Position numbers and translations under genes: made by a program
The notes under the pieces: model-generated
Database searches by the model: none
What the model was told of the DNA's origin: nothing
The model's input: only the letters and a program-made list of their open reading frames with translations
Part shown: piece after piece, positions 1-57,034 of the stretch
How positions within the stretch are numbered: the first letter of the stretch is position 1
Layout: every line of letters starts with the position of its first letter
Origin: Victivallis lenta
GTDB taxonomy: Bacteria > Verrucomicrobiota > Lentisphaeria > Victivallales > Victivallaceae
Assembly (NCBI RefSeq): GCF_009695545.1
Contig: NZ_VUNS01000034.1
Span: 1 to 57,034 of the forward strand
Direction of reading: 5' to 3'
DNA: 57,034 nucleotides

Positions 1-5
1 GTTCA

Positions 6-27
6 GATCCCTGCTGGGACAGGGATC
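6..27 (-). terminator. Hairpin downstream of the repeat-protein gene
   Basis: GATCCCTG (6-13) and CAGGGATC (20-27) form a perfect 8-bp stem with a 6-nt loop, about 20 nt after the stop codon of the minus-strand gene ending at 48. The window ends before a U-tract could be seen, so terminator function is an inference. Confidence 0.4.
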
Positions 28-47
28 ATATCGCCCCATTTACGGAA

Positions 48-716
48 CTACAGCGACAGGTCGTCATCGAACTTGAGATGATGGAACGGATGCCTGACCA
101 GATCGATCAGCTTCCGGAACTGCTCGCCGTTGCGTATCCGTGACTTCAACTTCGGAAGGAGGTTGAGCCTGCGCCAGTCTTCATCGCTGAACTGGTCAAG
201 GCACGGGCAGTCCGTCAACAATTCAGCGGAACTGTAAAGGATGCTCCACCACATTGGCTTCGTGAACTGTTCCTGACAGGGGCAGTTATACCAAATGCCC
301 GGATTATGCTTGACGACCCAGAACCAGTCTCCCAAAGTGAAATCATGCATATCGATATCTGTGCTGAAATAACTGTCACTTGCCAGTAATCCGCTCCTTA
401 CAGCCGGATGATCCGGTATTTCGCAGTAATGGAGCAAAGTCGGTTGGTGTTGTAACAGTCGTTGCCACTGATGCGGGGTGAAATCTTTCCAGCACGTACA
501 CCGCCATGCAAGCGACTGCTGCTTCTCAAGAACGATGAGCCACTCGTCCGGGGTAAACTCGGAGAATGGACAGAGTTCCTGAAGCTCCGGGTGTCGGGAG
601 ACGATGCGTGCCCACTGCTTCGGAGAAAGCGGAGCGGAAACAGATGGCTCTTCGGGAGTAAAAGCTGCGCAGTTCCATTCCAGATCGAGGAAGACATTCA
701 GTTCTTGTTCGGTCAT
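48..716 (-). CDS. Trp/Cys tandem-repeat protein of unknown function
   Basis: A 222-aa protein with no recognisable enzyme domain. It is built from about five or six imperfect repeats of roughly 25 residues with the pattern F-[ST]-x3-W-x2-[ILV]-[LV]-x4-P-x-L-x3-C-x-C-x3-F. Examples are the segments starting FTPDEW, FTPHQW, FTLGDW, FTKPMW and FSDEDW. The spaced Trp, Pro and Cys suggest a small helical solenoid, possibly metal- or disulfide-stabilised. There is no signal peptide or membrane segment. It starts 19 nt after the stop of the HUH protein gene, with AAGGAAA as ribosome-binding site, so the two are probably cotranscribed. I recall similar Trp-Leu-Leu/Gln-Pro/Cys repeats in mobile elements of Lentisphaerae and gut bacteria, but cannot verify that here. 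It may be an accessory protein of the element rather than a host gene. Confidence 0.75.
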   Translation of the reverse strand: MTEQELNVFLDLEWNCAAFTPEEPSVSAPLSPKQWARIVSRHPELQELCPFSEFTPDEWLIVLEKQQSLAWRCTCWKDFTPHQWQRLLQHQPTLLHYCEIPDHPAVRSGLLASDSYFSTDIDMHDFTLGDWFWVVKHNPGIWYNCPCQEQFTKPMWWSILYSSAELLTDCPCLDQFSDEDWRRLNLLPKLKSRIRNGEQFRKLIDLVRHPFHHLKFDDDLSL

Positions 717-735
717 TGCGATTTCCTTTCATTGG

Positions 736-1380
736 TTATTTGGGGATGCGGGACGAGAATACTTCCCGCTGGTGCTTGGGTGAGGAATCTTTCTGGTTGA
801 CTTTGGCAAGGTAGCTGCAACGTCGGAAACACTGATCGTATTGGCTGTTGTAGTTCGGGTCATCCTTGCGGAGCATGACGCCGTTCTCCTGCGGTTGACC
901 TTGCCGGTTCCTCATACAATCGTCAATCAGTCCGTAGCTGGTTGCCCGTCCTGCGTCATCATGCTTCGGTGACAGGTTCAGCGTCTTCTCCCACAACCGT
1001 TCTGCCGTCTGGATGTGATCGTGGATGCTTTGGGTCTTATGTCCGTTCATCATCAATGCAACGTGATAATGCTGGTGTTTCTCTCGGGAACACTCCCGGA
1101 CTGCGATATACGCCGGGTCGTAACCTGCTCTCTTACGGTTTTTGATGAAGGTCTCTTGAAACTGGCTGAAGAGTTCGTTGTCATTCGGATGCCCGTAGCC
1201 TTTGGGGAATCGGACATCATACCGCATGAAGTAGACTTTGCTGTGACGGCTGCTCATATCGGTCATGATCTGATCAATCTTTTGCAATATCGCTTCTTTA
1301 CAGCCAAGCTGTTTCTCTTTGTCGGTCATGATAGGATGTCCCTGATATTGCTCCTCGTAGGTGATTCTTTCATTTCTCAT
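736..1380 (-). CDS. Inovirus Gp2 / YagK-YfjJ-like HUH replication protein
   Basis: A 214-aa protein resembling the YagK/YfjJ C-terminal and inovirus Gp2-type families, which are rolling-circle replication initiators of the HUH class found on satellites, inoviruses and integrated elements. The key visible motif is H-Y-H followed by VALMMNG at about residues 104-113, the two metal-binding histidines of an HUH endonuclease. Tyr residues further on (around the YGLIDDC segment and the NYNSQYDQC segment) are candidate nicking tyrosines. The N-terminal YFMRYDVRFP strand also fits these proteins. The length is typical of short members. AGAGAG precedes the ATG, and a 14-bp stem-loop lies 51 nt upstream and could be its nick site or a control element. 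It is followed directly by the repeat-protein gene. The family call is confident; whether it is still active is unknown. Confidence 0.8.
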   Translation of the reverse strand: MRNERITYEEQYQGHPIMTDKEKQLGCKEAILQKIDQIMTDMSSRHSKVYFMRYDVRFPKGYGHPNDNELFSQFQETFIKNRKRAGYDPAYIAVRECSREKHQHYHVALMMNGHKTQSIHDHIQTAERLWEKTLNLSPKHDDAGRATSYGLIDDCMRNRQGQPQENGVMLRKDDPNYNSQYDQCFRRCSYLAKVNQKDSSPKHQREVFSSRIPK

Positions 1381-1430
1381 GCTGCTGTCTCTCTTGCTTA
1401 CTGTTTATTCTGTTTCTCTTTGTGTAGGGA

Positions 1431-1470
1431 TGAGCCCCCTGTGATGTCTAAAGCCCTCACAGGGGGCTCA
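1431..1470. other. 14-bp perfect stem-loop upstream of the HUH gene
   Basis: Bases 1431-1444 and 1457-1470 are exact inverted repeats (TGAGCCCCCTGTGA and its complement) with a 12-nt loop. Read on the minus strand, a shorter AGCCC/GGGCT pairing is mutually exclusive with the long stem. The position in the 5' region of a rolling-circle-type initiator gene makes it a candidate double-strand origin or an attenuator of that gene. No U-tract follows it on the minus strand. Confidence 0.6.
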
Positions 1471-1521
1471 TATAGGTACTACCAATTAACCTGCCTTTGA
1501 TAGCGTGAAACATGCCTGCTG

Positions 1522-1554
1522 ACGCAGGAGCTTTCGATCCGCGATCTCCTGCGT
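1522..1554. other. 9-bp stem-loop in the element's non-coding region
   Basis: ACGCAGGAG (1522-1530) pairs perfectly with CTCCTGCGT (1546-1554) around a 15-nt loop that itself contains two GATC sites. It lies between the larger stem-loop and the element end. It has no T-run, so it is unlikely to be a simple terminator. An origin or protein-binding role is possible but unproven. Confidence 0.45.
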
Positions 1555-2096
1555 AGCGTAGATGGCGCTTTGACCGGATTATTCCCCCGCATAAGATGAC
1601 GGAGATAAATAAATGATATGTGCAAGCATAATTTCACGCAGAACAGCGGAATCTCAGAGCGCGGGAGGGGGCAAACTCACAACGAAACAGAATCATCTCA
1701 TTCAACGGCTTCGCTGATTTTCATCCTGTTTATGCAGGGAGTTGGATATTTGAGAAGTAAGTTTTTACCGGGTTGTGCTGGTCTGGGTTCAAGGATGGTT
1801 TATGCAAAATCCAAGTTGAACTTTGAATTTGCATCGTTGGCAGGGGAGGGGGGATGTTCTTTCAAAGGAGAGAACAGAGAGAAACAGTGGAATTGTTTGG
1901 GATTTTCTTTCAGACATTCTGCGGCTGGTGCAGCCCTGCTTTGAAAAAGAGCACGTTACAAATGGAATAAGAACCAAAATGATGTTCTAAAAATGTTCTA
2001 ATTCGTGTTCTAAAAGCAATAAAAATCAGCTTGATTCAGGATGAGGCAGAGAAGTTGGTTTTGTGTTGCTTCTTGCTTGAAATTAGGGAGTTAAAA
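1555..2096. other. Non-coding AT-rich end of the element
   Basis: About 540 bases with no convincing gene. Short open frames here (for example 1618-1944 plus, 1789-1977 minus) lack good ribosome-binding sites and show no protein-like composition. The stretch contains three TGTTCTAA iterons close to the tRNA and otherwise no structure I can support. Confidence 0.5.
1983..2013 (+). repeat. Three TGTTCTAA iterons next to the att site
   Basis: TGTTCTAA occurs at 1983-1990, 1994-2001 and 2006-2013, spaced 11 and 12 bp, about one helical turn apart on the same DNA face. They end about 84 bp from the tRNA 3' end. Arrays like this beside an attachment site are typical arm-type sites for tyrosine integrases or their excisionases, or replication iterons. 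The repeats are seen directly; their role is inferred. Confidence 0.6.
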
Positions 2097-2172
2097 TGGT
2101 AGCCCGGGCGGGAATCGAACCCACGGCCAACTGCTTAGAAGGCAGCTGCTCTATCCTCTGAGCTACCGGGCC
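2097..2172 (-). tRNA. tRNA-Arg (anticodon TCT)
   Basis: A 76-nt cloverleaf read on the minus strand. The acceptor stem GGCCCGG pairs with CCGGGCT with a G-U closing pair. The D-stem is GCTC/GAGC, the anticodon stem GCTGC/GCAGT carries loop CTTCTAA (anticodon TCT), and the T-loop is TTCGATT. The discriminator is A and the CCA is encoded (complement of 2097-2099). It reads AGA codons. Its 3' end faces the AT-rich element and probably served as the integration site. A candidate promoter lies just upstream at 2188-2215. Confidence 0.95.
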
Positions 2173-2187
2173 ATTATGACTGTATAT

Positions 2188-2215
2188 AAAATACCTGCAA
2201 CTTCATTTTTTTCAA
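2188..2215 (-). promoter_or_regulatory. Candidate promoter of tRNA-Arg
   Basis: On the minus strand TTGAAA (2215-2210) and TATTTT (2193-2188) are separated by 16 bp, with TATATA just downstream as an alternative -10. The predicted start lies a few bases before the tRNA 5' end at 2172. Confidence 0.45.
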
Positions 2216-2375
2216 GCGGAAAGCAATGGATATCTGCCGATTTTATCCGGTCGGCGTTTTTCAACGTACTGCCGTGGTGTTGGACGGCGATCCGCTTCTG
2301 ACATTCGGAACTCCGGCCGGCCGAAATGCCATGGACGGTCAGGGCCTTCGGCAAGTGGGCGGAGGAGGACCCTTT

Positions 2376-2660
2376 TTACGGGGATTCCGTTCCCGGTTCG
2401 GGCTGTACGGTTTTCTCTCCGCCGCTTCCTGTTCGGGGTCCGGAGGCGTCTCCTTTTTGCTCTTCGCTGATTCCGCAGTACGCCCTTCTCACCGCAAGCG
2501 TCATGAGAAGCTGGACGATCAATGCCGTCAGGCCGAGCGATTCGGCGACCGGCAGGAAAACACCGTCTGGCTGCGGAAGAGATTCCCGAACAGCGTCATT
2601 GCGAGAAAGAACCCGGCTTCTGAATCTCCGCCTTGAGCTGGCCGAACAGACGGGATTTTT
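2376..2660 (-). pseudogene. Possible decayed small membrane-protein gene
   Basis: The 500-bp gap between the tRNA and the gene ending at 2674 has no intact gene. Three minus-strand frames in succession give protein-like pieces: SRLFGQLKAEIQKPGS, then FFLAMTLFGNLFRSQT, then a piece starting GVFLPVAESLGL that continues as a hydrophobic helix and a charged, Gly/Pro-rich tail ending at a TAA at 2376-2378. Joined by two frameshifts (near 2606 and 2560) they would make a roughly 100-aa protein with two hydrophobic segments. It could be the dead last gene of the upstream operon, or a coincidence of composition. The rest of the gap (2216-2375) shows nothing. Confidence 0.25.
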
Positions 2661-2673
2661 TTCCGGCTTGTCG

Positions 2674-5169
2674 TCAAAGCTTCCGTTTCAGCACGTCGAA
2701 CAGCGGGGTCAGTTCGCCGGCGGTATGAGTTGTTCGCTCGGCTCCCGCTGCCGGGGCAGGGGAGGCCTGGAGCGGCTCCAGCAGCTGCACGTCATACTCC
2801 CGCGCCAGACGGCGCAGGGAGTCGAGCAGTCCGCCCATCGCATCCTCCTCGCCGGAAGCCGCCGGACCCGGCGACAGATAGACGGCGTGAAGCTTGCGGT
2901 TCGCCCGGAGTTTTTCGAGCAGGACCGCGATGTAACGGTCGCGCATCCACGGCTCGAGCGTCCCCATATGGCGGAGGCACGGCAGGATGAGCACGGCCCG
3001 GTCCGCATCGCTGGCGGCGATCCGGTCCAGCAGCCGGAACAGGCTCGACTCCAGCGGATTCTCGGAGTCGTCGTAGGGGACGAATTCGACGGTCTGCTTT
3101 TGGGCCTTGAACGCTTCGGAGGCCGTCTCCGCGACGCCGTCGGCCGCTTCGCCGATCACCAGCAGGCGGCGGTACGGAATCAGCTCTTCCCCGATTTTCC
3201 GGGGCAGCTCCCAATTCCGGATGTCGCTGAGTTTCGGGCGGCGCAGCACCAGAACTGCGCCGTCTTCTCCCGCGAGCTCTTCAAAATTGCGGCCGGAAGC
3301 CACCTGCACGATCGTCAGGCGTCTGCGGTCGAAGGTGAAGCCGGTGATGGCGAGCTCCGCATCAAGCACCCTCTCCTTCGGCGCGCCCTCCTTCGGCGGA
3401 GACGGCGGGAGCTCGATCGCATCCTTGCGGTAGATGTCCGCAGCCGCGCGGTTGAACCGTTCATCCGGCTTGCCTGCGAGACGGATGGTCCGTTTTTCCG
3501 CATCGGCGCCGTCCAGCCGGACGGCGAGCTCCGCCTCGACCTCGAACGGCAGCCGAGAGACGGTTTCTGCCATGACGGAAAGCGTTTCGTCTTCGTAGAC
3601 GACCGCCGGAGCCCAGAGTCTCAGCGACAGGTCCGGGCGGAGTTCAACCAGGTCGGCCCGGTAATCCGGACGGAGGACCGGCAGTTCCGTCTCCGGGCGC
3701 TCCTTCAGCCGGAAAGAGAGCTGCTTCTCCGGCTCATCCGGCAGGACGACCGTCGGCGGCAGCTCCGATATGGGGCGGCAGGCGCCTTCTCCGAGGCGCC
3801 ACTCCAGCTGCTCCGGCGGCGTCTGGAACTGGAAGCTCTCGATCGGAGTGCTCTCCCGCTTGCCGGTATACAGCAGATAGTGGCTGCGGCGCGCGAGGAG
3901 CGGGTAGTTCCGTTTTTCACGGTCCGCCAGCTCTTTCGGAATCCCGGCGCGGGCGGGAGTGAAATGTTCGGCCGCCAGCAGCTCGAATTCCCCCGTCCCC
4001 GCCGGCCGCATGCGGGCGGTCAGTTGGCCGTAGCCGCTGTTGAGCCGGTAGAAGAGGTCGAATGGAACACTGCCCTTTTTGAGGCTGATCCGGGCAACCT
4101 CCCGGGTCGGCGGCTGCGAGCCGTTGGCGTCGGTTCTCCGGATCAGGATCTGTCCGTTGAGGCGCATGACCGCAAGCGAGTTCGACATCAGCTCGAATTC
4201 GTACTCCCCGTCGGCCGGCACTTCGAGGAAGCCGGAAAAGCGGGCGGAGTAGTGCTCCTGCGTCTCCGGCGGCCGGACCAGCAGCTGCACTTCGGTTGCG
4301 ATGAAGGTGCGCGGATTCCGCCAGCCGGCCATGCCGAGCAGGTTGTTTTCGGCGCCGAACACCATATCCTTGCGGGCCTGCGCGTAGAGGTTTGCGATCC
4401 GGGTCTGCTCCCGCTTGATGTAGGCGAAGTGATTCTTCATATGCTGCTGCCAGGAGTAATTGAAGTACTGCATCCGCTGAATGCGCGGCCGGCCGGTGAG
4501 CTCGGCGAACGCGCTGATCCGCTGATTGCGATTCTTTGTCACGAGCCGCTTCCACTGGTTTTTGCGGTTTTTCCAGTATTGCGGGAATTTCGGAACCCAG
4601 GGAACCGTCTCCACTCCCTGATACCGCTGGCGCAGGATCATGTAAGTCCGGTTCGGAAAATTCCGGACGTGCCACTGATTCTGGCGCTCGATTTCACGGT
4701 TCCGCCAGTCGAGGAACTCCTCCGGTGTGCAAGGCCGGTTCCCGCCCCAGTAGAAAGCCAGCAGCAGCCGCTGGGCGGGGGGGCGCACTCCGGATTCCGG
4801 CTTCCAGGTGTCGGCCGGCTGCTTCTCCTTGAAGCCGAAATAGATGTCGAACGCCTTCGCCTTGGGCGCTGGCGCGATGGAGAGCGAATAATTGTCGTGG
4901 AACTGGAACGGAACCGGATTGCCGGCGTCGTCGAACACCCGCACGCCGTTCTCCGGCAGCACCGGCAGCACCTGGCGGCGCATGTCCACGCTGGTCGCTT
5001 CTGCCGGGAGTTCCGGTTGTACGCTCAGCCGGTACTCCGCCTCGGGAACCAGCCACTTCTTTTCCGGCGCCGGGGCAGGGGAGGCTTCGCCGGAGCCGGC
5101 GCTTCCGGCGGCCGATGCCGCCAGAAGGGTGCAGCAAGCGGCGGCGACGAGGATGAATTTGTTGCGCAT
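2674..5169 (-). CDS. Exported PA14-like domain protein
   Basis: An 831-aa protein. The N-terminal segment MRNKFILVAAACCTLLAAS is a clear signal peptide, so it acts in the periplasm or outside. A beta-rich stretch at about residues 295-405 (YSARFSGFLEVPADGEYEFE, then an LNGQIL segment) resembles PA14-type carbohydrate-binding domains. A Tyr/Trp/Arg/Asn-rich region precedes it, and beta-sandwich-like sequence follows. The C-terminal 200 residues (LLVIGEAADG, then DRAVLILPCLRHMG and VYLSPGP) look like an alpha/beta fold of the SGNH or flavodoxin kind, but no catalytic set is clear. The start is fixed by overlap: its ATG shares one base with the TAA of the GH gene upstream. A longer frame running to 5658 is artefactual because it lies inside that gene. 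The role is probably binding or processing a glycan together with the enzyme encoded upstream. Confidence 0.7.
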   Translation of the reverse strand: MRNKFILVAAACCTLLAASAAGSAGSGEASPAPAPEKKWLVPEAEYRLSVQPELPAEATSVDMRRQVLPVLPENGVRVFDDAGNPVPFQFHDNYSLSIAPAPKAKAFDIYFGFKEKQPADTWKPESGVRPPAQRLLLAFYWGGNRPCTPEEFLDWRNREIERQNQWHVRNFPNRTYMILRQRYQGVETVPWVPKFPQYWKNRKNQWKRLVTKNRNQRISAFAELTGRPRIQRMQYFNYSWQQHMKNHFAYIKREQTRIANLYAQARKDMVFGAENNLLGMAGWRNPRTFIATEVQLLVRPPETQEHYSARFSGFLEVPADGEYEFELMSNSLAVMRLNGQILIRRTDANGSQPPTREVARISLKKGSVPFDLFYRLNSGYGQLTARMRPAGTGEFELLAAEHFTPARAGIPKELADREKRNYPLLARRSHYLLYTGKRESTPIESFQFQTPPEQLEWRLGEGACRPISELPPTVVLPDEPEKQLSFRLKERPETELPVLRPDYRADLVELRPDLSLRLWAPAVVYEDETLSVMAETVSRLPFEVEAELAVRLDGADAEKRTIRLAGKPDERFNRAAADIYRKDAIELPPSPPKEGAPKERVLDAELAITGFTFDRRRLTIVQVASGRNFEELAGEDGAVLVLRRPKLSDIRNWELPRKIGEELIPYRRLLVIGEAADGVAETASEAFKAQKQTVEFVPYDDSENPLESSLFRLLDRIAASDADRAVLILPCLRHMGTLEPWMRDRYIAVLLEKLRANRKLHAVYLSPGPAASGEEDAMGGLLDSLRRLAREYDVQLLEPLQASPAPAAGAERTTHTAGELTPLFDVLKRKL

Positions 5170-7481
5170 TATTTCTTCTCCCGCTCGAGTTTGAATGCCA
5201 GGTCGATCCGGAACGGCGGCGCGGTCAGCACGACCGGTTTGCCCGCTTCGACCTTGACCGTCCCGGAGGCGACCTCGCGGCACGGCAGAGTCGAAAACCA
5301 GCGGAGACGGTATTCGCCCGGCGCGGGCAGCGCGCTCTCGAGCCTGATCGAAACCTCCTTCACTTCCGGGAAGGCGGCCGGGTCGGCCGGATAGCGCTGT
5401 GTCGCTGCCCGGTTGTAGAGCCAGCCGTAAAATGCGTCCGGCGCGGCAAGCGCCAGCGCCTGGTAGGTCTGGCCCTTCGGCGGAGCCGGAACGGTGACCG
5501 CCGGGGAGAGCAGGTAGTCGAGCTTTTCGCTCCGCAGGTCGATGCCCTTCAGGTAATCCGCGAACGCGCGGTAGTGGTCGTAGTGGTCGTTGAGATGGAC
5601 GAAATCGTGCCACCAGAGGAACGGGGTTCCGGAGAGCCGGGAGAAAAGCGACCCCCACAACCCGGAGTGGATGTCGCCGAGGATCTGCTCCGGCGCGCTT
5701 CCGTTCGGATTGCCGCCGAACTCCGTGATGAGCTGCGGCTTGCCGTGATTCTTCATATGGTTGCCGTAGTCGCGCAGATGGTCCGCGAAATGCATGTCCG
5801 GATTCCGGTAGGCGTCGCCGGCGATATGGGTGATGGCGGGCTGCTGGAACAGCTTGATCAGGCCGAGCAGATTATGGAATTCGCTGCAGATGTGCGTACT
5901 GACCGGCCAGCCGATCTGGGAGTAGCCGCGCAGCTCCTCCGCCGCCGCCTGGTGCCACTTGAGCGCACTGCCGTCCGCGTAACGCTCGCGCATCTGGGAA
6001 GTGAGGTCGACTTCGCTCCAGAGCTCGACCGCCATGATGTTCGGCGTACCGCCCCAGCGCGCCGCGATGTAGCGGGCGCGCTTCGAGTTGTTTTTCATGG
6101 CCGCTTCGGAACGGAAAAACTCCGCCGGGTCCGAGAGGAAGCCGCCGTTTGCAGCGGCGTACTCCGCCCTGGCGTTGATCGGGTTTTCGCGCCACTCCGG
6201 GTCGGAGCTGTCGGAGAGACGCCCGTGGTTGTCGATGATGAGATTGATGAAAATGCCGTTTTCGCGGGCTGTGTCGATCACGTGGTCGAGCCGCCAGGCG
6301 GCATCGGTGTTGTAACGGCCGACGCCGTAGTAGCCGCTGCGCCCGGCGTCGTGTTCGAGCGCCATGGTCCAGCCGGCCATCCAGACCTCGACGGCGTTGA
6401 TTCCGGCCTTGCCGCACGCCGTGAGATAGTCGTCGTAGTCATAGGTGCCGCGGTCCGGCAGGTGGCCGAAATTGAAGCCGATTTCGCTGCGGCGGTCCGT
6501 ATTGGTGTGGATGTTCAATCCGATCGGGAAGAAGAATTCGCCGCTGGTCAGCTCGAAAAATCCGTTGTTTTTCGCCGAGACCCGCACTGCCCCGGGGAGG
6601 TTCGAGGCCGCAGCCGAGAAGCTCCGCCACTCCGAAACCGTCTCCTCCTTCGCCATGCGGTCGTTGACGACGAGCCGCAGCTGATAGTCGCCGGGAACGA
6701 GCGGCGTGAACCGGATCTCCCAGAAGCCGGAGCCCTCCGGACGGATGATTTCGCGCGTGAAATGGCGCGTCCGCGTGTAATCGCGGGAGTAAAAGCCCGG
6801 GTAGCGTTTGACGTTTCCGTCCGGTGTTTTCAGCTCGAAATCGACCGTCACCTCATCGGGATCGTACGGATTGAAGAATTCGCGGTCGAGCCGGAACCGG
6901 CTGTCGACCCGGCGGTTCACCTCTCCGAGCGGCGGCAGCTTCCAGTCGCGGATCGAGAGCGGCTGTTTTTCGCGCTCTCCCGCAAAGCGGAGATTCCGGC
7001 ATTCGAGCGTGAAAGTCCTCGTCTCGCTGCCGTAGACGGAGATTCCGGCCGAAAAGATCTGCGTGGCGGCTTCGGCGTCGAAGACCGCGCCGTGACCGAC
7101 GCCGCGCCAGTTGCGGCCGGAGCGGTCGAGCCGGACGCCGATTTTTTTCCATTCGCCGGGTGTGAAACTGAACTCTTCGATGCTCTGGAACCAGAGCCCG
7201 TCCTTATTCTTGAAGAACACCACGCCCTTGACCGGTTCCGGCGTGTCGGCCTCCACTTTGATCTCCATTTCGAGCGACTGCGCGTCAAACGCGGCCCGCT
7301 GCGGCCGGAAAGTCAGCCGGTCCGGCTCGCGATAGAGCTGGGCTCCTCCCGGAAAGCCGACCTCCATTTTCGGTTCGCCGGGTTTCAGCAGCTTCGCGCC
7401 GTCGGCGCGCCAGATGCCGTCGGCGGCGGAGAGAATCAGGGTGAACGCAAAGGCGGCAAGGACCGGGAGAAAAAGCTTCAT
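5169..7481 (-). CDS. Exported glycoside hydrolase, GH5-like with DUF5060-type domain
   Basis: A 770-aa protein starting with a signal peptide (MKLFLPVLAAFAFTLILSA). The first 170 residues are beta-rich, like a carbohydrate-binding module. Residues around 190-270 (YPGFYSRDYTRTRHFTREI, then PGDYQLRLVV) match the DUF5060-type domain that precedes GH5-like barrels. A TIM barrel follows, with probable acid/base Glu490 in VELWSEVD and nucleophile Glu587 in LITEFGG, the usual strand-4 and strand-7 positions in clan GH-A. Substrate is unknown; beta-mannan or a similar beta-linked glycan is plausible. Its ATG overlaps the end of the brkB-like gene by 4 nt and its stop overlaps the next start by 1 nt, so it is translationally coupled on both sides. 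Confidence 0.8.
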   Translation of the reverse strand: MKLFLPVLAAFAFTLILSAADGIWRADGAKLLKPGEPKMEVGFPGGAQLYREPDRLTFRPQRAAFDAQSLEMEIKVEADTPEPVKGVVFFKNKDGLWFQSIEEFSFTPGEWKKIGVRLDRSGRNWRGVGHGAVFDAEAATQIFSAGISVYGSETRTFTLECRNLRFAGEREKQPLSIRDWKLPPLGEVNRRVDSRFRLDREFFNPYDPDEVTVDFELKTPDGNVKRYPGFYSRDYTRTRHFTREIIRPEGSGFWEIRFTPLVPGDYQLRLVVNDRMAKEETVSEWRSFSAAASNLPGAVRVSAKNNGFFELTSGEFFFPIGLNIHTNTDRRSEIGFNFGHLPDRGTYDYDDYLTACGKAGINAVEVWMAGWTMALEHDAGRSGYYGVGRYNTDAAWRLDHVIDTARENGIFINLIIDNHGRLSDSSDPEWRENPINARAEYAAANGGFLSDPAEFFRSEAAMKNNSKRARYIAARWGGTPNIMAVELWSEVDLTSQMRERYADGSALKWHQAAAEELRGYSQIGWPVSTHICSEFHNLLGLIKLFQQPAITHIAGDAYRNPDMHFADHLRDYGNHMKNHGKPQLITEFGGNPNGSAPEQILGDIHSGLWGSLFSRLSGTPFLWWHDFVHLNDHYDHYRAFADYLKGIDLRSEKLDYLLSPAVTVPAPPKGQTYQALALAAPDAFYGWLYNRAATQRYPADPAAFPEVKEVSIRLESALPAPGEYRLRWFSTLPCREVASGTVKVEAGKPVVLTAPPFRIDLAFKLEREKK

Positions 7482-8791
7482 GACGGATCGATCTCCTTGA
7501 GCGGAAGGTTGCCGGGACTCCGGGACGCATCCCGGTCGATGGTTTTGAGACTGCGAATGACCCTTTCGAGAGCGGGCGTATTGCCGGTGGGAGGATTCAC
7601 GAGGCCGGATTCGCCGAGTCTGCCGAGAGCGTCGCAGATCGTGTAATGTTCGGACGGATGCCCCGGCAGGTAGCGGTTGTCGTCGAGCCCTTCGAGCTTG
7701 TAGATGACGCCGGCTTCGACAAGCTCGTCGAGCATCGAAAGCGTCAGCACCTGCGGCAGCGGCAGCGTTCCGAGCAGCTCCTCTTCTTCAACCGCTCCCC
7801 CGTCCCGGTCGAAGGTCCGGAAGATTTTCCCGAGAATCAGCAGCTGGTATTCGCGGCGCAGTTTCAGGCTCAGCTTTTCCTTGCCGAGCCGGTCGAAGAG
7901 CCCGCTGCCGATGTGCTGGTGGATGAACGACACCTCCGCCCCGAACAGCGCGATCTGCCATGAGAGTTTGAGCCAGACGAGGAACAGCGGCAGAATGGCG
8001 AAACTGCCGTAGATTTTGTTGTAACGGTAGATGCTGGTCTGCAGGATGATGAAACCGTCCTGGAAGAGCTGGAACAGCAGCCCGCCGATGATTCCGCCGA
8101 GAATCGCCGAACGGAACTTGACCTTCGTATTCGGCGCGATGAAGTAGATCAGCGAAAAGGTCACGCAGATCAGCAGCGGCGGGAAGATTTCGGACATCAG
8201 GCTGAAGAGCGCCGTGCCCGCCGTGCCGAGGCGTCCGCCGTCGTCCAGAAGCTTCCGGAGCACCGGCCCGGCGCTGGACAGCACGATGATCAGGAACGGC
8301 GTGATGAGGATCAGCGACAGATAGTCGCTGAACCGGCGGAAGAGATTCCCCCGCGGCGGCAGGTTCCAGATCGCGTTGAACGATTTTTCGACATTGTTGA
8401 CCAGCCACATGACCGTCCACAGGAGGACGATGACGCCGGCGCCGGCGATGATTCCGCCCTGGGTCTGGCGCAGCGTCGTATCGGCGAACTGGTAGATCCA
8501 CTCCAGGATTTCACGCTGGTTCGCGAGCTTGTCCACAAGGATCTCCTGCAGCTTTTTCTGCAGTTCGAACCCCTTGGCGATGCCGAAGGCGAGCGCCAGC
8601 ATCGGCACGACCGCGAAGAGCGTGTAATAGGTGAGGGCAACGGCGCGCAGGCTGTTCCGGTCCACCGTGTAGCGCAGTCCCGAAATCCAGAGCAGCCGCG
8701 TGAGCTTGCCGACCGGACCGAGTTCCCGATACGAACAGTCGGAGCCGGTCACATAATGGACGAACAGTTGTTTCAGCCTGCCGCTCTGCAT
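7478..8791 (-). CDS. YihY/BrkB-family inner-membrane protein
   Basis: A 437-aa protein of the YihY/BrkB family (once misnamed ribonuclease BN). Its function is not settled; transport or export roles have been proposed. The family hallmark ALTYYTLFAVVPMLALAFG is at about residues 50-68, and about six hydrophobic helices follow, including one beginning IIAGAGVIVLLW, with the GSFAILPLFLVWL segment near the end. The C-terminal 130 residues are soluble and resemble a winged-helix-like extension found in long members. AGGGGAAA precedes the ATG, and glnS ends only 1 nt upstream. Its end overlaps the GH gene by 4 nt, an unusual coupling of a tRNA synthetase, a membrane protein and exported enzymes. 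Confidence 0.88.
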   Translation of the reverse strand: MQSGRLKQLFVHYVTGSDCSYRELGPVGKLTRLLWISGLRYTVDRNSLRAVALTYYTLFAVVPMLALAFGIAKGFELQKKLQEILVDKLANQREILEWIYQFADTTLRQTQGGIIAGAGVIVLLWTVMWLVNNVEKSFNAIWNLPPRGNLFRRFSDYLSLILITPFLIIVLSSAGPVLRKLLDDGGRLGTAGTALFSLMSEIFPPLLICVTFSLIYFIAPNTKVKFRSAILGGIIGGLLFQLFQDGFIILQTSIYRYNKIYGSFAILPLFLVWLKLSWQIALFGAEVSFIHQHIGSGLFDRLGKEKLSLKLRREYQLLILGKIFRTFDRDGGAVEEEELLGTLPLPQVLTLSMLDELVEAGVIYKLEGLDDNRYLPGHPSEHYTICDALGRLGESGLVNPPTGNTPALERVIRSLKTIDRDASRSPGNLPLKEIDPS

Positions 8792-8792
8792 T

Positions 8793-10472
8793 CTATTTCC
8801 CCTGCTTGTTCCCCCACGAATCCTTCAGCGTGACCGTGCGGTTGAAGACCGAGCGCCCCGGCTTCGAATCCGGGTCGACGCAGTAGTAGCCGCTGCGTTC
8901 GAACTGAACGCTGCTGCCGGCCGGGAGGCCGGCCGGGGCGGGCTCGATCAGCGCTTCGACGATTTTGACCGAGCCGGGATTCAGCTGGGTCAGGAAGTCG
9001 GCGCCGTCGGCGCCGGGCTGCTCGACCGTGAAAAGCCGGTCGTAGAGCCGCACTTCCGCCGGGATCGCGGTTTCGGCGGAAACCCAGTGGATGGTTCCCT
9101 TGACCTTGCGCCCGTCAGGAGCTGAGCCGCCGCGCGTTTCGGGGTCGAAGGTGCATTTGAGCTCGACGACGTTGCCGTCCGCATCGGTGACCGCCTCTTC
9201 GCATTTGATGAAGTAGCCGTAGCGGAGCCGGACCTCGCGGCCCGGCGCAAGCCGGAAGTAACCCTTGACCGGTTCAAGCATGAAGTCGCTTTTTTCGATA
9301 TAGAGCTCGCGGGTGAAGGCGAGCTTGCGGCTGCCGGCGGACGGGTCCTCCGGGTTGTTGACCGCGTCGAGCTCCGGCACTCCTTCGGCCGGATAGTTCG
9401 TGATCGTGACTTTCAGCGGGTCGAGCACGGCGAGATAGCGGGGAGCAGTGGCGTTGAGCTCCTCGCGCACGCAGTGTTCGAGCAGCGCGATATCGGTCAG
9501 CGCTTCGAACTTGGTCACGCCGACGGTCCTGCAGAGTTTCCGGATCGCCGCCGCCGGGATGCCGCGGCGGCGCATCCCGCAGATGGTCGGCATGCGCGGG
9601 TCGTCCCAGCCCGAGACGTGATGTTCCTTCACGAGCTGCAGCAGCTTGCGCTTGCTCATGACCGTGTAGGTCAGATTCAGCCGGGAGAACTCGGTCTGCA
9701 CCGGCGGATTCTTGAAGTCGAGCGCCTGAAGCACCCAGTCGTAGAGCGGGCGGTGAATCTCGAACTCAAGCGTGCAGAACGAATGGGTGACCCCCTCGAA
9801 CGCGTCCTCGAGCGGATGTGCGAAATCGTACATCGGGTAGATGCACCACTTGTCGCCGTGGCGGAAGTGGTGGACGCGGCGGATCCGGTAGATGACCGGG
9901 TCGCGCATGTGGATGTTCGGGGAGGCCATGTCGATGCGGGCGCGCAGGACCATCGCTCCGTCTTCGAATTCACCGGCTTTCATGCGTTCGAAAAGCGCGA
10001 GGTTCTCCTCGACGCTGCGGCTGCGGCCCGGGGACTCCCGGCCCGGCGCGCTCAGGTTGCCGCGGTATTCGTCCCATTCGTCGGGGGAGAGGTCGCAGAC
10101 GTAGGCGAGGCCTTTCCGGATCAGCGTCACCGCGCACTCGTACATGCGCTCGAAATAATCGCTCGCATAATAGAGGTGTTCGCCGAAGTCGAAGCCGAGC
10201 CACTTCACGTCGTTGATGATTGACTCGACGTATTCGGTGTCCTCCTTGGTCGGATTCGTGTCGTCGAACCGGAGATGGCAGCGGCCGTTGTTTTCGGCGG
10301 CGACGCCGAAGTCGAGGCAGATCGCCTTGGCATGGCCGATATGCAGATAGCCGTTCGGCTCGGGAGGAAAGCGGGTGATGACTTTCCCGCCGTTCTTATT
10401 GCTGCGCAGATCCTCCGCCACGATTTCGCGGATGAAATCCAGCGGGGCGTTGTTTTCGGAATTTTCCGCCAT
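8793..10472 (-). CDS. glnS: Glutaminyl-tRNA synthetase
   Basis: A 559-aa class I aminoacyl-tRNA synthetase that charges tRNA-Gln with glutamine in the cytoplasm. The HIGH motif lies at residues 44-47 in [15 protein letters not shown], and the KMSKS-equivalent VMSKRKL has its MSK at 272-274. The C-terminal beta-barrel anticodon-binding region ([19 protein letters not shown], then GTIHWVS) is characteristic of GlnRS rather than GluRS. The length is normal for bacterial GlnRS (about 550). I chose the ATG at 10472 (MAENSENN) because the longer frame to 10532 adds an unrelated leader. It is the first gene of a four-gene minus-strand operon. Direct glutaminylation implies the organism need not depend only on GatCAB for Gln-tRNA. 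Confidence 0.96.
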
Positions 10473-10689
10473 TTTTACTTGTCTACTCCAGAAAAATATT
10501 GTTGAATGCAAATCATATAACCATATCGACATGAAAACGTTCCGTCGAACTTCATTGTCGGGGCGCCGTGTAAAATCCGGGATTCATCCGTTCTGCTCCG
10601 TCTTAGCCAAAAGAGATAACTTCGAAATTAACATACCACGTCCGTGGTTTTTTGCCAGTCTCCGGCTGTGATTTTTTGGCGGATTTATC
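10473..10689. other. Divergent intergenic region with a short palindrome
   Basis: This spacer lies between the divergent glnS and GH78 genes. It contains ACCACG-TC-CGTGGT at 10635-10648 followed by a run of six Ts, which could be an operator or a weak terminator. With a 2-base centre an operator seems likelier. I could not define a convincing glnS promoter here. Confidence 0.35.
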
Positions 10690-10718
10690 TTGAATATCGC
10701 CGGGGAAAGATGTATTTT
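10690..10718 (+). promoter_or_regulatory. Candidate promoter of the GH78 gene
   Basis: TTGAAT (10690-10695) and TATTTT (10713-10718) are 17 bp apart, about 65 bp before the start codon of the GH78-type gene. Confidence 0.55.
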
Positions 10719-10740
10719 ACCGGAATGCAGGAAAATAATG

Positions 10741-10766
10741 CGGTTCCGGCAGGTTGGCCGGAACCG
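10741..10766 (+). promoter_or_regulatory. 5'-UTR stem-loop just before the GH78 ribosome-binding site
   Basis: CGGTTCCGGC (10741-10750) and GCCGGAACCG (10757-10766) form a perfect 10-bp stem with a 6-nt loop. It would lie in the leader RNA, immediately before the AGGAGG ribosome-binding site (10769-10774). It could be an mRNA stabiliser or a target for translation control. Confidence 0.5.
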
Positions 10767-10783
10767 ACAGGAGGATTTTCGAT

Positions 10784-13150
10784 ATGGCGAATTTCAGGCG
10801 CGTGACGGTCGGCCGTCTTCCGTTCTGGCGGCGGCAGGCGATCGGCAGCTGGGTCGATGCCGGCGTCTGGCCGGCGAAGTGGATCGCGCTGCCCGGGGAG
10901 CCGGAAGCGGCGCGGACGGTCGCCTACCGGAACTGTTTCACTCTCGCCGCCCCGGAAAAATTCATGCTCGGCGTCTGCGCCGATGCCGTCTACCGGCTCT
11001 GGCTCGACGGCGAAGAGCTCGCGACCGGTCCCGAACTCGGCGATGTCGAACACACCTATGTCGATACGTATGAACTGGCACTCGAAGCCGGCCCTCATGC
11101 GCTGGTCGCCGCCGTTTCGAGCTTCGGCGGCCGCGGGCCCTATGCGAAAATCGAATTCCGCCACGGCTTTCTGGCCGCCGTCGACGGCGCCTGCGCCGCG
11201 CAGCTCGAGACGAATGCGCGGAACTGGCAGGCCCGCCCGGTCCCCGGGCACCGTTTCGCGCAGATTCCGGGCTGGCCCGGCAGCGTCGGGCAGGAGCTCA
11301 TATTCGATGCCGCCGGTTACCCGGACGGGGTCGAGCGGGGGGAGGGGGACGGCTGGCTTCCGGTCACCGAACTCTGGCCCGGCGGCGATGCGGAGCTGCG
11401 CAACGAATTTGCGCCGCAGCCGCTGCTTTATCCGGCCGCGCTGCCGGATATGCTGGCGACTCCGGTTCGCGGGTGGACCATCCGTTACGCCGGTCCGGAC
11501 CGCGGCCGTCAGTTCCGCATTGCCGACCATTGCAGTGAGGCGGCCGCCCGTGCCGAAGCGGAGCTGAAGGCGGGAGGACTCCGCGTTCCGCCGCATACGA
11601 AGACGAAATTCCTGATCGAGCTGGACGATTATTACTGCGTACGCCCTGAACTGGTCGTGTCGCGGGGGCGCGGGGCGCGGATTTCACTCGGCTGGGCCGA
11701 AACGCTGATGACCGAGGAGAAGGAAGTCCGCGCGAAAGGCTGGCGCACCGAATGGCGGGACCGTTATTTCTTCGGCATTTACGACCGCTTCCTGCCGGAC
11801 GGCCGCGACGGAATGCGGTTTTACACCGCATGGTACCGGGCCGGACGGTTTGTCTCGCTCGAGATTGAGACGGCGGAGGAGGTGCTTCGCATCGACCGTC
11901 TGGCGCTGAACGAGTTCCGCTACCCGGTGAGCTTTGAGAGTTCGCTCGAATTCGACCGGCCCGAGCTCGGCCGCCTTGCCGCAATGGCGCGCCGGACGCT
12001 TGAGATGTGTTCGCACGACACTTTCATGGACTGTCCGTATTACGAACAGTTGATGTATCTCGGGGATACGCGGATTCAGGCGCTGCTGACGCTGGTTGTC
12101 TCGCGCGACGCCCGGCTGGTCGAAAAGGCGCTGCGGATGTTTGCGGCGAGCCAGCTCGAATCCGGGCTCATGCAGTCGCGCTATCCGTCGCGCATCCGGC
12201 AGATCATTCCGACTTTTTCGCCGTTTTTCATTGCGATGCTCGGGGATTACGCCCGCTGGCACGGCGGCCCGCTGGTCGCGGAGCTGCTTCCGGCCGCGCG
12301 GCGGGTGACCGATGCGTACGAGCGCTGGATCGGCGTCGACGGGCTGGTGCGGATTCCGCGCAGCTGGAACTTCGTCGACTGGACCGGCTGGCCGATGGGC
12401 GTGCCGCCCGAAGCCGACGGCGGCGCGTCCGGAATCGTCAATGCGATCCATCTGTACGGCGTGTCGTCGCTGGCGGAACTCTATGAACTGACCGGAGATG
12501 CAGTGATGGCGGACTATTTCCGGACCCGCGCCCGCCGGCTTTCTGATGCGGTCGTGAAGGCGTTCTGGCGCCCGGAACGGGGGCTCTTCGCCGATACGGC
12601 GGAGGGGAATGAATATTCGGAGCACATGCAGGCGATGATGCTGCTCGCCGGAACGCTGCCGCCGGAGATCGAAGAGGCGTGCGGCCGCGCGCTCTGCGAA
12701 GCGGAAGATCTGGTGCGGGCCACGGTCTATTTTACCTTTTATCTGTTCGAGGCGTACCGGAAGCTGAACCGGCCGGATCTGTTCGACCGCCGCCTCGATG
12801 TGTTCCGGGAGATGGAGCGTCTCGGGCTGGCGACGCTGCTTGAGGAACCGGAACCGAGCCGTTCCGACTGCCATGCCTGGAGCGCGCATATTCTCTATCA
12901 CTTTTACGCTTCGATGCTCGGTGTCCGGCCGGTCGGATTCGGATTCCGCGCGGTCGAAGTCCGGCCGCAGCTTCCGCCGGGACGGACGCTGAAGGGCCGG
13001 GTCGTTCACCCCGCCGGCGGAACCGTCGAAGTCGAAGCGGGACCGGGCGGCGCGACTGTCGTGCTGCCGCAGCATCTGTCGGGAACTTATTATGCGCCGG
13101 ACGGGCGGGCGGTCGCCCTGAACCCGGGGCGCAATGAAATCAAAGGATGA
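10784..13150 (+). CDS. GH78-type alpha-L-rhamnosidase-like glycosidase
   Basis: A 788-aa protein. The N-terminal two-fifths are beta-sandwich-like domains (WPAKWIALPGE, then FTLAAPEKFMLGVCADAVYR with LWLDGEEL), typical of GH78 rhamnosidases. A catalytic (alpha/alpha)6 barrel follows from about residue 400, with TFMDCPYYEQLMYLGDTR in place of the usual DCPxRxE-GD motif of the family, and WNFVDWTGW further on. The C-terminal beta-sandwich is short. There is no signal peptide, so it acts in the cytoplasm, presumably on imported oligosaccharides or glycosides. I chose the ATG at 10784 because AGGAGG sits 9 nt before it; an in-frame start at 10754 has no such site. Its stop overlaps the esterase start by 4 nt, so they likely work together on acetylated rhamnosides. 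Confidence 0.82.
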   Translation: MANFRRVTVGRLPFWRRQAIGSWVDAGVWPAKWIALPGEPEAARTVAYRNCFTLAAPEKFMLGVCADAVYRLWLDGEELATGPELGDVEHTYVDTYELALEAGPHALVAAVSSFGGRGPYAKIEFRHGFLAAVDGACAAQLETNARNWQARPVPGHRFAQIPGWPGSVGQELIFDAAGYPDGVERGEGDGWLPVTELWPGGDAELRNEFAPQPLLYPAALPDMLATPVRGWTIRYAGPDRGRQFRIADHCSEAAARAEAELKAGGLRVPPHTKTKFLIELDDYYCVRPELVVSRGRGARISLGWAETLMTEEKEVRAKGWRTEWRDRYFFGIYDRFLPDGRDGMRFYTAWYRAGRFVSLEIETAEEVLRIDRLALNEFRYPVSFESSLEFDRPELGRLAAMARRTLEMCSHDTFMDCPYYEQLMYLGDTRIQALLTLVVSRDARLVEKALRMFAASQLESGLMQSRYPSRIRQIIPTFSPFFIAMLGDYARWHGGPLVAELLPAARRVTDAYERWIGVDGLVRIPRSWNFVDWTGWPMGVPPEADGGASGIVNAIHLYGVSSLAELYELTGDAVMADYFRTRARRLSDAVVKAFWRPERGLFADTAEGNEYSEHMQAMMLLAGTLPPEIEEACGRALCEAEDLVRATVYFTFYLFEAYRKLNRPDLFDRRLDVFREMERLGLATLLEEPEPSRSDCHAWSAHILYHFYASMLGVRPVGFGFRAVEVRPQLPPGRTLKGRVVHPAGGTVEVEAGPGGATVVLPQHLSGTYYAPDGRAVALNPGRNEIKG

Positions 13151-13962
13151 AGAAAATGGAAACCATCAAACTCTGGAACCATCCGGAAAGCGCGAACACC
13201 GGGAATCCGGCCGACGACTTCGAGCCGTATTTCGAAACCTATCTGCTGGACAAATCGCAGCCGCTGCGCGGGGCGGTCGTCGTCTGTCCCGGCGGCGGCT
13301 ACTCCTGCCGCGCTCCGCACGAAGCTGCGCCGATCGCGCTCAAGTTCAACGAGCTCGGGTTCCACGCTTTCGTCGTGCACTACCGGGTCGCGCCATACCG
13401 CTTTCCGGCGCCGCAGCGCGATATTTTCCGGGCGATCAAGCTGATCCGCAGCCGGGCGGCGGAGTGGGGCGTCGACGCCTCGCAGATTGCCGTGCTCGGC
13501 TTTTCGGCCGGCGGCCACCTGACGGCCTGTGCCGGAACGCTCTTCAACGAGATCGACGCGAATGCCGGCGATGAAGCCGACGCATATCCGCAGCGGCCCG
13601 ATGCGATCATTCCGTGCTACCCTGTGATTTCATTCAGCAAGTGGGGGCATTCCGGCAGCGGCATCAACCTGCTCGGCGAGCGCCTGGGGGATCTCGGGGA
13701 GCGGTATTCGCTGGAAACGCGCGTGACGCCGGAGACGCCGCCGGCGTTCCTCTGGCACACCGCGACGGACGGCTCGGTTCCGATCCGCAACTCCATGGAG
13801 TTCGCCACGGCCTGCTGGAACAACGGCGTGAAGGCGGAGCTGCACGTGTTTCCGGAGGGGCCGCACGGCATCGGGCTCGCGGCGGATTATCCCGATGCGA
13901 AGCGCTGGCCGGAGCTGGCCGCGACGTTCCTGAAGACGACCTGCGGCTTCACGGCCCGGTAA
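13147..13962 (+). CDS. Alpha/beta hydrolase, acetyl-xylan-esterase-like
   Basis: A 271-aa serine hydrolase of the BD-FAE / acetyl esterase type. CPGGGYSCRAPHE near residue 45 is the oxyanion-hole region, and GFSAGGH carries the nucleophile Ser120. HTATDGSVP gives Asp208 and GPHGIG gives His240, completing the catalytic triad. It has no signal peptide, so it is cytoplasmic and probably removes acetyl or similar groups from sugars taken up by the cell. It overlaps the GH78-type gene by 4 nt (ATGA) and is therefore coupled to it. The in-frame ATG at 13156 is an alternative start. Confidence 0.85.
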   Translation: MKKMETIKLWNHPESANTGNPADDFEPYFETYLLDKSQPLRGAVVVCPGGGYSCRAPHEAAPIALKFNELGFHAFVVHYRVAPYRFPAPQRDIFRAIKLIRSRAAEWGVDASQIAVLGFSAGGHLTACAGTLFNEIDANAGDEADAYPQRPDAIIPCYPVISFSKWGHSGSGINLLGERLGDLGERYSLETRVTPETPPAFLWHTATDGSVPIRNSMEFATACWNNGVKAELHVFPEGPHGIGLAADYPDAKRWPELAATFLKTTCGFTAR

Positions 13963-14001
13963 TTTCCGGCGCGGAACCCGACGGTAGAAGAGGAGGTCTG
14001 T

Positions 14002-14691
14002 ATGTTTTTTGATCCTGTTTACCTGTTGTTCGTCATGCCCGGCATTCTGCTCGGGCTCTGGGCGACCTTCAAGACCCGGACCACGTTCGACCGATATTCG
14101 CATGTCGAGAGTGCGAAACGGATCACCGGAGCGGAGGCCGCGTCCCGGCTGCTGTCCGGCGCCGGAATCCATGATGTGCGCATTGAGGAGACGGACGGCT
14201 TTCTTTCCGATCATTACGATCCGGCCGCGAAGGTTCTGCGGCTGTCGCCGGGCGTCTACCGTTCGGATTCGATCGCCGCGATCGGCGTGGCCTGCCACGA
14301 GGCCGGCCACGCGATCCAGCATGCGACGAGTTACGGGGCGCTGGGATTGCGCAGCGCGCTGGTTCCGGCCGTCAACCTGGCGAGTCCGGGAGCGTATATC
14401 TTTTTCTTTGCGGGGTTCCTGCTGCACATGCAGCCGCTGATCTGGATCGGCATTGTCTGCTTCGGGCTGGCGGTGCTCTTTTCTCTGGTCACGCTGCCGG
14501 TCGAATACGATGCGAGCGAGCGCGCGAAGAAGCTGATGGTTTCGTCCGGCATCGTCTCCGGCGACGAGGCGAAAGGCGCATCCGAAGTGCTTTCGGCCGC
14601 GTTCCTGACCTACGTCGCCGCTGCCGTGACTGCGCTGCTGACGCTGCTTTATTACCTCTACCGCTCGGGGCTTTTGAGCCGGCGGGATTGA
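14002..14691 (+). CDS. Membrane zinc metallopeptidase, YugP family
   Basis: A 229-aa membrane protein of the neutral zinc metallopeptidase type 2 (YugP-like) family. HEAGH at residues 99-103 is the zinc-binding HExxH-type motif, in CHEAGHAIQHA. There is an N-terminal membrane segment (FFDPVYLLFVMPGILLGLW), two central helices around residues 130-170, and a C-terminal helix (AAFLTYVAAAVTALLTLLYY). The conserved LPVEYDASERAK segment after the helices is also a family signature. The substrate of these peptidases is not established. GAGGAGG precedes the ATG. It sits 39 nt after the esterase gene and may share its transcript. Confidence 0.9.
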   Translation: MFFDPVYLLFVMPGILLGLWATFKTRTTFDRYSHVESAKRITGAEAASRLLSGAGIHDVRIEETDGFLSDHYDPAAKVLRLSPGVYRSDSIAAIGVACHEAGHAIQHATSYGALGLRSALVPAVNLASPGAYIFFFAGFLLHMQPLIWIGIVCFGLAVLFSLVTLPVEYDASERAKKLMVSSGIVSGDEAKGASEVLSAAFLTYVAAAVTALLTLLYYLYRSGLLSRRD

Positions 14692-14716
14692 AAAACACGT
14701 TCCGGCGTGGTATATT
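14688..14716 (+). promoter_or_regulatory. Candidate promoter of the Kdo/LPS operon
   Basis: TTGAAA (14688-14693) and TATATT (14711-14716) are 17 bp apart. The -35 box overlaps the stop codon of the metallopeptidase gene. It precedes the GTG at 14759 and probably drives the run of genes to 20890. Confidence 0.65.
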
Positions 14717-14758
14717 GAAACCGTAAATCAACGCAACGAGCAAGAGAAGAGGTTCCGA

Positions 14759-15220
14759 GTGGCTCAGCAAATCACTTATTCGGCAAAGTTCAAGCGCGAT
14801 TATGTCGCGGCGTCGGCGGTTGTGATCTTCATCGCGATCGTTCTAGCTGAAATCGCGCTCGCCATCAGCATACCAGCCTACCTGAAGCGGGAAAACGCCA
14901 TGGCGCTTGAGGTCCGCAGGCTGCAGCTGCTCGATTCGTTCGACGGCGCGCGCGGCATGTCGGAGAAGCTGAAACCCAAAGGCGGCGAGACGGCGGAGCT
15001 GGAAGCCCGGCTGGTCGCCTGGGGACTCAACTCGCTTGCTCCCTATCTGCGGGAACACTCCGGCGCTCTGACTTCCGACGAGATCGCCGGTCTGCAGGCT
15101 TCGGTGACGGAGTTCACCCGGATCATGACCCGCCTGCGCGACCAGGGCGGATTCTGCCGCGAGCAGACGCTCGACACCGCGATCTATCTGGAGCCGCTTC
15201 TGCCGGAGGAGGCCCGATGA
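14759..15220 (+). CDS. Single-pass membrane protein of unknown function in the LPS operon
   Basis: A 153-aa protein with a GTG start preceded by AAGAGG. It has one membrane helix at about residues 19-40 (the segment containing VIFIAIVLAEIALAISI), preceded by a short charged N-terminus (KFKRDY), then a helical domain of about 110 residues rich in Leu, Glu and Arg that should face the periplasm. I do not recognise a family. It has the topology of LptC (N-terminal helix plus periplasmic domain), but it looks helical rather than beta-jellyroll, so I do not call it LptC. Its TGA overlaps the ATG of the heptose-kinase gene (ATGA), so it is translationally coupled to envelope sugar synthesis. Confidence 0.75.
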   Translation: MAQQITYSAKFKRDYVAASAVVIFIAIVLAEIALAISIPAYLKRENAMALEVRRLQLLDSFDGARGMSEKLKPKGGETAELEARLVAWGLNSLAPYLREHSGALTSDEIAGLQASVTEFTRIMTRLRDQGGFCREQTLDTAIYLEPLLPEEAR

Positions 15221-16224
15221 AAACTCCGTCGCTGGCCGAAATCATCCGGTCCTTTCCGGAGCGCCGGATCGCGGTGCTCGGCGACCTCATGCTCGATGTC
15301 TATCTCTGGGGCAGGGTCAGCCGGATTTCGCCGGAGGCGCCGGTGCCGGTGGTGAATGTCGTGAACCGCACCTGCTGTCTCGGCGGGGCGGGCAATGTCA
15401 TGCGCAATGTTTCGACGCTCGGCGCCCGCGCGTTCGCTTTCGGCGTCGTCGGCCGGGATCAGACCGGGGATGAACTCTCCGGCGAACTCGGCAGGCACCG
15501 TATCGGCACGGAGGGCGTCCTGCGCGACGATTCGCGGCGGACGACCGAAAAGCGGCGGGTCATCGCCGGCGCGCAGCAGCTGCTGCGCGAGGATTATGAG
15601 GATGTTCATGCCGCGTCGGACGAAATCCGCCGGGGCATGGTCGACCGGATTGCCGGGCTGATTCGCGGCGGCGGCGTCGATGCGGTCATTTTCGAAGATT
15701 ACAAGAAGGGACTCCTGACCGGCTGGATGCTCGAGGAGCTCGTCGCCGAGGCCCGGAAAGCCGGAGTGGTGACCGCGCTCGATCCGAAGCCCGGCAGCGT
15801 CGCTCCCGTGAAGGGGATTTCGATCATGAAACCGAACCGGTCGGAGGCGTTCGCGCTGGCCGGCATGGCCGATACTTCCGAGGCGGTTCATCCGCTTGAA
15901 GACCGGAATCTGGCCGAGGTCGCACGGCGTCTCCTTGAAACGTGGGAACCGGAACATCTGCTGATTTCGCTCGCTTCGCAGGGGATGGCCCTCTTCGGCC
16001 GCGACGGCGGGGTCGACGTGATTCCGACCCGGGCGCGGGAGGTGTTCGACGTTTCCGGCGCGGGGGACACGGTGACTGCGACCTTCACGCTTTCGCTGGT
16101 TTCCGGCGCGACGCCGGTCGAAGCCGCCGAGCTGGCGAACCGCGCGGCCGGCGTCGTTGTCGGCAAGGTCGGAACGGCCCCCATTCACTATGAGGAACTT
16201 GAAAAGGCTTTGGAAGAGGCCTGA
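15217..16224 (+). CDS. rfaE1: D-glycero-beta-D-manno-heptose-7-phosphate kinase (HldE kinase domain)
   Basis: A 335-aa PfkB/ribokinase-fold sugar kinase matching the N-terminal half of HldE. It would phosphorylate heptose-7-phosphate to the 1,7-bisphosphate for the ADP-heptose of the LPS core. Visible landmarks are GDLMLDVYLWGRVSRISPEAP near the start, LGGAGNVMRNVSTLGA, EDYKKGLLT, DPKP, KPNRSEA and the C-terminal catalytic motif VSGAGDTVTA. The nucleotidyltransferase half of HldE is absent, so the adenylyltransferase must be encoded elsewhere. It overlaps the preceding gene by 4 nt, and kdsB follows, consistent with coordinated LPS inner-core synthesis. Confidence 0.9.
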   Translation: MKTPSLAEIIRSFPERRIAVLGDLMLDVYLWGRVSRISPEAPVPVVNVVNRTCCLGGAGNVMRNVSTLGARAFAFGVVGRDQTGDELSGELGRHRIGTEGVLRDDSRRTTEKRRVIAGAQQLLREDYEDVHAASDEIRRGMVDRIAGLIRGGGVDAVIFEDYKKGLLTGWMLEELVAEARKAGVVTALDPKPGSVAPVKGISIMKPNRSEAFALAGMADTSEAVHPLEDRNLAEVARRLLETWEPEHLLISLASQGMALFGRDGGVDVIPTRAREVFDVSGAGDTVTATFTLSLVSGATPVEAAELANRAAGVVVGKVGTAPIHYEELEKALEEA

Positions 16225-16271
16225 AACCGGGCGGCCGCTTCCCCGCGGCTCCCAAGATAAGGATGGAATTC

Positions 16272-17009
16272 ATGAGTCAGGATCGGGTTGCGGTGGTGAT
16301 TCCATCGCGTTACGCGAGTTCGCGTTTTCCCGGCAAGCCGCTGGCGATGCTGTGCGGCAAACCGATGGTTCAGCATGTGTATGAGAAGGCGGCGGCGTCG
16401 ACGGCGGATCTGACCGTGGTCGCGACCGACCACCAGGCGATCTACGACACGGTCGCCGGGTTCGGCGGCCGGGCGGTCATGACGGCGGAGTCGCATCCGT
16501 CCGGGACGGACCGGATCGCCGAGGCGGTTTCCCGTCTCGGTGAGAAAATCGATATCGTCGTCAACGTCCAGGGGGACGAACCGCTGATTCCGACTTCGGT
16601 TATCGATGAGCTGATCGTCATCATGAAGAGCGACCCCGCCATCGAAATGGCGACCGTGGCCGTGCCGGGCGACCGGAACGGCATGACCGAAAACAATGTC
16701 AAGGTCGTGTTCGGCAGCGACCGCTTCGCACTTTATTTCAGCCGTTCGATGATTCCGTTCCTGCGCAGCGGCGGGGAGGAGGCGCCGGTCTATCTGCACT
16801 GGGGCATTTACGCGTACCGCAAAAGCGCGCTCGACCGGTTCGTTTCGCTGCCGCCGGGGAGGCTCGAAAACTGCGAAAAACTCGAACAGCTTCGGGCGCT
16901 GGAGAACGGAATCCGGATCTACGTGCTTCTTTCGGAGCTCGAGAGCATCGGAATCGACACGCCCGAAGACCTGATCCGGGCGGAAAAGAAACTGCGGGAG
17001 GGCAGGTGA
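16272..17009 (+). CDS. kdsB: 3-deoxy-manno-octulosonate cytidylyltransferase (CMP-Kdo synthetase)
   Basis: A 245-aa cytoplasmic enzyme that activates Kdo with CTP to CMP-Kdo for lipid A glycosylation. The family signature VVIPSRYASSRFPGKPL lies at the start, then VQGDEPLI around residue 100, HWGIYAYRK, and LEQLRALENG near the end. The length is normal. I chose the ATG at 16272 (MSQDRVAVV) because AAGGA is 8 nt upstream; the in-frame ATG at 16263 falls inside that site. kdsA begins 1 nt after its stop. Confidence 0.96.
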   Translation: MSQDRVAVVIPSRYASSRFPGKPLAMLCGKPMVQHVYEKAAASTADLTVVATDHQAIYDTVAGFGGRAVMTAESHPSGTDRIAEAVSRLGEKIDIVVNVQGDEPLIPTSVIDELIVIMKSDPAIEMATVAVPGDRNGMTENNVKVVFGSDRFALYFSRSMIPFLRSGGEEAPVYLHWGIYAYRKSALDRFVSLPPGRLENCEKLEQLRALENGIRIYVLLSELESIGIDTPEDLIRAEKKLREGR

Positions 17010-17010
17010 C

Positions 17011-17823
17011 ATGGAAGAGGTGAAGGTCGGCAATGTCGTTTTCGGCGGCGGCGAACTGGTTCTGATCGGCGGCCCGTGCCAGGCGGAGAGCCTTGAGCTC
17101 TGCTGCGAGGTGGCCGGATATCTGCAGGGACTCTGCGCCGAAGCCGGCGTACAATATGTGTTCAAAGCCTCCTATGACAAGGCGAACCGCTCGAGTGAGG
17201 GCGGCGTGCGGGGGCCGGGGCTCAAGCGGGGACTCGAAATCCTGGCGGCGGTGAAGCAGCGCTACGGCGTGCCGGTCATCACCGACGTGCATGAGACGGT
17301 GGAGGTCCCGAAGGTGGCGGAGGTCGCCGACATCCTCCAGATTCCGGCCTTCCTCTGCCGGCAGACCGATCTGCTGCATGCGGCCGGGCGGAGCGGCCGG
17401 GCGGTCAACATCAAAAAGGGGCAGTTCATGGCGCCGGAGGATATGCGGGGGGCCATTGAAAAGGTCCGGGCGACCGGCAACGACAAGCTGCTGCTGACCG
17501 AGCGCGGCACGACGTTCGGCTACCATAACCTTGTGGTCGACATGCGTTCGCTGGTGACCATGCGTTCGTTCGGCGTGCCGGTGGTGTTCGACGCGACGCA
17601 TTCGGTTCAGCTTCCGGGCGGACTCGGCAATGCGTCCGGCGGCCGCCGGGAATTCGTTTTCCCGCTGGCCCGGGCGGCGGCGGCGGTCGGGATCGACGCG
17701 CTGTTCACGGAGGTGCATCCGCGTCCGGACGAAGCCTTTTCGGACGGGCCGAATTCGCTCGATTTCAATCAGGTCCGGGAAATCTTAACTGTGGTGAAAC
17801 AGCTTCATGACGCGATCCGATAA
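17011..17823 (+). CDS. kdsA: 3-deoxy-8-phosphooctulonate synthase
   Basis: A 270-aa cytoplasmic enzyme condensing arabinose-5-phosphate with phosphoenolpyruvate to Kdo-8-phosphate. Landmarks are LIGGPCQAES near residue 20, FKASYDKANRSS, the TDVHE segment, NIKKGQFMAP, TERGTTFGYHNLVVDMR, DATHSVQLPGG and TEVHPRPDEAFSDGPN. The length is typical. It overlaps kdsC by 17 nt, so the two are coupled. Confidence 0.97.
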   Translation: MEEVKVGNVVFGGGELVLIGGPCQAESLELCCEVAGYLQGLCAEAGVQYVFKASYDKANRSSEGGVRGPGLKRGLEILAAVKQRYGVPVITDVHETVEVPKVAEVADILQIPAFLCRQTDLLHAAGRSGRAVNIKKGQFMAPEDMRGAIEKVRATGNDKLLLTERGTTFGYHNLVVDMRSLVTMRSFGVPVVFDATHSVQLPGGLGNASGGRREFVFPLARAAAAVGIDALFTEVHPRPDEAFSDGPNSLDFNQVREILTVVKQLHDAIR

Positions 17824-18325
17824 ACTCAGAAAAATCAAGGCGGTCGTTCTCGATGTCGACGGGGTGCTGACCGACGGCCGCGCCGGATTCGGCGGTGAGA
17901 ACGAAATCAAGTTTTTCCATCTGCGCGACGGACACTGGATGAAGCTGGCCATCCGGGCCGGGCTGAAAGTCGGGTTGCTGTCGGGCCGCGGGGCGAAGGC
18001 GAACCGGCAGCGGGCCGGAGAGCTCGGACTGTCGTTCTGCTATGAGAACTGCAAGGACAAGCTCGAGGCGTTCGAAAAAATGCTCGCCGAGCAGGGGCTT
18101 TCGGCCGAAGAGTGCCTTTATATGGGCGATGACGTCATCGATATGCCGCCCATGCGCCGCGCCGGTGTCGGGGTGGTTGTGGCCGACGGTGTGCCGGAGC
18201 TCGACGAAGTCGCTCTCTGGCGGACGGAAACGCCGGGCGGACACGGCGCCGTGGCGGAGGTGATCCGGATTCTTCTCGCCGGGCAGGATAAGCTCGACGG
18301 TGTTCTCGAACGTTACCGCCGCTGA
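17807..18325 (+). CDS. kdsC: 3-deoxy-manno-octulosonate-8-phosphatase
   Basis: A 172-aa HAD-superfamily phosphatase that dephosphorylates Kdo-8-phosphate to Kdo. The catalytic aspartates are Asp16 and Asp18 in VVLDVDGVLTDG, followed by LLSGRGAK (motif II), the CKDKLEAF lysine and MGDDVIDMPPM (motif IV). The C-terminal TPGGHGAVAEV segment matches the KdsC tail. Its start lies within the end of kdsA (17-nt overlap). Confidence 0.95.
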   Translation: MTRSDKLRKIKAVVLDVDGVLTDGRAGFGGENEIKFFHLRDGHWMKLAIRAGLKVGLLSGRGAKANRQRAGELGLSFCYENCKDKLEAFEKMLAEQGLSAEECLYMGDDVIDMPPMRRAGVGVVVADGVPELDEVALWRTETPGGHGAVAEVIRILLAGQDKLDGVLERYRR

Positions 18326-18343
18326 ACCGCGGCAGGGGGATTC

Positions 18344-20890
18344 ATGAAAAAAATCGTAATGGCGATGGCGGTCGGGGCGATTGCGCTTGCGGCGTGGGGC
18401 GCGGCCGGCGGCCTTGAAGAGCTGCGCGGACTGGTGCTGGCCCACGCGAAGCTGCCGGTCTACAACAAGCAGACGCTGCAGATCATGGTCTTCTGCAACG
18501 AGGTCGAACGGCAGGGCAGGATGATGGTGGGCACCGATGCGGTGCTCGACCTGATCCGGCGCGATGCGGATGTCGATTCGATCCGCGACGGCTGGGGGCT
18601 CAGGCCGTATCCGCTCGATGCGAAGCTGCCGGAGGTGCTGAAGTTCTGGAGCGACCGGCTTTACAGCGACGGCGTCATCATTACCGCCCGGGCGGACGTG
18701 GATCAGGAGACCCGCATGGCGTACGGCGACGAACCGGTGTTTTTCCGCTCTCCGCTGCTGGATTTGAACGGCATCGGGTTCGAGGCGGATTTCGACAAGC
18801 GGACCGTTCTCGTCAAGGAGGATGTGAATATCGTGCTGCGCATGCAGTCGAGCGACCCTCGGGAGCTGCTGGCGCCGGGGGCGAAGCAGCCGGAGAAATA
18901 CGAATTCGTCCGCGCTGTCTCCGACTCGATGCGGATCGACATGGCTAACAACCAGATTCTGCTGGTCGGCAATGTCGTGGTTGACGAGGACCGTTCGATC
19001 GTGAACTGCGACCGCATGACCATCTTCCTGAATCGGAAGGATGACGCGGCCTTGAAGGCGGCCAACGACCGGGGCGAACTCGGCAGCGGCTCGGATATGG
19101 GCGGTGTGAGCCGGGTGCTCTGCGACGGCAACGTCGTCGTTACGCGGAAGCTGTCGCCGGAGGAGATCGTCGAGAGCGGGGAGCAGAAGGCGTTCGCGGA
19201 CCACCTGGTCTACGACCTCGCCATGGGAACGGTCACGCTGACCGGCGACCGGCAGCTGCCGGTCGTGAAGCGCGGCCGGGAATCGATGTCCGGCAGCACC
19301 ATGACGCTGCATCGCGAGGAGCAGCGTGCGGTCATCAACGGAAAAAGCAAAGTCATTGTGATTCAGCCGCCGGAGAAGCCGGGCGACAAAGAGAATTTCA
19401 TCACGGTTCATTCCGACGACGCCGAGTTCGATTATCTGCGCAACTACGGTGATTTCAAAGGCAACGTTGTGATCGACGATCCGCGCATGCAGCTGAAGTG
19501 TGCGAACATGAGAATCGACCTGAAAGAGCTGCCCGAGGCGAAGGCGGCGCTGCCGAAGGAGGCGGAGTCGACGCTCTCCGGCATGCCCTCTTTCGATGCC
19601 GGCAGCAAGCGGGAGCTGGACCGCGTCACCTGCACCGGCGGCGTCGAAGTCGTCCGCCGCGATGAGATGGGCAGGCTTCTTCCCGGGGAGCGCGGCTCCT
19701 CGAAGGAGGCGGTTTTCGATTATATGACCCGGATCATCACGATGACCGGGGACAATCCGACTCTGACGCGCAATGCCGATTCGCTCTCCGGCCGCGAACT
19801 GCAGATCTGGGTCGATGGGGAGCGCATCTGCGCCCGGGACGGCAGCAAGGTGGTGCTCGGCGCCCGTTCGGCCGGTCCGGCGCAGTCCGCCGCGGCCGCG
19901 GCGGGAGCGGGGCAGACCGTGATCCTTTCGGATTCCAGCGATCTGAACTACGGCGGGAACCTGCTGACCTTCAACGATAATGTGAAGGTCGACGACGCCC
20001 GGCTCAAGCTCGATTGCGACCGGATGGAGATCTTCCTGCTGGAGCAGAATCCGGCCGGGGCAAAAGAGAAGAAAAGCGCGGCGGATGTGCTCGAACTCGA
20101 AAACGGCGGCGACCGCAGTTTGTCGAAGGTGGTCTGCACCGGCCGGGTTCACGCGGTTGATCCGGGCAGCGATCTGCGCAGCGAGAAGCTGACGCTGACC
20201 TTCCGCCCGCAGGCTCCGGGAGCGCCTCCGGGCATGTTCCAGTCGGACGGCACCGAACTGGCTCTGATCGAAGCGGACGGCAAACTGGTGGTCGTCAACA
20301 CGCCCGAGCCGGGAGAGCAGCAGCAGGCTGCCGCCACCGGAATCGGCCGGAATCTGGGCGGACTCATGAAGGGCGGCTCGGCCGGGCCGCGCACGATCAG
20401 CGCCGACCGCGGCCGGGTCGATTTCACGAAACATCTTTCGGAGTTTCACGGGAATGTCCATGTGCGGGACGACGAGAACTCGCTGAAGTGCGACGATATG
20501 TATCTCTATGCCGGGAAGCCCGCGGCAGGCTCCGGCAAAGAGGGAGAGGCGCCGAAGGCGGGGATCGACGACGACCCGTTCGCGCTGCCCGGTGCGGAGA
20601 CGGTCCCGGCCCGGATCAGCCTGACCGATACGCTGGACCTGAAGCGGGTGCTCTGTCAGAACAACGTGCTCTTCGTCCGGCGCACGTCGGACGGGCAGGT
20701 TCAGCGCGCCGGCGGCCACCAGGCCGACTACGTCGTGGCGGACCGCGTCATGGTCGTGACCGGCGAACCCGGCAAACAGCCGTGGATGAGCGCCGAAGGG
20801 CGGCGCATGTACGCTGACCGGATCATCGTCAACGTCGAGAATGAAACCATGAACGCCGTCGGAAATACCTCGACGGTTGCGGAGAATTAG
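18344..20890 (+). CDS. Giant multi-repeat LptA/OstA-like periplasmic protein
   Basis: An 848-aa protein with a signal peptide (MKKIVMAMAVGAIALAAWG). After a unique N-terminal region (to about residue 190) it contains two alternating beta-strand repeat types. Type A has the pattern GNVxVxDxxxxxxCDxMxI at about residues 205, 370, 540 and 700. Type B starts xVxCxGxVxVxR at about 258, 430, 610 and 768. Both resemble OstA/LptA-fold units. Ordinary LptA is about 185 aa and polymerises to bridge the periplasm, so this protein may be a prebuilt bridge in one chain. Its place between kdsC and lptB supports a role in LPS transport. No separate lptC is seen nearby. The family assignment is by pattern and context. 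Confidence 0.78.
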   Translation: MKKIVMAMAVGAIALAAWGAAGGLEELRGLVLAHAKLPVYNKQTLQIMVFCNEVERQGRMMVGTDAVLDLIRRDADVDSIRDGWGLRPYPLDAKLPEVLKFWSDRLYSDGVIITARADVDQETRMAYGDEPVFFRSPLLDLNGIGFEADFDKRTVLVKEDVNIVLRMQSSDPRELLAPGAKQPEKYEFVRAVSDSMRIDMANNQILLVGNVVVDEDRSIVNCDRMTIFLNRKDDAALKAANDRGELGSGSDMGGVSRVLCDGNVVVTRKLSPEEIVESGEQKAFADHLVYDLAMGTVTLTGDRQLPVVKRGRESMSGSTMTLHREEQRAVINGKSKVIVIQPPEKPGDKENFITVHSDDAEFDYLRNYGDFKGNVVIDDPRMQLKCANMRIDLKELPEAKAALPKEAESTLSGMPSFDAGSKRELDRVTCTGGVEVVRRDEMGRLLPGERGSSKEAVFDYMTRIITMTGDNPTLTRNADSLSGRELQIWVDGERICARDGSKVVLGARSAGPAQSAAAAAGAGQTVILSDSSDLNYGGNLLTFNDNVKVDDARLKLDCDRMEIFLLEQNPAGAKEKKSAADVLELENGGDRSLSKVVCTGRVHAVDPGSDLRSEKLTLTFRPQAPGAPPGMFQSDGTELALIEADGKLVVVNTPEPGEQQQAAATGIGRNLGGLMKGGSAGPRTISADRGRVDFTKHLSEFHGNVHVRDDENSLKCDDMYLYAGKPAAGSGKEGEAPKAGIDDDPFALPGAETVPARISLTDTLDLKRVLCQNNVLFVRRTSDGQVQRAGGHQADYVVADRVMVVTGEPGKQPWMSAEGRRMYADRIIVNVENETMNAVGNTSTVAEN

Positions 20891-20921
20891 AGAAAAATTC
20901 AACAGGAACGGGATTTGAAGC

Positions 20922-20949
20922 TTGAACTCATCCGGGAATGTGATATACT
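20922..20949 (+). promoter_or_regulatory. Candidate promoter of lptB
   Basis: TTGAAC (20922-20927) and TATACT (20944-20949) are 16 bp apart, in the 116-bp gap between the LptA-like gene and the lptB start at 21007. lptB may therefore be expressed apart from the upstream operon. Confidence 0.6.
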
Positions 20950-21006
20950 ACTTGTGCAGGCACACGGATGAGTCCTGTTTCGGAGGCGAGAGGAATCAAC
21001 AGCATT

Positions 21007-21750
21007 ATGAGTGAAAACGAAAGCGGCGAAGCGCTGGTCAGGGCGGACCACCTGGCGAAGAGTTATCATGGCCGCAAGGTGGTCGACGACGTCTCGATTT
21101 CGGTGCGCGCCGGTGAAGTCGTCGGTCTTCTGGGGCCGAACGGCGCGGGCAAGACGACGAGTTTTTATATGGTCATGGGGCTGATCCGCCCCGACTCCGG
21201 CGATATCCGTTTCCGCGATGTGGACATCACGCATATGCCGATGTACAAGCGGGCCCGCATGGGGATGGGCTATCTGGCGCAGGAGCCGTCGATCTTCCGC
21301 AAACTGACCGTCGAGCAGAACATCATGGCGATTCTCGAGACGCTGGCGATCTCGTCGGCGGAGCGGAAGAAGCGCTGCCGGGAGCTGCTTGACGAATTGG
21401 AGCTGACCCGGCTGGCGAAGCAGAAGGCGATGACGCTTTCGGGCGGGGAGCGGCGGCGGCTCGAGATCACCCGGGCGCTGGTCACGAATCCGTCATTCAT
21501 CATGCTTGACGAGCCGTTCAGCGGCGTCGACCCGCTGGCGGTCTACGATGTCCAGCAGATCATTCTGCAGCTCAAGGAGCGCAATCTCGGGATTCTGATC
21601 ACTGACCACAACGTGCGTGAAACGCTCTCCGTGGTCGATCGCGCCTACCTGATGTGCCAGGGGAAAATCCTGGTGGAAGGCTCCAGCGATTTTCTGGTCA
21701 ACGACGAGCGGGCGCGCGAGATTTATCTCGGTCCGCAGTTTTCGATGTAG
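21007..21750 (+). CDS. lptB: LPS export ABC transporter ATPase
   Basis: A 247-aa ABC ATPase that powers extraction of LPS from the inner membrane with LptFG. The Walker A motif is GPNGAGKTT, the Q-loop lies in YLAQEPSIFRKLTVEQN (typical of LptB), the signature is LSGGERRRLEI, Walker B is IMLDEPFSGVDP, and the switch His is in ITDHNVRETL. I chose the ATG at 21007, which follows GGAGGCGAGAGGA; a longer in-frame start at 20968 adds 13 unlikely residues. lptF and lptG are not in the window. Confidence 0.95.
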   Translation: MSENESGEALVRADHLAKSYHGRKVVDDVSISVRAGEVVGLLGPNGAGKTTSFYMVMGLIRPDSGDIRFRDVDITHMPMYKRARMGMGYLAQEPSIFRKLTVEQNIMAILETLAISSAERKKRCRELLDELELTRLAKQKAMTLSGGERRRLEITRALVTNPSFIMLDEPFSGVDPLAVYDVQQIILQLKERNLGILITDHNVRETLSVVDRAYLMCQGKILVEGSSDFLVNDERAREIYLGPQFSM

Positions 21751-21756
21751 GAGGCT

Positions 21757-21783
21757 TCGGCCGGAGGAATTTCCGGCCGATTT
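21757..21783 (+). terminator. Terminator after lptB
   Basis: TCGGCCGGA (21757-21765) pairs with TCCGGCCGA (21772-21780) around a 6-nt loop and is followed by TTT. It is a 9-bp GC-rich stem placed 6 nt after the lptB stop. Confidence 0.6.
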
Positions 21784-21802
21784 ACAGAGAAGGAGGTATT
21801 TT

Positions 21803-22159
21803 ATGAATCTTAATTTAACCGGTCGTCAGTTCGACATTACCCCGTCCATCCGGGAATATGTGGAAGCCCGCATTGCGGCGGTCACCGAAGACAAAACGCT
21901 GAATATCACCAGTGTCAATGTGGTGATGGACCGTGAGAAAACCCGGTTCCAGACGAATATCGTGCTGAACTGCAAGTATCATGTGTTCGAAGCGACGGTC
22001 GAGGATTTCGATCTTTACAAGTCCTTCGACGCCGCGGCGGACAAAATCAACGTCCAGCTGACCAAGCTGAAGGAGAAGCTCCGCGACAACCACCAGGCTG
22101 AACCGCTGCGCGAGGCCGAGTCGAAGTCGGAGGCGGCTGCCGCCGATTCGGCGGAGTAA
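21803..22159 (+). CDS. hpf: Ribosome hibernation promoting factor, short form
   Basis: A 118-aa protein of the HPF/YfiA (RaiA) family, which binds the 30S decoding channel in stationary phase. The fold signature runs from LTGRQFDITPSIREYVEARI through VNVVMDREKTRFQTNIVL and LYKSFDAAADKINVQLTKLKEKL. It lacks the C-terminal dimerisation domain of long HPF and ends in a disordered Ala/Glu tail. AGGAGG precedes the ATG. It lies between two hairpins, so it may be a single transcription unit. Confidence 0.93.
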   Translation: MNLNLTGRQFDITPSIREYVEARIAAVTEDKTLNITSVNVVMDREKTRFQTNIVLNCKYHVFEATVEDFDLYKSFDAAADKINVQLTKLKEKLRDNHQAEPLREAESKSEAAAADSAE

Positions 22160-22214
22160 CGTCCGCCGACAGACGCTGAAGCGGAGGCCCGGAGCGGTCT
22201 CCGGGTTCTCCGGC

Positions 22215-22246
22215 CCGGCCCGAATCTGACGATCCGGGCCGGTTTT
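22215..22246 (+). terminator. Terminator after hpf
   Basis: CCGGCCCG (22215-22222) and CGGGCCGG (22235-22242) form an 8-bp GC-rich stem followed directly by TTTT (22243-22246), a classical intrinsic terminator. Confidence 0.8.
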
Positions 22247-22264
22247 CATGAAAGGAATACGGGT

Positions 22265-22600
22265 GTGATTATTGCGCTGGCCTGTGAAGGCGACCGGATT
22301 TCGCCGCGTTTCTGCCGCGCGTCGGAATTCACGATTTTCGAGGTGGAGTTCGGGAAGATCGGTTCGCCGGCCGTCGAAGCGCCGGGCGGCGAGGGGCCGG
22401 CCCGCTTTCTGCGCGACCGCGGCGTTGACCTGGTGATCTGCGGGCGGATCGGTTCCGCGTCGCAGCGCAGTCTGGTTGATGAGGGGATCAAGTTTTTCGG
22501 CGGCGTCTCCGGGCGGGTCGATCAGGTGATGGCCTCCTATATGGACGGCGCGCTTGAGCCGGCGGCGGATTTCAATGATTATGAGGAACTGCAGGGATAG
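22265..22600 (+). CDS. NifX/NifB-C-like dinitrogenase iron-molybdenum cofactor family protein
   Basis: A 111-aa protein of the small dinitrogenase FeMo-cofactor-binding fold (NifX/NafY/NifB C-terminal type), seen in the GDRISPRFCRASEFTIFEVE opening and the central FLRDRGVDLVICGRIG segment. Such proteins carry metal clusters, and many occur in organisms without nitrogenase. The start is GTG at 22265 after AAAGGA. It sits between the hpf terminator and an Mrp/NBP35 ATPase gene, a pairing that suggests an Fe-S or metal-cluster assembly role. The exact function is unknown. Confidence 0.82.
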   Translation: MIIALACEGDRISPRFCRASEFTIFEVEFGKIGSPAVEAPGGEGPARFLRDRGVDLVICGRIGSASQRSLVDEGIKFFGGVSGRVDQVMASYMDGALEPAADFNDYEELQG

Positions 22601-22685
22601 CGGCGCAGACGAAAGACGCGTGACTGTGAAACCGGCGCGTTTTCCGTCTGTTCCGTCTTTTGGATTACGGAAAGGAATGATGCAA

Positions 22686-23513
22686 ATGAGTTCGTGTTCA
22701 GGAAACTGCGGCAGCTGCGCTTCTTCCGGCGGCTGCGAGAACCAGATGGAAAACCGGATGAAGCATGTGAAGCAGGCCGTGCTGGTGCTCTCCGGCAAGG
22801 GCGGCGTCGGCAAGAGCACCGTCGCCGCTTCGCTGGCGGTCATGCTTGCGAAGCAGGGGAAGAAGGTCGGTTTGCTCGATGTCGATTTTCACGGTCCGTC
22901 GCAGCCCACGCTGTTCGGGCTGCAGCATGAGCGGCTCGAAGAGGGGCCGAACGGACTGGTCCCGGCCGAGGTTGCCGGGATCAGGCTGATGTCGGTCGGA
23001 CTGGTGCTCGACAATCCGGATCATGCCGTGATCTGGCGCGGTCCGGCCAAGACCGGCGCTTTGAAGCAGCTGCTTGAGGAGACCGACTGGGGCGAGCTCG
23101 ACTGCCTGGTCATGGATTTTCCGCCGGGGACCGGCGACGAATCGCTGGCCGGCTGCCAGCTGCTGCCGATTCCGAAGCGGGCGATCGTGGTGACGACGCC
23201 GCAGGAAGTGGCGCTGGCCGACTGCCGCAAGTGCGTCGACTTCTGCCGCAGGCTCGAGGTGCCGGTGATCGGCATTGTCGAGAACATGTCCGGCTTCGTC
23301 TGCCCGGATTGTTCGGCGCGTCACGAGCTGTTCGGGACCGGCGGCGGGGCGCGCCTGGCGGAAAAAGAGGGAGTGCCTCTGCTGGCCTCGATTCCGCTTG
23401 ATCCGGCTTTTCTGAAAAGCTGCGATTTCGGCGAACTTCCGGCCGGGCTTGAAAAATCGTCCGCGGTTCGCGGCGAACTGGACAAAGTCGTCCGGGCGGT
23501 TGCGGCGGAGTAA
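22686..23513 (+). CDS. Mrp/NBP35-family Fe-S cluster carrier ATPase
   Basis: A 275-aa P-loop NTPase of the ApbC/Mrp/NBP35 family that binds and delivers Fe-S clusters. It has a Cys-rich N-terminus (CSGNCGSCASSGGC, residues 4-17), the deviant Walker A LSGKGGVGKST, DVDFHGPS, MDFPPGTGDE, and the NMSGFVCPDCSARHELFG segment whose CxxC binds the shared cluster. I chose the ATG at 22686 with AAAGGA 9 nt upstream; the nearby ATGs at 22677 and 22680 are alternatives. It follows the NifX-like gene and precedes a MATE gene by 4 nt. Confidence 0.93.
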   Translation: MSSCSGNCGSCASSGGCENQMENRMKHVKQAVLVLSGKGGVGKSTVAASLAVMLAKQGKKVGLLDVDFHGPSQPTLFGLQHERLEEGPNGLVPAEVAGIRLMSVGLVLDNPDHAVIWRGPAKTGALKQLLEETDWGELDCLVMDFPPGTGDESLAGCQLLPIPKRAIVVTTPQEVALADCRKCVDFCRRLEVPVIGIVENMSGFVCPDCSARHELFGTGGGARLAEKEGVPLLASIPLDPAFLKSCDFGELPAGLEKSSAVRGELDKVVRAVAAE

Positions 23514-23517
23514 TCCC

Positions 23518-24879
23518 GTGAGTTCGGTTGACGCGGCCGAAAAGTTTCTGCTGATGACCCGCAGTCCGGTGGAACCGCTGATCTGCCGGCTGGCGGTTCC
23601 GACGATCATCAGCAATCTGGTCTCCACCTTTTACAACATGGCGGATACCTATTATATCGGCAGAATCAGCACAAGCGCGTCGGCGGCGGTCGGCGTGTCG
23701 TTCGCCCTGATGGCCGTGATTCAGGCGGTCGGCTTCTTTTTCGGACAGGGCTCCGGAAACAACATCTCGAAGGAGCTCGGGAAACAGAACGAGAGGAGCG
23801 CCGCGACGCTGGCCTCCGTCGGTTTTTTTTCGGCTTTGCTGGCCGGGTGCGTGATCATGGCGGCCGGGCTTCTGTTTCTGGAGCCGCTGGCCTGGGCGCT
23901 CGGTTCAACGGAGACCGTCCTGCCGTATTCGACCGCCTATATGCGGCTGATTCTGATCGGGGCGCCGTGGATGGCGGCATCGTTCGTGCTGAACAACCAG
24001 CTCCGTTTCGAAGGCAGCGCGTTTTACGGCATGATCGGGCTTGCGTCCGGAGCCGTTCTGAACATCGGGCTCGACCCGCTTTTCATCTTTGTGTTCGATA
24101 TGGGCATCGCGGGGGCCGCGCTGGCGACGATCATCAGCCAGTTCGTCAGTTTTACGCTGCTGTTCCTCGGCTGCGCCCGCAGCGGGAACGTGCCGATCCG
24201 CCTCCGGAATTTCCGCCCCTCCTTCGCGTGTTACAGGATGATTGCGAACGGCGGCACGCCGTCGCTCTGCCGCCAGGGAGTCGCCTGCGTGGCGATTCTC
24301 GCGCTGAATACGGCGGCGCGGCCGTTCGGGGACGCCGCCATTGCGGCGATGGCGATCGTTTCGCGCCTTTCGCATTTCACGAACTTCATCCTGATCGGTT
24401 TCGGGCAGGGGTTTCAGCCGGTCTGCGGATTCAATTACGGAGCAAAGCTTTACGATCGGGTCAAGCGGGCGTTCCGCTTCTGCGTCAAAGTCACGGCGGT
24501 TTTTCTGGTCGTGCTCTCCGTCGCCGAATTCTTTGCGGCGCCGTTCCTGATCGAGCTGTTCCGCAGGGATTCGGAGGTGGTTCGCATCGGCAGCACCGCG
24601 CTGCGGCTCCAATGCCTGACGTTTCCGCTGGCGTCGTGGGTGACGATCAGCAACATGATGATGCAGACTACCGGGAAAGTGTTCCGGGCCTCTTTTCTCG
24701 GCCTGGCGCGGCGCGGCATCTTCCTGGTTCCGTTTGTTCTGCTTCTGCCGCCTCTGATCGGCATTCTCGGCGTTCAGGCGGCGCAGCCGGTGTCGGATCT
24801 GATCTCCTTCGCCATCGCGATTCCGCTTCAATGCAGCCTGCTGCGGGAGATGAGCCGCGAACAGGCCGCAAACCGCTGA
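23518..24879 (+). CDS. MATE-family efflux transporter
   Basis: A 453-aa membrane protein with 12 predicted helices in two homologous halves, of the MatE (NorM/DinF-like) type. These export drugs or metabolites by Na+ or H+ antiport. The signature LICRLAVPTIISNLVSTFYNMADTYYIG is near the start, FGQGFQPVCGFNYGAK sits in the second half, and LQCLTFPLASW follows. I chose the GTG start at 23518, 4 nt after the Mrp stop; an ATG at 23554 is an alternative. The substrate is not evident. Confidence 0.9.
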   Translation: MSSVDAAEKFLLMTRSPVEPLICRLAVPTIISNLVSTFYNMADTYYIGRISTSASAAVGVSFALMAVIQAVGFFFGQGSGNNISKELGKQNERSAATLASVGFFSALLAGCVIMAAGLLFLEPLAWALGSTETVLPYSTAYMRLILIGAPWMAASFVLNNQLRFEGSAFYGMIGLASGAVLNIGLDPLFIFVFDMGIAGAALATIISQFVSFTLLFLGCARSGNVPIRLRNFRPSFACYRMIANGGTPSLCRQGVACVAILALNTAARPFGDAAIAAMAIVSRLSHFTNFILIGFGQGFQPVCGFNYGAKLYDRVKRAFRFCVKVTAVFLVVLSVAEFFAAPFLIELFRRDSEVVRIGSTALRLQCLTFPLASWVTISNMMMQTTGKVFRASFLGLARRGIFLVPFVLLLPPLIGILGVQAAQPVSDLISFAIAIPLQCSLLREMSREQAANR

Positions 24880-24896
24880 ACACAGGTTCGGTTTTT
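24871..24896 (+). terminator. Terminator overlapping the MATE stop codon
   Basis: AACC/GGTT and GAAC/GTTC (24871-24893) form a bulged hairpin that runs into a T-run (24892-24896). It is small but well placed to end the MATE transcript. Confidence 0.45.
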
Positions 24897-24929
24897 ACAG
24901 GCCGATTATAAAAATACATCGTTCTCCTG

Positions 24930-24958
24930 TTGCGTTTCGCCGGAATCCGGAGTATAAT
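24930..24958 (+). promoter_or_regulatory. Strong candidate promoter of the AraC/sialidase operon
   Basis: TTGCGT (24930-24935) and a perfect TATAAT (24953-24958) are separated by 17 bp. The predicted transcript starts near 24965, just before the GTG at 24990. Confidence 0.7.
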
Positions 24959-24989
24959 TGACGGCAGGCAACAGGATGAGGTGGATCTC

Positions 24990-25733
24990 GTGGATGGTTC
25001 TGATTTTTACCGGCGGCTGGAAGAGTGGCTCGCATCTCCGCCGCCCCTGACGGTGGTGGCGGAGACGGAGCGTTCCGCGTTGAGAGCCGAGTTCAATCCG
25101 CATGTGCATGCGGGGTGGGAGCTGAAGCTGCTCGGCTCCGGGGAGCTCCATTTGGTTCCGCCCGGCGTTGCGCATGAGGCGACCGGCATCTGTCCGCTGA
25201 GTCTCGAAGCGGGAGCGGGAGGCATGACCCTTCTGTTCGAGGGGCGGTTTCTGTTTCTCAACCGGCCGGCCGGACCCCGGAATAACTTTCTGCCGGAGCT
25301 GTTCGCGCTGCTGGCCCGGATTCCGGCGGAGGAGGAGCGGCTGCGCGGCCAGCTGCTCCGCGCGGCATTCGAGGCGGTGCGGACCCTCGCGCGAAGCTTC
25401 GAGTCGGTGCCGGATGCGCCGGAGGACCGGTACACGCTCGCCCTTGACTATCTGAAGCGAAACTATTATAAGCGCGAACTCGGCGTGGAGGATCTGGCCG
25501 CCTTCATCGGCGTTACGCCGCAATATCTGAACCGGCTGTTCCGCCGCAACGGCGGCTCGGGCATCCGGCGGCAGCTGATTGCGATCCGGCTCGAAAAGGC
25601 GCGCGAACTTCTCGAATCCGGCAACTACCTGGTTTCGGATGCGGCGCGGCTGACCGGCTGGAGCTGTCCGTTCTATTTCTGCAACTCTTTCAAGCGGTAT
25701 TACGGCGTTCCGCCCGTGTCGGTGAGGGGGTGA
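24990..25733 (+). CDS. AraC-family transcriptional regulator
   Basis: A 247-aa regulator. The N-terminal 110 residues look like a cupin-type ligand-binding domain (FNPHVHAGWELKLLGSGELH). The C-terminal 100 residues carry the double helix-turn-helix of AraC proteins (VEDLAAFIGVTPQYLNRLFRR, then ARLTGWSCPFYFCNSFKRYYGVPP). It probably senses a sugar and controls the following MFS and sialidase genes. GTG at 24990 is chosen because GAGG lies 8 nt upstream; GTG at 24981 is an alternative. A start at 24930 is excluded because it would lie in the promoter. Confidence 0.88.
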   Translation: MDGSDFYRRLEEWLASPPPLTVVAETERSALRAEFNPHVHAGWELKLLGSGELHLVPPGVAHEATGICPLSLEAGAGGMTLLFEGRFLFLNRPAGPRNNFLPELFALLARIPAEEERLRGQLLRAAFEAVRTLARSFESVPDAPEDRYTLALDYLKRNYYKRELGVEDLAAFIGVTPQYLNRLFRRNGGSGIRRQLIAIRLEKARELLESGNYLVSDAARLTGWSCPFYFCNSFKRYYGVPPVSVRG

Positions 25734-25736
25734 CTC

Positions 25737-27017
25737 ATGCGCCGCTCTTCCGATTACAATTTCCGGAGGCTCGCGGAGTTTCAAGCTCTGAATGCGGTGG
25801 CGATCGCCCTCGGCGCCAACTGGGTCATCACCGATATGATCCTGCTGCGCATGAATTTCGACCTGTCCCGTTTCGGCGTGATCAAGAGCAGCATGTTTCT
25901 GCTGCCGGCTCTCGCGTACTGGGTGGCGGCGGGGCTGCTGCGGAAGCTGAACTGCGACCGTCTGGTCTGCCTCTGGTGTTATTTTGCCCGGGCGGTTCTG
26001 CCGCTGGCCATGCCGGCCGCCGCTTTGCTCACTGACGACGGCAGGATTCTGTTCGCCGTCTGCCTGATCGTCTTTTCCGGCGGTTATACGTTTGCATTGT
26101 TTGCAAACAACAGCCTGCTGGCTATTTACAAAAGTGCGCTGCCGGCGGCGGAGTTCAACCGGCGCGGGGCGATTCTCGCGGCGCTGCCCGGACCGGTGTC
26201 GGCGCTGACCGCCCTCGGCGGGGCCTGGCTGCTCGACGGGCTCGACGGCGACGGCTTCTTCCGGCTGCTGCTGATTCTCCAGCTGGCCACGCTGACGGCC
26301 GATCTGCCGGCCATGTCGGCGGTCTATCGGGTGCGCATCCCGGAGCGGCCGCGCCGGGAGCCGGTCCGGTTCGGGGCCTGGCTGCGCCCGTTCCGGAATG
26401 CGCGTTTCCGACCGCTGCTCGGGTTCGGTTTTCTACATGCGCTGTGGACCGGCCTGCTCTCGACTTATCTCGTGGTTTTTCTGTTGAAAATAAAAAACTT
26501 CCCGCCTTTCTGGATTATTCTGCTCGAACTCGGGCTGTCGCTCGCTGCGGCGGCCGGCGCTTCCCGGGCCGGACGGCTGGCCGACCGTTACGGATATGCG
26601 GCAACGATGGCCGCCGGATCGGCGGTCATCGCGCTGGCGAGTTTCGGCTGGGCGCTCATGCCTGCGTCGGCGCTGTTTCTGACGCTGTTTCTGTTCCTGG
26701 TTTACAACGGCAACAACGGCTTTCTCTCTTTGACGCTGCGCAATCTCGAGGGGAATGCTTCGTCCGGGCTCGCGGAATCCGGCGGCGCGAATCATTATGT
26801 GGCCGCGTTCACGCTGGAACAGTCGCTCGGCGGTTTTTCCGGCTGCCTGCTGGCCGGGGGCCTGTTTGCCGTCATGCCGGGGGAGGGGGAGGGCAGATTC
26901 CGGAATTATTTCGCGGCATCGGCCCTTCTGACCGTCGCCATGACCGTATTCGCACTTCATTGGAACAGCAATCGGGGAGGAAAACATGTGCTCCAGACGA
27001 ATCAATGCCGTCCATGA
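25737..27017 (+). CDS. MFS transporter in the sialidase operon
   Basis: A 426-aa membrane protein with about 12 helices and MFS-like organisation, including a loop with GRLADRYGYAATMAAGSAVIA between helices 8 and 9 (the MFS A-like motif). It starts 3 nt after the AraC stop with GGGGGTGA as ribosome-binding site, and overlaps the sialidase gene by 32 nt. The context suggests uptake of sialic acid or a related sugar, but the sequence alone does not prove the substrate. Confidence 0.82.
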   Translation: MRRSSDYNFRRLAEFQALNAVAIALGANWVITDMILLRMNFDLSRFGVIKSSMFLLPALAYWVAAGLLRKLNCDRLVCLWCYFARAVLPLAMPAAALLTDDGRILFAVCLIVFSGGYTFALFANNSLLAIYKSALPAAEFNRRGAILAALPGPVSALTALGGAWLLDGLDGDGFFRLLLILQLATLTADLPAMSAVYRVRIPERPRREPVRFGAWLRPFRNARFRPLLGFGFLHALWTGLLSTYLVVFLLKIKNFPPFWIILLELGLSLAAAAGASRAGRLADRYGYAATMAAGSAVIALASFGWALMPASALFLTLFLFLVYNGNNGFLSLTLRNLEGNASSGLAESGGANHYVAAFTLEQSLGGFSGCLLAGGLFAVMPGEGEGRFRNYFAASALLTVAMTVFALHWNSNRGGKHVLQTNQCRP

Positions 27018-28077
27018 GATCGTATTTGAGGGGAGCCGTCCGTTCGGCTATTTCGGCTGGCCGACGGTGGCGAAGCTGCCGGACGGCACGCTGGCGGCGG
27101 CTGCGTCCGGATTCCGCAGCAGTCACATCTGCCCGTTCGGCAGGACCGTGCTTTGGACGAGCGCCGACGAGGGAAGAAGCTGGAGTGGCCCGGTCATCGT
27201 GAACGACTCTCCGGTCGACGACCGCGACGCGGGGCTTTGCGCGCTGCCGGACGGGAGTTTGCTGGTGACCCATTTCGGGTCGGATACGCGCATCTACTAT
27301 CCCGCCGGCGCCGCGATGCCGGACTGTGCTGATTTCCGCCCGGTGCTCGACTCGTGGGAGGACGATATCGTGTCGCGCCATATCGGGAGTTTCCTGCGCC
27401 GCCGCATGCCGGACGGCCGGTTCGGGAAACGGATTCCGGTTGCCGCAAGCTCTCCGCACGGTCCGTCCCTGCTGCCGGACGGGTCCCTGATTTACATCGG
27501 AACCCGGTTCGGCGTATCGAAGCCGGACGGCACGCTTGAATTCAAAATGGACCGTTTCGGCGGCAGCGGCGTGGTCGTTCTGCGCAGCGCGGATGATGGC
27601 GACAACTGGGACGAGCTTGCCGAAATACCGAATCCGCTGCCCGGTACCCGGTTTTGCGAATCGCACGCGCTCGGTCTGCCGGACGGCCGGATTCTCTGCC
27701 AGTTGCGGCTCGAGGGCGAGGAGTATTTCTCCGTCTGGCAGAGCGAGTCGGCGGACGGCGGCCGCACCTGGAGTCCCGCCGCCCGGATCGCCGCCGGCAG
27801 TCCGCCGCACCTCCTGCTGCACAGTTCGGGGATGCTCGTTTCCTCCTATGGCTGCCGCCGGGACGGCTGCGGCCAGCGTGTCATGCTGAGCAGCGACGGC
27901 GGCCGCAGCTGGGAGACCGATTACATCCTCCGCGACGACGGCCCGACGGGCGACCTCGGCTATCCGTCCACGGTCGAGCTGTCGGACGGTTCTTTGTTCA
28001 CCGTCTACTATCAGCAGCCGGTTCCGGGGGCGCAATGCGCGTTGCTCGCGTCGCGCTGGCGCCTGCCCGGAGCGTGA
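26986..28077 (+). CDS. Sialidase-family (BNR/Asp-box) protein
   Basis: A 363-aa six-bladed beta-propeller of the exo-alpha-sialidase superfamily. Asp-box motifs S-x-D-x-G-x-x-W are visible as SADEGRSW, SADDGDNW, SADGGRTW and SSDGGRSW. PDGSLLV- and LPDGRI-type strands recur between them. It has no signal peptide, which is unusual for a mucin-degrading sialidase, so it may act on imported sialylated sugars, or be a different hydrolase or lyase of this fold. Catalytic Arg and Tyr residues cannot be assigned with certainty. GGAGG precedes the ATG. It overlaps the MFS gene by 32 nt. Confidence 0.8.
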   Translation: MCSRRINAVHEIVFEGSRPFGYFGWPTVAKLPDGTLAAAASGFRSSHICPFGRTVLWTSADEGRSWSGPVIVNDSPVDDRDAGLCALPDGSLLVTHFGSDTRIYYPAGAAMPDCADFRPVLDSWEDDIVSRHIGSFLRRRMPDGRFGKRIPVAASSPHGPSLLPDGSLIYIGTRFGVSKPDGTLEFKMDRFGGSGVVVLRSADDGDNWDELAEIPNPLPGTRFCESHALGLPDGRILCQLRLEGEEYFSVWQSESADGGRTWSPAARIAAGSPPHLLLHSSGMLVSSYGCRRDGCGQRVMLSSDGGRSWETDYILRDDGPTGDLGYPSTVELSDGSLFTVYYQQPVPGAQCALLASRWRLPGA

Positions 28078-28086
28078 GACCGGCGT

Positions 28087-28121
28087 GAATATGAACAAAA
28101 AATAATATGATTTTCATATTC
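28087..28121. repeat. 9-bp inverted repeat upstream of the GT39 gene
   Basis: GAATATGAA (28087-28095) and TTCATATTC (28113-28121) are exact inverted repeats 17 bp apart, in an AT-rich gap between the sialidase and glycosyltransferase genes. An operator or a weak terminator is possible. The spacer downstream holds AT-rich promoter-like boxes that I cannot assign clearly. Confidence 0.4.
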
Positions 28122-28180
28122 CGTTGAATCTCGCGGTGTATATTATATCCGGATAAACCGGATGAGGAGGTTCATAAGGA

Positions 28181-29731
28181 ATGAAGTCATTATTTGCACT
28201 GAGCGGGCGTCAGGCGTTTGCGCTGGCGCTTCTGTTCGGGATTCTGATTACGCTTGCGGGGCTGGGTGTCCGCGAACTCGAGAGCGGAGATGAGACCCGG
28301 GTGGCCGGCATCGCCGCCGAGATGTATCTCGAGGGGGATTATCTGATTCCGCGGCTGAACGGGGAGCCGTTTCTCGAGTATCCGCCGCTCTATTACTGGA
28401 GCGCCGCCGCTTCCTATGCGTGTTTCGGCATAGACGACCGGGCGGCGAAGCTGCCTTCGGCGCTGGCGGCGCTCGGCTGCGGGCTGATCGTCTATCTGTT
28501 CGCCCGGAGACTCCGGCTGCCGCCGTGGTGTGCGCTCGGCTGCTGCGTCATGCTGATGACCAGTGCGCAGTTTTTCGGGAACAGCCGGAAGTGCATGGTG
28601 GATATGCTGCTCGCCTTCTGCATCCTGCTGGCGGTTTTTGCGTTTTATCTTTGGACGGAGGCCGGAACGATACGGAGGAAGGTTCTCTTTCTGCTTCTTT
28701 TTGCCGCCGCCGCGGCCGGCGGGGTCATGACCAAGGGACTGATCGGGCTTGTTCTGCCGGTTGCCGTCCTCGGCTGCTGGCTCGTCGGGCGCGACTGTTT
28801 TGCAAGACGTTTCTCGTTCCCGTCTTATGCTGCGCTGGGAGCCGGGACGCTCCTGGCGCTTGCCGCCGTCTCCGTCTGGTATTGGAGACTCTATGTCGCC
28901 GGAGGAGCGGACATGCTGCACACGGTGCTGGTTGTCAACAATTTCGGCCGGTTTTCCGGCAGCCAGGGCGACCATTCCGAACCTTTCTACTACTACCTGA
29001 TTAAGATGCCGAGCCTGTTCTGGCCGTGGCTGCCGCTCGTGCCGTTCGCCGTCTGGCATGCGGTGAAACGCGTCCGCCGGGACGGCGATGCCGGGATGCT
29101 GCTGGTGCTCTCTTTCCTGTTCGTTCCGCTGCTGCTGCTGACCGCGGCTTCCGGAAAACGCATTGTTTACCTGCTGCCGCTGTATGCTCCGTGCGCCCTC
29201 CTGTGCGGCGTGCTTCTGACGGAGTTGCCGGAGAAGGTTCGGCGTTTTCTGACCCGGTACGGCGGCCGACCCGCGGTATGGCGCACGGCGGTTGTGCTTC
29301 TCTGCATCACCGCCGCCGTATTCATTGTCATTTCGGAGGGGTGGAGCTTCTGCTATCCGTTGCTGGCGGCGGCGTTTCTTCTGGCGGCGTGGTTTTCTCC
29401 GCGCAGCGTGCGGCGCGTCTGGCTGACCGGTGCGGCATGGGCGTTTTTCTTTGTCGCGATCGATACCGCTTCGGCGCCGTTTCTGAATCGGGAAAATTCT
29501 CTTCGTCCGATGTTCGAGGTGTGCCGGGCGATGGAGCGCTCCGGCCGCGAAACCGTTCTTCTCTCCGCCCCGGAGCGGACGCGCGGCGCCGCTTATTTCT
29601 ATTTGAGACGTAATGTCCGGGAGATCCGGCGGGACGAGACGCCGTCGGCCGATGCCGTTCTGATTACCCGTTCAAAATCGGGCCGTGCGGAAGGCAAGCC
29701 GTTTGCGGATCATCACTGGCTGATTCCGTAG
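28181..29731 (+). CDS. ArnT/PMT-like glycosyltransferase (GT39/GT83 type)
   Basis: A 516-aa polytopic membrane protein of the dolichyl/undecaprenyl-phosphate sugar transferase superfamily. The catalytic-loop motif ESGDETRVAGIAAEMYLEGD follows the first helix (about residues 31-50). Residues PRLNGEPFLEYPPLYYW are the conserved ArnT/PMT region, and about 11 helices follow with a short soluble tail. These enzymes move a lipid-linked sugar to lipid A, protein or another acceptor in the periplasm. AGGAGG precedes the ATG. The sugar and acceptor are unknown. Confidence 0.88.
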   Translation: MKSLFALSGRQAFALALLFGILITLAGLGVRELESGDETRVAGIAAEMYLEGDYLIPRLNGEPFLEYPPLYYWSAAASYACFGIDDRAAKLPSALAALGCGLIVYLFARRLRLPPWCALGCCVMLMTSAQFFGNSRKCMVDMLLAFCILLAVFAFYLWTEAGTIRRKVLFLLLFAAAAAGGVMTKGLIGLVLPVAVLGCWLVGRDCFARRFSFPSYAALGAGTLLALAAVSVWYWRLYVAGGADMLHTVLVVNNFGRFSGSQGDHSEPFYYYLIKMPSLFWPWLPLVPFAVWHAVKRVRRDGDAGMLLVLSFLFVPLLLLTAASGKRIVYLLPLYAPCALLCGVLLTELPEKVRRFLTRYGGRPAVWRTAVVLLCITAAVFIVISEGWSFCYPLLAAAFLLAAWFSPRSVRRVWLTGAAWAFFFVAIDTASAPFLNRENSLRPMFEVCRAMERSGRETVLLSAPERTRGAAYFYLRRNVREIRRDETPSADAVLITRSKSGRAEGKPFADHHWLIP

Positions 29732-29739
29732 AAGGCTCA

Positions 29740-29765
29740 CAGGGAGGAAAGGATTTCCCTCCCTG
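29740..29765. terminator. Hairpin between convergent GT39 and cysK genes
   Basis: CAGGGAGG (29740-29747) and CCTCCCTG (29758-29765) form an 8-bp stem extended by AAA/TTT. It stands between two convergent genes and could terminate both, although the T-run is weak. Confidence 0.5.
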
Positions 29766-29855
29766 CTGCGTTCATTCCCGGAACTGGCGTGAAGCCCGTT
29801 TGGCGGGAGTCGGAATTCTGTTTATCCGGCCTAAGAGCTTATTCAGGGATAAACT

Positions 29856-30782
29856 CTAAATGTTTTCGAAAAGCCAGGTCGACAGGTAGCGTTCGCCGGA
29901 ATCCGGCAGCAGGACGACGAGGGTTTTTCCGCGCCATTCGGGCTGCCGGCTCATTTCGAGGGCGGCGGCGAGCGCCGCGCCGGAGGAGATGCCGATCAGG
30001 AGTCCTTCGCTTTTCGCGCACTCCCGGGCAACTTCCCCGGCTTTTTCCGCGCTGACCGTGACGACTCTGTCGATCAGCTTGCGGTCGAGCACATCCGGCA
30101 CGAAGCCGGCGCCGATTCCCTGAATTTTGTGCGGTCCCGCCGGACGGCCGGAGAGGACCGCCGAGGTGTCCGGTTCGACTGCGATGAGTTTGACGGCCGG
30201 ATTGCGCTCCTTCAGATAGCTGCCGACTCCGGTGATGGTCCCGCCCGTGCCGACTCCGGCGATGAACGCGTCGATTTTTCCATCGGCATCAGCCCAGATC
30301 TCCGGTCCGGTCGTCGCCTTGTGGACTGCCGGATTCGCGGGGTTGGCGAATTGCTGCGGGATGAAGCTGCCGGGATTCGCATCGCGGATCTCCTCCGCTT
30401 TGGCGATGGCCCCCTTCATGCCGAGCGCGCCGTCGGTCAGCACGACCTCCGCGCCGTAGGCCGCGAGGAGCTTGCGCCGTTCGATGCTCATGGTGTCCGG
30501 CATGGTCAGGATCAGCCGGTATCCTTTGACCGCCGCCGCGAGGGCGAGCCCGATCCCGGTGTTGCCGCTGGTCGGTTCGACGATGAGGCTGCCGGGCTTC
30601 AGGAGCCCGCGTTTTTCGGCGTCCGCGATCATTGCGAGGCCGACGCGGTCCTTCACGCTGCCGCCGGGATTGGCGGATTCGACTTTTACGAGAATTTCCG
30701 CGTTGCCGCGGTTGAGCTTGTTGATCCGCACGAGCGGCGTATGTCCGATCAGTTCGGCGGCGTTGTTTGCGATGTGCCCCAT
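29856..30782 (-). CDS. cysK: Cysteine synthase A (O-acetylserine sulfhydrylase)
   Basis: A 308-aa PLP enzyme making cysteine from O-acetylserine and sulfide. The PLP lysine is in NPGGSVKDR at about residue 44. The substrate loop TSGNTG follows. [10 protein letters not shown] binds the PLP phosphate and [12 protein letters not shown] is the usual C-terminal signature. GGAGGGTGA lies before the ATG, and a candidate promoter lies at 30829-30857. The length is typical. Confidence 0.97.
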
Positions 30783-31073
30783 CTTCTCACCCTCCTTGAA
30801 TCGTGGAATGCTGTTCGGGAAATATTCTAATATACCGCATCCCCGCCGCTTTTACAACCCGGAGCCGTATCCTTGCGCCGTCGGCCGGCAGACAGGAGCC
30901 CTTCCGGCGCGGTATGGCCGGATCGAGGTCCTGAAGGAAACCGGATCTGCCGGTGATGCAGCAGTCCGCAATCACCCGGACCGCGTTTTTTTTCGCCGGG
31001 GAAAGGGGGCGGCCAATTCTTCCCGGTTGCGCATTGCCGCTTTCGCTTTGCGTTTTTTCGCTGTTTCCGGGGA
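30783..31073. other. Divergent spacer between cysK and the GH38 gene
   Basis: About 290 bases with the cysK promoter at the left. From 30858 to 31073 I see no gene, hairpin with a T-run, or riboswitch-like structure. Open frames crossing it are extensions of frames in neighbouring genes. Confidence 0.5.
30829..30857 (-). promoter_or_regulatory. Candidate promoter of cysK
   Basis: On the minus strand TTGTAA (30857-30852) and TATATT (30834-30829) are 17 bp apart, about 45 bp before the cysK start. Confidence 0.6.
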
Positions 31074-31131
31074 TTGTATTTTTTCGAAGCGATGATATGT
31101 TATAAATACAAATGCAATCGGTTGTATTTTT
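31074..31131. promoter_or_regulatory. Repeated TTGTATTTTT boxes before the GH38 gene
   Basis: TTGTATTTTT occurs at 31074-31083 and 31122-31131. The second copy forms an inverted repeat with AAATACAA at 31104-31111 (8-bp arms, 10-bp gap). TATAAA (31101-31106) could be a -10 box lying in the same element. This looks like a regulator-binding site over the GH38 promoter; the regulator is unknown. Confidence 0.4.
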
Positions 31132-31155
31132 GTGTTTCAAGGAAAGGAAAGTCGG

Positions 31156-34100
31156 ATGCGACAGGAAGAAATGAAGCTGTATCTGGATCGCTGCCGCCGT
31201 TTTCTGCGGCGCTGCGAACCCGATCTTTTGTCTGAGACGATCATTCCGGCGGCGGAGTTCGCCCGTACCGCCGAGCCGGTTCGCTGGGAGGAGCGCGAAA
31301 CACTCGAGTACCGGCCGATCGATGTCGGCGGCGACTGGGGCGAGGCATGGGACAGCGCCTGGTTCCGGCTGAAGGCGCAGCTGCCGGAGTCGTGGAAGGA
31401 CCGTCCCGTCGCCCTCCAGTTGAACCTCTCCGGCGAAAGCCTGATCTTCGACGCCGACGGGCTTCCGCTCTGCGCGACGACCGGCAACAGCCTCTTCAAT
31501 ACGCACTACACGAAGGAGTTCTTCCAGGTTCCGGAGTCGCTGCGCAGGGGCGGCGCCGTCGACCTCTGGATCGAAGCGGCCGCGAATTCGATCTTCGGCG
31601 TCTATATGGATGAGGAGCCGCACCGGCTCATCGAGAAGCCGGCGGGGTATTTCCCGGGCAAGGTCAAGGTCATGCGGATCGGTTTGTTCAATACCGAGCT
31701 CTGGCATTTGCGCATTGAGATGGAACTGCTTCTGAATTACTACGATACGCTTCCCGAAAACGATTACCGCCGCCGCAGGCTTCTCGCGGCCATGAACGAG
31801 ACGGTCAATCTCTATGCCGACGATCCGGCCAATGCCGCGAAGGCCCGTGAACCGCTCGCGAAGATGCTGGCGCTGCCGGCGCTCGCGTCGGCGCTGAAGG
31901 TCAGCGCGGTCGGGCACGCCCATATCGACACAGGCTGGCTCTGGCCGGTCCGGGAGACGGTCCGCAAGTGTGCGCGCACCTTCGCCAACCAGCTCGATAT
32001 GATGGATAAATATCCGGGCTATGTGTTCGGCGCCTCGCAGCCGCAGCACTATGCGTTTGTGAAGGAGCACTACCCGAAGCTTTACGAGAAGATCAAGCAG
32101 CGCATCGCCGAAGGCCGCTGGGAGCTGCAGGGCGGCATGTGGGTCGAGGCCGACTGCAATTTGATCTCCGGCGAGTCGATGGTCCGCCAGTTCCTGCACG
32201 GCAAGAACTTCTACATGGACGAATTCGGGTTCGACGTGAAGAATCTGTGGATTCCGGACGTATTCGGTTACTCGGCGGCCCTGCCGCAGATCATCCGCAA
32301 GTCCGGCTGCGACTTCTTCCTGACCCAGAAAATTTCGTGGAACCAGTTCAACCGCTTCCCGCACAACACCTTCTTCTGGGAGGGCATCGACGGCAGCGAA
32401 GTGTTGACCCACTTCCCGCCGGAGGACACCTATAACGCGTTCGTCGTCCCGGAGGAGCTGGTTGCGGCGCAGAACCGCTTCAAGGAGTCCGACCTGCTCG
32501 ATGAGTTCATCAGCCTCTTCGGCATCGGCGACGGCGGCGGCGGCCCGAAGGAGGAGCATATCGAGCGGGCGCTGCTGCTCGGAAACATGGAAGGCATGCC
32601 GAAGGTCAGCTTCGGGCGGGCCGACAAGTTCTTCGAACGGCTGGCCGCGAGCGATGCGGTCAGGAACCGCAAGCTCTGCCGCTGGGTCGGCGAGCTTTAT
32701 CTCGAGATGCACCGCGGCACGCTGACCACCCAGTCGCGCACGAAGCGCAACAACCGCAAGCTTGAGCAGCTTCTGGCGGCGACCGAATTCCTCTGCTCGA
32801 TGGCGCCGCGGGCCGACTATCCGGCCGAAGAGCTTGACAAAGCGTGGAAAACGCTTCTCATCAATCAGTTCCATGATATCATCCCGGGTTCCTCGATCCG
32901 CAAGGTCTACGAGGTGACCGAGAAGGAACATGCGGCGCTGTTCGAGCTCTGCGAACGGCTGATCCGCCGCGCCGGAGAAGCCGTGACCGTGCCGGAGGCC
33001 GATGCGCTGACGCTCGTCAATACGGTTTCGACGCCGTATACGAATGTGATCGATCTGCCGGCCGGATGGGAGGATTGTGAAGTCATCGATTCCGAAGGCA
33101 ATGCGGTCGAAGTACAGGGGCTCCGGGCGCTCGGGACGGTTCCGGCCTCCGGTGTTGCCGTCTGGAAACGCGGGAAGAAGCTGTCGCCGCAGGTGCTTGA
33201 GAACGGCAGCCTGATCCTCGAAAACACGCTGATCCGCTATGAGTTCGATGCGCGCGGCGAGCTTGTCCGCGCTTTCGACAAGGAGACCGGGCGCGAAACG
33301 CTGCGTCCCGGCGAGAACGGCAACGTGTTCAATCTCTATGTCGACCGCCCGAACACCTTCGAAGCGTGGGACGTCGATGTTTTCTACGATCAGGAGCAGC
33401 GGACCGGCGCCGAACTCGTGTCGCATTCGAAGGTCGCGGCCGGCCCGGTTGAGTCGACCATGTCGTTCGAGTGGAAGATCGGCGAAGCTTCGCTTATCCG
33501 CCAGAAGGTCCGGCTGGCCGTCAATTCGAAGCGGCTCGACTTTGTGACCGAGGTGGACTGGCATGAGAGCCGCCGGATGCTGCGGGTCAACTTCCCGGTT
33601 GCTGTGCAGACCTCCGAGGCCGCGTTCGAGATCCAGTACGGCTATGCGAAGCGGCCGACCCACGGCAATACGAGCTGGGATATGGCGAAGTTCGAGGTGG
33701 TCGGCCACCGGTACGTCGACTTCTCCGCGTCGAATTACGGCGCGGCGCTGCTGACCGACTGCAAATACGGCTACCGGACGAACCAGGGGAACCTCGATCT
33801 GTGTCTGCTGCGTTCTCCGAAATATCCGGATTGGGAAGCTGACCAGGGCAGGCAGGTTTTCACCTATGCCTATCTGCCGCATACCGGCAGCCTGACCGAG
33901 TCGAACGTCTGGAGCGAGGCCGTGCAGCTGAACCGGGCGCCGATTCTGCTTCCCGGCCGCGCCGCAAAGGTTGCCGCTCCGTTCTCGGTTTCCGGCGGAA
34001 GTGTTTCGCTCGAAGTCGTCAAGAAAGCCGAGAAGAGCGACGATCTCGTGATCCGCCTCGTCGAAACGGCCGGCAGCGCAACCGCCGCGACGCTTCGCAC

Positions 34101-34233
34101 GACGCTCAGCGGTGTGAAGCTGGTCGAAACAAACCTGATCGAATGGGAGGAGCTCGGCAGTTTTGAATTCCGTGGAGACGCGGTCGAACTCGAGTTCAAG
34201 CCGTTCGAAATCCGCACGTTCAAGGTTCGCTGA
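31156..34233 (+). CDS. GH38 alpha-mannosidase
   Basis: A 1025-aa alpha-mannosidase of family GH38, a retaining zinc enzyme. HAHIDTGW (zinc ligands His256 and Asp258) begins the catalytic domain near residue 254, IPDVFGYS carries the nucleophile Asp368, and WELQGGMWVEADCN is also a family landmark. The three-helix bundle (QFHDIIPGSSI) and C-terminal beta domains complete the normal length. It has no signal peptide, so it is cytoplasmic and would trim alpha-mannosides from imported N-glycan-type oligosaccharides. I chose the ATG at 31156 after AAAGGAAAG. It converges with a GH130 gene, an enzyme type that often acts on the next N-glycan core linkage. Confidence 0.95.
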   Translation: MRQEEMKLYLDRCRRFLRRCEPDLLSETIIPAAEFARTAEPVRWEERETLEYRPIDVGGDWGEAWDSAWFRLKAQLPESWKDRPVALQLNLSGESLIFDADGLPLCATTGNSLFNTHYTKEFFQVPESLRRGGAVDLWIEAAANSIFGVYMDEEPHRLIEKPAGYFPGKVKVMRIGLFNTELWHLRIEMELLLNYYDTLPENDYRRRRLLAAMNETVNLYADDPANAAKAREPLAKMLALPALASALKVSAVGHAHIDTGWLWPVRETVRKCARTFANQLDMMDKYPGYVFGASQPQHYAFVKEHYPKLYEKIKQRIAEGRWELQGGMWVEADCNLISGESMVRQFLHGKNFYMDEFGFDVKNLWIPDVFGYSAALPQIIRKSGCDFFLTQKISWNQFNRFPHNTFFWEGIDGSEVLTHFPPEDTYNAFVVPEELVAAQNRFKESDLLDEFISLFGIGDGGGGPKEEHIERALLLGNMEGMPKVSFGRADKFFERLAASDAVRNRKLCRWVGELYLEMHRGTLTTQSRTKRNNRKLEQLLAATEFLCSMAPRADYPAEELDKAWKTLLINQFHDIIPGSSIRKVYEVTEKEHAALFELCERLIRRAGEAVTVPEADALTLVNTVSTPYTNVIDLPAGWEDCEVIDSEGNAVEVQGLRALGTVPASGVAVWKRGKKLSPQVLENGSLILENTLIRYEFDARGELVRAFDKETGRETLRPGENGNVFNLYVDRPNTFEAWDVDVFYDQEQRTGAELVSHSKVAAGPVESTMSFEWKIGEASLIRQKVRLAVNSKRLDFVTEVDWHESRRMLRVNFPVAVQTSEAAFEIQYGYAKRPTHGNTSWDMAKFEVVGHRYVDFSASNYGAALLTDCKYGYRTNQGNLDLCLLRSPKYPDWEADQGRQVFTYAYLPHTGSLTESNVWSEAVQLNRAPILLPGRAAKVAAPFSVSGGSVSLEVVKKAEKSDDLVIRLVETAGSATAATLRTTLSGVKLVETNLIEWEELGSFEFRGDAVELEFKPFEIRTFKVR

Positions 34234-34289
34234 CCATTGACGGCGGACGGGGAGAGTGGGGGAGGCGCCTGGTTCTCCCCCGTCTCCTT

Positions 34290-34322
34290 CTTCCCGGCGC
34301 GGGCGTTCCGCCGGCCGGGAAG
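34290..34322. terminator. Hairpin between convergent GH38 and GH130 genes
   Basis: CTTCCCGGC (34290-34298) and GCCGGGAAG (34314-34322) form a 9-bp stem. A second GC-rich fold (around 34244-34283) precedes it. These may form a two-way terminator; T-runs are weak. Confidence 0.45.
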
Positions 34323-34356
34323 CGGTTCCTCCCTTTGAACATGGAGAAAGGGAAGT

Positions 34357-35325
34357 TCAGAGAAGACGGGCGATGACTTCATCGGCGCGGCAGAAGGCGA
34401 GGCCGGTGACCGAGTCGGCGCAGCCGTAGTAGAGCGCGATGCGTCCGGTGGGGGCGTCGCATAGGGCGGCGCACGGGAAGGTTACGTTCGGAACATCGCC
34501 GACACACTCGTAGAGTTCGCGCGGGGCGAGCAGGTACTCCTTTGAGCGTGCAAGTACCTTCCACGGTTCTTCGCGGTCGAGCAGCGCGGCGCCGAAGCTG
34601 TAAACGAAACCGTTGCAGCTGGTCAAAACGCCGTGATAGAAGAGCAGCCACCCTTCACTGGTTTCGATCGGGATCGGGCCGGCGCCGATTTTGGTTGCCT
34701 GCCAGCCGTCGGTGGCCGACATGACGTGACGGTGATAGCCCCAGTGCCGGAGATCCGGACTTTCGCAGTAGAAGATATCTCCGAACGGCGTGTGCCCGTT
34801 GTCGCTCGGACGGTTCAGCATCGCATATTTCCCGCCGATCTTGCGCGGGAACAGGACGCCGTTGCGGTTGAACGGCGGAAATGCGTTCGGCAGCTGATGG
34901 AACTCCTTGAAATCAAAGGTGTACCCGAGCCCGATGGTCGGCCCGTTCACGCAGTTGCACCAGATGACGTACCAGCGGTCCTCAAGCCAGAGAACGCGCG
35001 GATCGTATCCTTGCGTGAAGCTCCCCGCCGACGGGCATTCCGGGAGGAAGCGGATCGGTTCCGGCGTGAGCTCCCAGTCGATGCCGTCTTTGCTGAAACC
35101 GGTGTGCAGCTGCATGTAGCGGCGGCGGTCGTCGGCGCGGAAAACGCCGGCGAACCCGTCCCGGAACGGTACGACTGCGCTGTTGAACACACTGTTCGAG
35201 GTCGGCGTCGCGTCGCGGCCGATGACCGGGTTGCCGCTGTACCGCCAGACGGTTTCACGCGAGCCGGCCGGACGCTCCTGCCACGGGATCGAGGGGAGGG
35301 CGGGCGCGAAGATTTCAATACTCAT
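34357..35325 (-). CDS. GH130-family beta-mannoside phosphorylase/hydrolase
   Basis: A 322-aa five-bladed beta-propeller of family GH130, whose members phosphorolyse or hydrolyse beta-mannosides. Visible landmarks are [10 protein letters not shown] near the start, [38 protein letters not shown] (containing the catalytic-region Asp), and [19 protein letters not shown]. The last is a signature that binds phosphate in phosphorylases; I cannot tell the two activities apart here. The start is the ATG at 35325; a TTG two codons upstream is unlikely. It follows a pseudopilin gene by 2 nt, with AGGAAA as its ribosome-binding site, and is the last gene of the LacI cluster. Cytoplasmic. Confidence 0.9.
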
Positions 35326-35327
35326 GA

Positions 35328-36059
35328 TCAATCGTTTCCTGTATGCTTGTAATAGGCGATGGACTCGGGTTTTCCGTCGCTTTTCAGCAGACGTTCCTTA
35401 TAAGCCGCCGCGTTGTGCGATTTGACATGCCCGTCCAGGTAGCAGACATTGCCTCCCTGTCCGTGACGGATATAGCCGTTGGCCGGATTGACCGAACCGC
35501 TGTTATAGTAGACGATGTCATTGCGGATATCGCAGATCGCCATAACGGAGCCCGGACTGGGAACCGCGCTGATTTTACGCGGAATCGAATGCTGGATCGC
35601 GCCGCTTCCGTCGATGGCGGTCATGAGTCCCGCATTGGCTTCGCCGTTGACGGCTTTGTTGAAGGCGTTGAACCCGTATCCCCTGGACCACCACGAGTAA
35701 TCGTTTTCCCCGTATTTTTCGTTGTTGGACGGGCAGCTGTAGGTGGAGGGGCGGAACCGGTTCGGATCGTTTGTGCTCCTCTGCTGGTAAAGAATGCCGA
35801 GAAGCCGCGCATAATTGTGATTCCAGTTGGTGCCGCCCTGACCGGGCGGCAGGGTTTTCGTCTTGGCCGGAACAATGTAGCCCTGATAGTCATTGATGTA
35901 CATCGTGACTTCGGTCCCCTGTTGCTTCAGGTTGTTGACGCAGGCGATGTTTTTGCCGCGTTCACGCGCCTGCTGGAGTGCCGGCAGCAGCATCGCGGCG
36001 AGGATGGCGATGATCGCGATCACCACGAGAAGCTCGATCAAAGTGAATTGTTTTTTCAT
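35328..36059 (-). CDS. Pseudopilin-like protein (H-x9-DG type), cluster 1
   Basis: A 243-aa protein with a type II secretion / type IV pilin-like N-terminus: MKKQ followed by [16 protein letters not shown], a hydrophobic helix with Glu at +5. The C-terminal segment [14 protein letters not shown] matches the H-x9-DG motif of the large PVC-group pseudopilin family. The residue before the presumed cleavage site is Gln rather than the usual Gly. The ATG at 36059 follows AAGGAAG, which joins the TAA of the GH gene upstream; a longer frame to 36098 is excluded by that. It lies between two glycosidases and under a LacI gene, implying a role in exporting or displaying them, which is an inference. Confidence 0.88.
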
Positions 36060-36070
36060 AACGGCTTCCT

Positions 36071-39000
36071 TTATTGTTTGAGGGTTGAAAACGTCCATTT
36101 CAGATCACCGGTCCAGCTTTGGCCCGGAGCGAGCTTCAGATCCCTGCTGCTCTCCATTTCGAAGTTGCAGCAGCCGATGCCGAACCAGAGGCGCGGCTTG
36201 CGGAATTCGTCAAGGGAGAAATCCTGGCGGATCCGGTAATGTTTCGACGGGCTGGTCAGCAGCCAGTAACCATCGGAGAATTCCGGTGTCGTCCGGTCGC
36301 CGAGACCGGTCCAGTACGGAATTTCGAGCTCTTTGCCGCCGATCGGCAGCGTCAGCAGATCGGAGTGGCTGACCGCTTCGCCTCCGACCGTGTATTCCGG
36401 GTGCATGTACCACGAGCAGGCCAGCTCCCGGCTGCTGCGGCTGTCAAGCCGGACTTTCAGGTCGAGAACACCGTTTCCCTTCAGGGTCAATGTCTTGACT
36501 GCTGCGAGATTGCCGGGGTTTTCGGCCGACATTTCAATGCCGTCCGGCAGGAGCCGGACTTTGTACGGCGTATTGCGGCCGATGCCGCTGCCGTTCGGCG
36601 CCCTGACTTCATCCCAGATGCAGTAGTAGAACGCGATGTTGTGCAGTCCGCCGAGGCGGTCGTACGGGACGGTGATCTGGTTGGCGCCGGTCCGCCGGTC
36701 GAAAATCTCGAGGATGCGTCCGCCGCGCTGCGGATCGACGGTGACTTCAAGCGTGTCGTCAGAGAGCACATAAACGTCGTTTTGATAACCGTACATCTTT
36801 CCCGTCGTCACGCCGGGCTTCTCCGCGAGGCGGCGGACGAAGAGCGTGGTCTTGTCGGAACGGCTTTCGTACTTTCCCTCATAGTTGATCGCAAGTTCGT
36901 AACGGTCGAGAATCAGCCCGGCCGGGGCCGGTACCGCCAGCACGGCGCGTTCGCTTTGGCCGGGGGCGAGCTTCACGGTTTTCGAGGCGAGCGCCTTTCC
37001 CTCCGGAGTTTCGAGCGAAAGGTGAACCTCGAGCGTTTCGGCGGTCGGATTTGTGAGCGTCGCTCCGATTTCGGACTTCCGGCCCGGCCCGGTCACCACG
37101 ACCGGAGAGTCGGGCTTGAGACCGACGCGGTCGGAGGCGGTTTTTTCTTCGACCGCGACCGTTTTCACCAGCTCCGCCGGAGCGGCGCTTTCGAGATAGA
37201 CCGGGGCGGGGCCGAAGACCGTGCGGAAAGAGCCGTCCGGCGCGGTCCGGATCTCCTTTTTTTCACCTGTCATCGAAACGACGGTGACGGTTCCCGGCCG
37301 GGTGCGGAAGGTTCCGGCCATTTCGGAAGCGCCGTTCCAGACGACGGTGACGAAACGGTCCGTTTCCGGATTCCGGTAGACGTAACCGTAATTCACCTCA
37401 TCGGAACCCTTCATTGGGAAATCGTAAACGCATTTTCCGAGTTCGCGGCCGAGCACCTGGCTGGCGTAGTAAGCCGGTTTCTTCTGCCCTTTGTAATCGA
37501 GCATGCCGAAGGAGTGTTCGGTGTAGTTCGGGTCCTCGCCTTCGTCCCAGAAACTGTAGACGAAGACGCGGCGGAAACCGAGCACGTGCTGGATGATGAG
37601 TCCGCGCACGAGGAACGCGGCCTTGCGTTCCGGCGTCATCTCCCCGACCGGATTGGCGACGTTGCAGTCGGTGTAGCCGAATTCGGTCGTGATCATCGGT
37701 TTGCCGGCGTCGCCGTACTTCGCCATGATCTCCCGGACTTTCGCGATGCGTTCGAAAAGTCCTTCGGGGCTGCCGGACGGATAGCCGGGCGGATAGACGA
37801 AGTCGGCCGTGTTGCCGAGGTAGTTGTGAATGTCGAGCACGTCGAAATGCTCTTTTGCTCCCGCCGCGTAGAACTTCTCGAGAAAGTCGAGCGAACGGCC
37901 GTCGAGGCAGACGGTCGGAGCATAAAGCAGCGCGTGCGGCACATCCGCCTTCAGCTCCCGGTTGATGTCGGCGACGCGCTTTGCATAGTCGGCCCCCCGG
38001 ATGCCGTGCAGGTGCGGCTCGTTACCCGCTCCGTAGAGGTGGACGCCCATCCGGCCGCCGTTGGCATAATTGCGCTTGCCGGAGAAGGTCGTCGCCGCGA
38101 TGCCGCGCTCGTAGAGCATTTTGAGGATTTCCGGGTAGCTCTCCCACCAGCGGATCGTTTTGAACGGCGTTTCGGCCAGCAGATCGAGCGCAACGGTTTC
38201 CCATTCGCGGGTGCGCTTGGCATGACGCGCTCCGCCGCCGCCCCAGAAGTGATTGATGGCCAGCATGTCGCCGAAGGTTTTCACGTCGATCGGTCCCGGC
38301 GCCGTCCAGGTGAACGGCTTGACGACCGGGTATTCGCCGTCGTCGTAAACCGCCGTCACGCCGTAGCTGCCGGTCTCTCCGGGCGTCAGCGGATAGACGA
38401 CGGTTCTGACGGTCGCGGCCGGATATTCGCCGATCCGTTCGACGCCTTCTTCGGTGATTTTCGAAAACGGTTTCTGCGAGCGGTAGACCCGGTAACTTTT
38501 CACCTGCGAGGCTGAGCCGAAGCCGCTCCAGTCGAGCGTCAGGGCGCTTGAGCCGATGCCGCTTCCCGTCACGGCGACTTCGGGACGCTGGTTCTCGGGC
38601 AGGTAGGCGGTCCGGTCAGCTCCCTGCGGCAGCCGGTCGCCCCAGACCGCGACCTCGGAGAGGATCATCTGCATGCGGGCCGGATGCTTTTTGACCCGGA
38701 ACCGGACATAGCGCGCCGCCGCCGGTTTTTCGAGTTTGAGTTCGACCGGTTCACCAAGTTTTTCAGCTTGGTTCAGAAGCCCTTCCGGGCAGTTTATGCT
38801 GCCGACCGAAACGAATTTCGCCCCGTCCGCCGACAGCAGAAGCTCGAAGGTCTCGAAGCCCTGCGTTTTCGTCTGCTGCGACCAGATTGCCGCGCGGGTG
38901 ATGAGATAGGTGTCCTTCAGGTCGAGCGTGAAGGTTGCATAGTACTGGCCGCCCCAGTTGCCGAACGCCTGGCAGTTCCCGTCGGTGCCGCGCCGTCCGT

Positions 39001-39844
39001 CGAGCAGGACGCGGCAGGTGCCGTCCGGACGCGAACCGGTCTTCAGCATCTCTTCGGACTTCGTCGCATATGGCCCGTCTGTGACCCAGCTGAGTGTCGC
39101 GCCGGTGGCGAGAGCCGCTTCTCCGGCCGGGAAGGTGTTGCCGGCCGGGTTGCCGCTCAGCCGTTTTTCGCTGATCTTCACATCCGGGGCGACCGGAACG
39201 GCAATCGCTTCAGCCGCCTGCGCGCTTCCGGCCTCGTTGCCCCAGACCGCAACTTCGCTGATGACCTGCTGCGGGGAACCGTCGCGCACCTTGACCCGGA
39301 ACTGCACATACTGCGCCGTGACCGGTTCGGAGAATGGGAGTTCGAGCGGAATGCCGAGCTTATTCGCTTCGCTCGACAGCCCGTCCGCGAATGCGCCGGA
39401 GGCGGCCGGAACGAAGGTTTTGCCGTCTGAGCTCACGAGGATTTCGACATCGCCGGATTTCTGGGTTTTATTGAACTGCGCCCAGACCGCCGCCCGGGTC
39501 AGGCCGTACGGCTTTTTGAGGTCGATCACAAAACTTTCAAAACGGGTCTTCGGCTGCCAGGAGCCGAATCCCTGACAGTCGCCCTCCGGTCCGCGCCGCC
39601 CGTCCAGCAGCGCCCGGAAGGTCCCGTCGGGCCGGGCCGCGGTTTTGGCGAATTCCGGGCTGGAGGCGAATGCCCCGTCCGTGACGACCGACAGGGTCGC
39701 CCCGGTTTTCAGGCGCGGTTCGCCGGCGGGGAAGGTGTTCGAACCCCAGCCCGGACGTTCGTTGTCGGTCAGCAGGAAGTCTGCCGCGCCGAGAGCGGTT
39801 CCGAACAGAAGCGCTCCGGCAGTCAGGTATGCGGATGGTCTCAT
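36071..39844 (-). CDS. Large exported clan GH-A glycosidase with two discoidin domains
   Basis: A 1257-aa protein with signal peptide ([21 protein letters not shown]). Two similar F5/8-type C (discoidin) sugar-binding domains lie at about residues 35-215 and 235-410; both carry a GNTFPAGE or related opening and LLDGRRG. An FN3-like domain (about 430-520) leads into a TIM barrel. Its probable acid/base is Glu609 in [10 protein letters not shown] and its nucleophile Glu721 in MITTEFGY, as in clan GH-A. Beta-sandwich domains follow (about 840-1257). The family number and substrate are not certain. Its ATG overlaps the LacI stop by 4 nt, and a pseudopilin gene follows by 11 nt. Confidence 0.82.
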
Positions 39845-40878
39845 TGTTTTTTCTCCCCGGTTATATTCATGACGGAATCGCGAACGATCAGTTTTGTATC
39901 CAGCGTTTCGCAGGGCAGACCGGCACGCTGGTTCTTCAGCAGTTCATCGAGGTACTTGACCGCGCGGTAGCCGAACTCGGTCAGCGGCTGCCGGACCGTG
40001 GTCAGCGCCGGGTGCAGGTAGCGGCCGTACGGAATATCGTCGAAGCCGATGATCGAGATGTCCTCCGGCACGCGCAGATTCGCATCCCAGCAGGCCTTGA
40101 CCGCGCCGACCGCCATTTCGTCGTTCGTGCAGAAGACCGCGGTGATTTCCGGACAGGTCAGCAGGAGCTGCGTGCACTGGTTGTAACCGGCCTCGGTGGT
40201 CTCGGGCGTCGGCTGGTGCGGGATGATCCAGCCGGATTTGCGGTCCGGGCTGATCTTCGCCATGACGTCCAGGTAGCCCTGCAGCCGCTGCTGGTGGTTC
40301 TCGCTGTTCTCGAGCGCGTTGCAGAGAAAGCCGATCTTCGTGTGTCCGCATTCGGCGAGATACTCCATCGCCTTGACGGCGCCGGTGTAGGATTCGTTGT
40401 TCAGGAAGCCCATTTTCGGGGCGTTCGTGCTGCCGTTGACCAGCATGACCGGAATCTCCGATTCGATGAGCTGCGGCAGCTGGTCGGTGACCCGTTCCGG
40501 CGGGAACAGCACGACCGCGTCGCAGCGACGTTCGCGGATCAGCTGCAGCAGAGGCTTCGCATCGGGGGTGATCCGGTAGAAAATCACCGTGACGTCGAGC
40601 AACCCGCCGTCGCTGTAATCGGCCACGCCGTCGAGCACCTGCGAGATATACTCGTTCACGAGCGAGGTGTCCATGACGACGATGACGCCGATGTTGATCC
40701 GCCGCTCGCTCCCCTTGGTCGGCGCAAAGTTGAACTTCTCGACTACCGCCGAGACTTTGCGGCGCATCGCTTCGCTCACATCGGTCCGGTTGTTGATGAC
40801 CCGCGACACGGTGGCGAGCGAAACGCCCGCCTCTTCCGCCACGAGTTTGATGTTGATCTCTTTCTTATGTCTGGCCAT
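39841..40878 (-). CDS. LacI-family transcriptional regulator, cluster 1
   Basis: A 345-aa repressor. The N-terminal helix-turn-helix with hinge helix is seen in NIKLVAEEAGVSLATVSRVI near residue 10. The periplasmic-binding-protein-like sugar-sensing domain follows (IGVIVVMDTSLVNEYISQVL, then DDIPYGRYLHPALTTVRQP near the end). It is the first gene of the cluster and overlaps the large GH gene by 4 nt. Two ATTTATTTTCG sites flank its own promoter, so autorepression is likely. Confidence 0.93.
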   Translation of the reverse strand: MARHKKEINIKLVAEEAGVSLATVSRVINNRTDVSEAMRRKVSAVVEKFNFAPTKGSERRINIGVIVVMDTSLVNEYISQVLDGVADYSDGGLLDVTVIFYRITPDAKPLLQLIRERRCDAVVLFPPERVTDQLPQLIESEIPVMLVNGSTNAPKMGFLNNESYTGAVKAMEYLAECGHTKIGFLCNALENSENHQQRLQGYLDVMAKISPDRKSGWIIPHQPTPETTEAGYNQCTQLLLTCPEITAVFCTNDEMAVGAVKACWDANLRVPEDISIIGFDDIPYGRYLHPALTTVRQPLTEFGYRAVKYLDELLKNQRAGLPCETLDTKLIVRDSVMNITGEKKQ

Positions 40879-40900
40879 GATTCCGGGCGACCCCCTGTTG

Positions 40901-40968
40901 ATTTATTTTCGTAAATTAATTATGATACAGAATCGTCAAAAAAGCAAGTGTGAAAAAATTTATTTTCG
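40901..40968 (-). promoter_or_regulatory. Promoter of LacI cluster 1 with two candidate operators
   Basis: On the minus strand TTGCTT (40947-40942) and CATAAT (40924-40919) are 17 bp apart. The 11-bp sequence ATTTATTTTCG occurs at 40901-40911 and 40958-40968, 57 bp apart and on either side of that promoter. Each sits in an imperfect palindrome centred on CG, as LacI-family operators do. Repression by looping is plausible. Confidence 0.55.
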
Positions 40969-41004
40969 AAAAAAAATAAAGAATCGTTATTTTATTGATT
41001 GTGC

Positions 41005-41047
41005 TTGACTTTATCATCAATTAAATTATATTACGAAACGATATAAT
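41005..41047 (+). promoter_or_regulatory. MATE-MarR promoter with overlapping inverted repeat
   Basis: TTGACT (41005-41010) and TATATT (41027-41032) are 16 bp apart. The inverted repeat ATTATAT (41025-41031) / ATATAAT (41041-41047), with a 9-bp centre, covers the -10 box. MarR proteins bind such palindromes, and a MarR gene is second in this operon. Confidence 0.55.
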
Positions 41048-41081
41048 AAATAAATTTACTATTTGGGAATGAGAGGAAGTC

Positions 41082-42404
41082 ATGAGCGACCTGAAGCTGT
41101 TTTTCCGTTACATCACTCCGTCGATGCTCGGGATGCTGATTGCAGGGGTATACAGCATCGTGGATATTTTTTTCGTCGGCATCGCGGTGGGCGAAGAGGG
41201 ATTGGCGGCGATCTCGCTTGCCTTCCCGGTCGTGATGCTGGTCTACGGCATCGGCGACATGATCGGCACCGGTGCGGGAATCCTGATTTCCCGGGAACGC
41301 GGCTGCGGGAATGCTGCCGAGGCGAACCGTTTTTTCAACCGGATGCTGCTGATGGAGCTGCTCGCGGGGGTTCTGCTGCCGCTGCTGGTCATTCCCTGGC
41401 TCGGTCTGATCCTGACCGGTTCCGGCGCGACGCCGGAGCTGCTGCCGGGGGCGTACAGCTATACGGCGATCCTGCTCGGCGCGGGCGTCATGCAGATGGT
41501 GGCGATGGGGCTGATGACCGCGATCCGCAACGACGGACGGCCGATTCTGGCCATGTGGCTGGTCGTGGTCGGGCTGGTCGGCAACATCGGGCTCGATGCG
41601 CTTTTCATGATCGGGCTCGGCTGGGGGCTGGTCGGCGCGGCCGTGGCGACGGTGCTCGCACAGGGGATGGCGATGCTCTGTTCGCTGGGCTATTTTTTCA
41701 CGCGCTATGCGGGGCTGGGCGTGCGCATCCGGGAGATGCGGCTTTCGCGGGAGTGCGGCCGGATTCTTTCGCTCGGCATTCCGACGTTCGGCAACCAGCT
41801 TTCGATCGGCGCGATGCTGTTCTTCCACAACTGGCAGAGTCTCGCCTACGGCGGCGTAGTGGCGCTCGCCGCCTACACGGTCATCAGCACGGTCGAATCG
41901 GTCGGTTCGATGCTCATGACCGGCATGGGGGCCGGAGTTCAGCCGCTGGTGAGTTACTTCTTCGGCGGCGGCCGCTGCCGACGCGGACACCGGATCGGCA
42001 ATTACGGAATGGTTTCGGCCTTTCTGCTCGGCATTGTGATGATGTTCGCTTCCATGGTCGCCTGCCGCTTCGTGCCGTGGAGCATGGGGCTCTCCGGCGA
42101 GGCGGCGGAGGAGGCGGCGCACGGAATTCTGATCGGGTCGTCCGCGTTCCTGCTGCTGGGCGTGGTCCGGGTCGGCAGCGTTTATTTTCAGGCTTCGGGC
42201 CGGATTATTCCGGCTTCGATCTTGATTTACGGCGATTCCTTCTGTATATTGCCGTTGTGTCTGCTGGTGCTGCCGCTCTTTTTCGGACTCAACGGAGTCT
42301 GGGCGGCGATGCCGGTGTCACGGATTTTTCTCTTCGGGCTGCTGCTGTTCTTCCTGCGGCGGCGCCGGGAAGGGAACAGCATGAGGGTTTTGAATGGGTG
42401 TTGA
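41082..42404 (+). CDS. MATE-family efflux transporter, MarR-linked
   Basis: A 440-aa MATE exporter with 12 predicted helices. The family signature ITPSMLGMLIAGVYSIVDIFFVGI is at the N-terminus, and the second half contains GMGAGVQPLVSYFFGGG. These pumps export toxic compounds or metabolites by cation antiport. It starts from its own promoter with GAGAGGAAG before the ATG and overlaps a MarR-type regulator gene by 11 nt, which suggests inducible resistance or detoxification. Confidence 0.92.
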   Translation: MSDLKLFFRYITPSMLGMLIAGVYSIVDIFFVGIAVGEEGLAAISLAFPVVMLVYGIGDMIGTGAGILISRERGCGNAAEANRFFNRMLLMELLAGVLLPLLVIPWLGLILTGSGATPELLPGAYSYTAILLGAGVMQMVAMGLMTAIRNDGRPILAMWLVVVGLVGNIGLDALFMIGLGWGLVGAAVATVLAQGMAMLCSLGYFFTRYAGLGVRIREMRLSRECGRILSLGIPTFGNQLSIGAMLFFHNWQSLAYGGVVALAAYTVISTVESVGSMLMTGMGAGVQPLVSYFFGGGRCRRGHRIGNYGMVSAFLLGIVMMFASMVACRFVPWSMGLSGEAAEEAAHGILIGSSAFLLLGVVRVGSVYFQASGRIIPASILIYGDSFCILPLCLLVLPLFFGLNGVWAAMPVSRIFLFGLLLFFLRRRREGNSMRVLNGC

Positions 42405-42867
42405 CAGAACATACGCGATCCGGCAGCACAGGCGGTTCATGGACAGCTGGTTCAAGCTCGACCGCAACTATTGCCGGCTGCTGAAAAGATGGGATATTTC
42501 AATCAATACGCTCTGGGTGCTCGAGCATCTGCAGCGCCATCCGGAGGGCGGGGAGCCGGCCGTGCTGGCCGATCAGGTCAATATGTTGCGCCAGACGATG
42601 ACGCTGACGCTCGACCAGCTGGAAAAGCGCGGCTATCTGTGCCGCACACCGCATAAGACCGACCGCCGCCGCAAGATCGTGACGCTGACTCCGGCAGGGC
42701 AGGCGTTTGCCGCCGAGGTTCTCGATGTGGTGACGGGGTTCGAGCTGGCGGCGATGGAAGCGCTGACTGGCGAAGAACTCGAAGCGCTGGTCGAGAACTC
42801 CGTGAAGTATCAGGAAGCGTTCGAAAAGAGCCTCGAAAGCGAAAGTAAAAACGGCAGCGGCGAATAG
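42394..42867 (+). CDS. MarR-family transcriptional regulator
   Basis: A 157-aa winged-helix regulator of the MarR type. The recognition region is VLADQVNMLRQTMTLTLDQLEKRGYL, and the wing is RTPHKTDRRRKIVTLTPAGQAF. Dimerisation helices lie at both ends. It overlaps the MATE gene by 11 nt and likely autoregulates this pair by the palindrome over their promoter. Confidence 0.9.
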   Translation: MGVDRTYAIRQHRRFMDSWFKLDRNYCRLLKRWDISINTLWVLEHLQRHPEGGEPAVLADQVNMLRQTMTLTLDQLEKRGYLCRTPHKTDRRRKIVTLTPAGQAFAAEVLDVVTGFELAAMEALTGEELEALVENSVKYQEAFEKSLESESKNGSGE

Positions 42868-42912
42868 CCGGGGAGGGGAAAGCGATGCGTTTCCCCTGGT
42901 CCCGGAATCCGT

Positions 42913-43173
42913 TTATGGAATGACGCCGAGGTTTTTCAGGTCTTTCTCGAGCTTTTCGGGATTGAACACTTCGCCCGGGCGCCATTTGCCGTTGTATTCG
43001 AGGGTCGGGACAACCCAGTCGTCGCCGCCGTTCACATCGATGACTTTTTCGATGACGTTCCGGGATTCCTCCTCAATCTCATGATAATCGAATGGAATGT
43101 TGTGCTCCTTGAGCCATTCCACCGCATGTCTTGTATGGGGACACTGGTCCCAGCCGTAAACCTGCAGTACCAT
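42913..43173 (-). CDS. Glutaredoxin-like protein with a CPHT active site
   Basis: An 86-aa thioredoxin-fold protein. The active-site segment is YGWDQCPHTRHAVEWL with C-P-H-T in place of C-P-Y-C, so it has one catalytic Cys and may act as a monothiol glutaredoxin or a variant. WVVPTLEYNGKW is the cis-Pro loop. AGGAGG sits before the ATG at 43173. Longer frames continuing upstream are artefacts. It lies alone between a MarR gene and an amidase gene on the opposite strand from the former. Confidence 0.88.
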   Translation of the reverse strand: MVLQVYGWDQCPHTRHAVEWLKEHNIPFDYHEIEEESRNVIEKVIDVNGGDDWVVPTLEYNGKWRPGEVFNPEKLEKDLKNLGVIP

Positions 43174-43246
43174 ATTGCACCTCCTCTTCTTAAAGGTTGC
43201 TTTTATCATAGCATGACTTTCCGTGAAATACAAGTTCGGGAGGCGA

Positions 43247-44137
43247 TTATCCGCCGATCTTCGCGCGGTTCCGGAAAGCGTCGACGCCGTCGGCGATCGC
43301 TTCGGCCGTCCGCTGCTGCGCGGCCGGGTCGGCAAGCTTTTTCTCCTCTTCGGGATTCGAGATGAATCCGGCTTCGACCAGCAGGGCCGGGCAGGCGGAA
43401 CGGACCAGCACCCGGAAGCGGGCGAACCGGATGCCCCGGTCCGGCAGCCCGGATTTCTCGATGAGGCGCGACTGGATTTCACGGGCCAGAATCATATCGT
43501 TCCAGAGCGAACGTGCCGCCTGCGGCACGGCCGGCGGTCTGCTGTCCGCCGGGTCGTTGGTGCTCGGCACGCCGTCCGGCGTCAGCAGGTAAATCTCGGC
43601 GCCGGAGACCGTTTTGTCGCGCGCGGAGTTGTGGTGGATCGACAGGAACAGATCCGCATCGCGTTCACCCGGCAGGTCGCCGCGCGCGTTGAGCGGCAGG
43701 AACCGGTCGTCGTCGCGGGTCATGATGACCCGGCAGCCGCGCTTCTCCAGTTCGGCGCGGAGCTTCCGGGCGAGGGCGAGATTCAGCTCCTTCTCCTGGT
43801 GCAGCGTTCCCGGCGCGCCGATCTCCCGGCCGCCGTGACCGGGGTCGATGACGATGGTGCGGAGCGGACGTTTGAGGCGGGGCGTCATGGAAAGCAGCGG
43901 TTCGATGACGGTTTTCCGATCGGTCCCGGTCACTTCTCCGCCGGCGCCCGCGGGCGTGGTCAGATAAACGAGCGTGCCGTTGATGCGGCCTTCGCGTCTG
44001 CCGGGTTCGAGCTTCAGGCAGTTGCGTCCTTTCTTGTGCAGAAACGGGTCCGAGCTGCATCCGGCGGGGAACAGCAGCAGGAGTCCGAAGAGAAAAAGCG
44101 GCAGGAGGCCGCGGCATCCGGGTCCGGGTGTTTGCAT
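43247..44137 (-). CDS. N-acetylmuramoyl-L-alanine amidase lipoprotein
   Basis: A 296-aa cell-wall hydrolase of the Amidase_3 (AmiC) type, cleaving the bond between MurNAc and the peptide. The signal ends in a lipobox, FPAGC at about residues 24-28 after a hydrophobic segment, so it is a lipoprotein. The catalytic domain starts TIVIDPGHGGREIGAPG, with QEKELNLALARKL (zinc Glu), DLFLSIHHNS (zinc His) and LLVEAGFISNPEEEK (catalytic Glu). I chose the ATG at 44137 because GGAGG is 6 nt upstream; the longer start at 44149 lies inside that site. A 17-bp-spaced promoter lies just upstream. Confidence 0.92.
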   Translation of the reverse strand: MQTPGPGCRGLLPLFLFGLLLLFPAGCSSDPFLHKKGRNCLKLEPGRREGRINGTLVYLTTPAGAGGEVTGTDRKTVIEPLLSMTPRLKRPLRTIVIDPGHGGREIGAPGTLHQEKELNLALARKLRAELEKRGCRVIMTRDDDRFLPLNARGDLPGERDADLFLSIHHNSARDKTVSGAEIYLLTPDGVPSTNDPADSRPPAVPQAARSLWNDMILAREIQSRLIEKSGLPDRGIRFARFRVLVRSACPALLVEAGFISNPEEEKKLADPAAQQRTAEAIADGVDAFRNRAKIGG

Positions 44138-44165
44138 ATCATCCTCCATCTGGTTGACCGGATAA

Positions 44166-44194
44166 AGTATATCATGCCGGAGGCGCGAAAGCAA
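44166..44194 (-). promoter_or_regulatory. Candidate promoter of the amidase gene
   Basis: On the minus strand TTGCTT (44194-44189) and TATACT (44171-44166) are 17 bp apart, about 30 bp before the amidase start. It lies back to back with a plus-strand promoter only 3 bp away. Confidence 0.65.
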
Positions 44195-44196
44195 AC

Positions 44197-44224
44197 TTGA
44201 AAACCGGCTGCGCCGGATTATCTT
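44197..44224 (+). promoter_or_regulatory. Candidate promoter of the small frameshifted gene
   Basis: TTGAAA (44197-44202) and TATCTT (44219-44224) are 16 bp apart, upstream of the ATG at 44267. A hairpin-like CCGGCTGCGCCGG lies in the spacer. Confidence 0.5.
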
Positions 44225-44266
44225 ATGCTGTTACCGCATGAAACCGGAAAGGAGAGGTGAAGGGAT

Positions 44267-44604
44267 ATGGGCGAGACGCCGTCCAGGTCCGATATCAGCC
44301 CGGCGGACGGGGAAAACCTCGACGAAGCGTGGGCGCTGAACCATTTCTTCGGAAAGAGCCTTGAGAACGTAACCGCGCTTTTCCTGAGCGACGGCGGGAT
44401 TGCGGGACGCCGAGCTGCATCGCCGGAGCGCTGGAGCTTCGGCTGGAGTATGAGCCGGAGGCGGTCCGCGGTATCGGCGGCCCGGTTCTCCGCTGCCTCG
44501 AATCCAGCCACTCCGGTTTTGATTTCTCCGGCGGGGACGATCTTTACGGAGAACTCAGGATGCGGCCGGAGGTGCTGAAGAAGCGGATTGCGGCGCTGCT
44601 GTAA
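44267..44604 (+). pseudogene. Small hypothetical gene broken by a frameshift
   Basis: The first 42 codons (MGETPSRSDISPADGENLDE and on to VTALFLSD) read as a natural acidic protein with an AGGAG-type site upstream. After about 44395 the frame turns Ser/Arg-rich. In the -1 frame the sequence resumes convincingly as CIAGALELRLEYEPEAV, then GGPVLRCLESSHSGFDFSG and YGELRMRPEVLKKRIAALL, ending at TAA 44602-44604. So an intact ancestor of about 112 aa is interrupted by a one-base loss or two-base gain between about 44395 and 44420. No standard slippery heptamer is visible, so a real mutation or sequencing error is likelier than programmed frameshifting. The family is unknown. Confidence 0.6.
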
Positions 44605-44666
44605 CCCGGATCTTGCATGAAATGTGCGCCAAGCGGTTTCGTTTTCAATTTTTTTTCGCGGCGGAC

Positions 44667-44695
44667 TTGCAAAAGCCGCACCGCGACATTATATT
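44667..44695 (+). promoter_or_regulatory. Candidate promoter of the ilvB leader
   Basis: TTGCAA (44667-44672) and TATATT (44690-44695) are 17 bp apart, 270 bp before ilvB. The transcript would start close to 44702, leaving a long leader. Confidence 0.6.
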
Positions 44696-44704
44696 GACTC
44701 CATC

Positions 44705-44776
44705 ATGAAGAATCTTTTCCGCACACAGCTTTTATTGGCCGAAACAGTCACTGTTACCGGCCCGGCCGCAGCATAA
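44705..44776 (+). CDS. Possible leader peptide of ilvB
   Basis: A 23-codon frame, MKNLFRTQLLLAETVTVTG then PAAA and stop. It contains three Leu in a row using CTT-TTA-TTG, codons that are rare in this GC-rich genome, and several Val and Thr codons. Leaders of ilv operons in other bacteria are similarly rich in Leu, Val and Ile and control ilvB-type genes by attenuation. The ATG lies only a few bases from the predicted transcription start, so it would be read almost leaderless. The last codons overlap an 11-bp hairpin. Expression of the peptide is an inference. Confidence 0.35.
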   Translation: MKNLFRTQLLLAETVTVTGPAAA

Positions 44777-44916
44777 CTCGGAGATGCGGCCGGGCTCGCA
44801 GCAGCGGCGACGTCCGTTGCACCCTCTTCTGAGAACCCCTCCCGGCGTTCGTTCCTGATTTCCCATTGGGACCATGTTGTCCCGGAATCCCGCGTGTCGC
44901 GGTGTGTCTTGCCGGG
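44760..44916 (+). promoter_or_regulatory. Alternative RNA hairpins in the ilvB leader
   Basis: An 11-bp stem (44760-44770 with 44785-44795) covers the end of the leader peptide. Downstream, GGGAC (44868-44872) pairs with GTCCC (44879-44883), while CCCGG (44881-44885) pairs with CCGGG (44912-44916) around an inner CCGCG/CGCGG. These two downstream stems share bases and exclude each other. No U-rich terminator is obvious, so control could act on translation or by Rho. From 44605 to 44660 I see nothing. Confidence 0.35.
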
Positions 44917-44969
44917 GGGAATTGTACCCATTCTGCAGACAAACGGCGAACTGATGAGGAGTTACGGCC

Positions 44970-46712
44970 ATGGAAGCGATTCAATATGACAATGACGGAA
45001 GTTTCAGACCGGCGGAACCCGCCCCCGCCCGGTTGATGAAGGGAGCGGAAATTGCGGTCCGCACTCTCGAACAGCTTGGTGTGGAAACGGTTTTCGCCTA
45101 TCCGGGCGGTTCGGCGATCGAGTTTCACCAGGCGCTGGCGGATTCATCAATCCGGGTGGTCCTGCCGCGCCACGAACAGGGCGGCGCTTTCGCCGCGAAC
45201 GGCTATGCGCGCGCTTCGGGCCGTGTCGGCGTCTGCATGGCGACGAGCGGTCCCGGCGCGACGAATCTGCTGACCGGCGTCGCCGATGCCTATATGGACT
45301 CCATTCCGATGGTGATCATCACCGGGCAGGTCGAAAGCGGCCTGATCGGAAAGAATGCGTTTCAGGAGACCGACATCATCGGCATGTCTCGCCCGATCGT
45401 GAAGCACAGCCGCCTGGTGCTTCATGCCGGAGAGATCGCGCCGGTCCTGGTCGAGGCGTTCCGCCTGGCGCGCTGCGGCCGCCCCGGACCGGTCTGGATC
45501 GATATCCCGAAAGACATTCAGCAGCAGATATCCGCATTCCGGTTCGACGATCATCCGGAACCGCGCCGGGAGAAGCTGCCTCCGCCGGTCGCTGCGGAAC
45601 GAATCGCGGAGATCCGCGAGGCGATCCGCCGTTCGGAACGCCCCTGCATCGTGGCCGGGGGCGGAGTCATCGCGGCCGGCGCGTCGGAGGAGTTGTTCCG
45701 GTTCGCCGATTCATACCGGATTCCGGTGGCAACGACTCTGATGGGAATCGGCTCGTTTCCGGAGACGCACCCGCTTTCGCTGAAGTGGCTCGGCATGCAC
45801 GGTTCGTATTACGCGAATTACGCGGTGAACGAATGCGACCTGCTGCTGGTGCTCGGCGCACGGTTCGCGGACCGTTCGACCGGCCGCGCGGACCGGTTTG
45901 CTGAACACGCTTTCATCGTCCATATCGATATCGACGAGTCGGAGATCAATAAGAATGTCCGTGCCGGCCTCGGCCTTGCCGCCGATGTGAAGGAGGCGCT
46001 TGCGCTGTTGAACCGGGAGCCGTTCGACACCGGCTGCAGCGCGTGGCTGGAGACGATCGCCGGCTGGAAGCGGGAGCAGCCGTTCCGATACCGGCGCGAA
46101 CCCGGCAGACTGAAAGGCCAGCAGGTCGTCGAGGCGCTTTCGCGGCTCTGCGGGGAGGAGGCGATCTTCGTCCCCGGCGTGGGGCAGCATCAGATGTGGA
46201 CGGCGCAGTTCGGCACTTATACGCGGCCGCGCCGGCTGCTGACCTCGGGCGGACTCGGCGCCATGGGCTTCGGGCTCCCGGCCGCCGTGGGGGCGAAGCT
46301 CGCCCTGCCGGAGGCGACGGTCGTCAACATCGACGGCGACGGCTCGTTCCAGATGAACATTCAGGAGCTCGGGACGGTTTCCACCGAGGGGATCGGCATA
46401 AAAATGGTGATTCTGAACAACCAGCATCTCGGGATGGTCGCCCAGCTGGAAGACCGTTTTTTCGGCAGCCGCCGCGGCAATACGGATTTGCGTGTCGGCG
46501 GAGGGCGGCCGTTTCCGGACTTCGTCGGCATCGCACGCTCTTACGGGATTCCGGGGCGCGACGTGTACGATGCGGCGGAGCTTGAGGACGCGATCCGCGA
46601 GATGCTCGAGACGCCGGGGCCGTTTCTGCTCGACTGCCACACCGTCTATCAGGACCACGTGCTGCCGATGATTCCGGGCGGAAAAACCTGTCGCGACATC
46701 ATGACCGAGTGA
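44970..46712 (+). CDS. ilvB: Acetolactate synthase large subunit
   Basis: A 580-aa ThDP enzyme (acetohydroxyacid synthase) making acetolactate or acetohydroxybutyrate for Val, Leu and Ile. Landmarks are FAYPGGSAIEFHQAL near the start, RHEQGGAFAANGYARASG (catalytic ThDP-activating Glu), ATSGPGATNLLTG, QVESGLIGKNAFQETDI and INIDGDGSFQMNIQEL-like NIDGDGSFQMN (ThDP pyrophosphate site). GAGGAG precedes the ATG. No ilvN regulatory-subunit gene is adjacent. The C-terminus overlaps the end of a convergent gene by 14 nt. Confidence 0.95.
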   Translation: MEAIQYDNDGSFRPAEPAPARLMKGAEIAVRTLEQLGVETVFAYPGGSAIEFHQALADSSIRVVLPRHEQGGAFAANGYARASGRVGVCMATSGPGATNLLTGVADAYMDSIPMVIITGQVESGLIGKNAFQETDIIGMSRPIVKHSRLVLHAGEIAPVLVEAFRLARCGRPGPVWIDIPKDIQQQISAFRFDDHPEPRREKLPPPVAAERIAEIREAIRRSERPCIVAGGGVIAAGASEELFRFADSYRIPVATTLMGIGSFPETHPLSLKWLGMHGSYYANYAVNECDLLLVLGARFADRSTGRADRFAEHAFIVHIDIDESEINKNVRAGLGLAADVKEALALLNREPFDTGCSAWLETIAGWKREQPFRYRREPGRLKGQQVVEALSRLCGEEAIFVPGVGQHQMWTAQFGTYTRPRRLLTSGGLGAMGFGLPAAVGAKLALPEATVVNIDGDGSFQMNIQELGTVSTEGIGIKMVILNNQHLGMVAQLEDRFFGSRRGNTDLRVGGGRPFPDFVGIARSYGIPGRDVYDAAELEDAIREMLETPGPFLLDCHTVYQDHVLPMIPGGKTCRDIMTE

Positions 46713-47949
46713 CGTCCGGCGCGGCGCGGCGTTCGGCGAGCCGGGTGACGGCCGCCGCGCCGCAGAAGACCGGAGCGGCGCACGGTGCGCTGTTCCGGAC
46801 GATTTCGCCCCGGGGGTCGAGGGTTTCCGTGACGATGCGCACCACAGGCAGATAGTCGTCGTTGCAGGCTTCGCAATGCAGGATCTCCGTTTCGAGGAAC
46901 GGATTCCCCGTGCGGAGCGGCAGCTCCGTCAGCACGCCGAACTCCCCGGATTCAAGTTGTTTCCGGAACGCTTTGAGGTCGGGGGGCAAATTGAGCTGCC
47001 GCAGGGAGAAGAAACGGACGAACGGACGGCCGCAGCGGCAGACCGGCGCGGACTTGAGCGTGTTCCAGACCATCGCCGCCGGAGTCAGGATCAGGACGCC
47101 CGCTTCGGCGGCCCAGAACAGATACCACTCCCAGGCGCTGACGACCCGGTCCCCCATGGCGCGGAAGCCGTCTTCCGCCACAAAGCGCATCACCCGCGAC
47201 AGCCTCAGGGGATCGAAGATAAGCCCGAGGCTCCAGAATTCATTCAGAATCCAGACCCAGCCGACCCAGCTGAGGTAGACCGACCAGGCGCCGAGCGCCA
47301 GCGCCGCGATCCGGAGGCCGATGGGCGACCGGCAGCGGCAGGACCGGGCGATGACGGAGATCCCTCCGCCGTTCAGGGCGGCGAGAACGAAGAGGGCGAG
47401 AAGGCCGACCGCCGCCCAGGGCAGTTCATAACTCGCCAGCGCATAGAGAAAGCTGCCGGCCGGCAGGACGAGCAGCATCCACAGCAGAAGGCCGATGAAG
47501 CATTTTTTGCCGAATGGACCGCGTGACGGCCGGAACGGTTCCCCGCCGGAATGGCGCGTCTCCGGTGCAACGGGCAGCGGCGGGAGCTCGTCAGCCGCTC
47601 CTCCCGCATTGCGGGCGATTCCGGCTTTCAGGCGGTCGACCGCGTCGACGAGCTTCTGCCATTCGGGGGAGGGGCCCGGTTCGTCGAGCCCGCGCTTCGC
47701 CGCCAGGACGGAGGGCAGGACCAGAAACGGCCAGAGCAGGTTGGCCGTCAGGAGATTTCTCCGCAGATGGCGCTTCAAGGCCCGTCTGACGCATGCCGGA
47801 CATCCGGCGATGCGGTATTTATTCCACTCGACTGCACAGAGCAGAAAGACGCATCCGGTCACATGCCGCACCTTGACGCCGCCGCAGGCGCGGCCGCAGC
47901 AGGGGCAGAGATCGGCGCTTTCACTCCGGGGTTCCGGCTGTTCCTCCAA
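46699..47949 (-). CDS. Multi-pass membrane protein with an N-terminal zinc-ribbon
   Basis: A 416-aa protein I do not recognise. It begins with a Cys-rich stretch, CPCCGRACGG (about residues 14-23) and later CPACVRR, spaced like a zinc ribbon. About five hydrophobic segments follow at about 70-95 and 150-305. Near the C-terminus are CRCGRPF and HCEACNDDYLPV, further Cys pairs. I chose a TTG start at 47949 because GGGAGAAG and a 17-bp-spaced promoter lie just upstream; a frame continuing to 49020 runs antiparallel to, and overlaps, the next gene. It overlaps ilvB tail to tail by 14 nt. A sensor or redox membrane protein is possible. Confidence 0.65.
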   Translation of the reverse strand: MEEQPEPRSESADLCPCCGRACGGVKVRHVTGCVFLLCAVEWNKYRIAGCPACVRRALKRHLRRNLLTANLLWPFLVLPSVLAAKRGLDEPGPSPEWQKLVDAVDRLKAGIARNAGGAADELPPLPVAPETRHSGGEPFRPSRGPFGKKCFIGLLLWMLLVLPAGSFLYALASYELPWAAVGLLALFVLAALNGGGISVIARSCRCRSPIGLRIAALALGAWSVYLSWVGWVWILNEFWSLGLIFDPLRLSRVMRFVAEDGFRAMGDRVVSAWEWYLFWAAEAGVLILTPAAMVWNTLKSAPVCRCGRPFVRFFSLRQLNLPPDLKAFRKQLESGEFGVLTELPLRTGNPFLETEILHCEACNDDYLPVVRIVTETLDPRGEIVRNSAPCAAPVFCGAAAVTRLAERRAAPDVTRS

Positions 47950-47986
47950 GGTCGTCTTCTCCCGTTCGGTTGATCTCGTATCGCAT

Positions 47987-48015
47987 AAGATAGCCCGTGC
48001 TTCCGGGTTTTGCAA
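47987..48015 (-). promoter_or_regulatory. Candidate promoter of the zinc-ribbon membrane gene
   Basis: On the minus strand TTGCAA (48015-48010) and TATCTT (47992-47987) are 17 bp apart. The predicted start is about 30 bp before the TTG at 47949, which supports that start codon. Confidence 0.6.
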
Positions 48016-48026
48016 GCCGGAGCGGG

Positions 48027-49373
48027 TCAGACGGCGCCGGGATACACATATTCTCCTTTCGGGAAGACGGCCGGGACGAGCGCGAGAAAGACCGCAGCGA
48101 ACAGGAGTCCGCAGCAGTAGAGCAGAAGCAGACTCTGGTAACGGCTGACCGTCATCGTTCCGAGCATCCACTCCGGCGCGAGCATTTCTCCGCCGAGCAG
48201 CAGCGAGGTGACGAATCGCGACAGCCCGGAGCCGCCGCAGGAGAACGCTCCGGAGAGCGCCATCGCCATGACCTTGTTGCCGGGGGAGGCGAGCGCCATC
48301 ATTTCTGCCGAAGCCGCGATTGAGACGGCGGCGATGCCGAGACTGTACAGGAAGAGCAGGCCCGCGATGACCGGACAGGCCGCCGCGCCGCCGTGGCCGA
48401 TGAAGAAGAGCATGAAATTGACGGCGAAGAAAAGCGCGTGAAAGAGCGGATAGAATCTCCGGGGACCGGCCAGGCGAAGCAGCTTCCCCGCGCAGAGATA
48501 GCCTGCCAGCATGCCGGAGAGGGCGGCGCCGGAAATGAAAACGATGACGTTGTCCGGCGCGCCGAGCTGGTTTTTCAGGCAGAGGATCATCAGCGGAACC
48601 GTCCCGAAGGCGGCGAGATTCAGGACGAAGAGATAGGTCGAAAAACCGGTCAGTGCCTTGTTGCCGATTGCGCGGGCCAGGCCGGTGCGGAATCCGGCCG
48701 TGCCGCGTTCGGGAATTCGGAAATCCGGAATCCGGGCGATGGCGGCGGCGCGGCCGGTGAAGATGATCGCAGCGAGGAAAAGGACGCCCTGCAGTGTTCC
48801 GGCCGACGGCTGCCCGCCGATTGCGGCTCCGACCGCGAAGAGGAAGAGCGTCGCGGTCAGCTGGTGGCAGAAGCGCATGTTGCAGAAGAAGCCGGTGCGC
48901 CGTTCCCGGGTCAGAAAGGTGTCGAGCAGCGGGAACCAGCCGGCGATGAATCCGGTCAGCGACAGCGCGAAGCAGAGGATCGCCGTGATGAGGACCGTCA
49001 CGCTCCAGGCGCCGAACCACGGGGCCGAGGCCGCTGCGAAATAGGACGCAGACGCCAGGATGCAGGCCGTCAGGATCACGCGCTTTTCTCCGGCCGCCGC
49101 GACGAGCGCGGCCATCGGAATCAGGCAGCAGCCGTTCAGCAGCGGCAGGACGGAGGTGGTGAGCATCGAAAGGGTGTCGCCCGCGCCGAGCATTCCGGCG
49201 AAGAGGATGACGACCGCGCTGTCGGTCAGCGTGACTTCGCCGAGAAAGCCGCAGCAGGAGGAGACGACGGCGGCACGTTCCGCCTTGCGCCGCAGCGCGG
49301 GAGTCGGTTCGGCCGGAGCGGACAGGGGCGCGGCGACCGACTCCGCCTTGCAGTTGATTGCAAACCAGTGCAT
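48027..49373 (-). CDS. MFS-type transporter
   Basis: A 448-aa integral membrane protein with about 12 helices in two sets of six and MFS-like spacing. Helix 1 begins ESVAAPLSAPAEP then AVVSSCCGFLGEV, and charged loops RTGFFCNMRFCHQ and KLLRLAGPRRFYPLF separate the helices. It is not close to a family I can name, and the substrate is unknown. The neighbouring secreted glycosidase cluster makes sugar uptake a reasonable guess. A nested inverted repeat sits just before its start. Confidence 0.75.
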   Translation of the reverse strand: MHWFAINCKAESVAAPLSAPAEPTPALRRKAERAAVVSSCCGFLGEVTLTDSAVVILFAGMLGAGDTLSMLTTSVLPLLNGCCLIPMAALVAAAGEKRVILTACILASASYFAAASAPWFGAWSVTVLITAILCFALSLTGFIAGWFPLLDTFLTRERRTGFFCNMRFCHQLTATLFLFAVGAAIGGQPSAGTLQGVLFLAAIIFTGRAAAIARIPDFRIPERGTAGFRTGLARAIGNKALTGFSTYLFVLNLAAFGTVPLMILCLKNQLGAPDNVIVFISGAALSGMLAGYLCAGKLLRLAGPRRFYPLFHALFFAVNFMLFFIGHGGAAACPVIAGLLFLYSLGIAAVSIAASAEMMALASPGNKVMAMALSGAFSCGGSGLSRFVTSLLLGGEMLAPEWMLGTMTVSRYQSLLLLYCCGLLFAAVFLALVPAVFPKGEYVYPGAV

Positions 49374-49380
49374 GACAGGG

Positions 49381-49420
49381 CTCCGGAATAAGGATTGCTT
49401 TGCCTTATATATTACCGGAG
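49381..49420. promoter_or_regulatory. Nested inverted repeat before the MFS gene
   Basis: CTCCGG (49381-49386) pairs with CCGGAG (49415-49420), and inside it ATAAGG (49388-49393) pairs with CCTTAT (49403-49408). The TATA-rich part lies where a minus-strand promoter for the gene starting at 49373 is expected. A dimeric-regulator operator or a leader hairpin is likely. Confidence 0.45.
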
Positions 49421-49808
49421 AGTGCGCCGGAAGTCAATTTGCGTTTCGCGGTTCGGGCCGGATAAAAATGTGAATGCCGTCACATTTCCGGCCGGTGCCC
49501 TTTGCTGAAAATTCATGCGGTTCATCGCGGCGAATCGTGAAAGAGATCGCGGGGAGGGACAGGAAGGGAGCCATGCACGCATTCGGAACCGGAGCCGGTC
49601 TTCCGCAGAAGAAAGCCTGTTATTGTTCCCTGTGCTTACGGTGGCGGGGCAGAAACATATTCCGGGCACTCCGGGGCCGCTCTGAAGTGAATATATTCCC
49701 AGGTTCGCCCATCTCGCACAATTTTCTCGACCGGCTTGCGCCGCATCGGGAACGGCTCCGGAGGCCCCGGGGGGGAACAACGCCGGACCGATTCCGTAAT
49801 TTCCTTCC
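49421..49808. other. Intergenic region without a gene
   Basis: About 390 bases between the MFS gene and the end of the second glycosidase cluster. Short frames here have Pro/Arg/Gly-rich, unnatural composition and no ribosome-binding sites. I see no RNA gene or repeat. Confidence 0.5.
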
Positions 49809-49832
49809 GGCGGGGAAGTTTCGTTCCCCGCC
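49809..49832 (-). terminator. Hairpin at the end of glycosidase cluster 2
   Basis: GGCGGGGAA (49809-49817) and TTCCCCGCC (49824-49832) form a perfect 9-bp stem with a 6-nt loop, 12 nt after the stop of the minus-strand GH gene. The U-tract is weak. Confidence 0.55.
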
Positions 49833-49844
49833 TGATCTGTTTCG

Positions 49845-52310
49845 TCAACGGATGCGGAGGATGACCGGATAGTCGCGGAGAATCATGTTTTTCAGCCGAT
49901 AGCCTTCGCCTTCCTGTTCGAACCGGACCGGATGAACGGTTCCGGAAAGCGTATCGACCGCTTCCATATGCCGCAGCTTTGGTCCGGAAACGATGAGATC
50001 GACGGCTTTGCCGGTGTTGCCGTCCCGCATTTTGACGGCGGCCCAGTAGGGGATGATGTATTCACCCGAATCGTTGCGCAGGACTCGGCCGACGAAGGCG
50101 TCCGTTTCTCCGTCCACCCGGAATGAGAGCTCTTCGCTCGGCCGGCAGGAGTTGTCGAGGACGGCTGCAACATTGCGGAGTGCGTACCATGCCTCCTTGC
50201 GTTGTCCGTCCGGCAGGATGAGTCCCCATTGATATTCGCCGGTTTTCACCGGTTCGAGCGACCACCAGCAGGTCGGGCCGATTCCGTAAAAGAGGTGATA
50301 GGTGTAGAGCCTTGCCAGGAATTTCGCCTGGGATTTGGCCGAGACGTAATAGGAGCCGCCCGCGGGATTGTCTCCGGTGTTGACGCCGGTTTCGCTGACG
50401 TTGATTTCGAGCCGCGGATTGTATTTCCCGAGCAGCTTTCGAAAGGCGGTGATCTGTTCGCCGTAATCGCGGTATGGCTCCGTGTACGAACGTTTTCCGT
50501 CTTTGCTGACGGCCCCGGCCGCTTCCGGAAATGTGTCCCGGCCCCGGAGCTCCTTGTAGATATGGACGCCGATCCGGTCCACTTTGCCGGCCAGTCCGGC
50601 GGCCAGAACCGCCTCCGTCCAGCCGAAGTCGAACAGAGCCGTTTCAATCTCAATCGGTGTCTGCGGGTCGAGTTGCCGGACCCGTTCCGCCGCCGCGCCG
50701 ACCAGCGCCACATAGTATTCCCGATAACCGGGAAGATCGTCCGGAGAGACGGTGTCGCCGTAAAAATTCTGCTCGTTGGCCAGGGACCAGACGGCGACTT
50801 TTCCCCGGAGTTCCCCGACAACGGCCGCAACCGCTTCGACATATTCCCGTACGACACGTTCCGGTGCGGCCCGGTATTCGCCGAACGAAGGCAATTGAAG
50901 GAAACGGTAGATCAATTTGACTCCGTTCTTTTGCAGATACTCCGCATTTGGAATTTCCGCGCGGGTGCAGGGCGGCTTTCCGGTTCGGTGTCGTGAAAGG
51001 AAGGAGTTATTGGATACAAACAGCCATTGCGCACCGCTGTCGAAGATGTCGTCATAGAATTTCCGATAATCAAATGTGCCGCTTCCGAGCGGATTACCGG
51101 CCGTGGCCGTACCGCCGCGGCCGGCTGCCGCATAATTGACGCCGTCCGTACCGAAAGCTTCGACCTCCCGCAGCTGAAAATAGTATCGGCGTTCCCCTTC
51201 CGCACGAAGCCGGGTCGCAATGACCTTCACGAATTTTACCGGGATCGGTTCGAAATCGAATGCGAAGGAATCTTTGCCCGCGGGCAGCGCCTGACAATTT
51301 TCCATCTCCGCGACCCGGGTCCAGCTGCTGCCGTCATTGCTGCAGAGAATGTGGAAATCGACGGGGAATCCGTCAAGATTGCTGCCGTGGCGCGGCTTCA
51401 GGGCAATCCGGCTGATCCGTTCGTGTTTTTTCAGTTCGATCATACACCACTCTTCGACTTCGGGGGAGTAGTGCATGGCGGAGGAGTAGACGGTGTTGTG
51501 GACATCGGCGAGCTCTTCGCCGTCGTTCAGCCAGCAGGCGGACCAGAGAGCTCCCTTGGTTTCAGGAGTATTGGCAAAGAATTCGTTGCCGCAGATGGCT
51601 GCGCCGAAGATATTTCCGGCAGGGATTTCCCGTGAGGTGCGCGCCCGGAGCCCGGCGACCGGGCCCGTGAAGCCGAGCTGGTTGGGCAGCTTCGACGTCA
51701 CGGCGGGGGGAGGCTGCGGAATGCCGGTGAGCGTGGTTTCCCGATATGCGTCATCGTCCTGTCCCGCGGTGGCTGAGGCCATGCCGACATATTCCGCGGA
51801 CAGCATCTCTTCGCCGTCCGCCGGTAGCAGACGGATCGACTTGACCTGTATCCTGATGCCGTTTGACGCGGCCGGATCGAACCGCAGCCGTGCGACGGTT
51901 CCGGTCCAGAGCGGATTGTTGCGGCAGTCAATCCGGTAAACTTGGAATTCCGTGGAGGGCTCCACTTGGAACGGCAGACTGTTCTGCTGCGAAAAAACCT
52001 CTGTCGGAGCGGCGAAAAACAGCTCCCCGACCGTTTTGCGGTCGGCACGCATCACGATTTCACAGATCGGGAACTGCGCGGCGGAGAACATGACGTCCGG
52101 AGAGACGATGGAGCTGTCGCGGCCGCTGACAAATGATATCGCATCAGCGGTGAATCGGGTTTGATTCATATCTCGCGGGCTCCAGCCGGAAAGACGGCCG
52201 GAGCCTCCGAAGTTCCAGGCCGGTCCGGTTTCGGCGGCGGCAAGCGCCGCCGGAAAAACGGAAATGATGCAAATCAAAGAAAACAGGAACAATACGTACG
52301 GTCGATTCAT
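49845..52310 (-). CDS. Exported clan GH-A glycosidase with discoidin domain
   Basis: An 821-aa protein with signal peptide (MNRPYVLFLFSLICIISVF). A beta-sandwich at about residues 30-170 resembles a carbohydrate-binding module. A discoidin-type domain follows at about 255-390 (WSACWLNDGEELADVHN, then IELKKHERISRIALKPRHG). The TIM barrel from about 410 carries the probable acid/base Glu513 in SLANEQNFYGD and nucleophile Glu640 in INVSETGVN. The family (GH39 or a related clan-A group) and substrate are uncertain. Its AGGAG ribosome-binding site overlaps the TAG of the pseudopilin gene 12 nt upstream, so the two are tightly linked. Last gene of cluster 2. Confidence 0.8.
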   Translation of the reverse strand: MNRPYVLFLFSLICIISVFPAALAAAETGPAWNFGGSGRLSGWSPRDMNQTRFTADAISFVSGRDSSIVSPDVMFSAAQFPICEIVMRADRKTVGELFFAAPTEVFSQQNSLPFQVEPSTEFQVYRIDCRNNPLWTGTVARLRFDPAASNGIRIQVKSIRLLPADGEEMLSAEYVGMASATAGQDDDAYRETTLTGIPQPPPAVTSKLPNQLGFTGPVAGLRARTSREIPAGNIFGAAICGNEFFANTPETKGALWSACWLNDGEELADVHNTVYSSAMHYSPEVEEWCMIELKKHERISRIALKPRHGSNLDGFPVDFHILCSNDGSSWTRVAEMENCQALPAGKDSFAFDFEPIPVKFVKVIATRLRAEGERRYYFQLREVEAFGTDGVNYAAAGRGGTATAGNPLGSGTFDYRKFYDDIFDSGAQWLFVSNNSFLSRHRTGKPPCTRAEIPNAEYLQKNGVKLIYRFLQLPSFGEYRAAPERVVREYVEAVAAVVGELRGKVAVWSLANEQNFYGDTVSPDDLPGYREYYVALVGAAAERVRQLDPQTPIEIETALFDFGWTEAVLAAGLAGKVDRIGVHIYKELRGRDTFPEAAGAVSKDGKRSYTEPYRDYGEQITAFRKLLGKYNPRLEINVSETGVNTGDNPAGGSYYVSAKSQAKFLARLYTYHLFYGIGPTCWWSLEPVKTGEYQWGLILPDGQRKEAWYALRNVAAVLDNSCRPSEELSFRVDGETDAFVGRVLRNDSGEYIIPYWAAVKMRDGNTGKAVDLIVSGPKLRHMEAVDTLSGTVHPVRFEQEGEGYRLKNMILRDYPVILRIR

Positions 52311-52322
52311 CTTTCTCAGCTC

Positions 52323-53039
52323 CTACAGTGTGTCGAGTTTCGGCAGAATAACCTGGGTCCGATAGTAATAAGCGTTTCCGCCGATGATCGGATGATCCTT
52401 GTCGTCGAATGAGTTCCAGCTGTGGTTCCGGACGTCGCCGGAAACGTGCAGGACCGGCAGACTGCCGTTGTGGAGCCCATCGGGGTAGAGGAAGCCATAG
52501 GAACCGGCGCAGAGGCACCAGGAAAGTGCGCTGCGGCTGGCAAGACGGCTGAGCGGCCGGTCGAATTTGAGCCCATATGCATTGACTGAATAATTATCGC
52601 GGATAAAGCCGTAATGCGCCTGGTAGGAGTTATTTGCGCTGTCGGTGTTCCAGGGGATGAGAGGAGCGGCATTGTCGCAGTAGAGCACTTTGGGCCGATT
52701 GATGATAATTCCGCCGGTGATCCGAACCAATGGAGCTCCCAGGTAACCATTGGCGGCAATGAGCCCCAGCCCCGCATATCGGGTGAACATCAGATATTTC
52801 CCTTCGAAACGGCCGCCGTTTCCTGGTTCGACCGTTTCCGAGGCAGCCGGCATGTTGCCTCTGTTGTCATCGGTGTACATGAATACTCCGAGACCGATCT
52901 GCTTGAGATTGCCGATGCACGTCGAAGTCCGGGCGGCCGCTCGTGCACGCTGCAGTGCCGGCAGCAGCATCGCCGCGAGGATTGCGATGATCGCAATGAC
53001 GACGAGCAGTTCGATCAGGGTGAAGCGGGTTCTTTTCAT
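52323..53039 (-). CDS. Pseudopilin-like protein, cluster 2, second copy
   Basis: A 238-aa protein starting MKRTR then [16 protein letters not shown], the pilin-like helix with Glu at +5. The residue before the cleavage point is Arg, not Gly. The middle resembles the other two pseudopilins ([18 protein letters not shown]). The C-terminal motif is degenerate: VLHVSGDV stands where DGHV is expected. GGAAAGGA precedes the ATG. It sits 33 nt after a GH5 gene and 12 nt before a large GH gene. Its first 83 bases are identical to those of the pseudopilin gene at 54669-55391. Confidence 0.87.
52957..53039 (-). repeat. 83-bp block identical to 55309-55391
   Basis: The 83 bases from the ATG of the pseudopilin gene inward are identical, including all synonymous positions, to 55309-55391 at the start of the other pseudopilin gene in the cluster. 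The rest of the two genes differ widely. The third pseudopilin (36059) has many synonymous differences in this stretch. Confidence 0.9.
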
Positions 53040-53072
53040 TTCTGTCCTTTCCGCGGAGCAAAGTATGCCCGC

Positions 53073-54611
53073 TTACCGTTGGTTGCGTTTGAAATATTTG
53101 AGCAGCACCTTTTTGCGGGCGGTATCCGTCTGGGCCGGTTCGTTGTCCTGCGGATTCTCGGTGTGTTCGACGCTCCAGCCGTTCCATTCGCGGAAGGCGT
53201 GGTAGGTCCAGTCCCAGCCGTACTCCTCGAAGAGTGAGATGCAGTCCTCTAAATAGCGTTCCGCGCCGGGGGCCCACCGGACCGCCGAGAATTCGCCGAC
53301 GTAGATTCGCGCTCCGTAACGCTGCTGGAAGTCGCGCACCGGTCGCAGATGTTCGATCAGCGCCTGCCGGTTGCAGGCGGAGTCTGGATAGCTCGCCATG
53401 CCGTCTTTTCCCGCGACTCCCCAATTGTTGTTTACTCCCTGGTGCGTATACCCGCCCGGCCAATACATATGAAGCTGATAGATGATGTTGTCCAGCGGCA
53501 GGGGGGACAGGTAGCGGAACGCCTGCGGCGAGCACCAGTCGTTTGATTCGACGATGATGGGGGTTGCCGGATCGATCCTGCGAATTTCCTCCGCCGCAAG
53601 TTTTTGCGCCGTCAGGTAGTCAATGCGGCAGGGGCGTGACTGCATCGGTTCGTTGACGAGATCGTAGGCCCACAATGCCGGTTTGTCTTTCAGCCGGGAG
53701 GCGATTTTTCTCCAGGTTTTCAGAAAGGCATCGAAATGTTCCGGGCTGTCAAGCATTCCGAGGTCGGGCGAACGGCCTCCGGGCGGAGAATGGAGGTCGA
53801 CAATCACCCGCAGCCCGAGCTTTTCCGCACGATCCAGAACCTGCTCCAGTTCAATCAGTTTGGCATCCACCCACCGGAGATATTCCGCGACATCCCGGTC
53901 TGTGTCGTTTTGGCCCCAGTTCCGGACAAGCTGCCAGCGGATCAGGGCGGCTCCCCATGAGCGAAGCTCTTCCAGGTCGCCTTCCCGCAAAGCAGCCGGA
54001 GACATGGCTCCCCGCAGCGGCGGAATGGATTTCACCTGTTCCGAATATTGCACCCGGTAGTTGTTCGGCAGCTTTTGCGGCGGAAAAATTTCCGAAATAT
54101 CCTTGACGGTTGTCTGCAGGTTACGGAATTCAACCCTGCCAGAACTCTCCTCCAGCCCCAGCATCAGTTTTCCGCCCGTCGCTCCTTCCGGGACGAGGAA
54201 GGAGATTTCCAGTTTCTTCCAGCCGAATGTTCCCCGAAGACCGGAGGGAGAGCGCCAGACGTCGCGCCCGTCCTTGCGGTAATGCAGCAGAAATTTGACT
54301 CCGTTCCAGGCGTGACGCGGAACGGAGACGTTTTCCGCCCGGCATTCAACCGTCAGCCGCAGGGAGCGGCCGCGGTATGCCGCAACATCGAACGGCATCG
54401 AGACAGCATGGCGGACGCTCTGCGGTCGAAGTGACGCCGGCACGTCGATCGCAAGCACATCGAAGCCGTTCTCATTTCTGACGCTTGCCGAATCGATCCA
54501 GTTCCAGCTTCCCCCTTTCCCGAGATCGATTTGATGACATGTCTCCGCCGAAACCGCTGCTGCCAGAACAAAGATTGCGGCGCAGAAAAATATCCTGCAT
54601 ATCTGATTCAT
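53073..54611 (-). CDS. Exported GH5 endoglycanase-like enzyme
   Basis: A 512-aa protein with a signal peptide (MNQICRIFFCAAIFVLAAAVSA). A beta-rich carbohydrate-binding-like domain at about residues 25-175 is followed by a GH5 TIM barrel. GLRVIVDLHSPPGG is strand 3, YDLVNEP carries the acid/base Glu321, and IYVGEFSAVRW carries the nucleophile Glu440. LHMYWPGGYTHQG holds the conserved His and Tyr. The tail ends LKYFKRNQR. It resembles cellulase or mannanase-type GH5 enzymes; the substrate is unknown. AAGGATG precedes the ATG. It is flanked by two pseudopilin genes. Confidence 0.9.
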   Translation of the reverse strand: MNQICRIFFCAAIFVLAAAVSAETCHQIDLGKGGSWNWIDSASVRNENGFDVLAIDVPASLRPQSVRHAVSMPFDVAAYRGRSLRLTVECRAENVSVPRHAWNGVKFLLHYRKDGRDVWRSPSGLRGTFGWKKLEISFLVPEGATGGKLMLGLEESSGRVEFRNLQTTVKDISEIFPPQKLPNNYRVQYSEQVKSIPPLRGAMSPAALREGDLEELRSWGAALIRWQLVRNWGQNDTDRDVAEYLRWVDAKLIELEQVLDRAEKLGLRVIVDLHSPPGGRSPDLGMLDSPEHFDAFLKTWRKIASRLKDKPALWAYDLVNEPMQSRPCRIDYLTAQKLAAEEIRRIDPATPIIVESNDWCSPQAFRYLSPLPLDNIIYQLHMYWPGGYTHQGVNNNWGVAGKDGMASYPDSACNRQALIEHLRPVRDFQQRYGARIYVGEFSAVRWAPGAERYLEDCISLFEEYGWDWTYHAFREWNGWSVEHTENPQDNEPAQTDTARKKVLLKYFKRNQR

Positions 54612-54635
54612 TTATCATCCTTCCGGGAAGAGAGG

Positions 54636-54662
54636 CTATTGGTTGCGCTTGAAATACTTGAG
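54636..54662 (-). pseudogene. Vestigial GH5 C-terminus
   Basis: In the gap after the first pseudopilin gene, bases 54662-54639 (minus) encode LKYFKRNQ followed by a TAG at 54638-54636. The same residues end the intact GH5 (53102-53079). The two 24-base stretches differ at only two positions, both synonymous third-codon bases. This looks like the last codons of a second, deleted GH5 copy. Confidence 0.65.
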
Positions 54663-54668
54663 CTGCGG

Positions 54669-55391
54669 TCACGGTTTTCCGGTGGTTCCGTTCCAGGAGG
54701 TACACCAGAAGCTGCCGCCTTCGTCTTCGGCCAGGTTGCCGCCTTCCGGAATGTCGTTTGCCGACATGGGGGTGACGTGCCCGTCGGCAAATCCGATGTT
54801 TCCGCCTGTTCCGTTCCGATGACGCCAGTAGCGGTTGGTCATGTTTTCGCGGTTGATTGCGGCCGGATCGTCCCACGAGCCGGTCTTGTTCACGTCGAAG
54901 ACCGCGGCGCGGCCGCTCGGATTGCGGATTGCTCCGATTTTAACGTTTCCGCCGGGATCGTTGGTCAGGGACGCATAGCCGCCGACCCGGTTGATCCCGT
55001 AATGGTTCTGAAGAGTGCTCGGCGTATACGGCTCGGTGCTGCTCGGACAGGCGAACGGTCCGATGGGCCTGTTGATGCCGCTGGAGTCTTTGGGGGCGAA
55101 GCAGTAATCTGTAATTTCGATGCCCGGACTGTAGATCGACATCAGCATATCCAGCCATTTGCCGCTCCAGGAGCCAAGCCCGAGATTGCAGTTGGAGGCG
55201 GGAACAACATCGTTGTTGCCGTCGATGTACATGGCCAGAAATGTCCCGATCTGCTTGAGATTGTTGACGCAGGTGATGTCGCGGCTCCGGGCGCGCGCCT
55301 GATTCAGCGCCGGCAGCAGCATCGCCGCGAGGATTGCGATGATCGCAATGACGACGAGCAGTTCGATCAGGGTGAAGCGGGTTCTTTTCAT
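54669..55391 (-). CDS. Pseudopilin-like protein, cluster 2, first copy
   Basis: A 240-aa protein beginning MKRTR then [16 protein letters not shown], with the same pilin-type helix and Glu at +5, and Arg in place of the usual Gly before the cleavage site. [19 protein letters not shown] is the conserved region after the helix, and [14 protein letters not shown] contains the DGHV end motif. The ATG at 55391 follows AAAGGATG; a frame running to 55586 crosses the operator and is rejected. It is the first structural gene after the LacI gene. Probably surface or periplasmic, anchored by the N-terminal helix. Confidence 0.9.
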
Positions 55392-55421
55392 GTTCGTCCC
55401 ATCCTTTCGATGTGGTTTAGG

Positions 55422-55432
55422 AAACGCGTTAT
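55422..55432. promoter_or_regulatory. LacI-type operator before cluster 2 structural genes
   Basis: AAACGCGTTAT contains the perfect palindrome AACGCGTT and closely matches the two AACACGTT boxes in front of the LacI gene. Its position between the LacI stop and the pseudopilin start suggests direct control of the operon. Confidence 0.5.
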
Positions 55433-55458
55433 CTTGAGCGGCAAAAAAATACCGGAAC

Positions 55459-56493
55459 TCACTCCGCACGGCCGGTGGTTTCGGAAAAGGCGAATGTGAC
55501 CGGTATTTTGAGTTGAACGGGTTCTTTGCCGCCTTCAATCCGGGCGACGAGCTTTTCAAGGGCAGTGACACCGATCTCATAATCATTGGTCAGTGCGGTG
55601 ATGAAACGGTCTGTGGCAAGACGGGTGCTGCTCTGGCCGTCGAAGCATCCGACCGCGGCGGCAGGATACCGGGCGGCGATGCAGCGCGAGGCGCCGCGCG
55701 CCAGCTGCGGAGCGGTTGCGACGACCGCGTCGTATCGGCCGGTTGCCAGCAGTTCGGCGGCAAGCCGCTCTCCGTCGGCTTCCGTATAGTCGCTGTAACG
55801 GATCGCCTCCGGCGGAATCCGGACCCCGGCCCGGCGGATTCCGGCTTCGAGCTGCGGAATGATCGAGGTGTCCTCCTTCCCCGCCAGCCAGCAGAAGCTG
55901 CGGCGGCCCTTCTCACGCAGGTGCGAGACGATGCCGAAGGCGGAGTGCTCGTAATCGCTTGCGACGAACGAAAGCGAGGCGCTGCCTTCCGCTCCGGGCA
56001 GCGAAGTCAGGAAAATCCGCGGCCCGCTCAATGCGGCAAGTTCGTTCCAGTAGCGGTCGGAGCGGTGAACGCCCCAGATCAGAAGTCCGTCGAGAAAGCC
56101 CGACTGGAACAGCCCGGCATAGTGGTTGTTCTCCTGAAATTCCGGGCGGTTGAACAGCAGAAGCAGATTGTAGCCGGTCCGGCAGAGCGCCTTTTCGATG
56201 CCGGAGAGGATCTCGACGAAGTGTGTGTCGTTGAAGGCGTTGTGTCCCATCTCCTCCTGAGGCGGCACCAGCAGTCCGATGACATTGCTGCGGCGTTTGA
56301 AGAAACGCTGGGCGTTCACGTTCGGAACGTAATTCAGCGCCCGTGCCGCTTCGCGGATTCTCTCCTGCGTCTTTTCCGGAATCGGCAGTTCGCCGCTGCG
56401 GTGGTTCAGGACCCGCGACACGGTGCAGGTCGAAAGACCCACATGGCGGGCCAGTTCGCGGATGGTGCAGCTCTTTTTCGCAGGGTCGGGCAT
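55459..56493 (-). CDS. LacI-family transcriptional regulator, cluster 2
   Basis: A 344-aa repressor. The DNA-binding part is [21 protein letters not shown] near residue 10, with the hinge at [11 protein letters not shown]. The sugar-binding domain begins [12 protein letters not shown] and contains [17 protein letters not shown]. It probably senses a breakdown product released by the enzymes of this cluster. A consensus promoter with two AACACGTT boxes lies just upstream. Confidence 0.93.
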
Positions 56494-56516
56494 CAGGCTT
56501 CTCCGTCTGTTTAGAT

Positions 56517-56570
56517 AACACGTTTATTGAACACGTTATTTATTATACCAAAAAAGAAGCGGAATGTCAA
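56517..56570 (-). promoter_or_regulatory. Consensus promoter with two operator boxes before LacI 2
   Basis: On the minus strand TTGACA (56570-56565) and TATAAT (56547-56542) match the sigma70 consensus exactly with 17 bp between. Two AACACGTT boxes (56530-56537, 56517-56524), 13 bp apart, cover the start-site region. This is the strongest promoter seen in the window and its placement fits autorepression. Confidence 0.75.
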
Positions 56571-56613
56571 GAGCCCGGTGAATGATTTCCGGATTTTTTT
56601 CGTGAAAATGAAA

Positions 56614-56655
56614 CGGGGGAACGGGGAAAGCGGAAACCTTCCCGCCGCTCCCCCG
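56614..56655 (-). terminator. Terminator of the right-edge gene
   Basis: CGGGGG (56614-56619) pairs with CCCCCG (56650-56655), with GCGG/CCGC inside. On the minus strand the stem is followed by TTTCATTTT. It lies 7 nt after the stop of the partial gene. Confidence 0.5.
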
Positions 56656-56661
56656 CGGATT

Positions 56662-57034
56662 TCAATTTTCTTCGGCCCACGCGATATGAAAGTCGCCCGT
56701 AACGTTTTCGAGCACATATTTCGGCCCGACACCGTCATATTCGAGCCGGGCTTTCAGCACGGATGGCTCAAGCACGGTCCGGTGCTGCTCCGGCGGATAG
56801 AAGCGGACCGAGTCGACGTGACCGGCCTCCGGACGGAACACCACGCGTGCGTTTGCGACTCCCCGAAGGAGAATCCGCCGCCTGACACCCGGCATGCCGG
56901 AGGTAGCCTCCCGGCACGACACCCTGCCGTGTTTCATGCCGAGGAATACGCGGCACTCGCGGTTGACGGCGCGTTCGGCGGGATAGCAGGCGGAACCGTT
57001 TCTGATCAGCGCGTCGGCGCCGGTGAACAGCGGG
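56662..57034 (-). CDS. C-terminal part of an unidentified protein (cut by window edge)
   Basis: The last 123 codons of a minus-strand gene whose start lies beyond the window. The visible part begins LFTGADALIRNGSACYPAER, continues through CRVFLGMKHGRVSCREATSG and RRRILLRGVANARVVF, and ends FHIAWAEEN. The Cys and beta-strand pattern could be part of an exported carbohydrate-active or binding protein, but no family is evident to me. The frame is open to the edge, without a start of its own that would be convincing. Confidence 0.55.
   Translation of the reverse strand, partial: PLFTGADALIRNGSACYPAERAVNRECRVFLGMKHGRVSCREATSGMPGVRRRILLRGVANARVVFRPEAGHVDSVRFYPPEQHRTVLEPSVLKARLEYDGVGPKYVLENVTGDFHIAWAEEN

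Follow-up and report, generated by a model that had tools for sequence, protein, structure and literature searches.

The LPS bridge of Escherichia coli is built from separate proteins in unknown number, and the count of LptA molecules per bridge has been called unknown or debated (PMC6164715, PMC7347655, PMC10094684, PMC10863985). LptA itself is soluble and periplasmic, with a single domain and about 185 aa. In contrast, a bacterium of the Victivallis lineage carries its bridge parts in one long protein, in which an LptC domain and four LptA units share 848 aa. The parts of this chain are known; their natural concatenation into a single polypeptide was without report in the open literature searched, most subscription papers lying outside that search, which is weak evidence of novelty.

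Results

The window, by which we mean the whole stretch of 57,034 nucleotides analysed (contig NZ_VUNS01000034.1 of Victivallis lenta), carries on its + strand an 848-aa ORF at positions 18344-20890, assigned by Pfam, NCBIfam and family profiles to a single-chain LptC-LptA4 protein. A previous reading made from the sequence only had placed this ORF between kdsC and lptB, and the profile matches of its neighbours bear this out. The setting is a kds-lpt operon containing, also on the + strand, kdsB (CMP-Kdo synthetase, 16263-17009, PF02348), kdsA (Kdo-8-phosphate synthase, 17011-17823, PF00793), kdsC (Kdo-8-phosphate phosphatase, 17807-18325, TIGR01670 with 119.8 bits for a cut-off of 106.95) and lptB (ATPase of the LPS exporter, 20968-21750, TIGR04406 with 370 bits for a cut-off of 240). 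Upstream of the PfkB-type sugar kinase of the operon, positions 14759-15220 of the window (+ strand) encode a 153-aa protein with an N-terminal hydrophobic segment and without match in Pfam or NCBIfam. Its relatives occupy the same position in most loci of f1, the family of the window, and also in f4 and f63 loci; they were not seen in f2, f3, f5 or f7 loci. Plasmid records yielded no match.

The sequence-only reading saw no lptC beside the gene. The idea of a missing lptC was rejected, as an LptC domain is fused at the N-terminus of the chain itself (residues 1 to about 186, 18344-18901, + strand), which makes the case stronger than had been proposed. PF06835 matched with 39.6 bits (cut-off 21, E 5e-10, best stretch residues 112-163) and TIGR04409 with 41.7 bits (cut-off 38), while a family LptC profile with this protein among its members gave 220.7 bits. 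This region aligned over its full length with the standalone LptC of sister families at 21-29% identity, and the RS..D..G.GF motif of the latter is conserved in it, in the form RSPxxDxxGxGFxAD. No match was obtained when the LptC profile was run against PDB sequences. The hydrophobic segment at the N-terminus (residues 1-22, 18344-18409, + strand) has its hydrophobic residues at 4-22 and a best 19-residue Kyte-Doolittle mean of 1.96, like that of standalone LptC in sister families. Judged from its sequence, the 848-aa chain is likely exported, and this stretch could be either a cleaved signal peptide or an LptC-type membrane anchor.

The remainder of the chain is made of LptA. TIGR03002 matched with 88.6 bits (cut-off 71.7) and PF03968 (LptA/LptD_N) with 112 bits (E 2e-32) in four stretches. 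Two alternating repeat types, each present four times, had been noticed before and were recovered here, with starts at residues 193, 357, 529 and 686 for one type and 255, 425, 593 and 766 for the other. The reading of these repeats as about eight OstA-type units was nevertheless rejected. One motif makes up the N-terminal half and the other the C-terminal half of a single LptA jellyroll, so that the chain contains four LptA units and not eight, a count on which the repeats, a model of unit 1 and an independent profile agree. All on the + strand, unit 1 covers residues 189-348 (18908-19387), unit 2 residues 353-516 (19400-19891), unit 3 residues 525-673 (19916-20362) and unit 4 residues 682-848 (20387-20887). 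The four repeats are 21-36% identical among themselves. When a profile was derived exclusively from 11 sister-family LptA proteins of one unit each, it matched residues 190-337, 354-503, 526-612 and 684-844 with E values of 2e-35 to 1e-14, the best E value among 1000 shuffles being 8.5e-4; the unit profile matched LptA structures with E 2e-13. The second half of unit 3 is shortened and diverged, and this unit could form a hinge or a weak link. A full-length AlphaFold2 model obtained from two sequences had a pLDDT of 33 and was discarded. Unit 1, modelled from an alignment of eight units taken from the chain and its 70%-identical relative L008, reached a pLDDT of 76 and a pTM of 0.69. The model superposed on residues 33-154 of E. 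coli LptA (2r1a_C, Z 15.9 over 118 residues), indicating that one unit corresponds to one LptA, and the beta-jellyroll expected from structure prediction was thus obtained for one unit.

Searching the 99.9% complete genome with sensitive unit and LptC profiles detected LptA units exactly four times and LptC once, each time within this ORF. No second LptA unit gene, no LptC beyond the chain and hence none of the ordinary lptA or lptC genes that the earlier reading had suggested looking for were detected by these profiles. LptB, LptF, LptG and LpxC are present in the genome, together with an LptD candidate of 879 aa that scored 21.8 bits with PF19838, just under the cut-off of 22.5. PF04453 (LptD), a profile that also misses most non-proteobacterial controls, gave no match, and the candidate had none in two further searches, one of them against PDB sequences. 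Of 60 genomes of the order, 54 have the candidate, nearly all as a single gene, and its size is similar whether the bridge is fused or unfused, which suggests that the change is confined to LptC-LptA. Taken together, the presence of these partners and the lack of any other detected LptA or LptC indicate from sequence that the periplasmic Lpt bridge most likely consists of this chain only, in the pre-assembled form LptC-LptA4. The proposal of a single-chain LptA concatemer in place of an oligomerised LPS bridge is therefore supported by the domains and by the genome-wide search. That the machine carries a glycolipid other than LPS seems very improbable to us, given that the chain gene shares its operon with kdsA, kdsB and kdsC and that lpxC is in the genome.

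We then compared gene layout and unit number among relatives. In f2 (outside genus g24), f3, f5, f7 and f63, a separate lptC (mostly about 165-255 aa) and a one-unit lptA (about 200-290 aa) are found, and the separate genes of sister families follow the order kdsC-lptC-lptA-lptB, in the same slot as the chain. In f1, all complete chains examined were LptC-LptAn fusions. Their unit span was 590-700 residues in 25 of 38 chains (about four units) and 534-570 residues in 11 (four calls, some shortened), the extremes being one chain of 424 residues (about three units) and one of 792 (five); G006 has five units. Because unit calls came from merged HMMER pieces, totals of five in L050, L083, L098, L099 and L102, whose spans are 598-635 residues, are probably four split matches. 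In loci L046 and L055 of the f1 genus g3, lptB does not lie directly downstream of the fused gene, and L046 has a partial lptB a few kb from it, on the other strand.

Other families presented intermediate layouts. Genus g24 of f2 has LptC-LptA3 fusions with a separate one-unit LptA, an unfused lptC with LptA3 and LptA (L077, L120 and L121), and a simple lptC with lptA (G073 and G120). Among its loci L065 (G120), L066, L067, L076, L077, L078, L120 and L121, nearly every step on the way from separate genes to a fusion is represented. Both L077 and L078 come from G314, a genome bin in which the kds-lpt operon is present twice, once with the fusion and once without it, probably reflecting two strains. 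In f6, the fused chain of G126 has at least four units, and G291 (L110) has lptC followed by two separate tandem lptA genes, which likely correspond, in unfused form, to the long G126 chain. The chain of G126 (L071, 2612-5401) contains extra C-terminal-half repeats in its third unit, where a Pfam Tae4 match is likely spurious. In f4, G114 has lptC and a two-unit LptA. Outside this class, the 727-aa chain of G004 (L124) combines an LptC domain above the Pfam cut-off with three LptD_N domains, and G136 (L125) has three LptD_N domains in one chain.

On a tree of the operon genes, in which deep branches are weakly supported and f1 is not strictly one clade, the fused state required five changes and the multi-unit state four. 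In the unit tree, units from g24 clustered with the single LptA of that genus; of the four f6 units, three clustered with the single LptA of f63. A common origin of the f1 and g24 multi-unit chains was rejected by an AU test (p 0.0003), performed on a quick tree as one comparison, with a grouping chosen after the first unit tree was seen. The trees and this test indicate that amplification and fusion arose more than once; from the sequences, amplification is assigned to several lineages, namely f1 (mostly about four units), one f2 genus (three units plus one separate) and f6 (four or more).

Units 1, 3 and 4 of f1 formed largely position-specific groups in the unit tree, indicating that the unit order is old and has been maintained. 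This bears on the possibility that the exported chain is a polyprotein, cleaved at the domain borders to release LptC and individual LptA molecules; these would assemble in the manner of E. coli, and all that the fusion would do is fix the ratio of the parts. The parts are indeed expressed separately in sister families, and stretches between units are of low complexity in places, such as AGPAQSAAAAAGAG ahead of unit 3. However, interchangeable subunits would not need a position-specific sequence across f1, and a consistently shortened unit position would be needless in a pool of them. We consider such processing improbable.

Discussion

We think it likely that the uncut chain forms the whole periplasmic LPS bridge, running from the inner-membrane exporter to the outer-membrane translocon as LptC followed by four LptA jellyrolls. 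The LptC domain would dock on LptB2FG, LPS leaving LptC would be pushed along a groove that continues without a break across units 1 to 4, and unit 4 would pass it to the N-terminal jellyroll of LptD. Such a bridge would be preassembled, its parts fixed in order and number, instead of being assembled from free LptA. The variation of unit number within f1, the shortened unit 3 and the LptD candidate lying under the Pfam cut-off were counted against this single-bridge explanation.

One published set of estimates puts an LptA at about 4 nm and a bridge with one LptA at about 15 nm (PMC10863985); a second source has 21 nm for the E. coli periplasm and 16 nm for a one-LptA machine (PMC5575297). By arithmetic from the first set, a straight LptC-A4-D bridge would measure about 27 nm. 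The chain may be a bridge of encoded fixed length, LptA having been amplified or fused to about four units separately in several lineages because four units span the periplasm; it would then act as a ruler of about 27 nm, a permanent rod and not a dynamic chain of free LptA. We advance this only tentatively: four units in total recur, but two, three, about 3.5 and five also occur, so that a strict ruler is a hypothesis. Alternatively, unit number may set no length, the chain being flexible or overlong with only some units in the bridge at once, or chains joining end to end. Close relatives do differ: g24 has either 3+1 units or, in G073 and G120, just one separate LptA, while f4 has two units and G006 five. 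Moreover, E. coli can partially grow with monomeric LptA (PMC5575297). On the other hand, lineages that amplified LptA independently have come again to a total of about four units, and we regard this alternative as somewhat unlikely. It is compatible with the domain reading, and disputes only the step to a fixed length.

As a single-chain bridge, the protein would be a natural case in which the gene itself tells the number of parts. With a defined unit number and relatives that have 2, 3, 3+1, 4 and 5 units, the question of LptA number becomes one of unit number versus periplasm width, and also one of solving a single polypeptide, for which the chain is a ready construct for structural work. 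Another suggestion to come from it is that, for LPS export, a bridge that is physical and permanent is enough.

The chain shares with LptC (PF06835, TIGR04409) an N-terminal domain with the LptC C-terminal motif and a hydrophobic N-terminus. However, its LptC domain has no free C-terminus and continues straight into LptA unit 1, whereas the standalone LptC of sister families ends with a charged tail. The OstA-like proteins of Bacteroidetes (PF13100) are also long and jellyroll-based, but the chain has no match to this Pfam profile. The chains of G004 and G136, found elsewhere in the phylum, likewise have several LptA-type domains in a single chain encoded ahead of lptB; they differ in belonging to another class and in having three units, all strongly diverged. 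No description of these chains was met in the literature searched. With E. coli LptA (YhbN; PDB 2r19, 2r1a) and Pseudomonas LptH (4uu4), the chain shares units that match the LptA profile and, for the modelled unit 1, the LptA fold, as well as a gene position adjoining lptB. E. coli LptA, however, is one unit and one soluble, oligomerising protein, whereas the chain consists of four unlike units attached to LptC.
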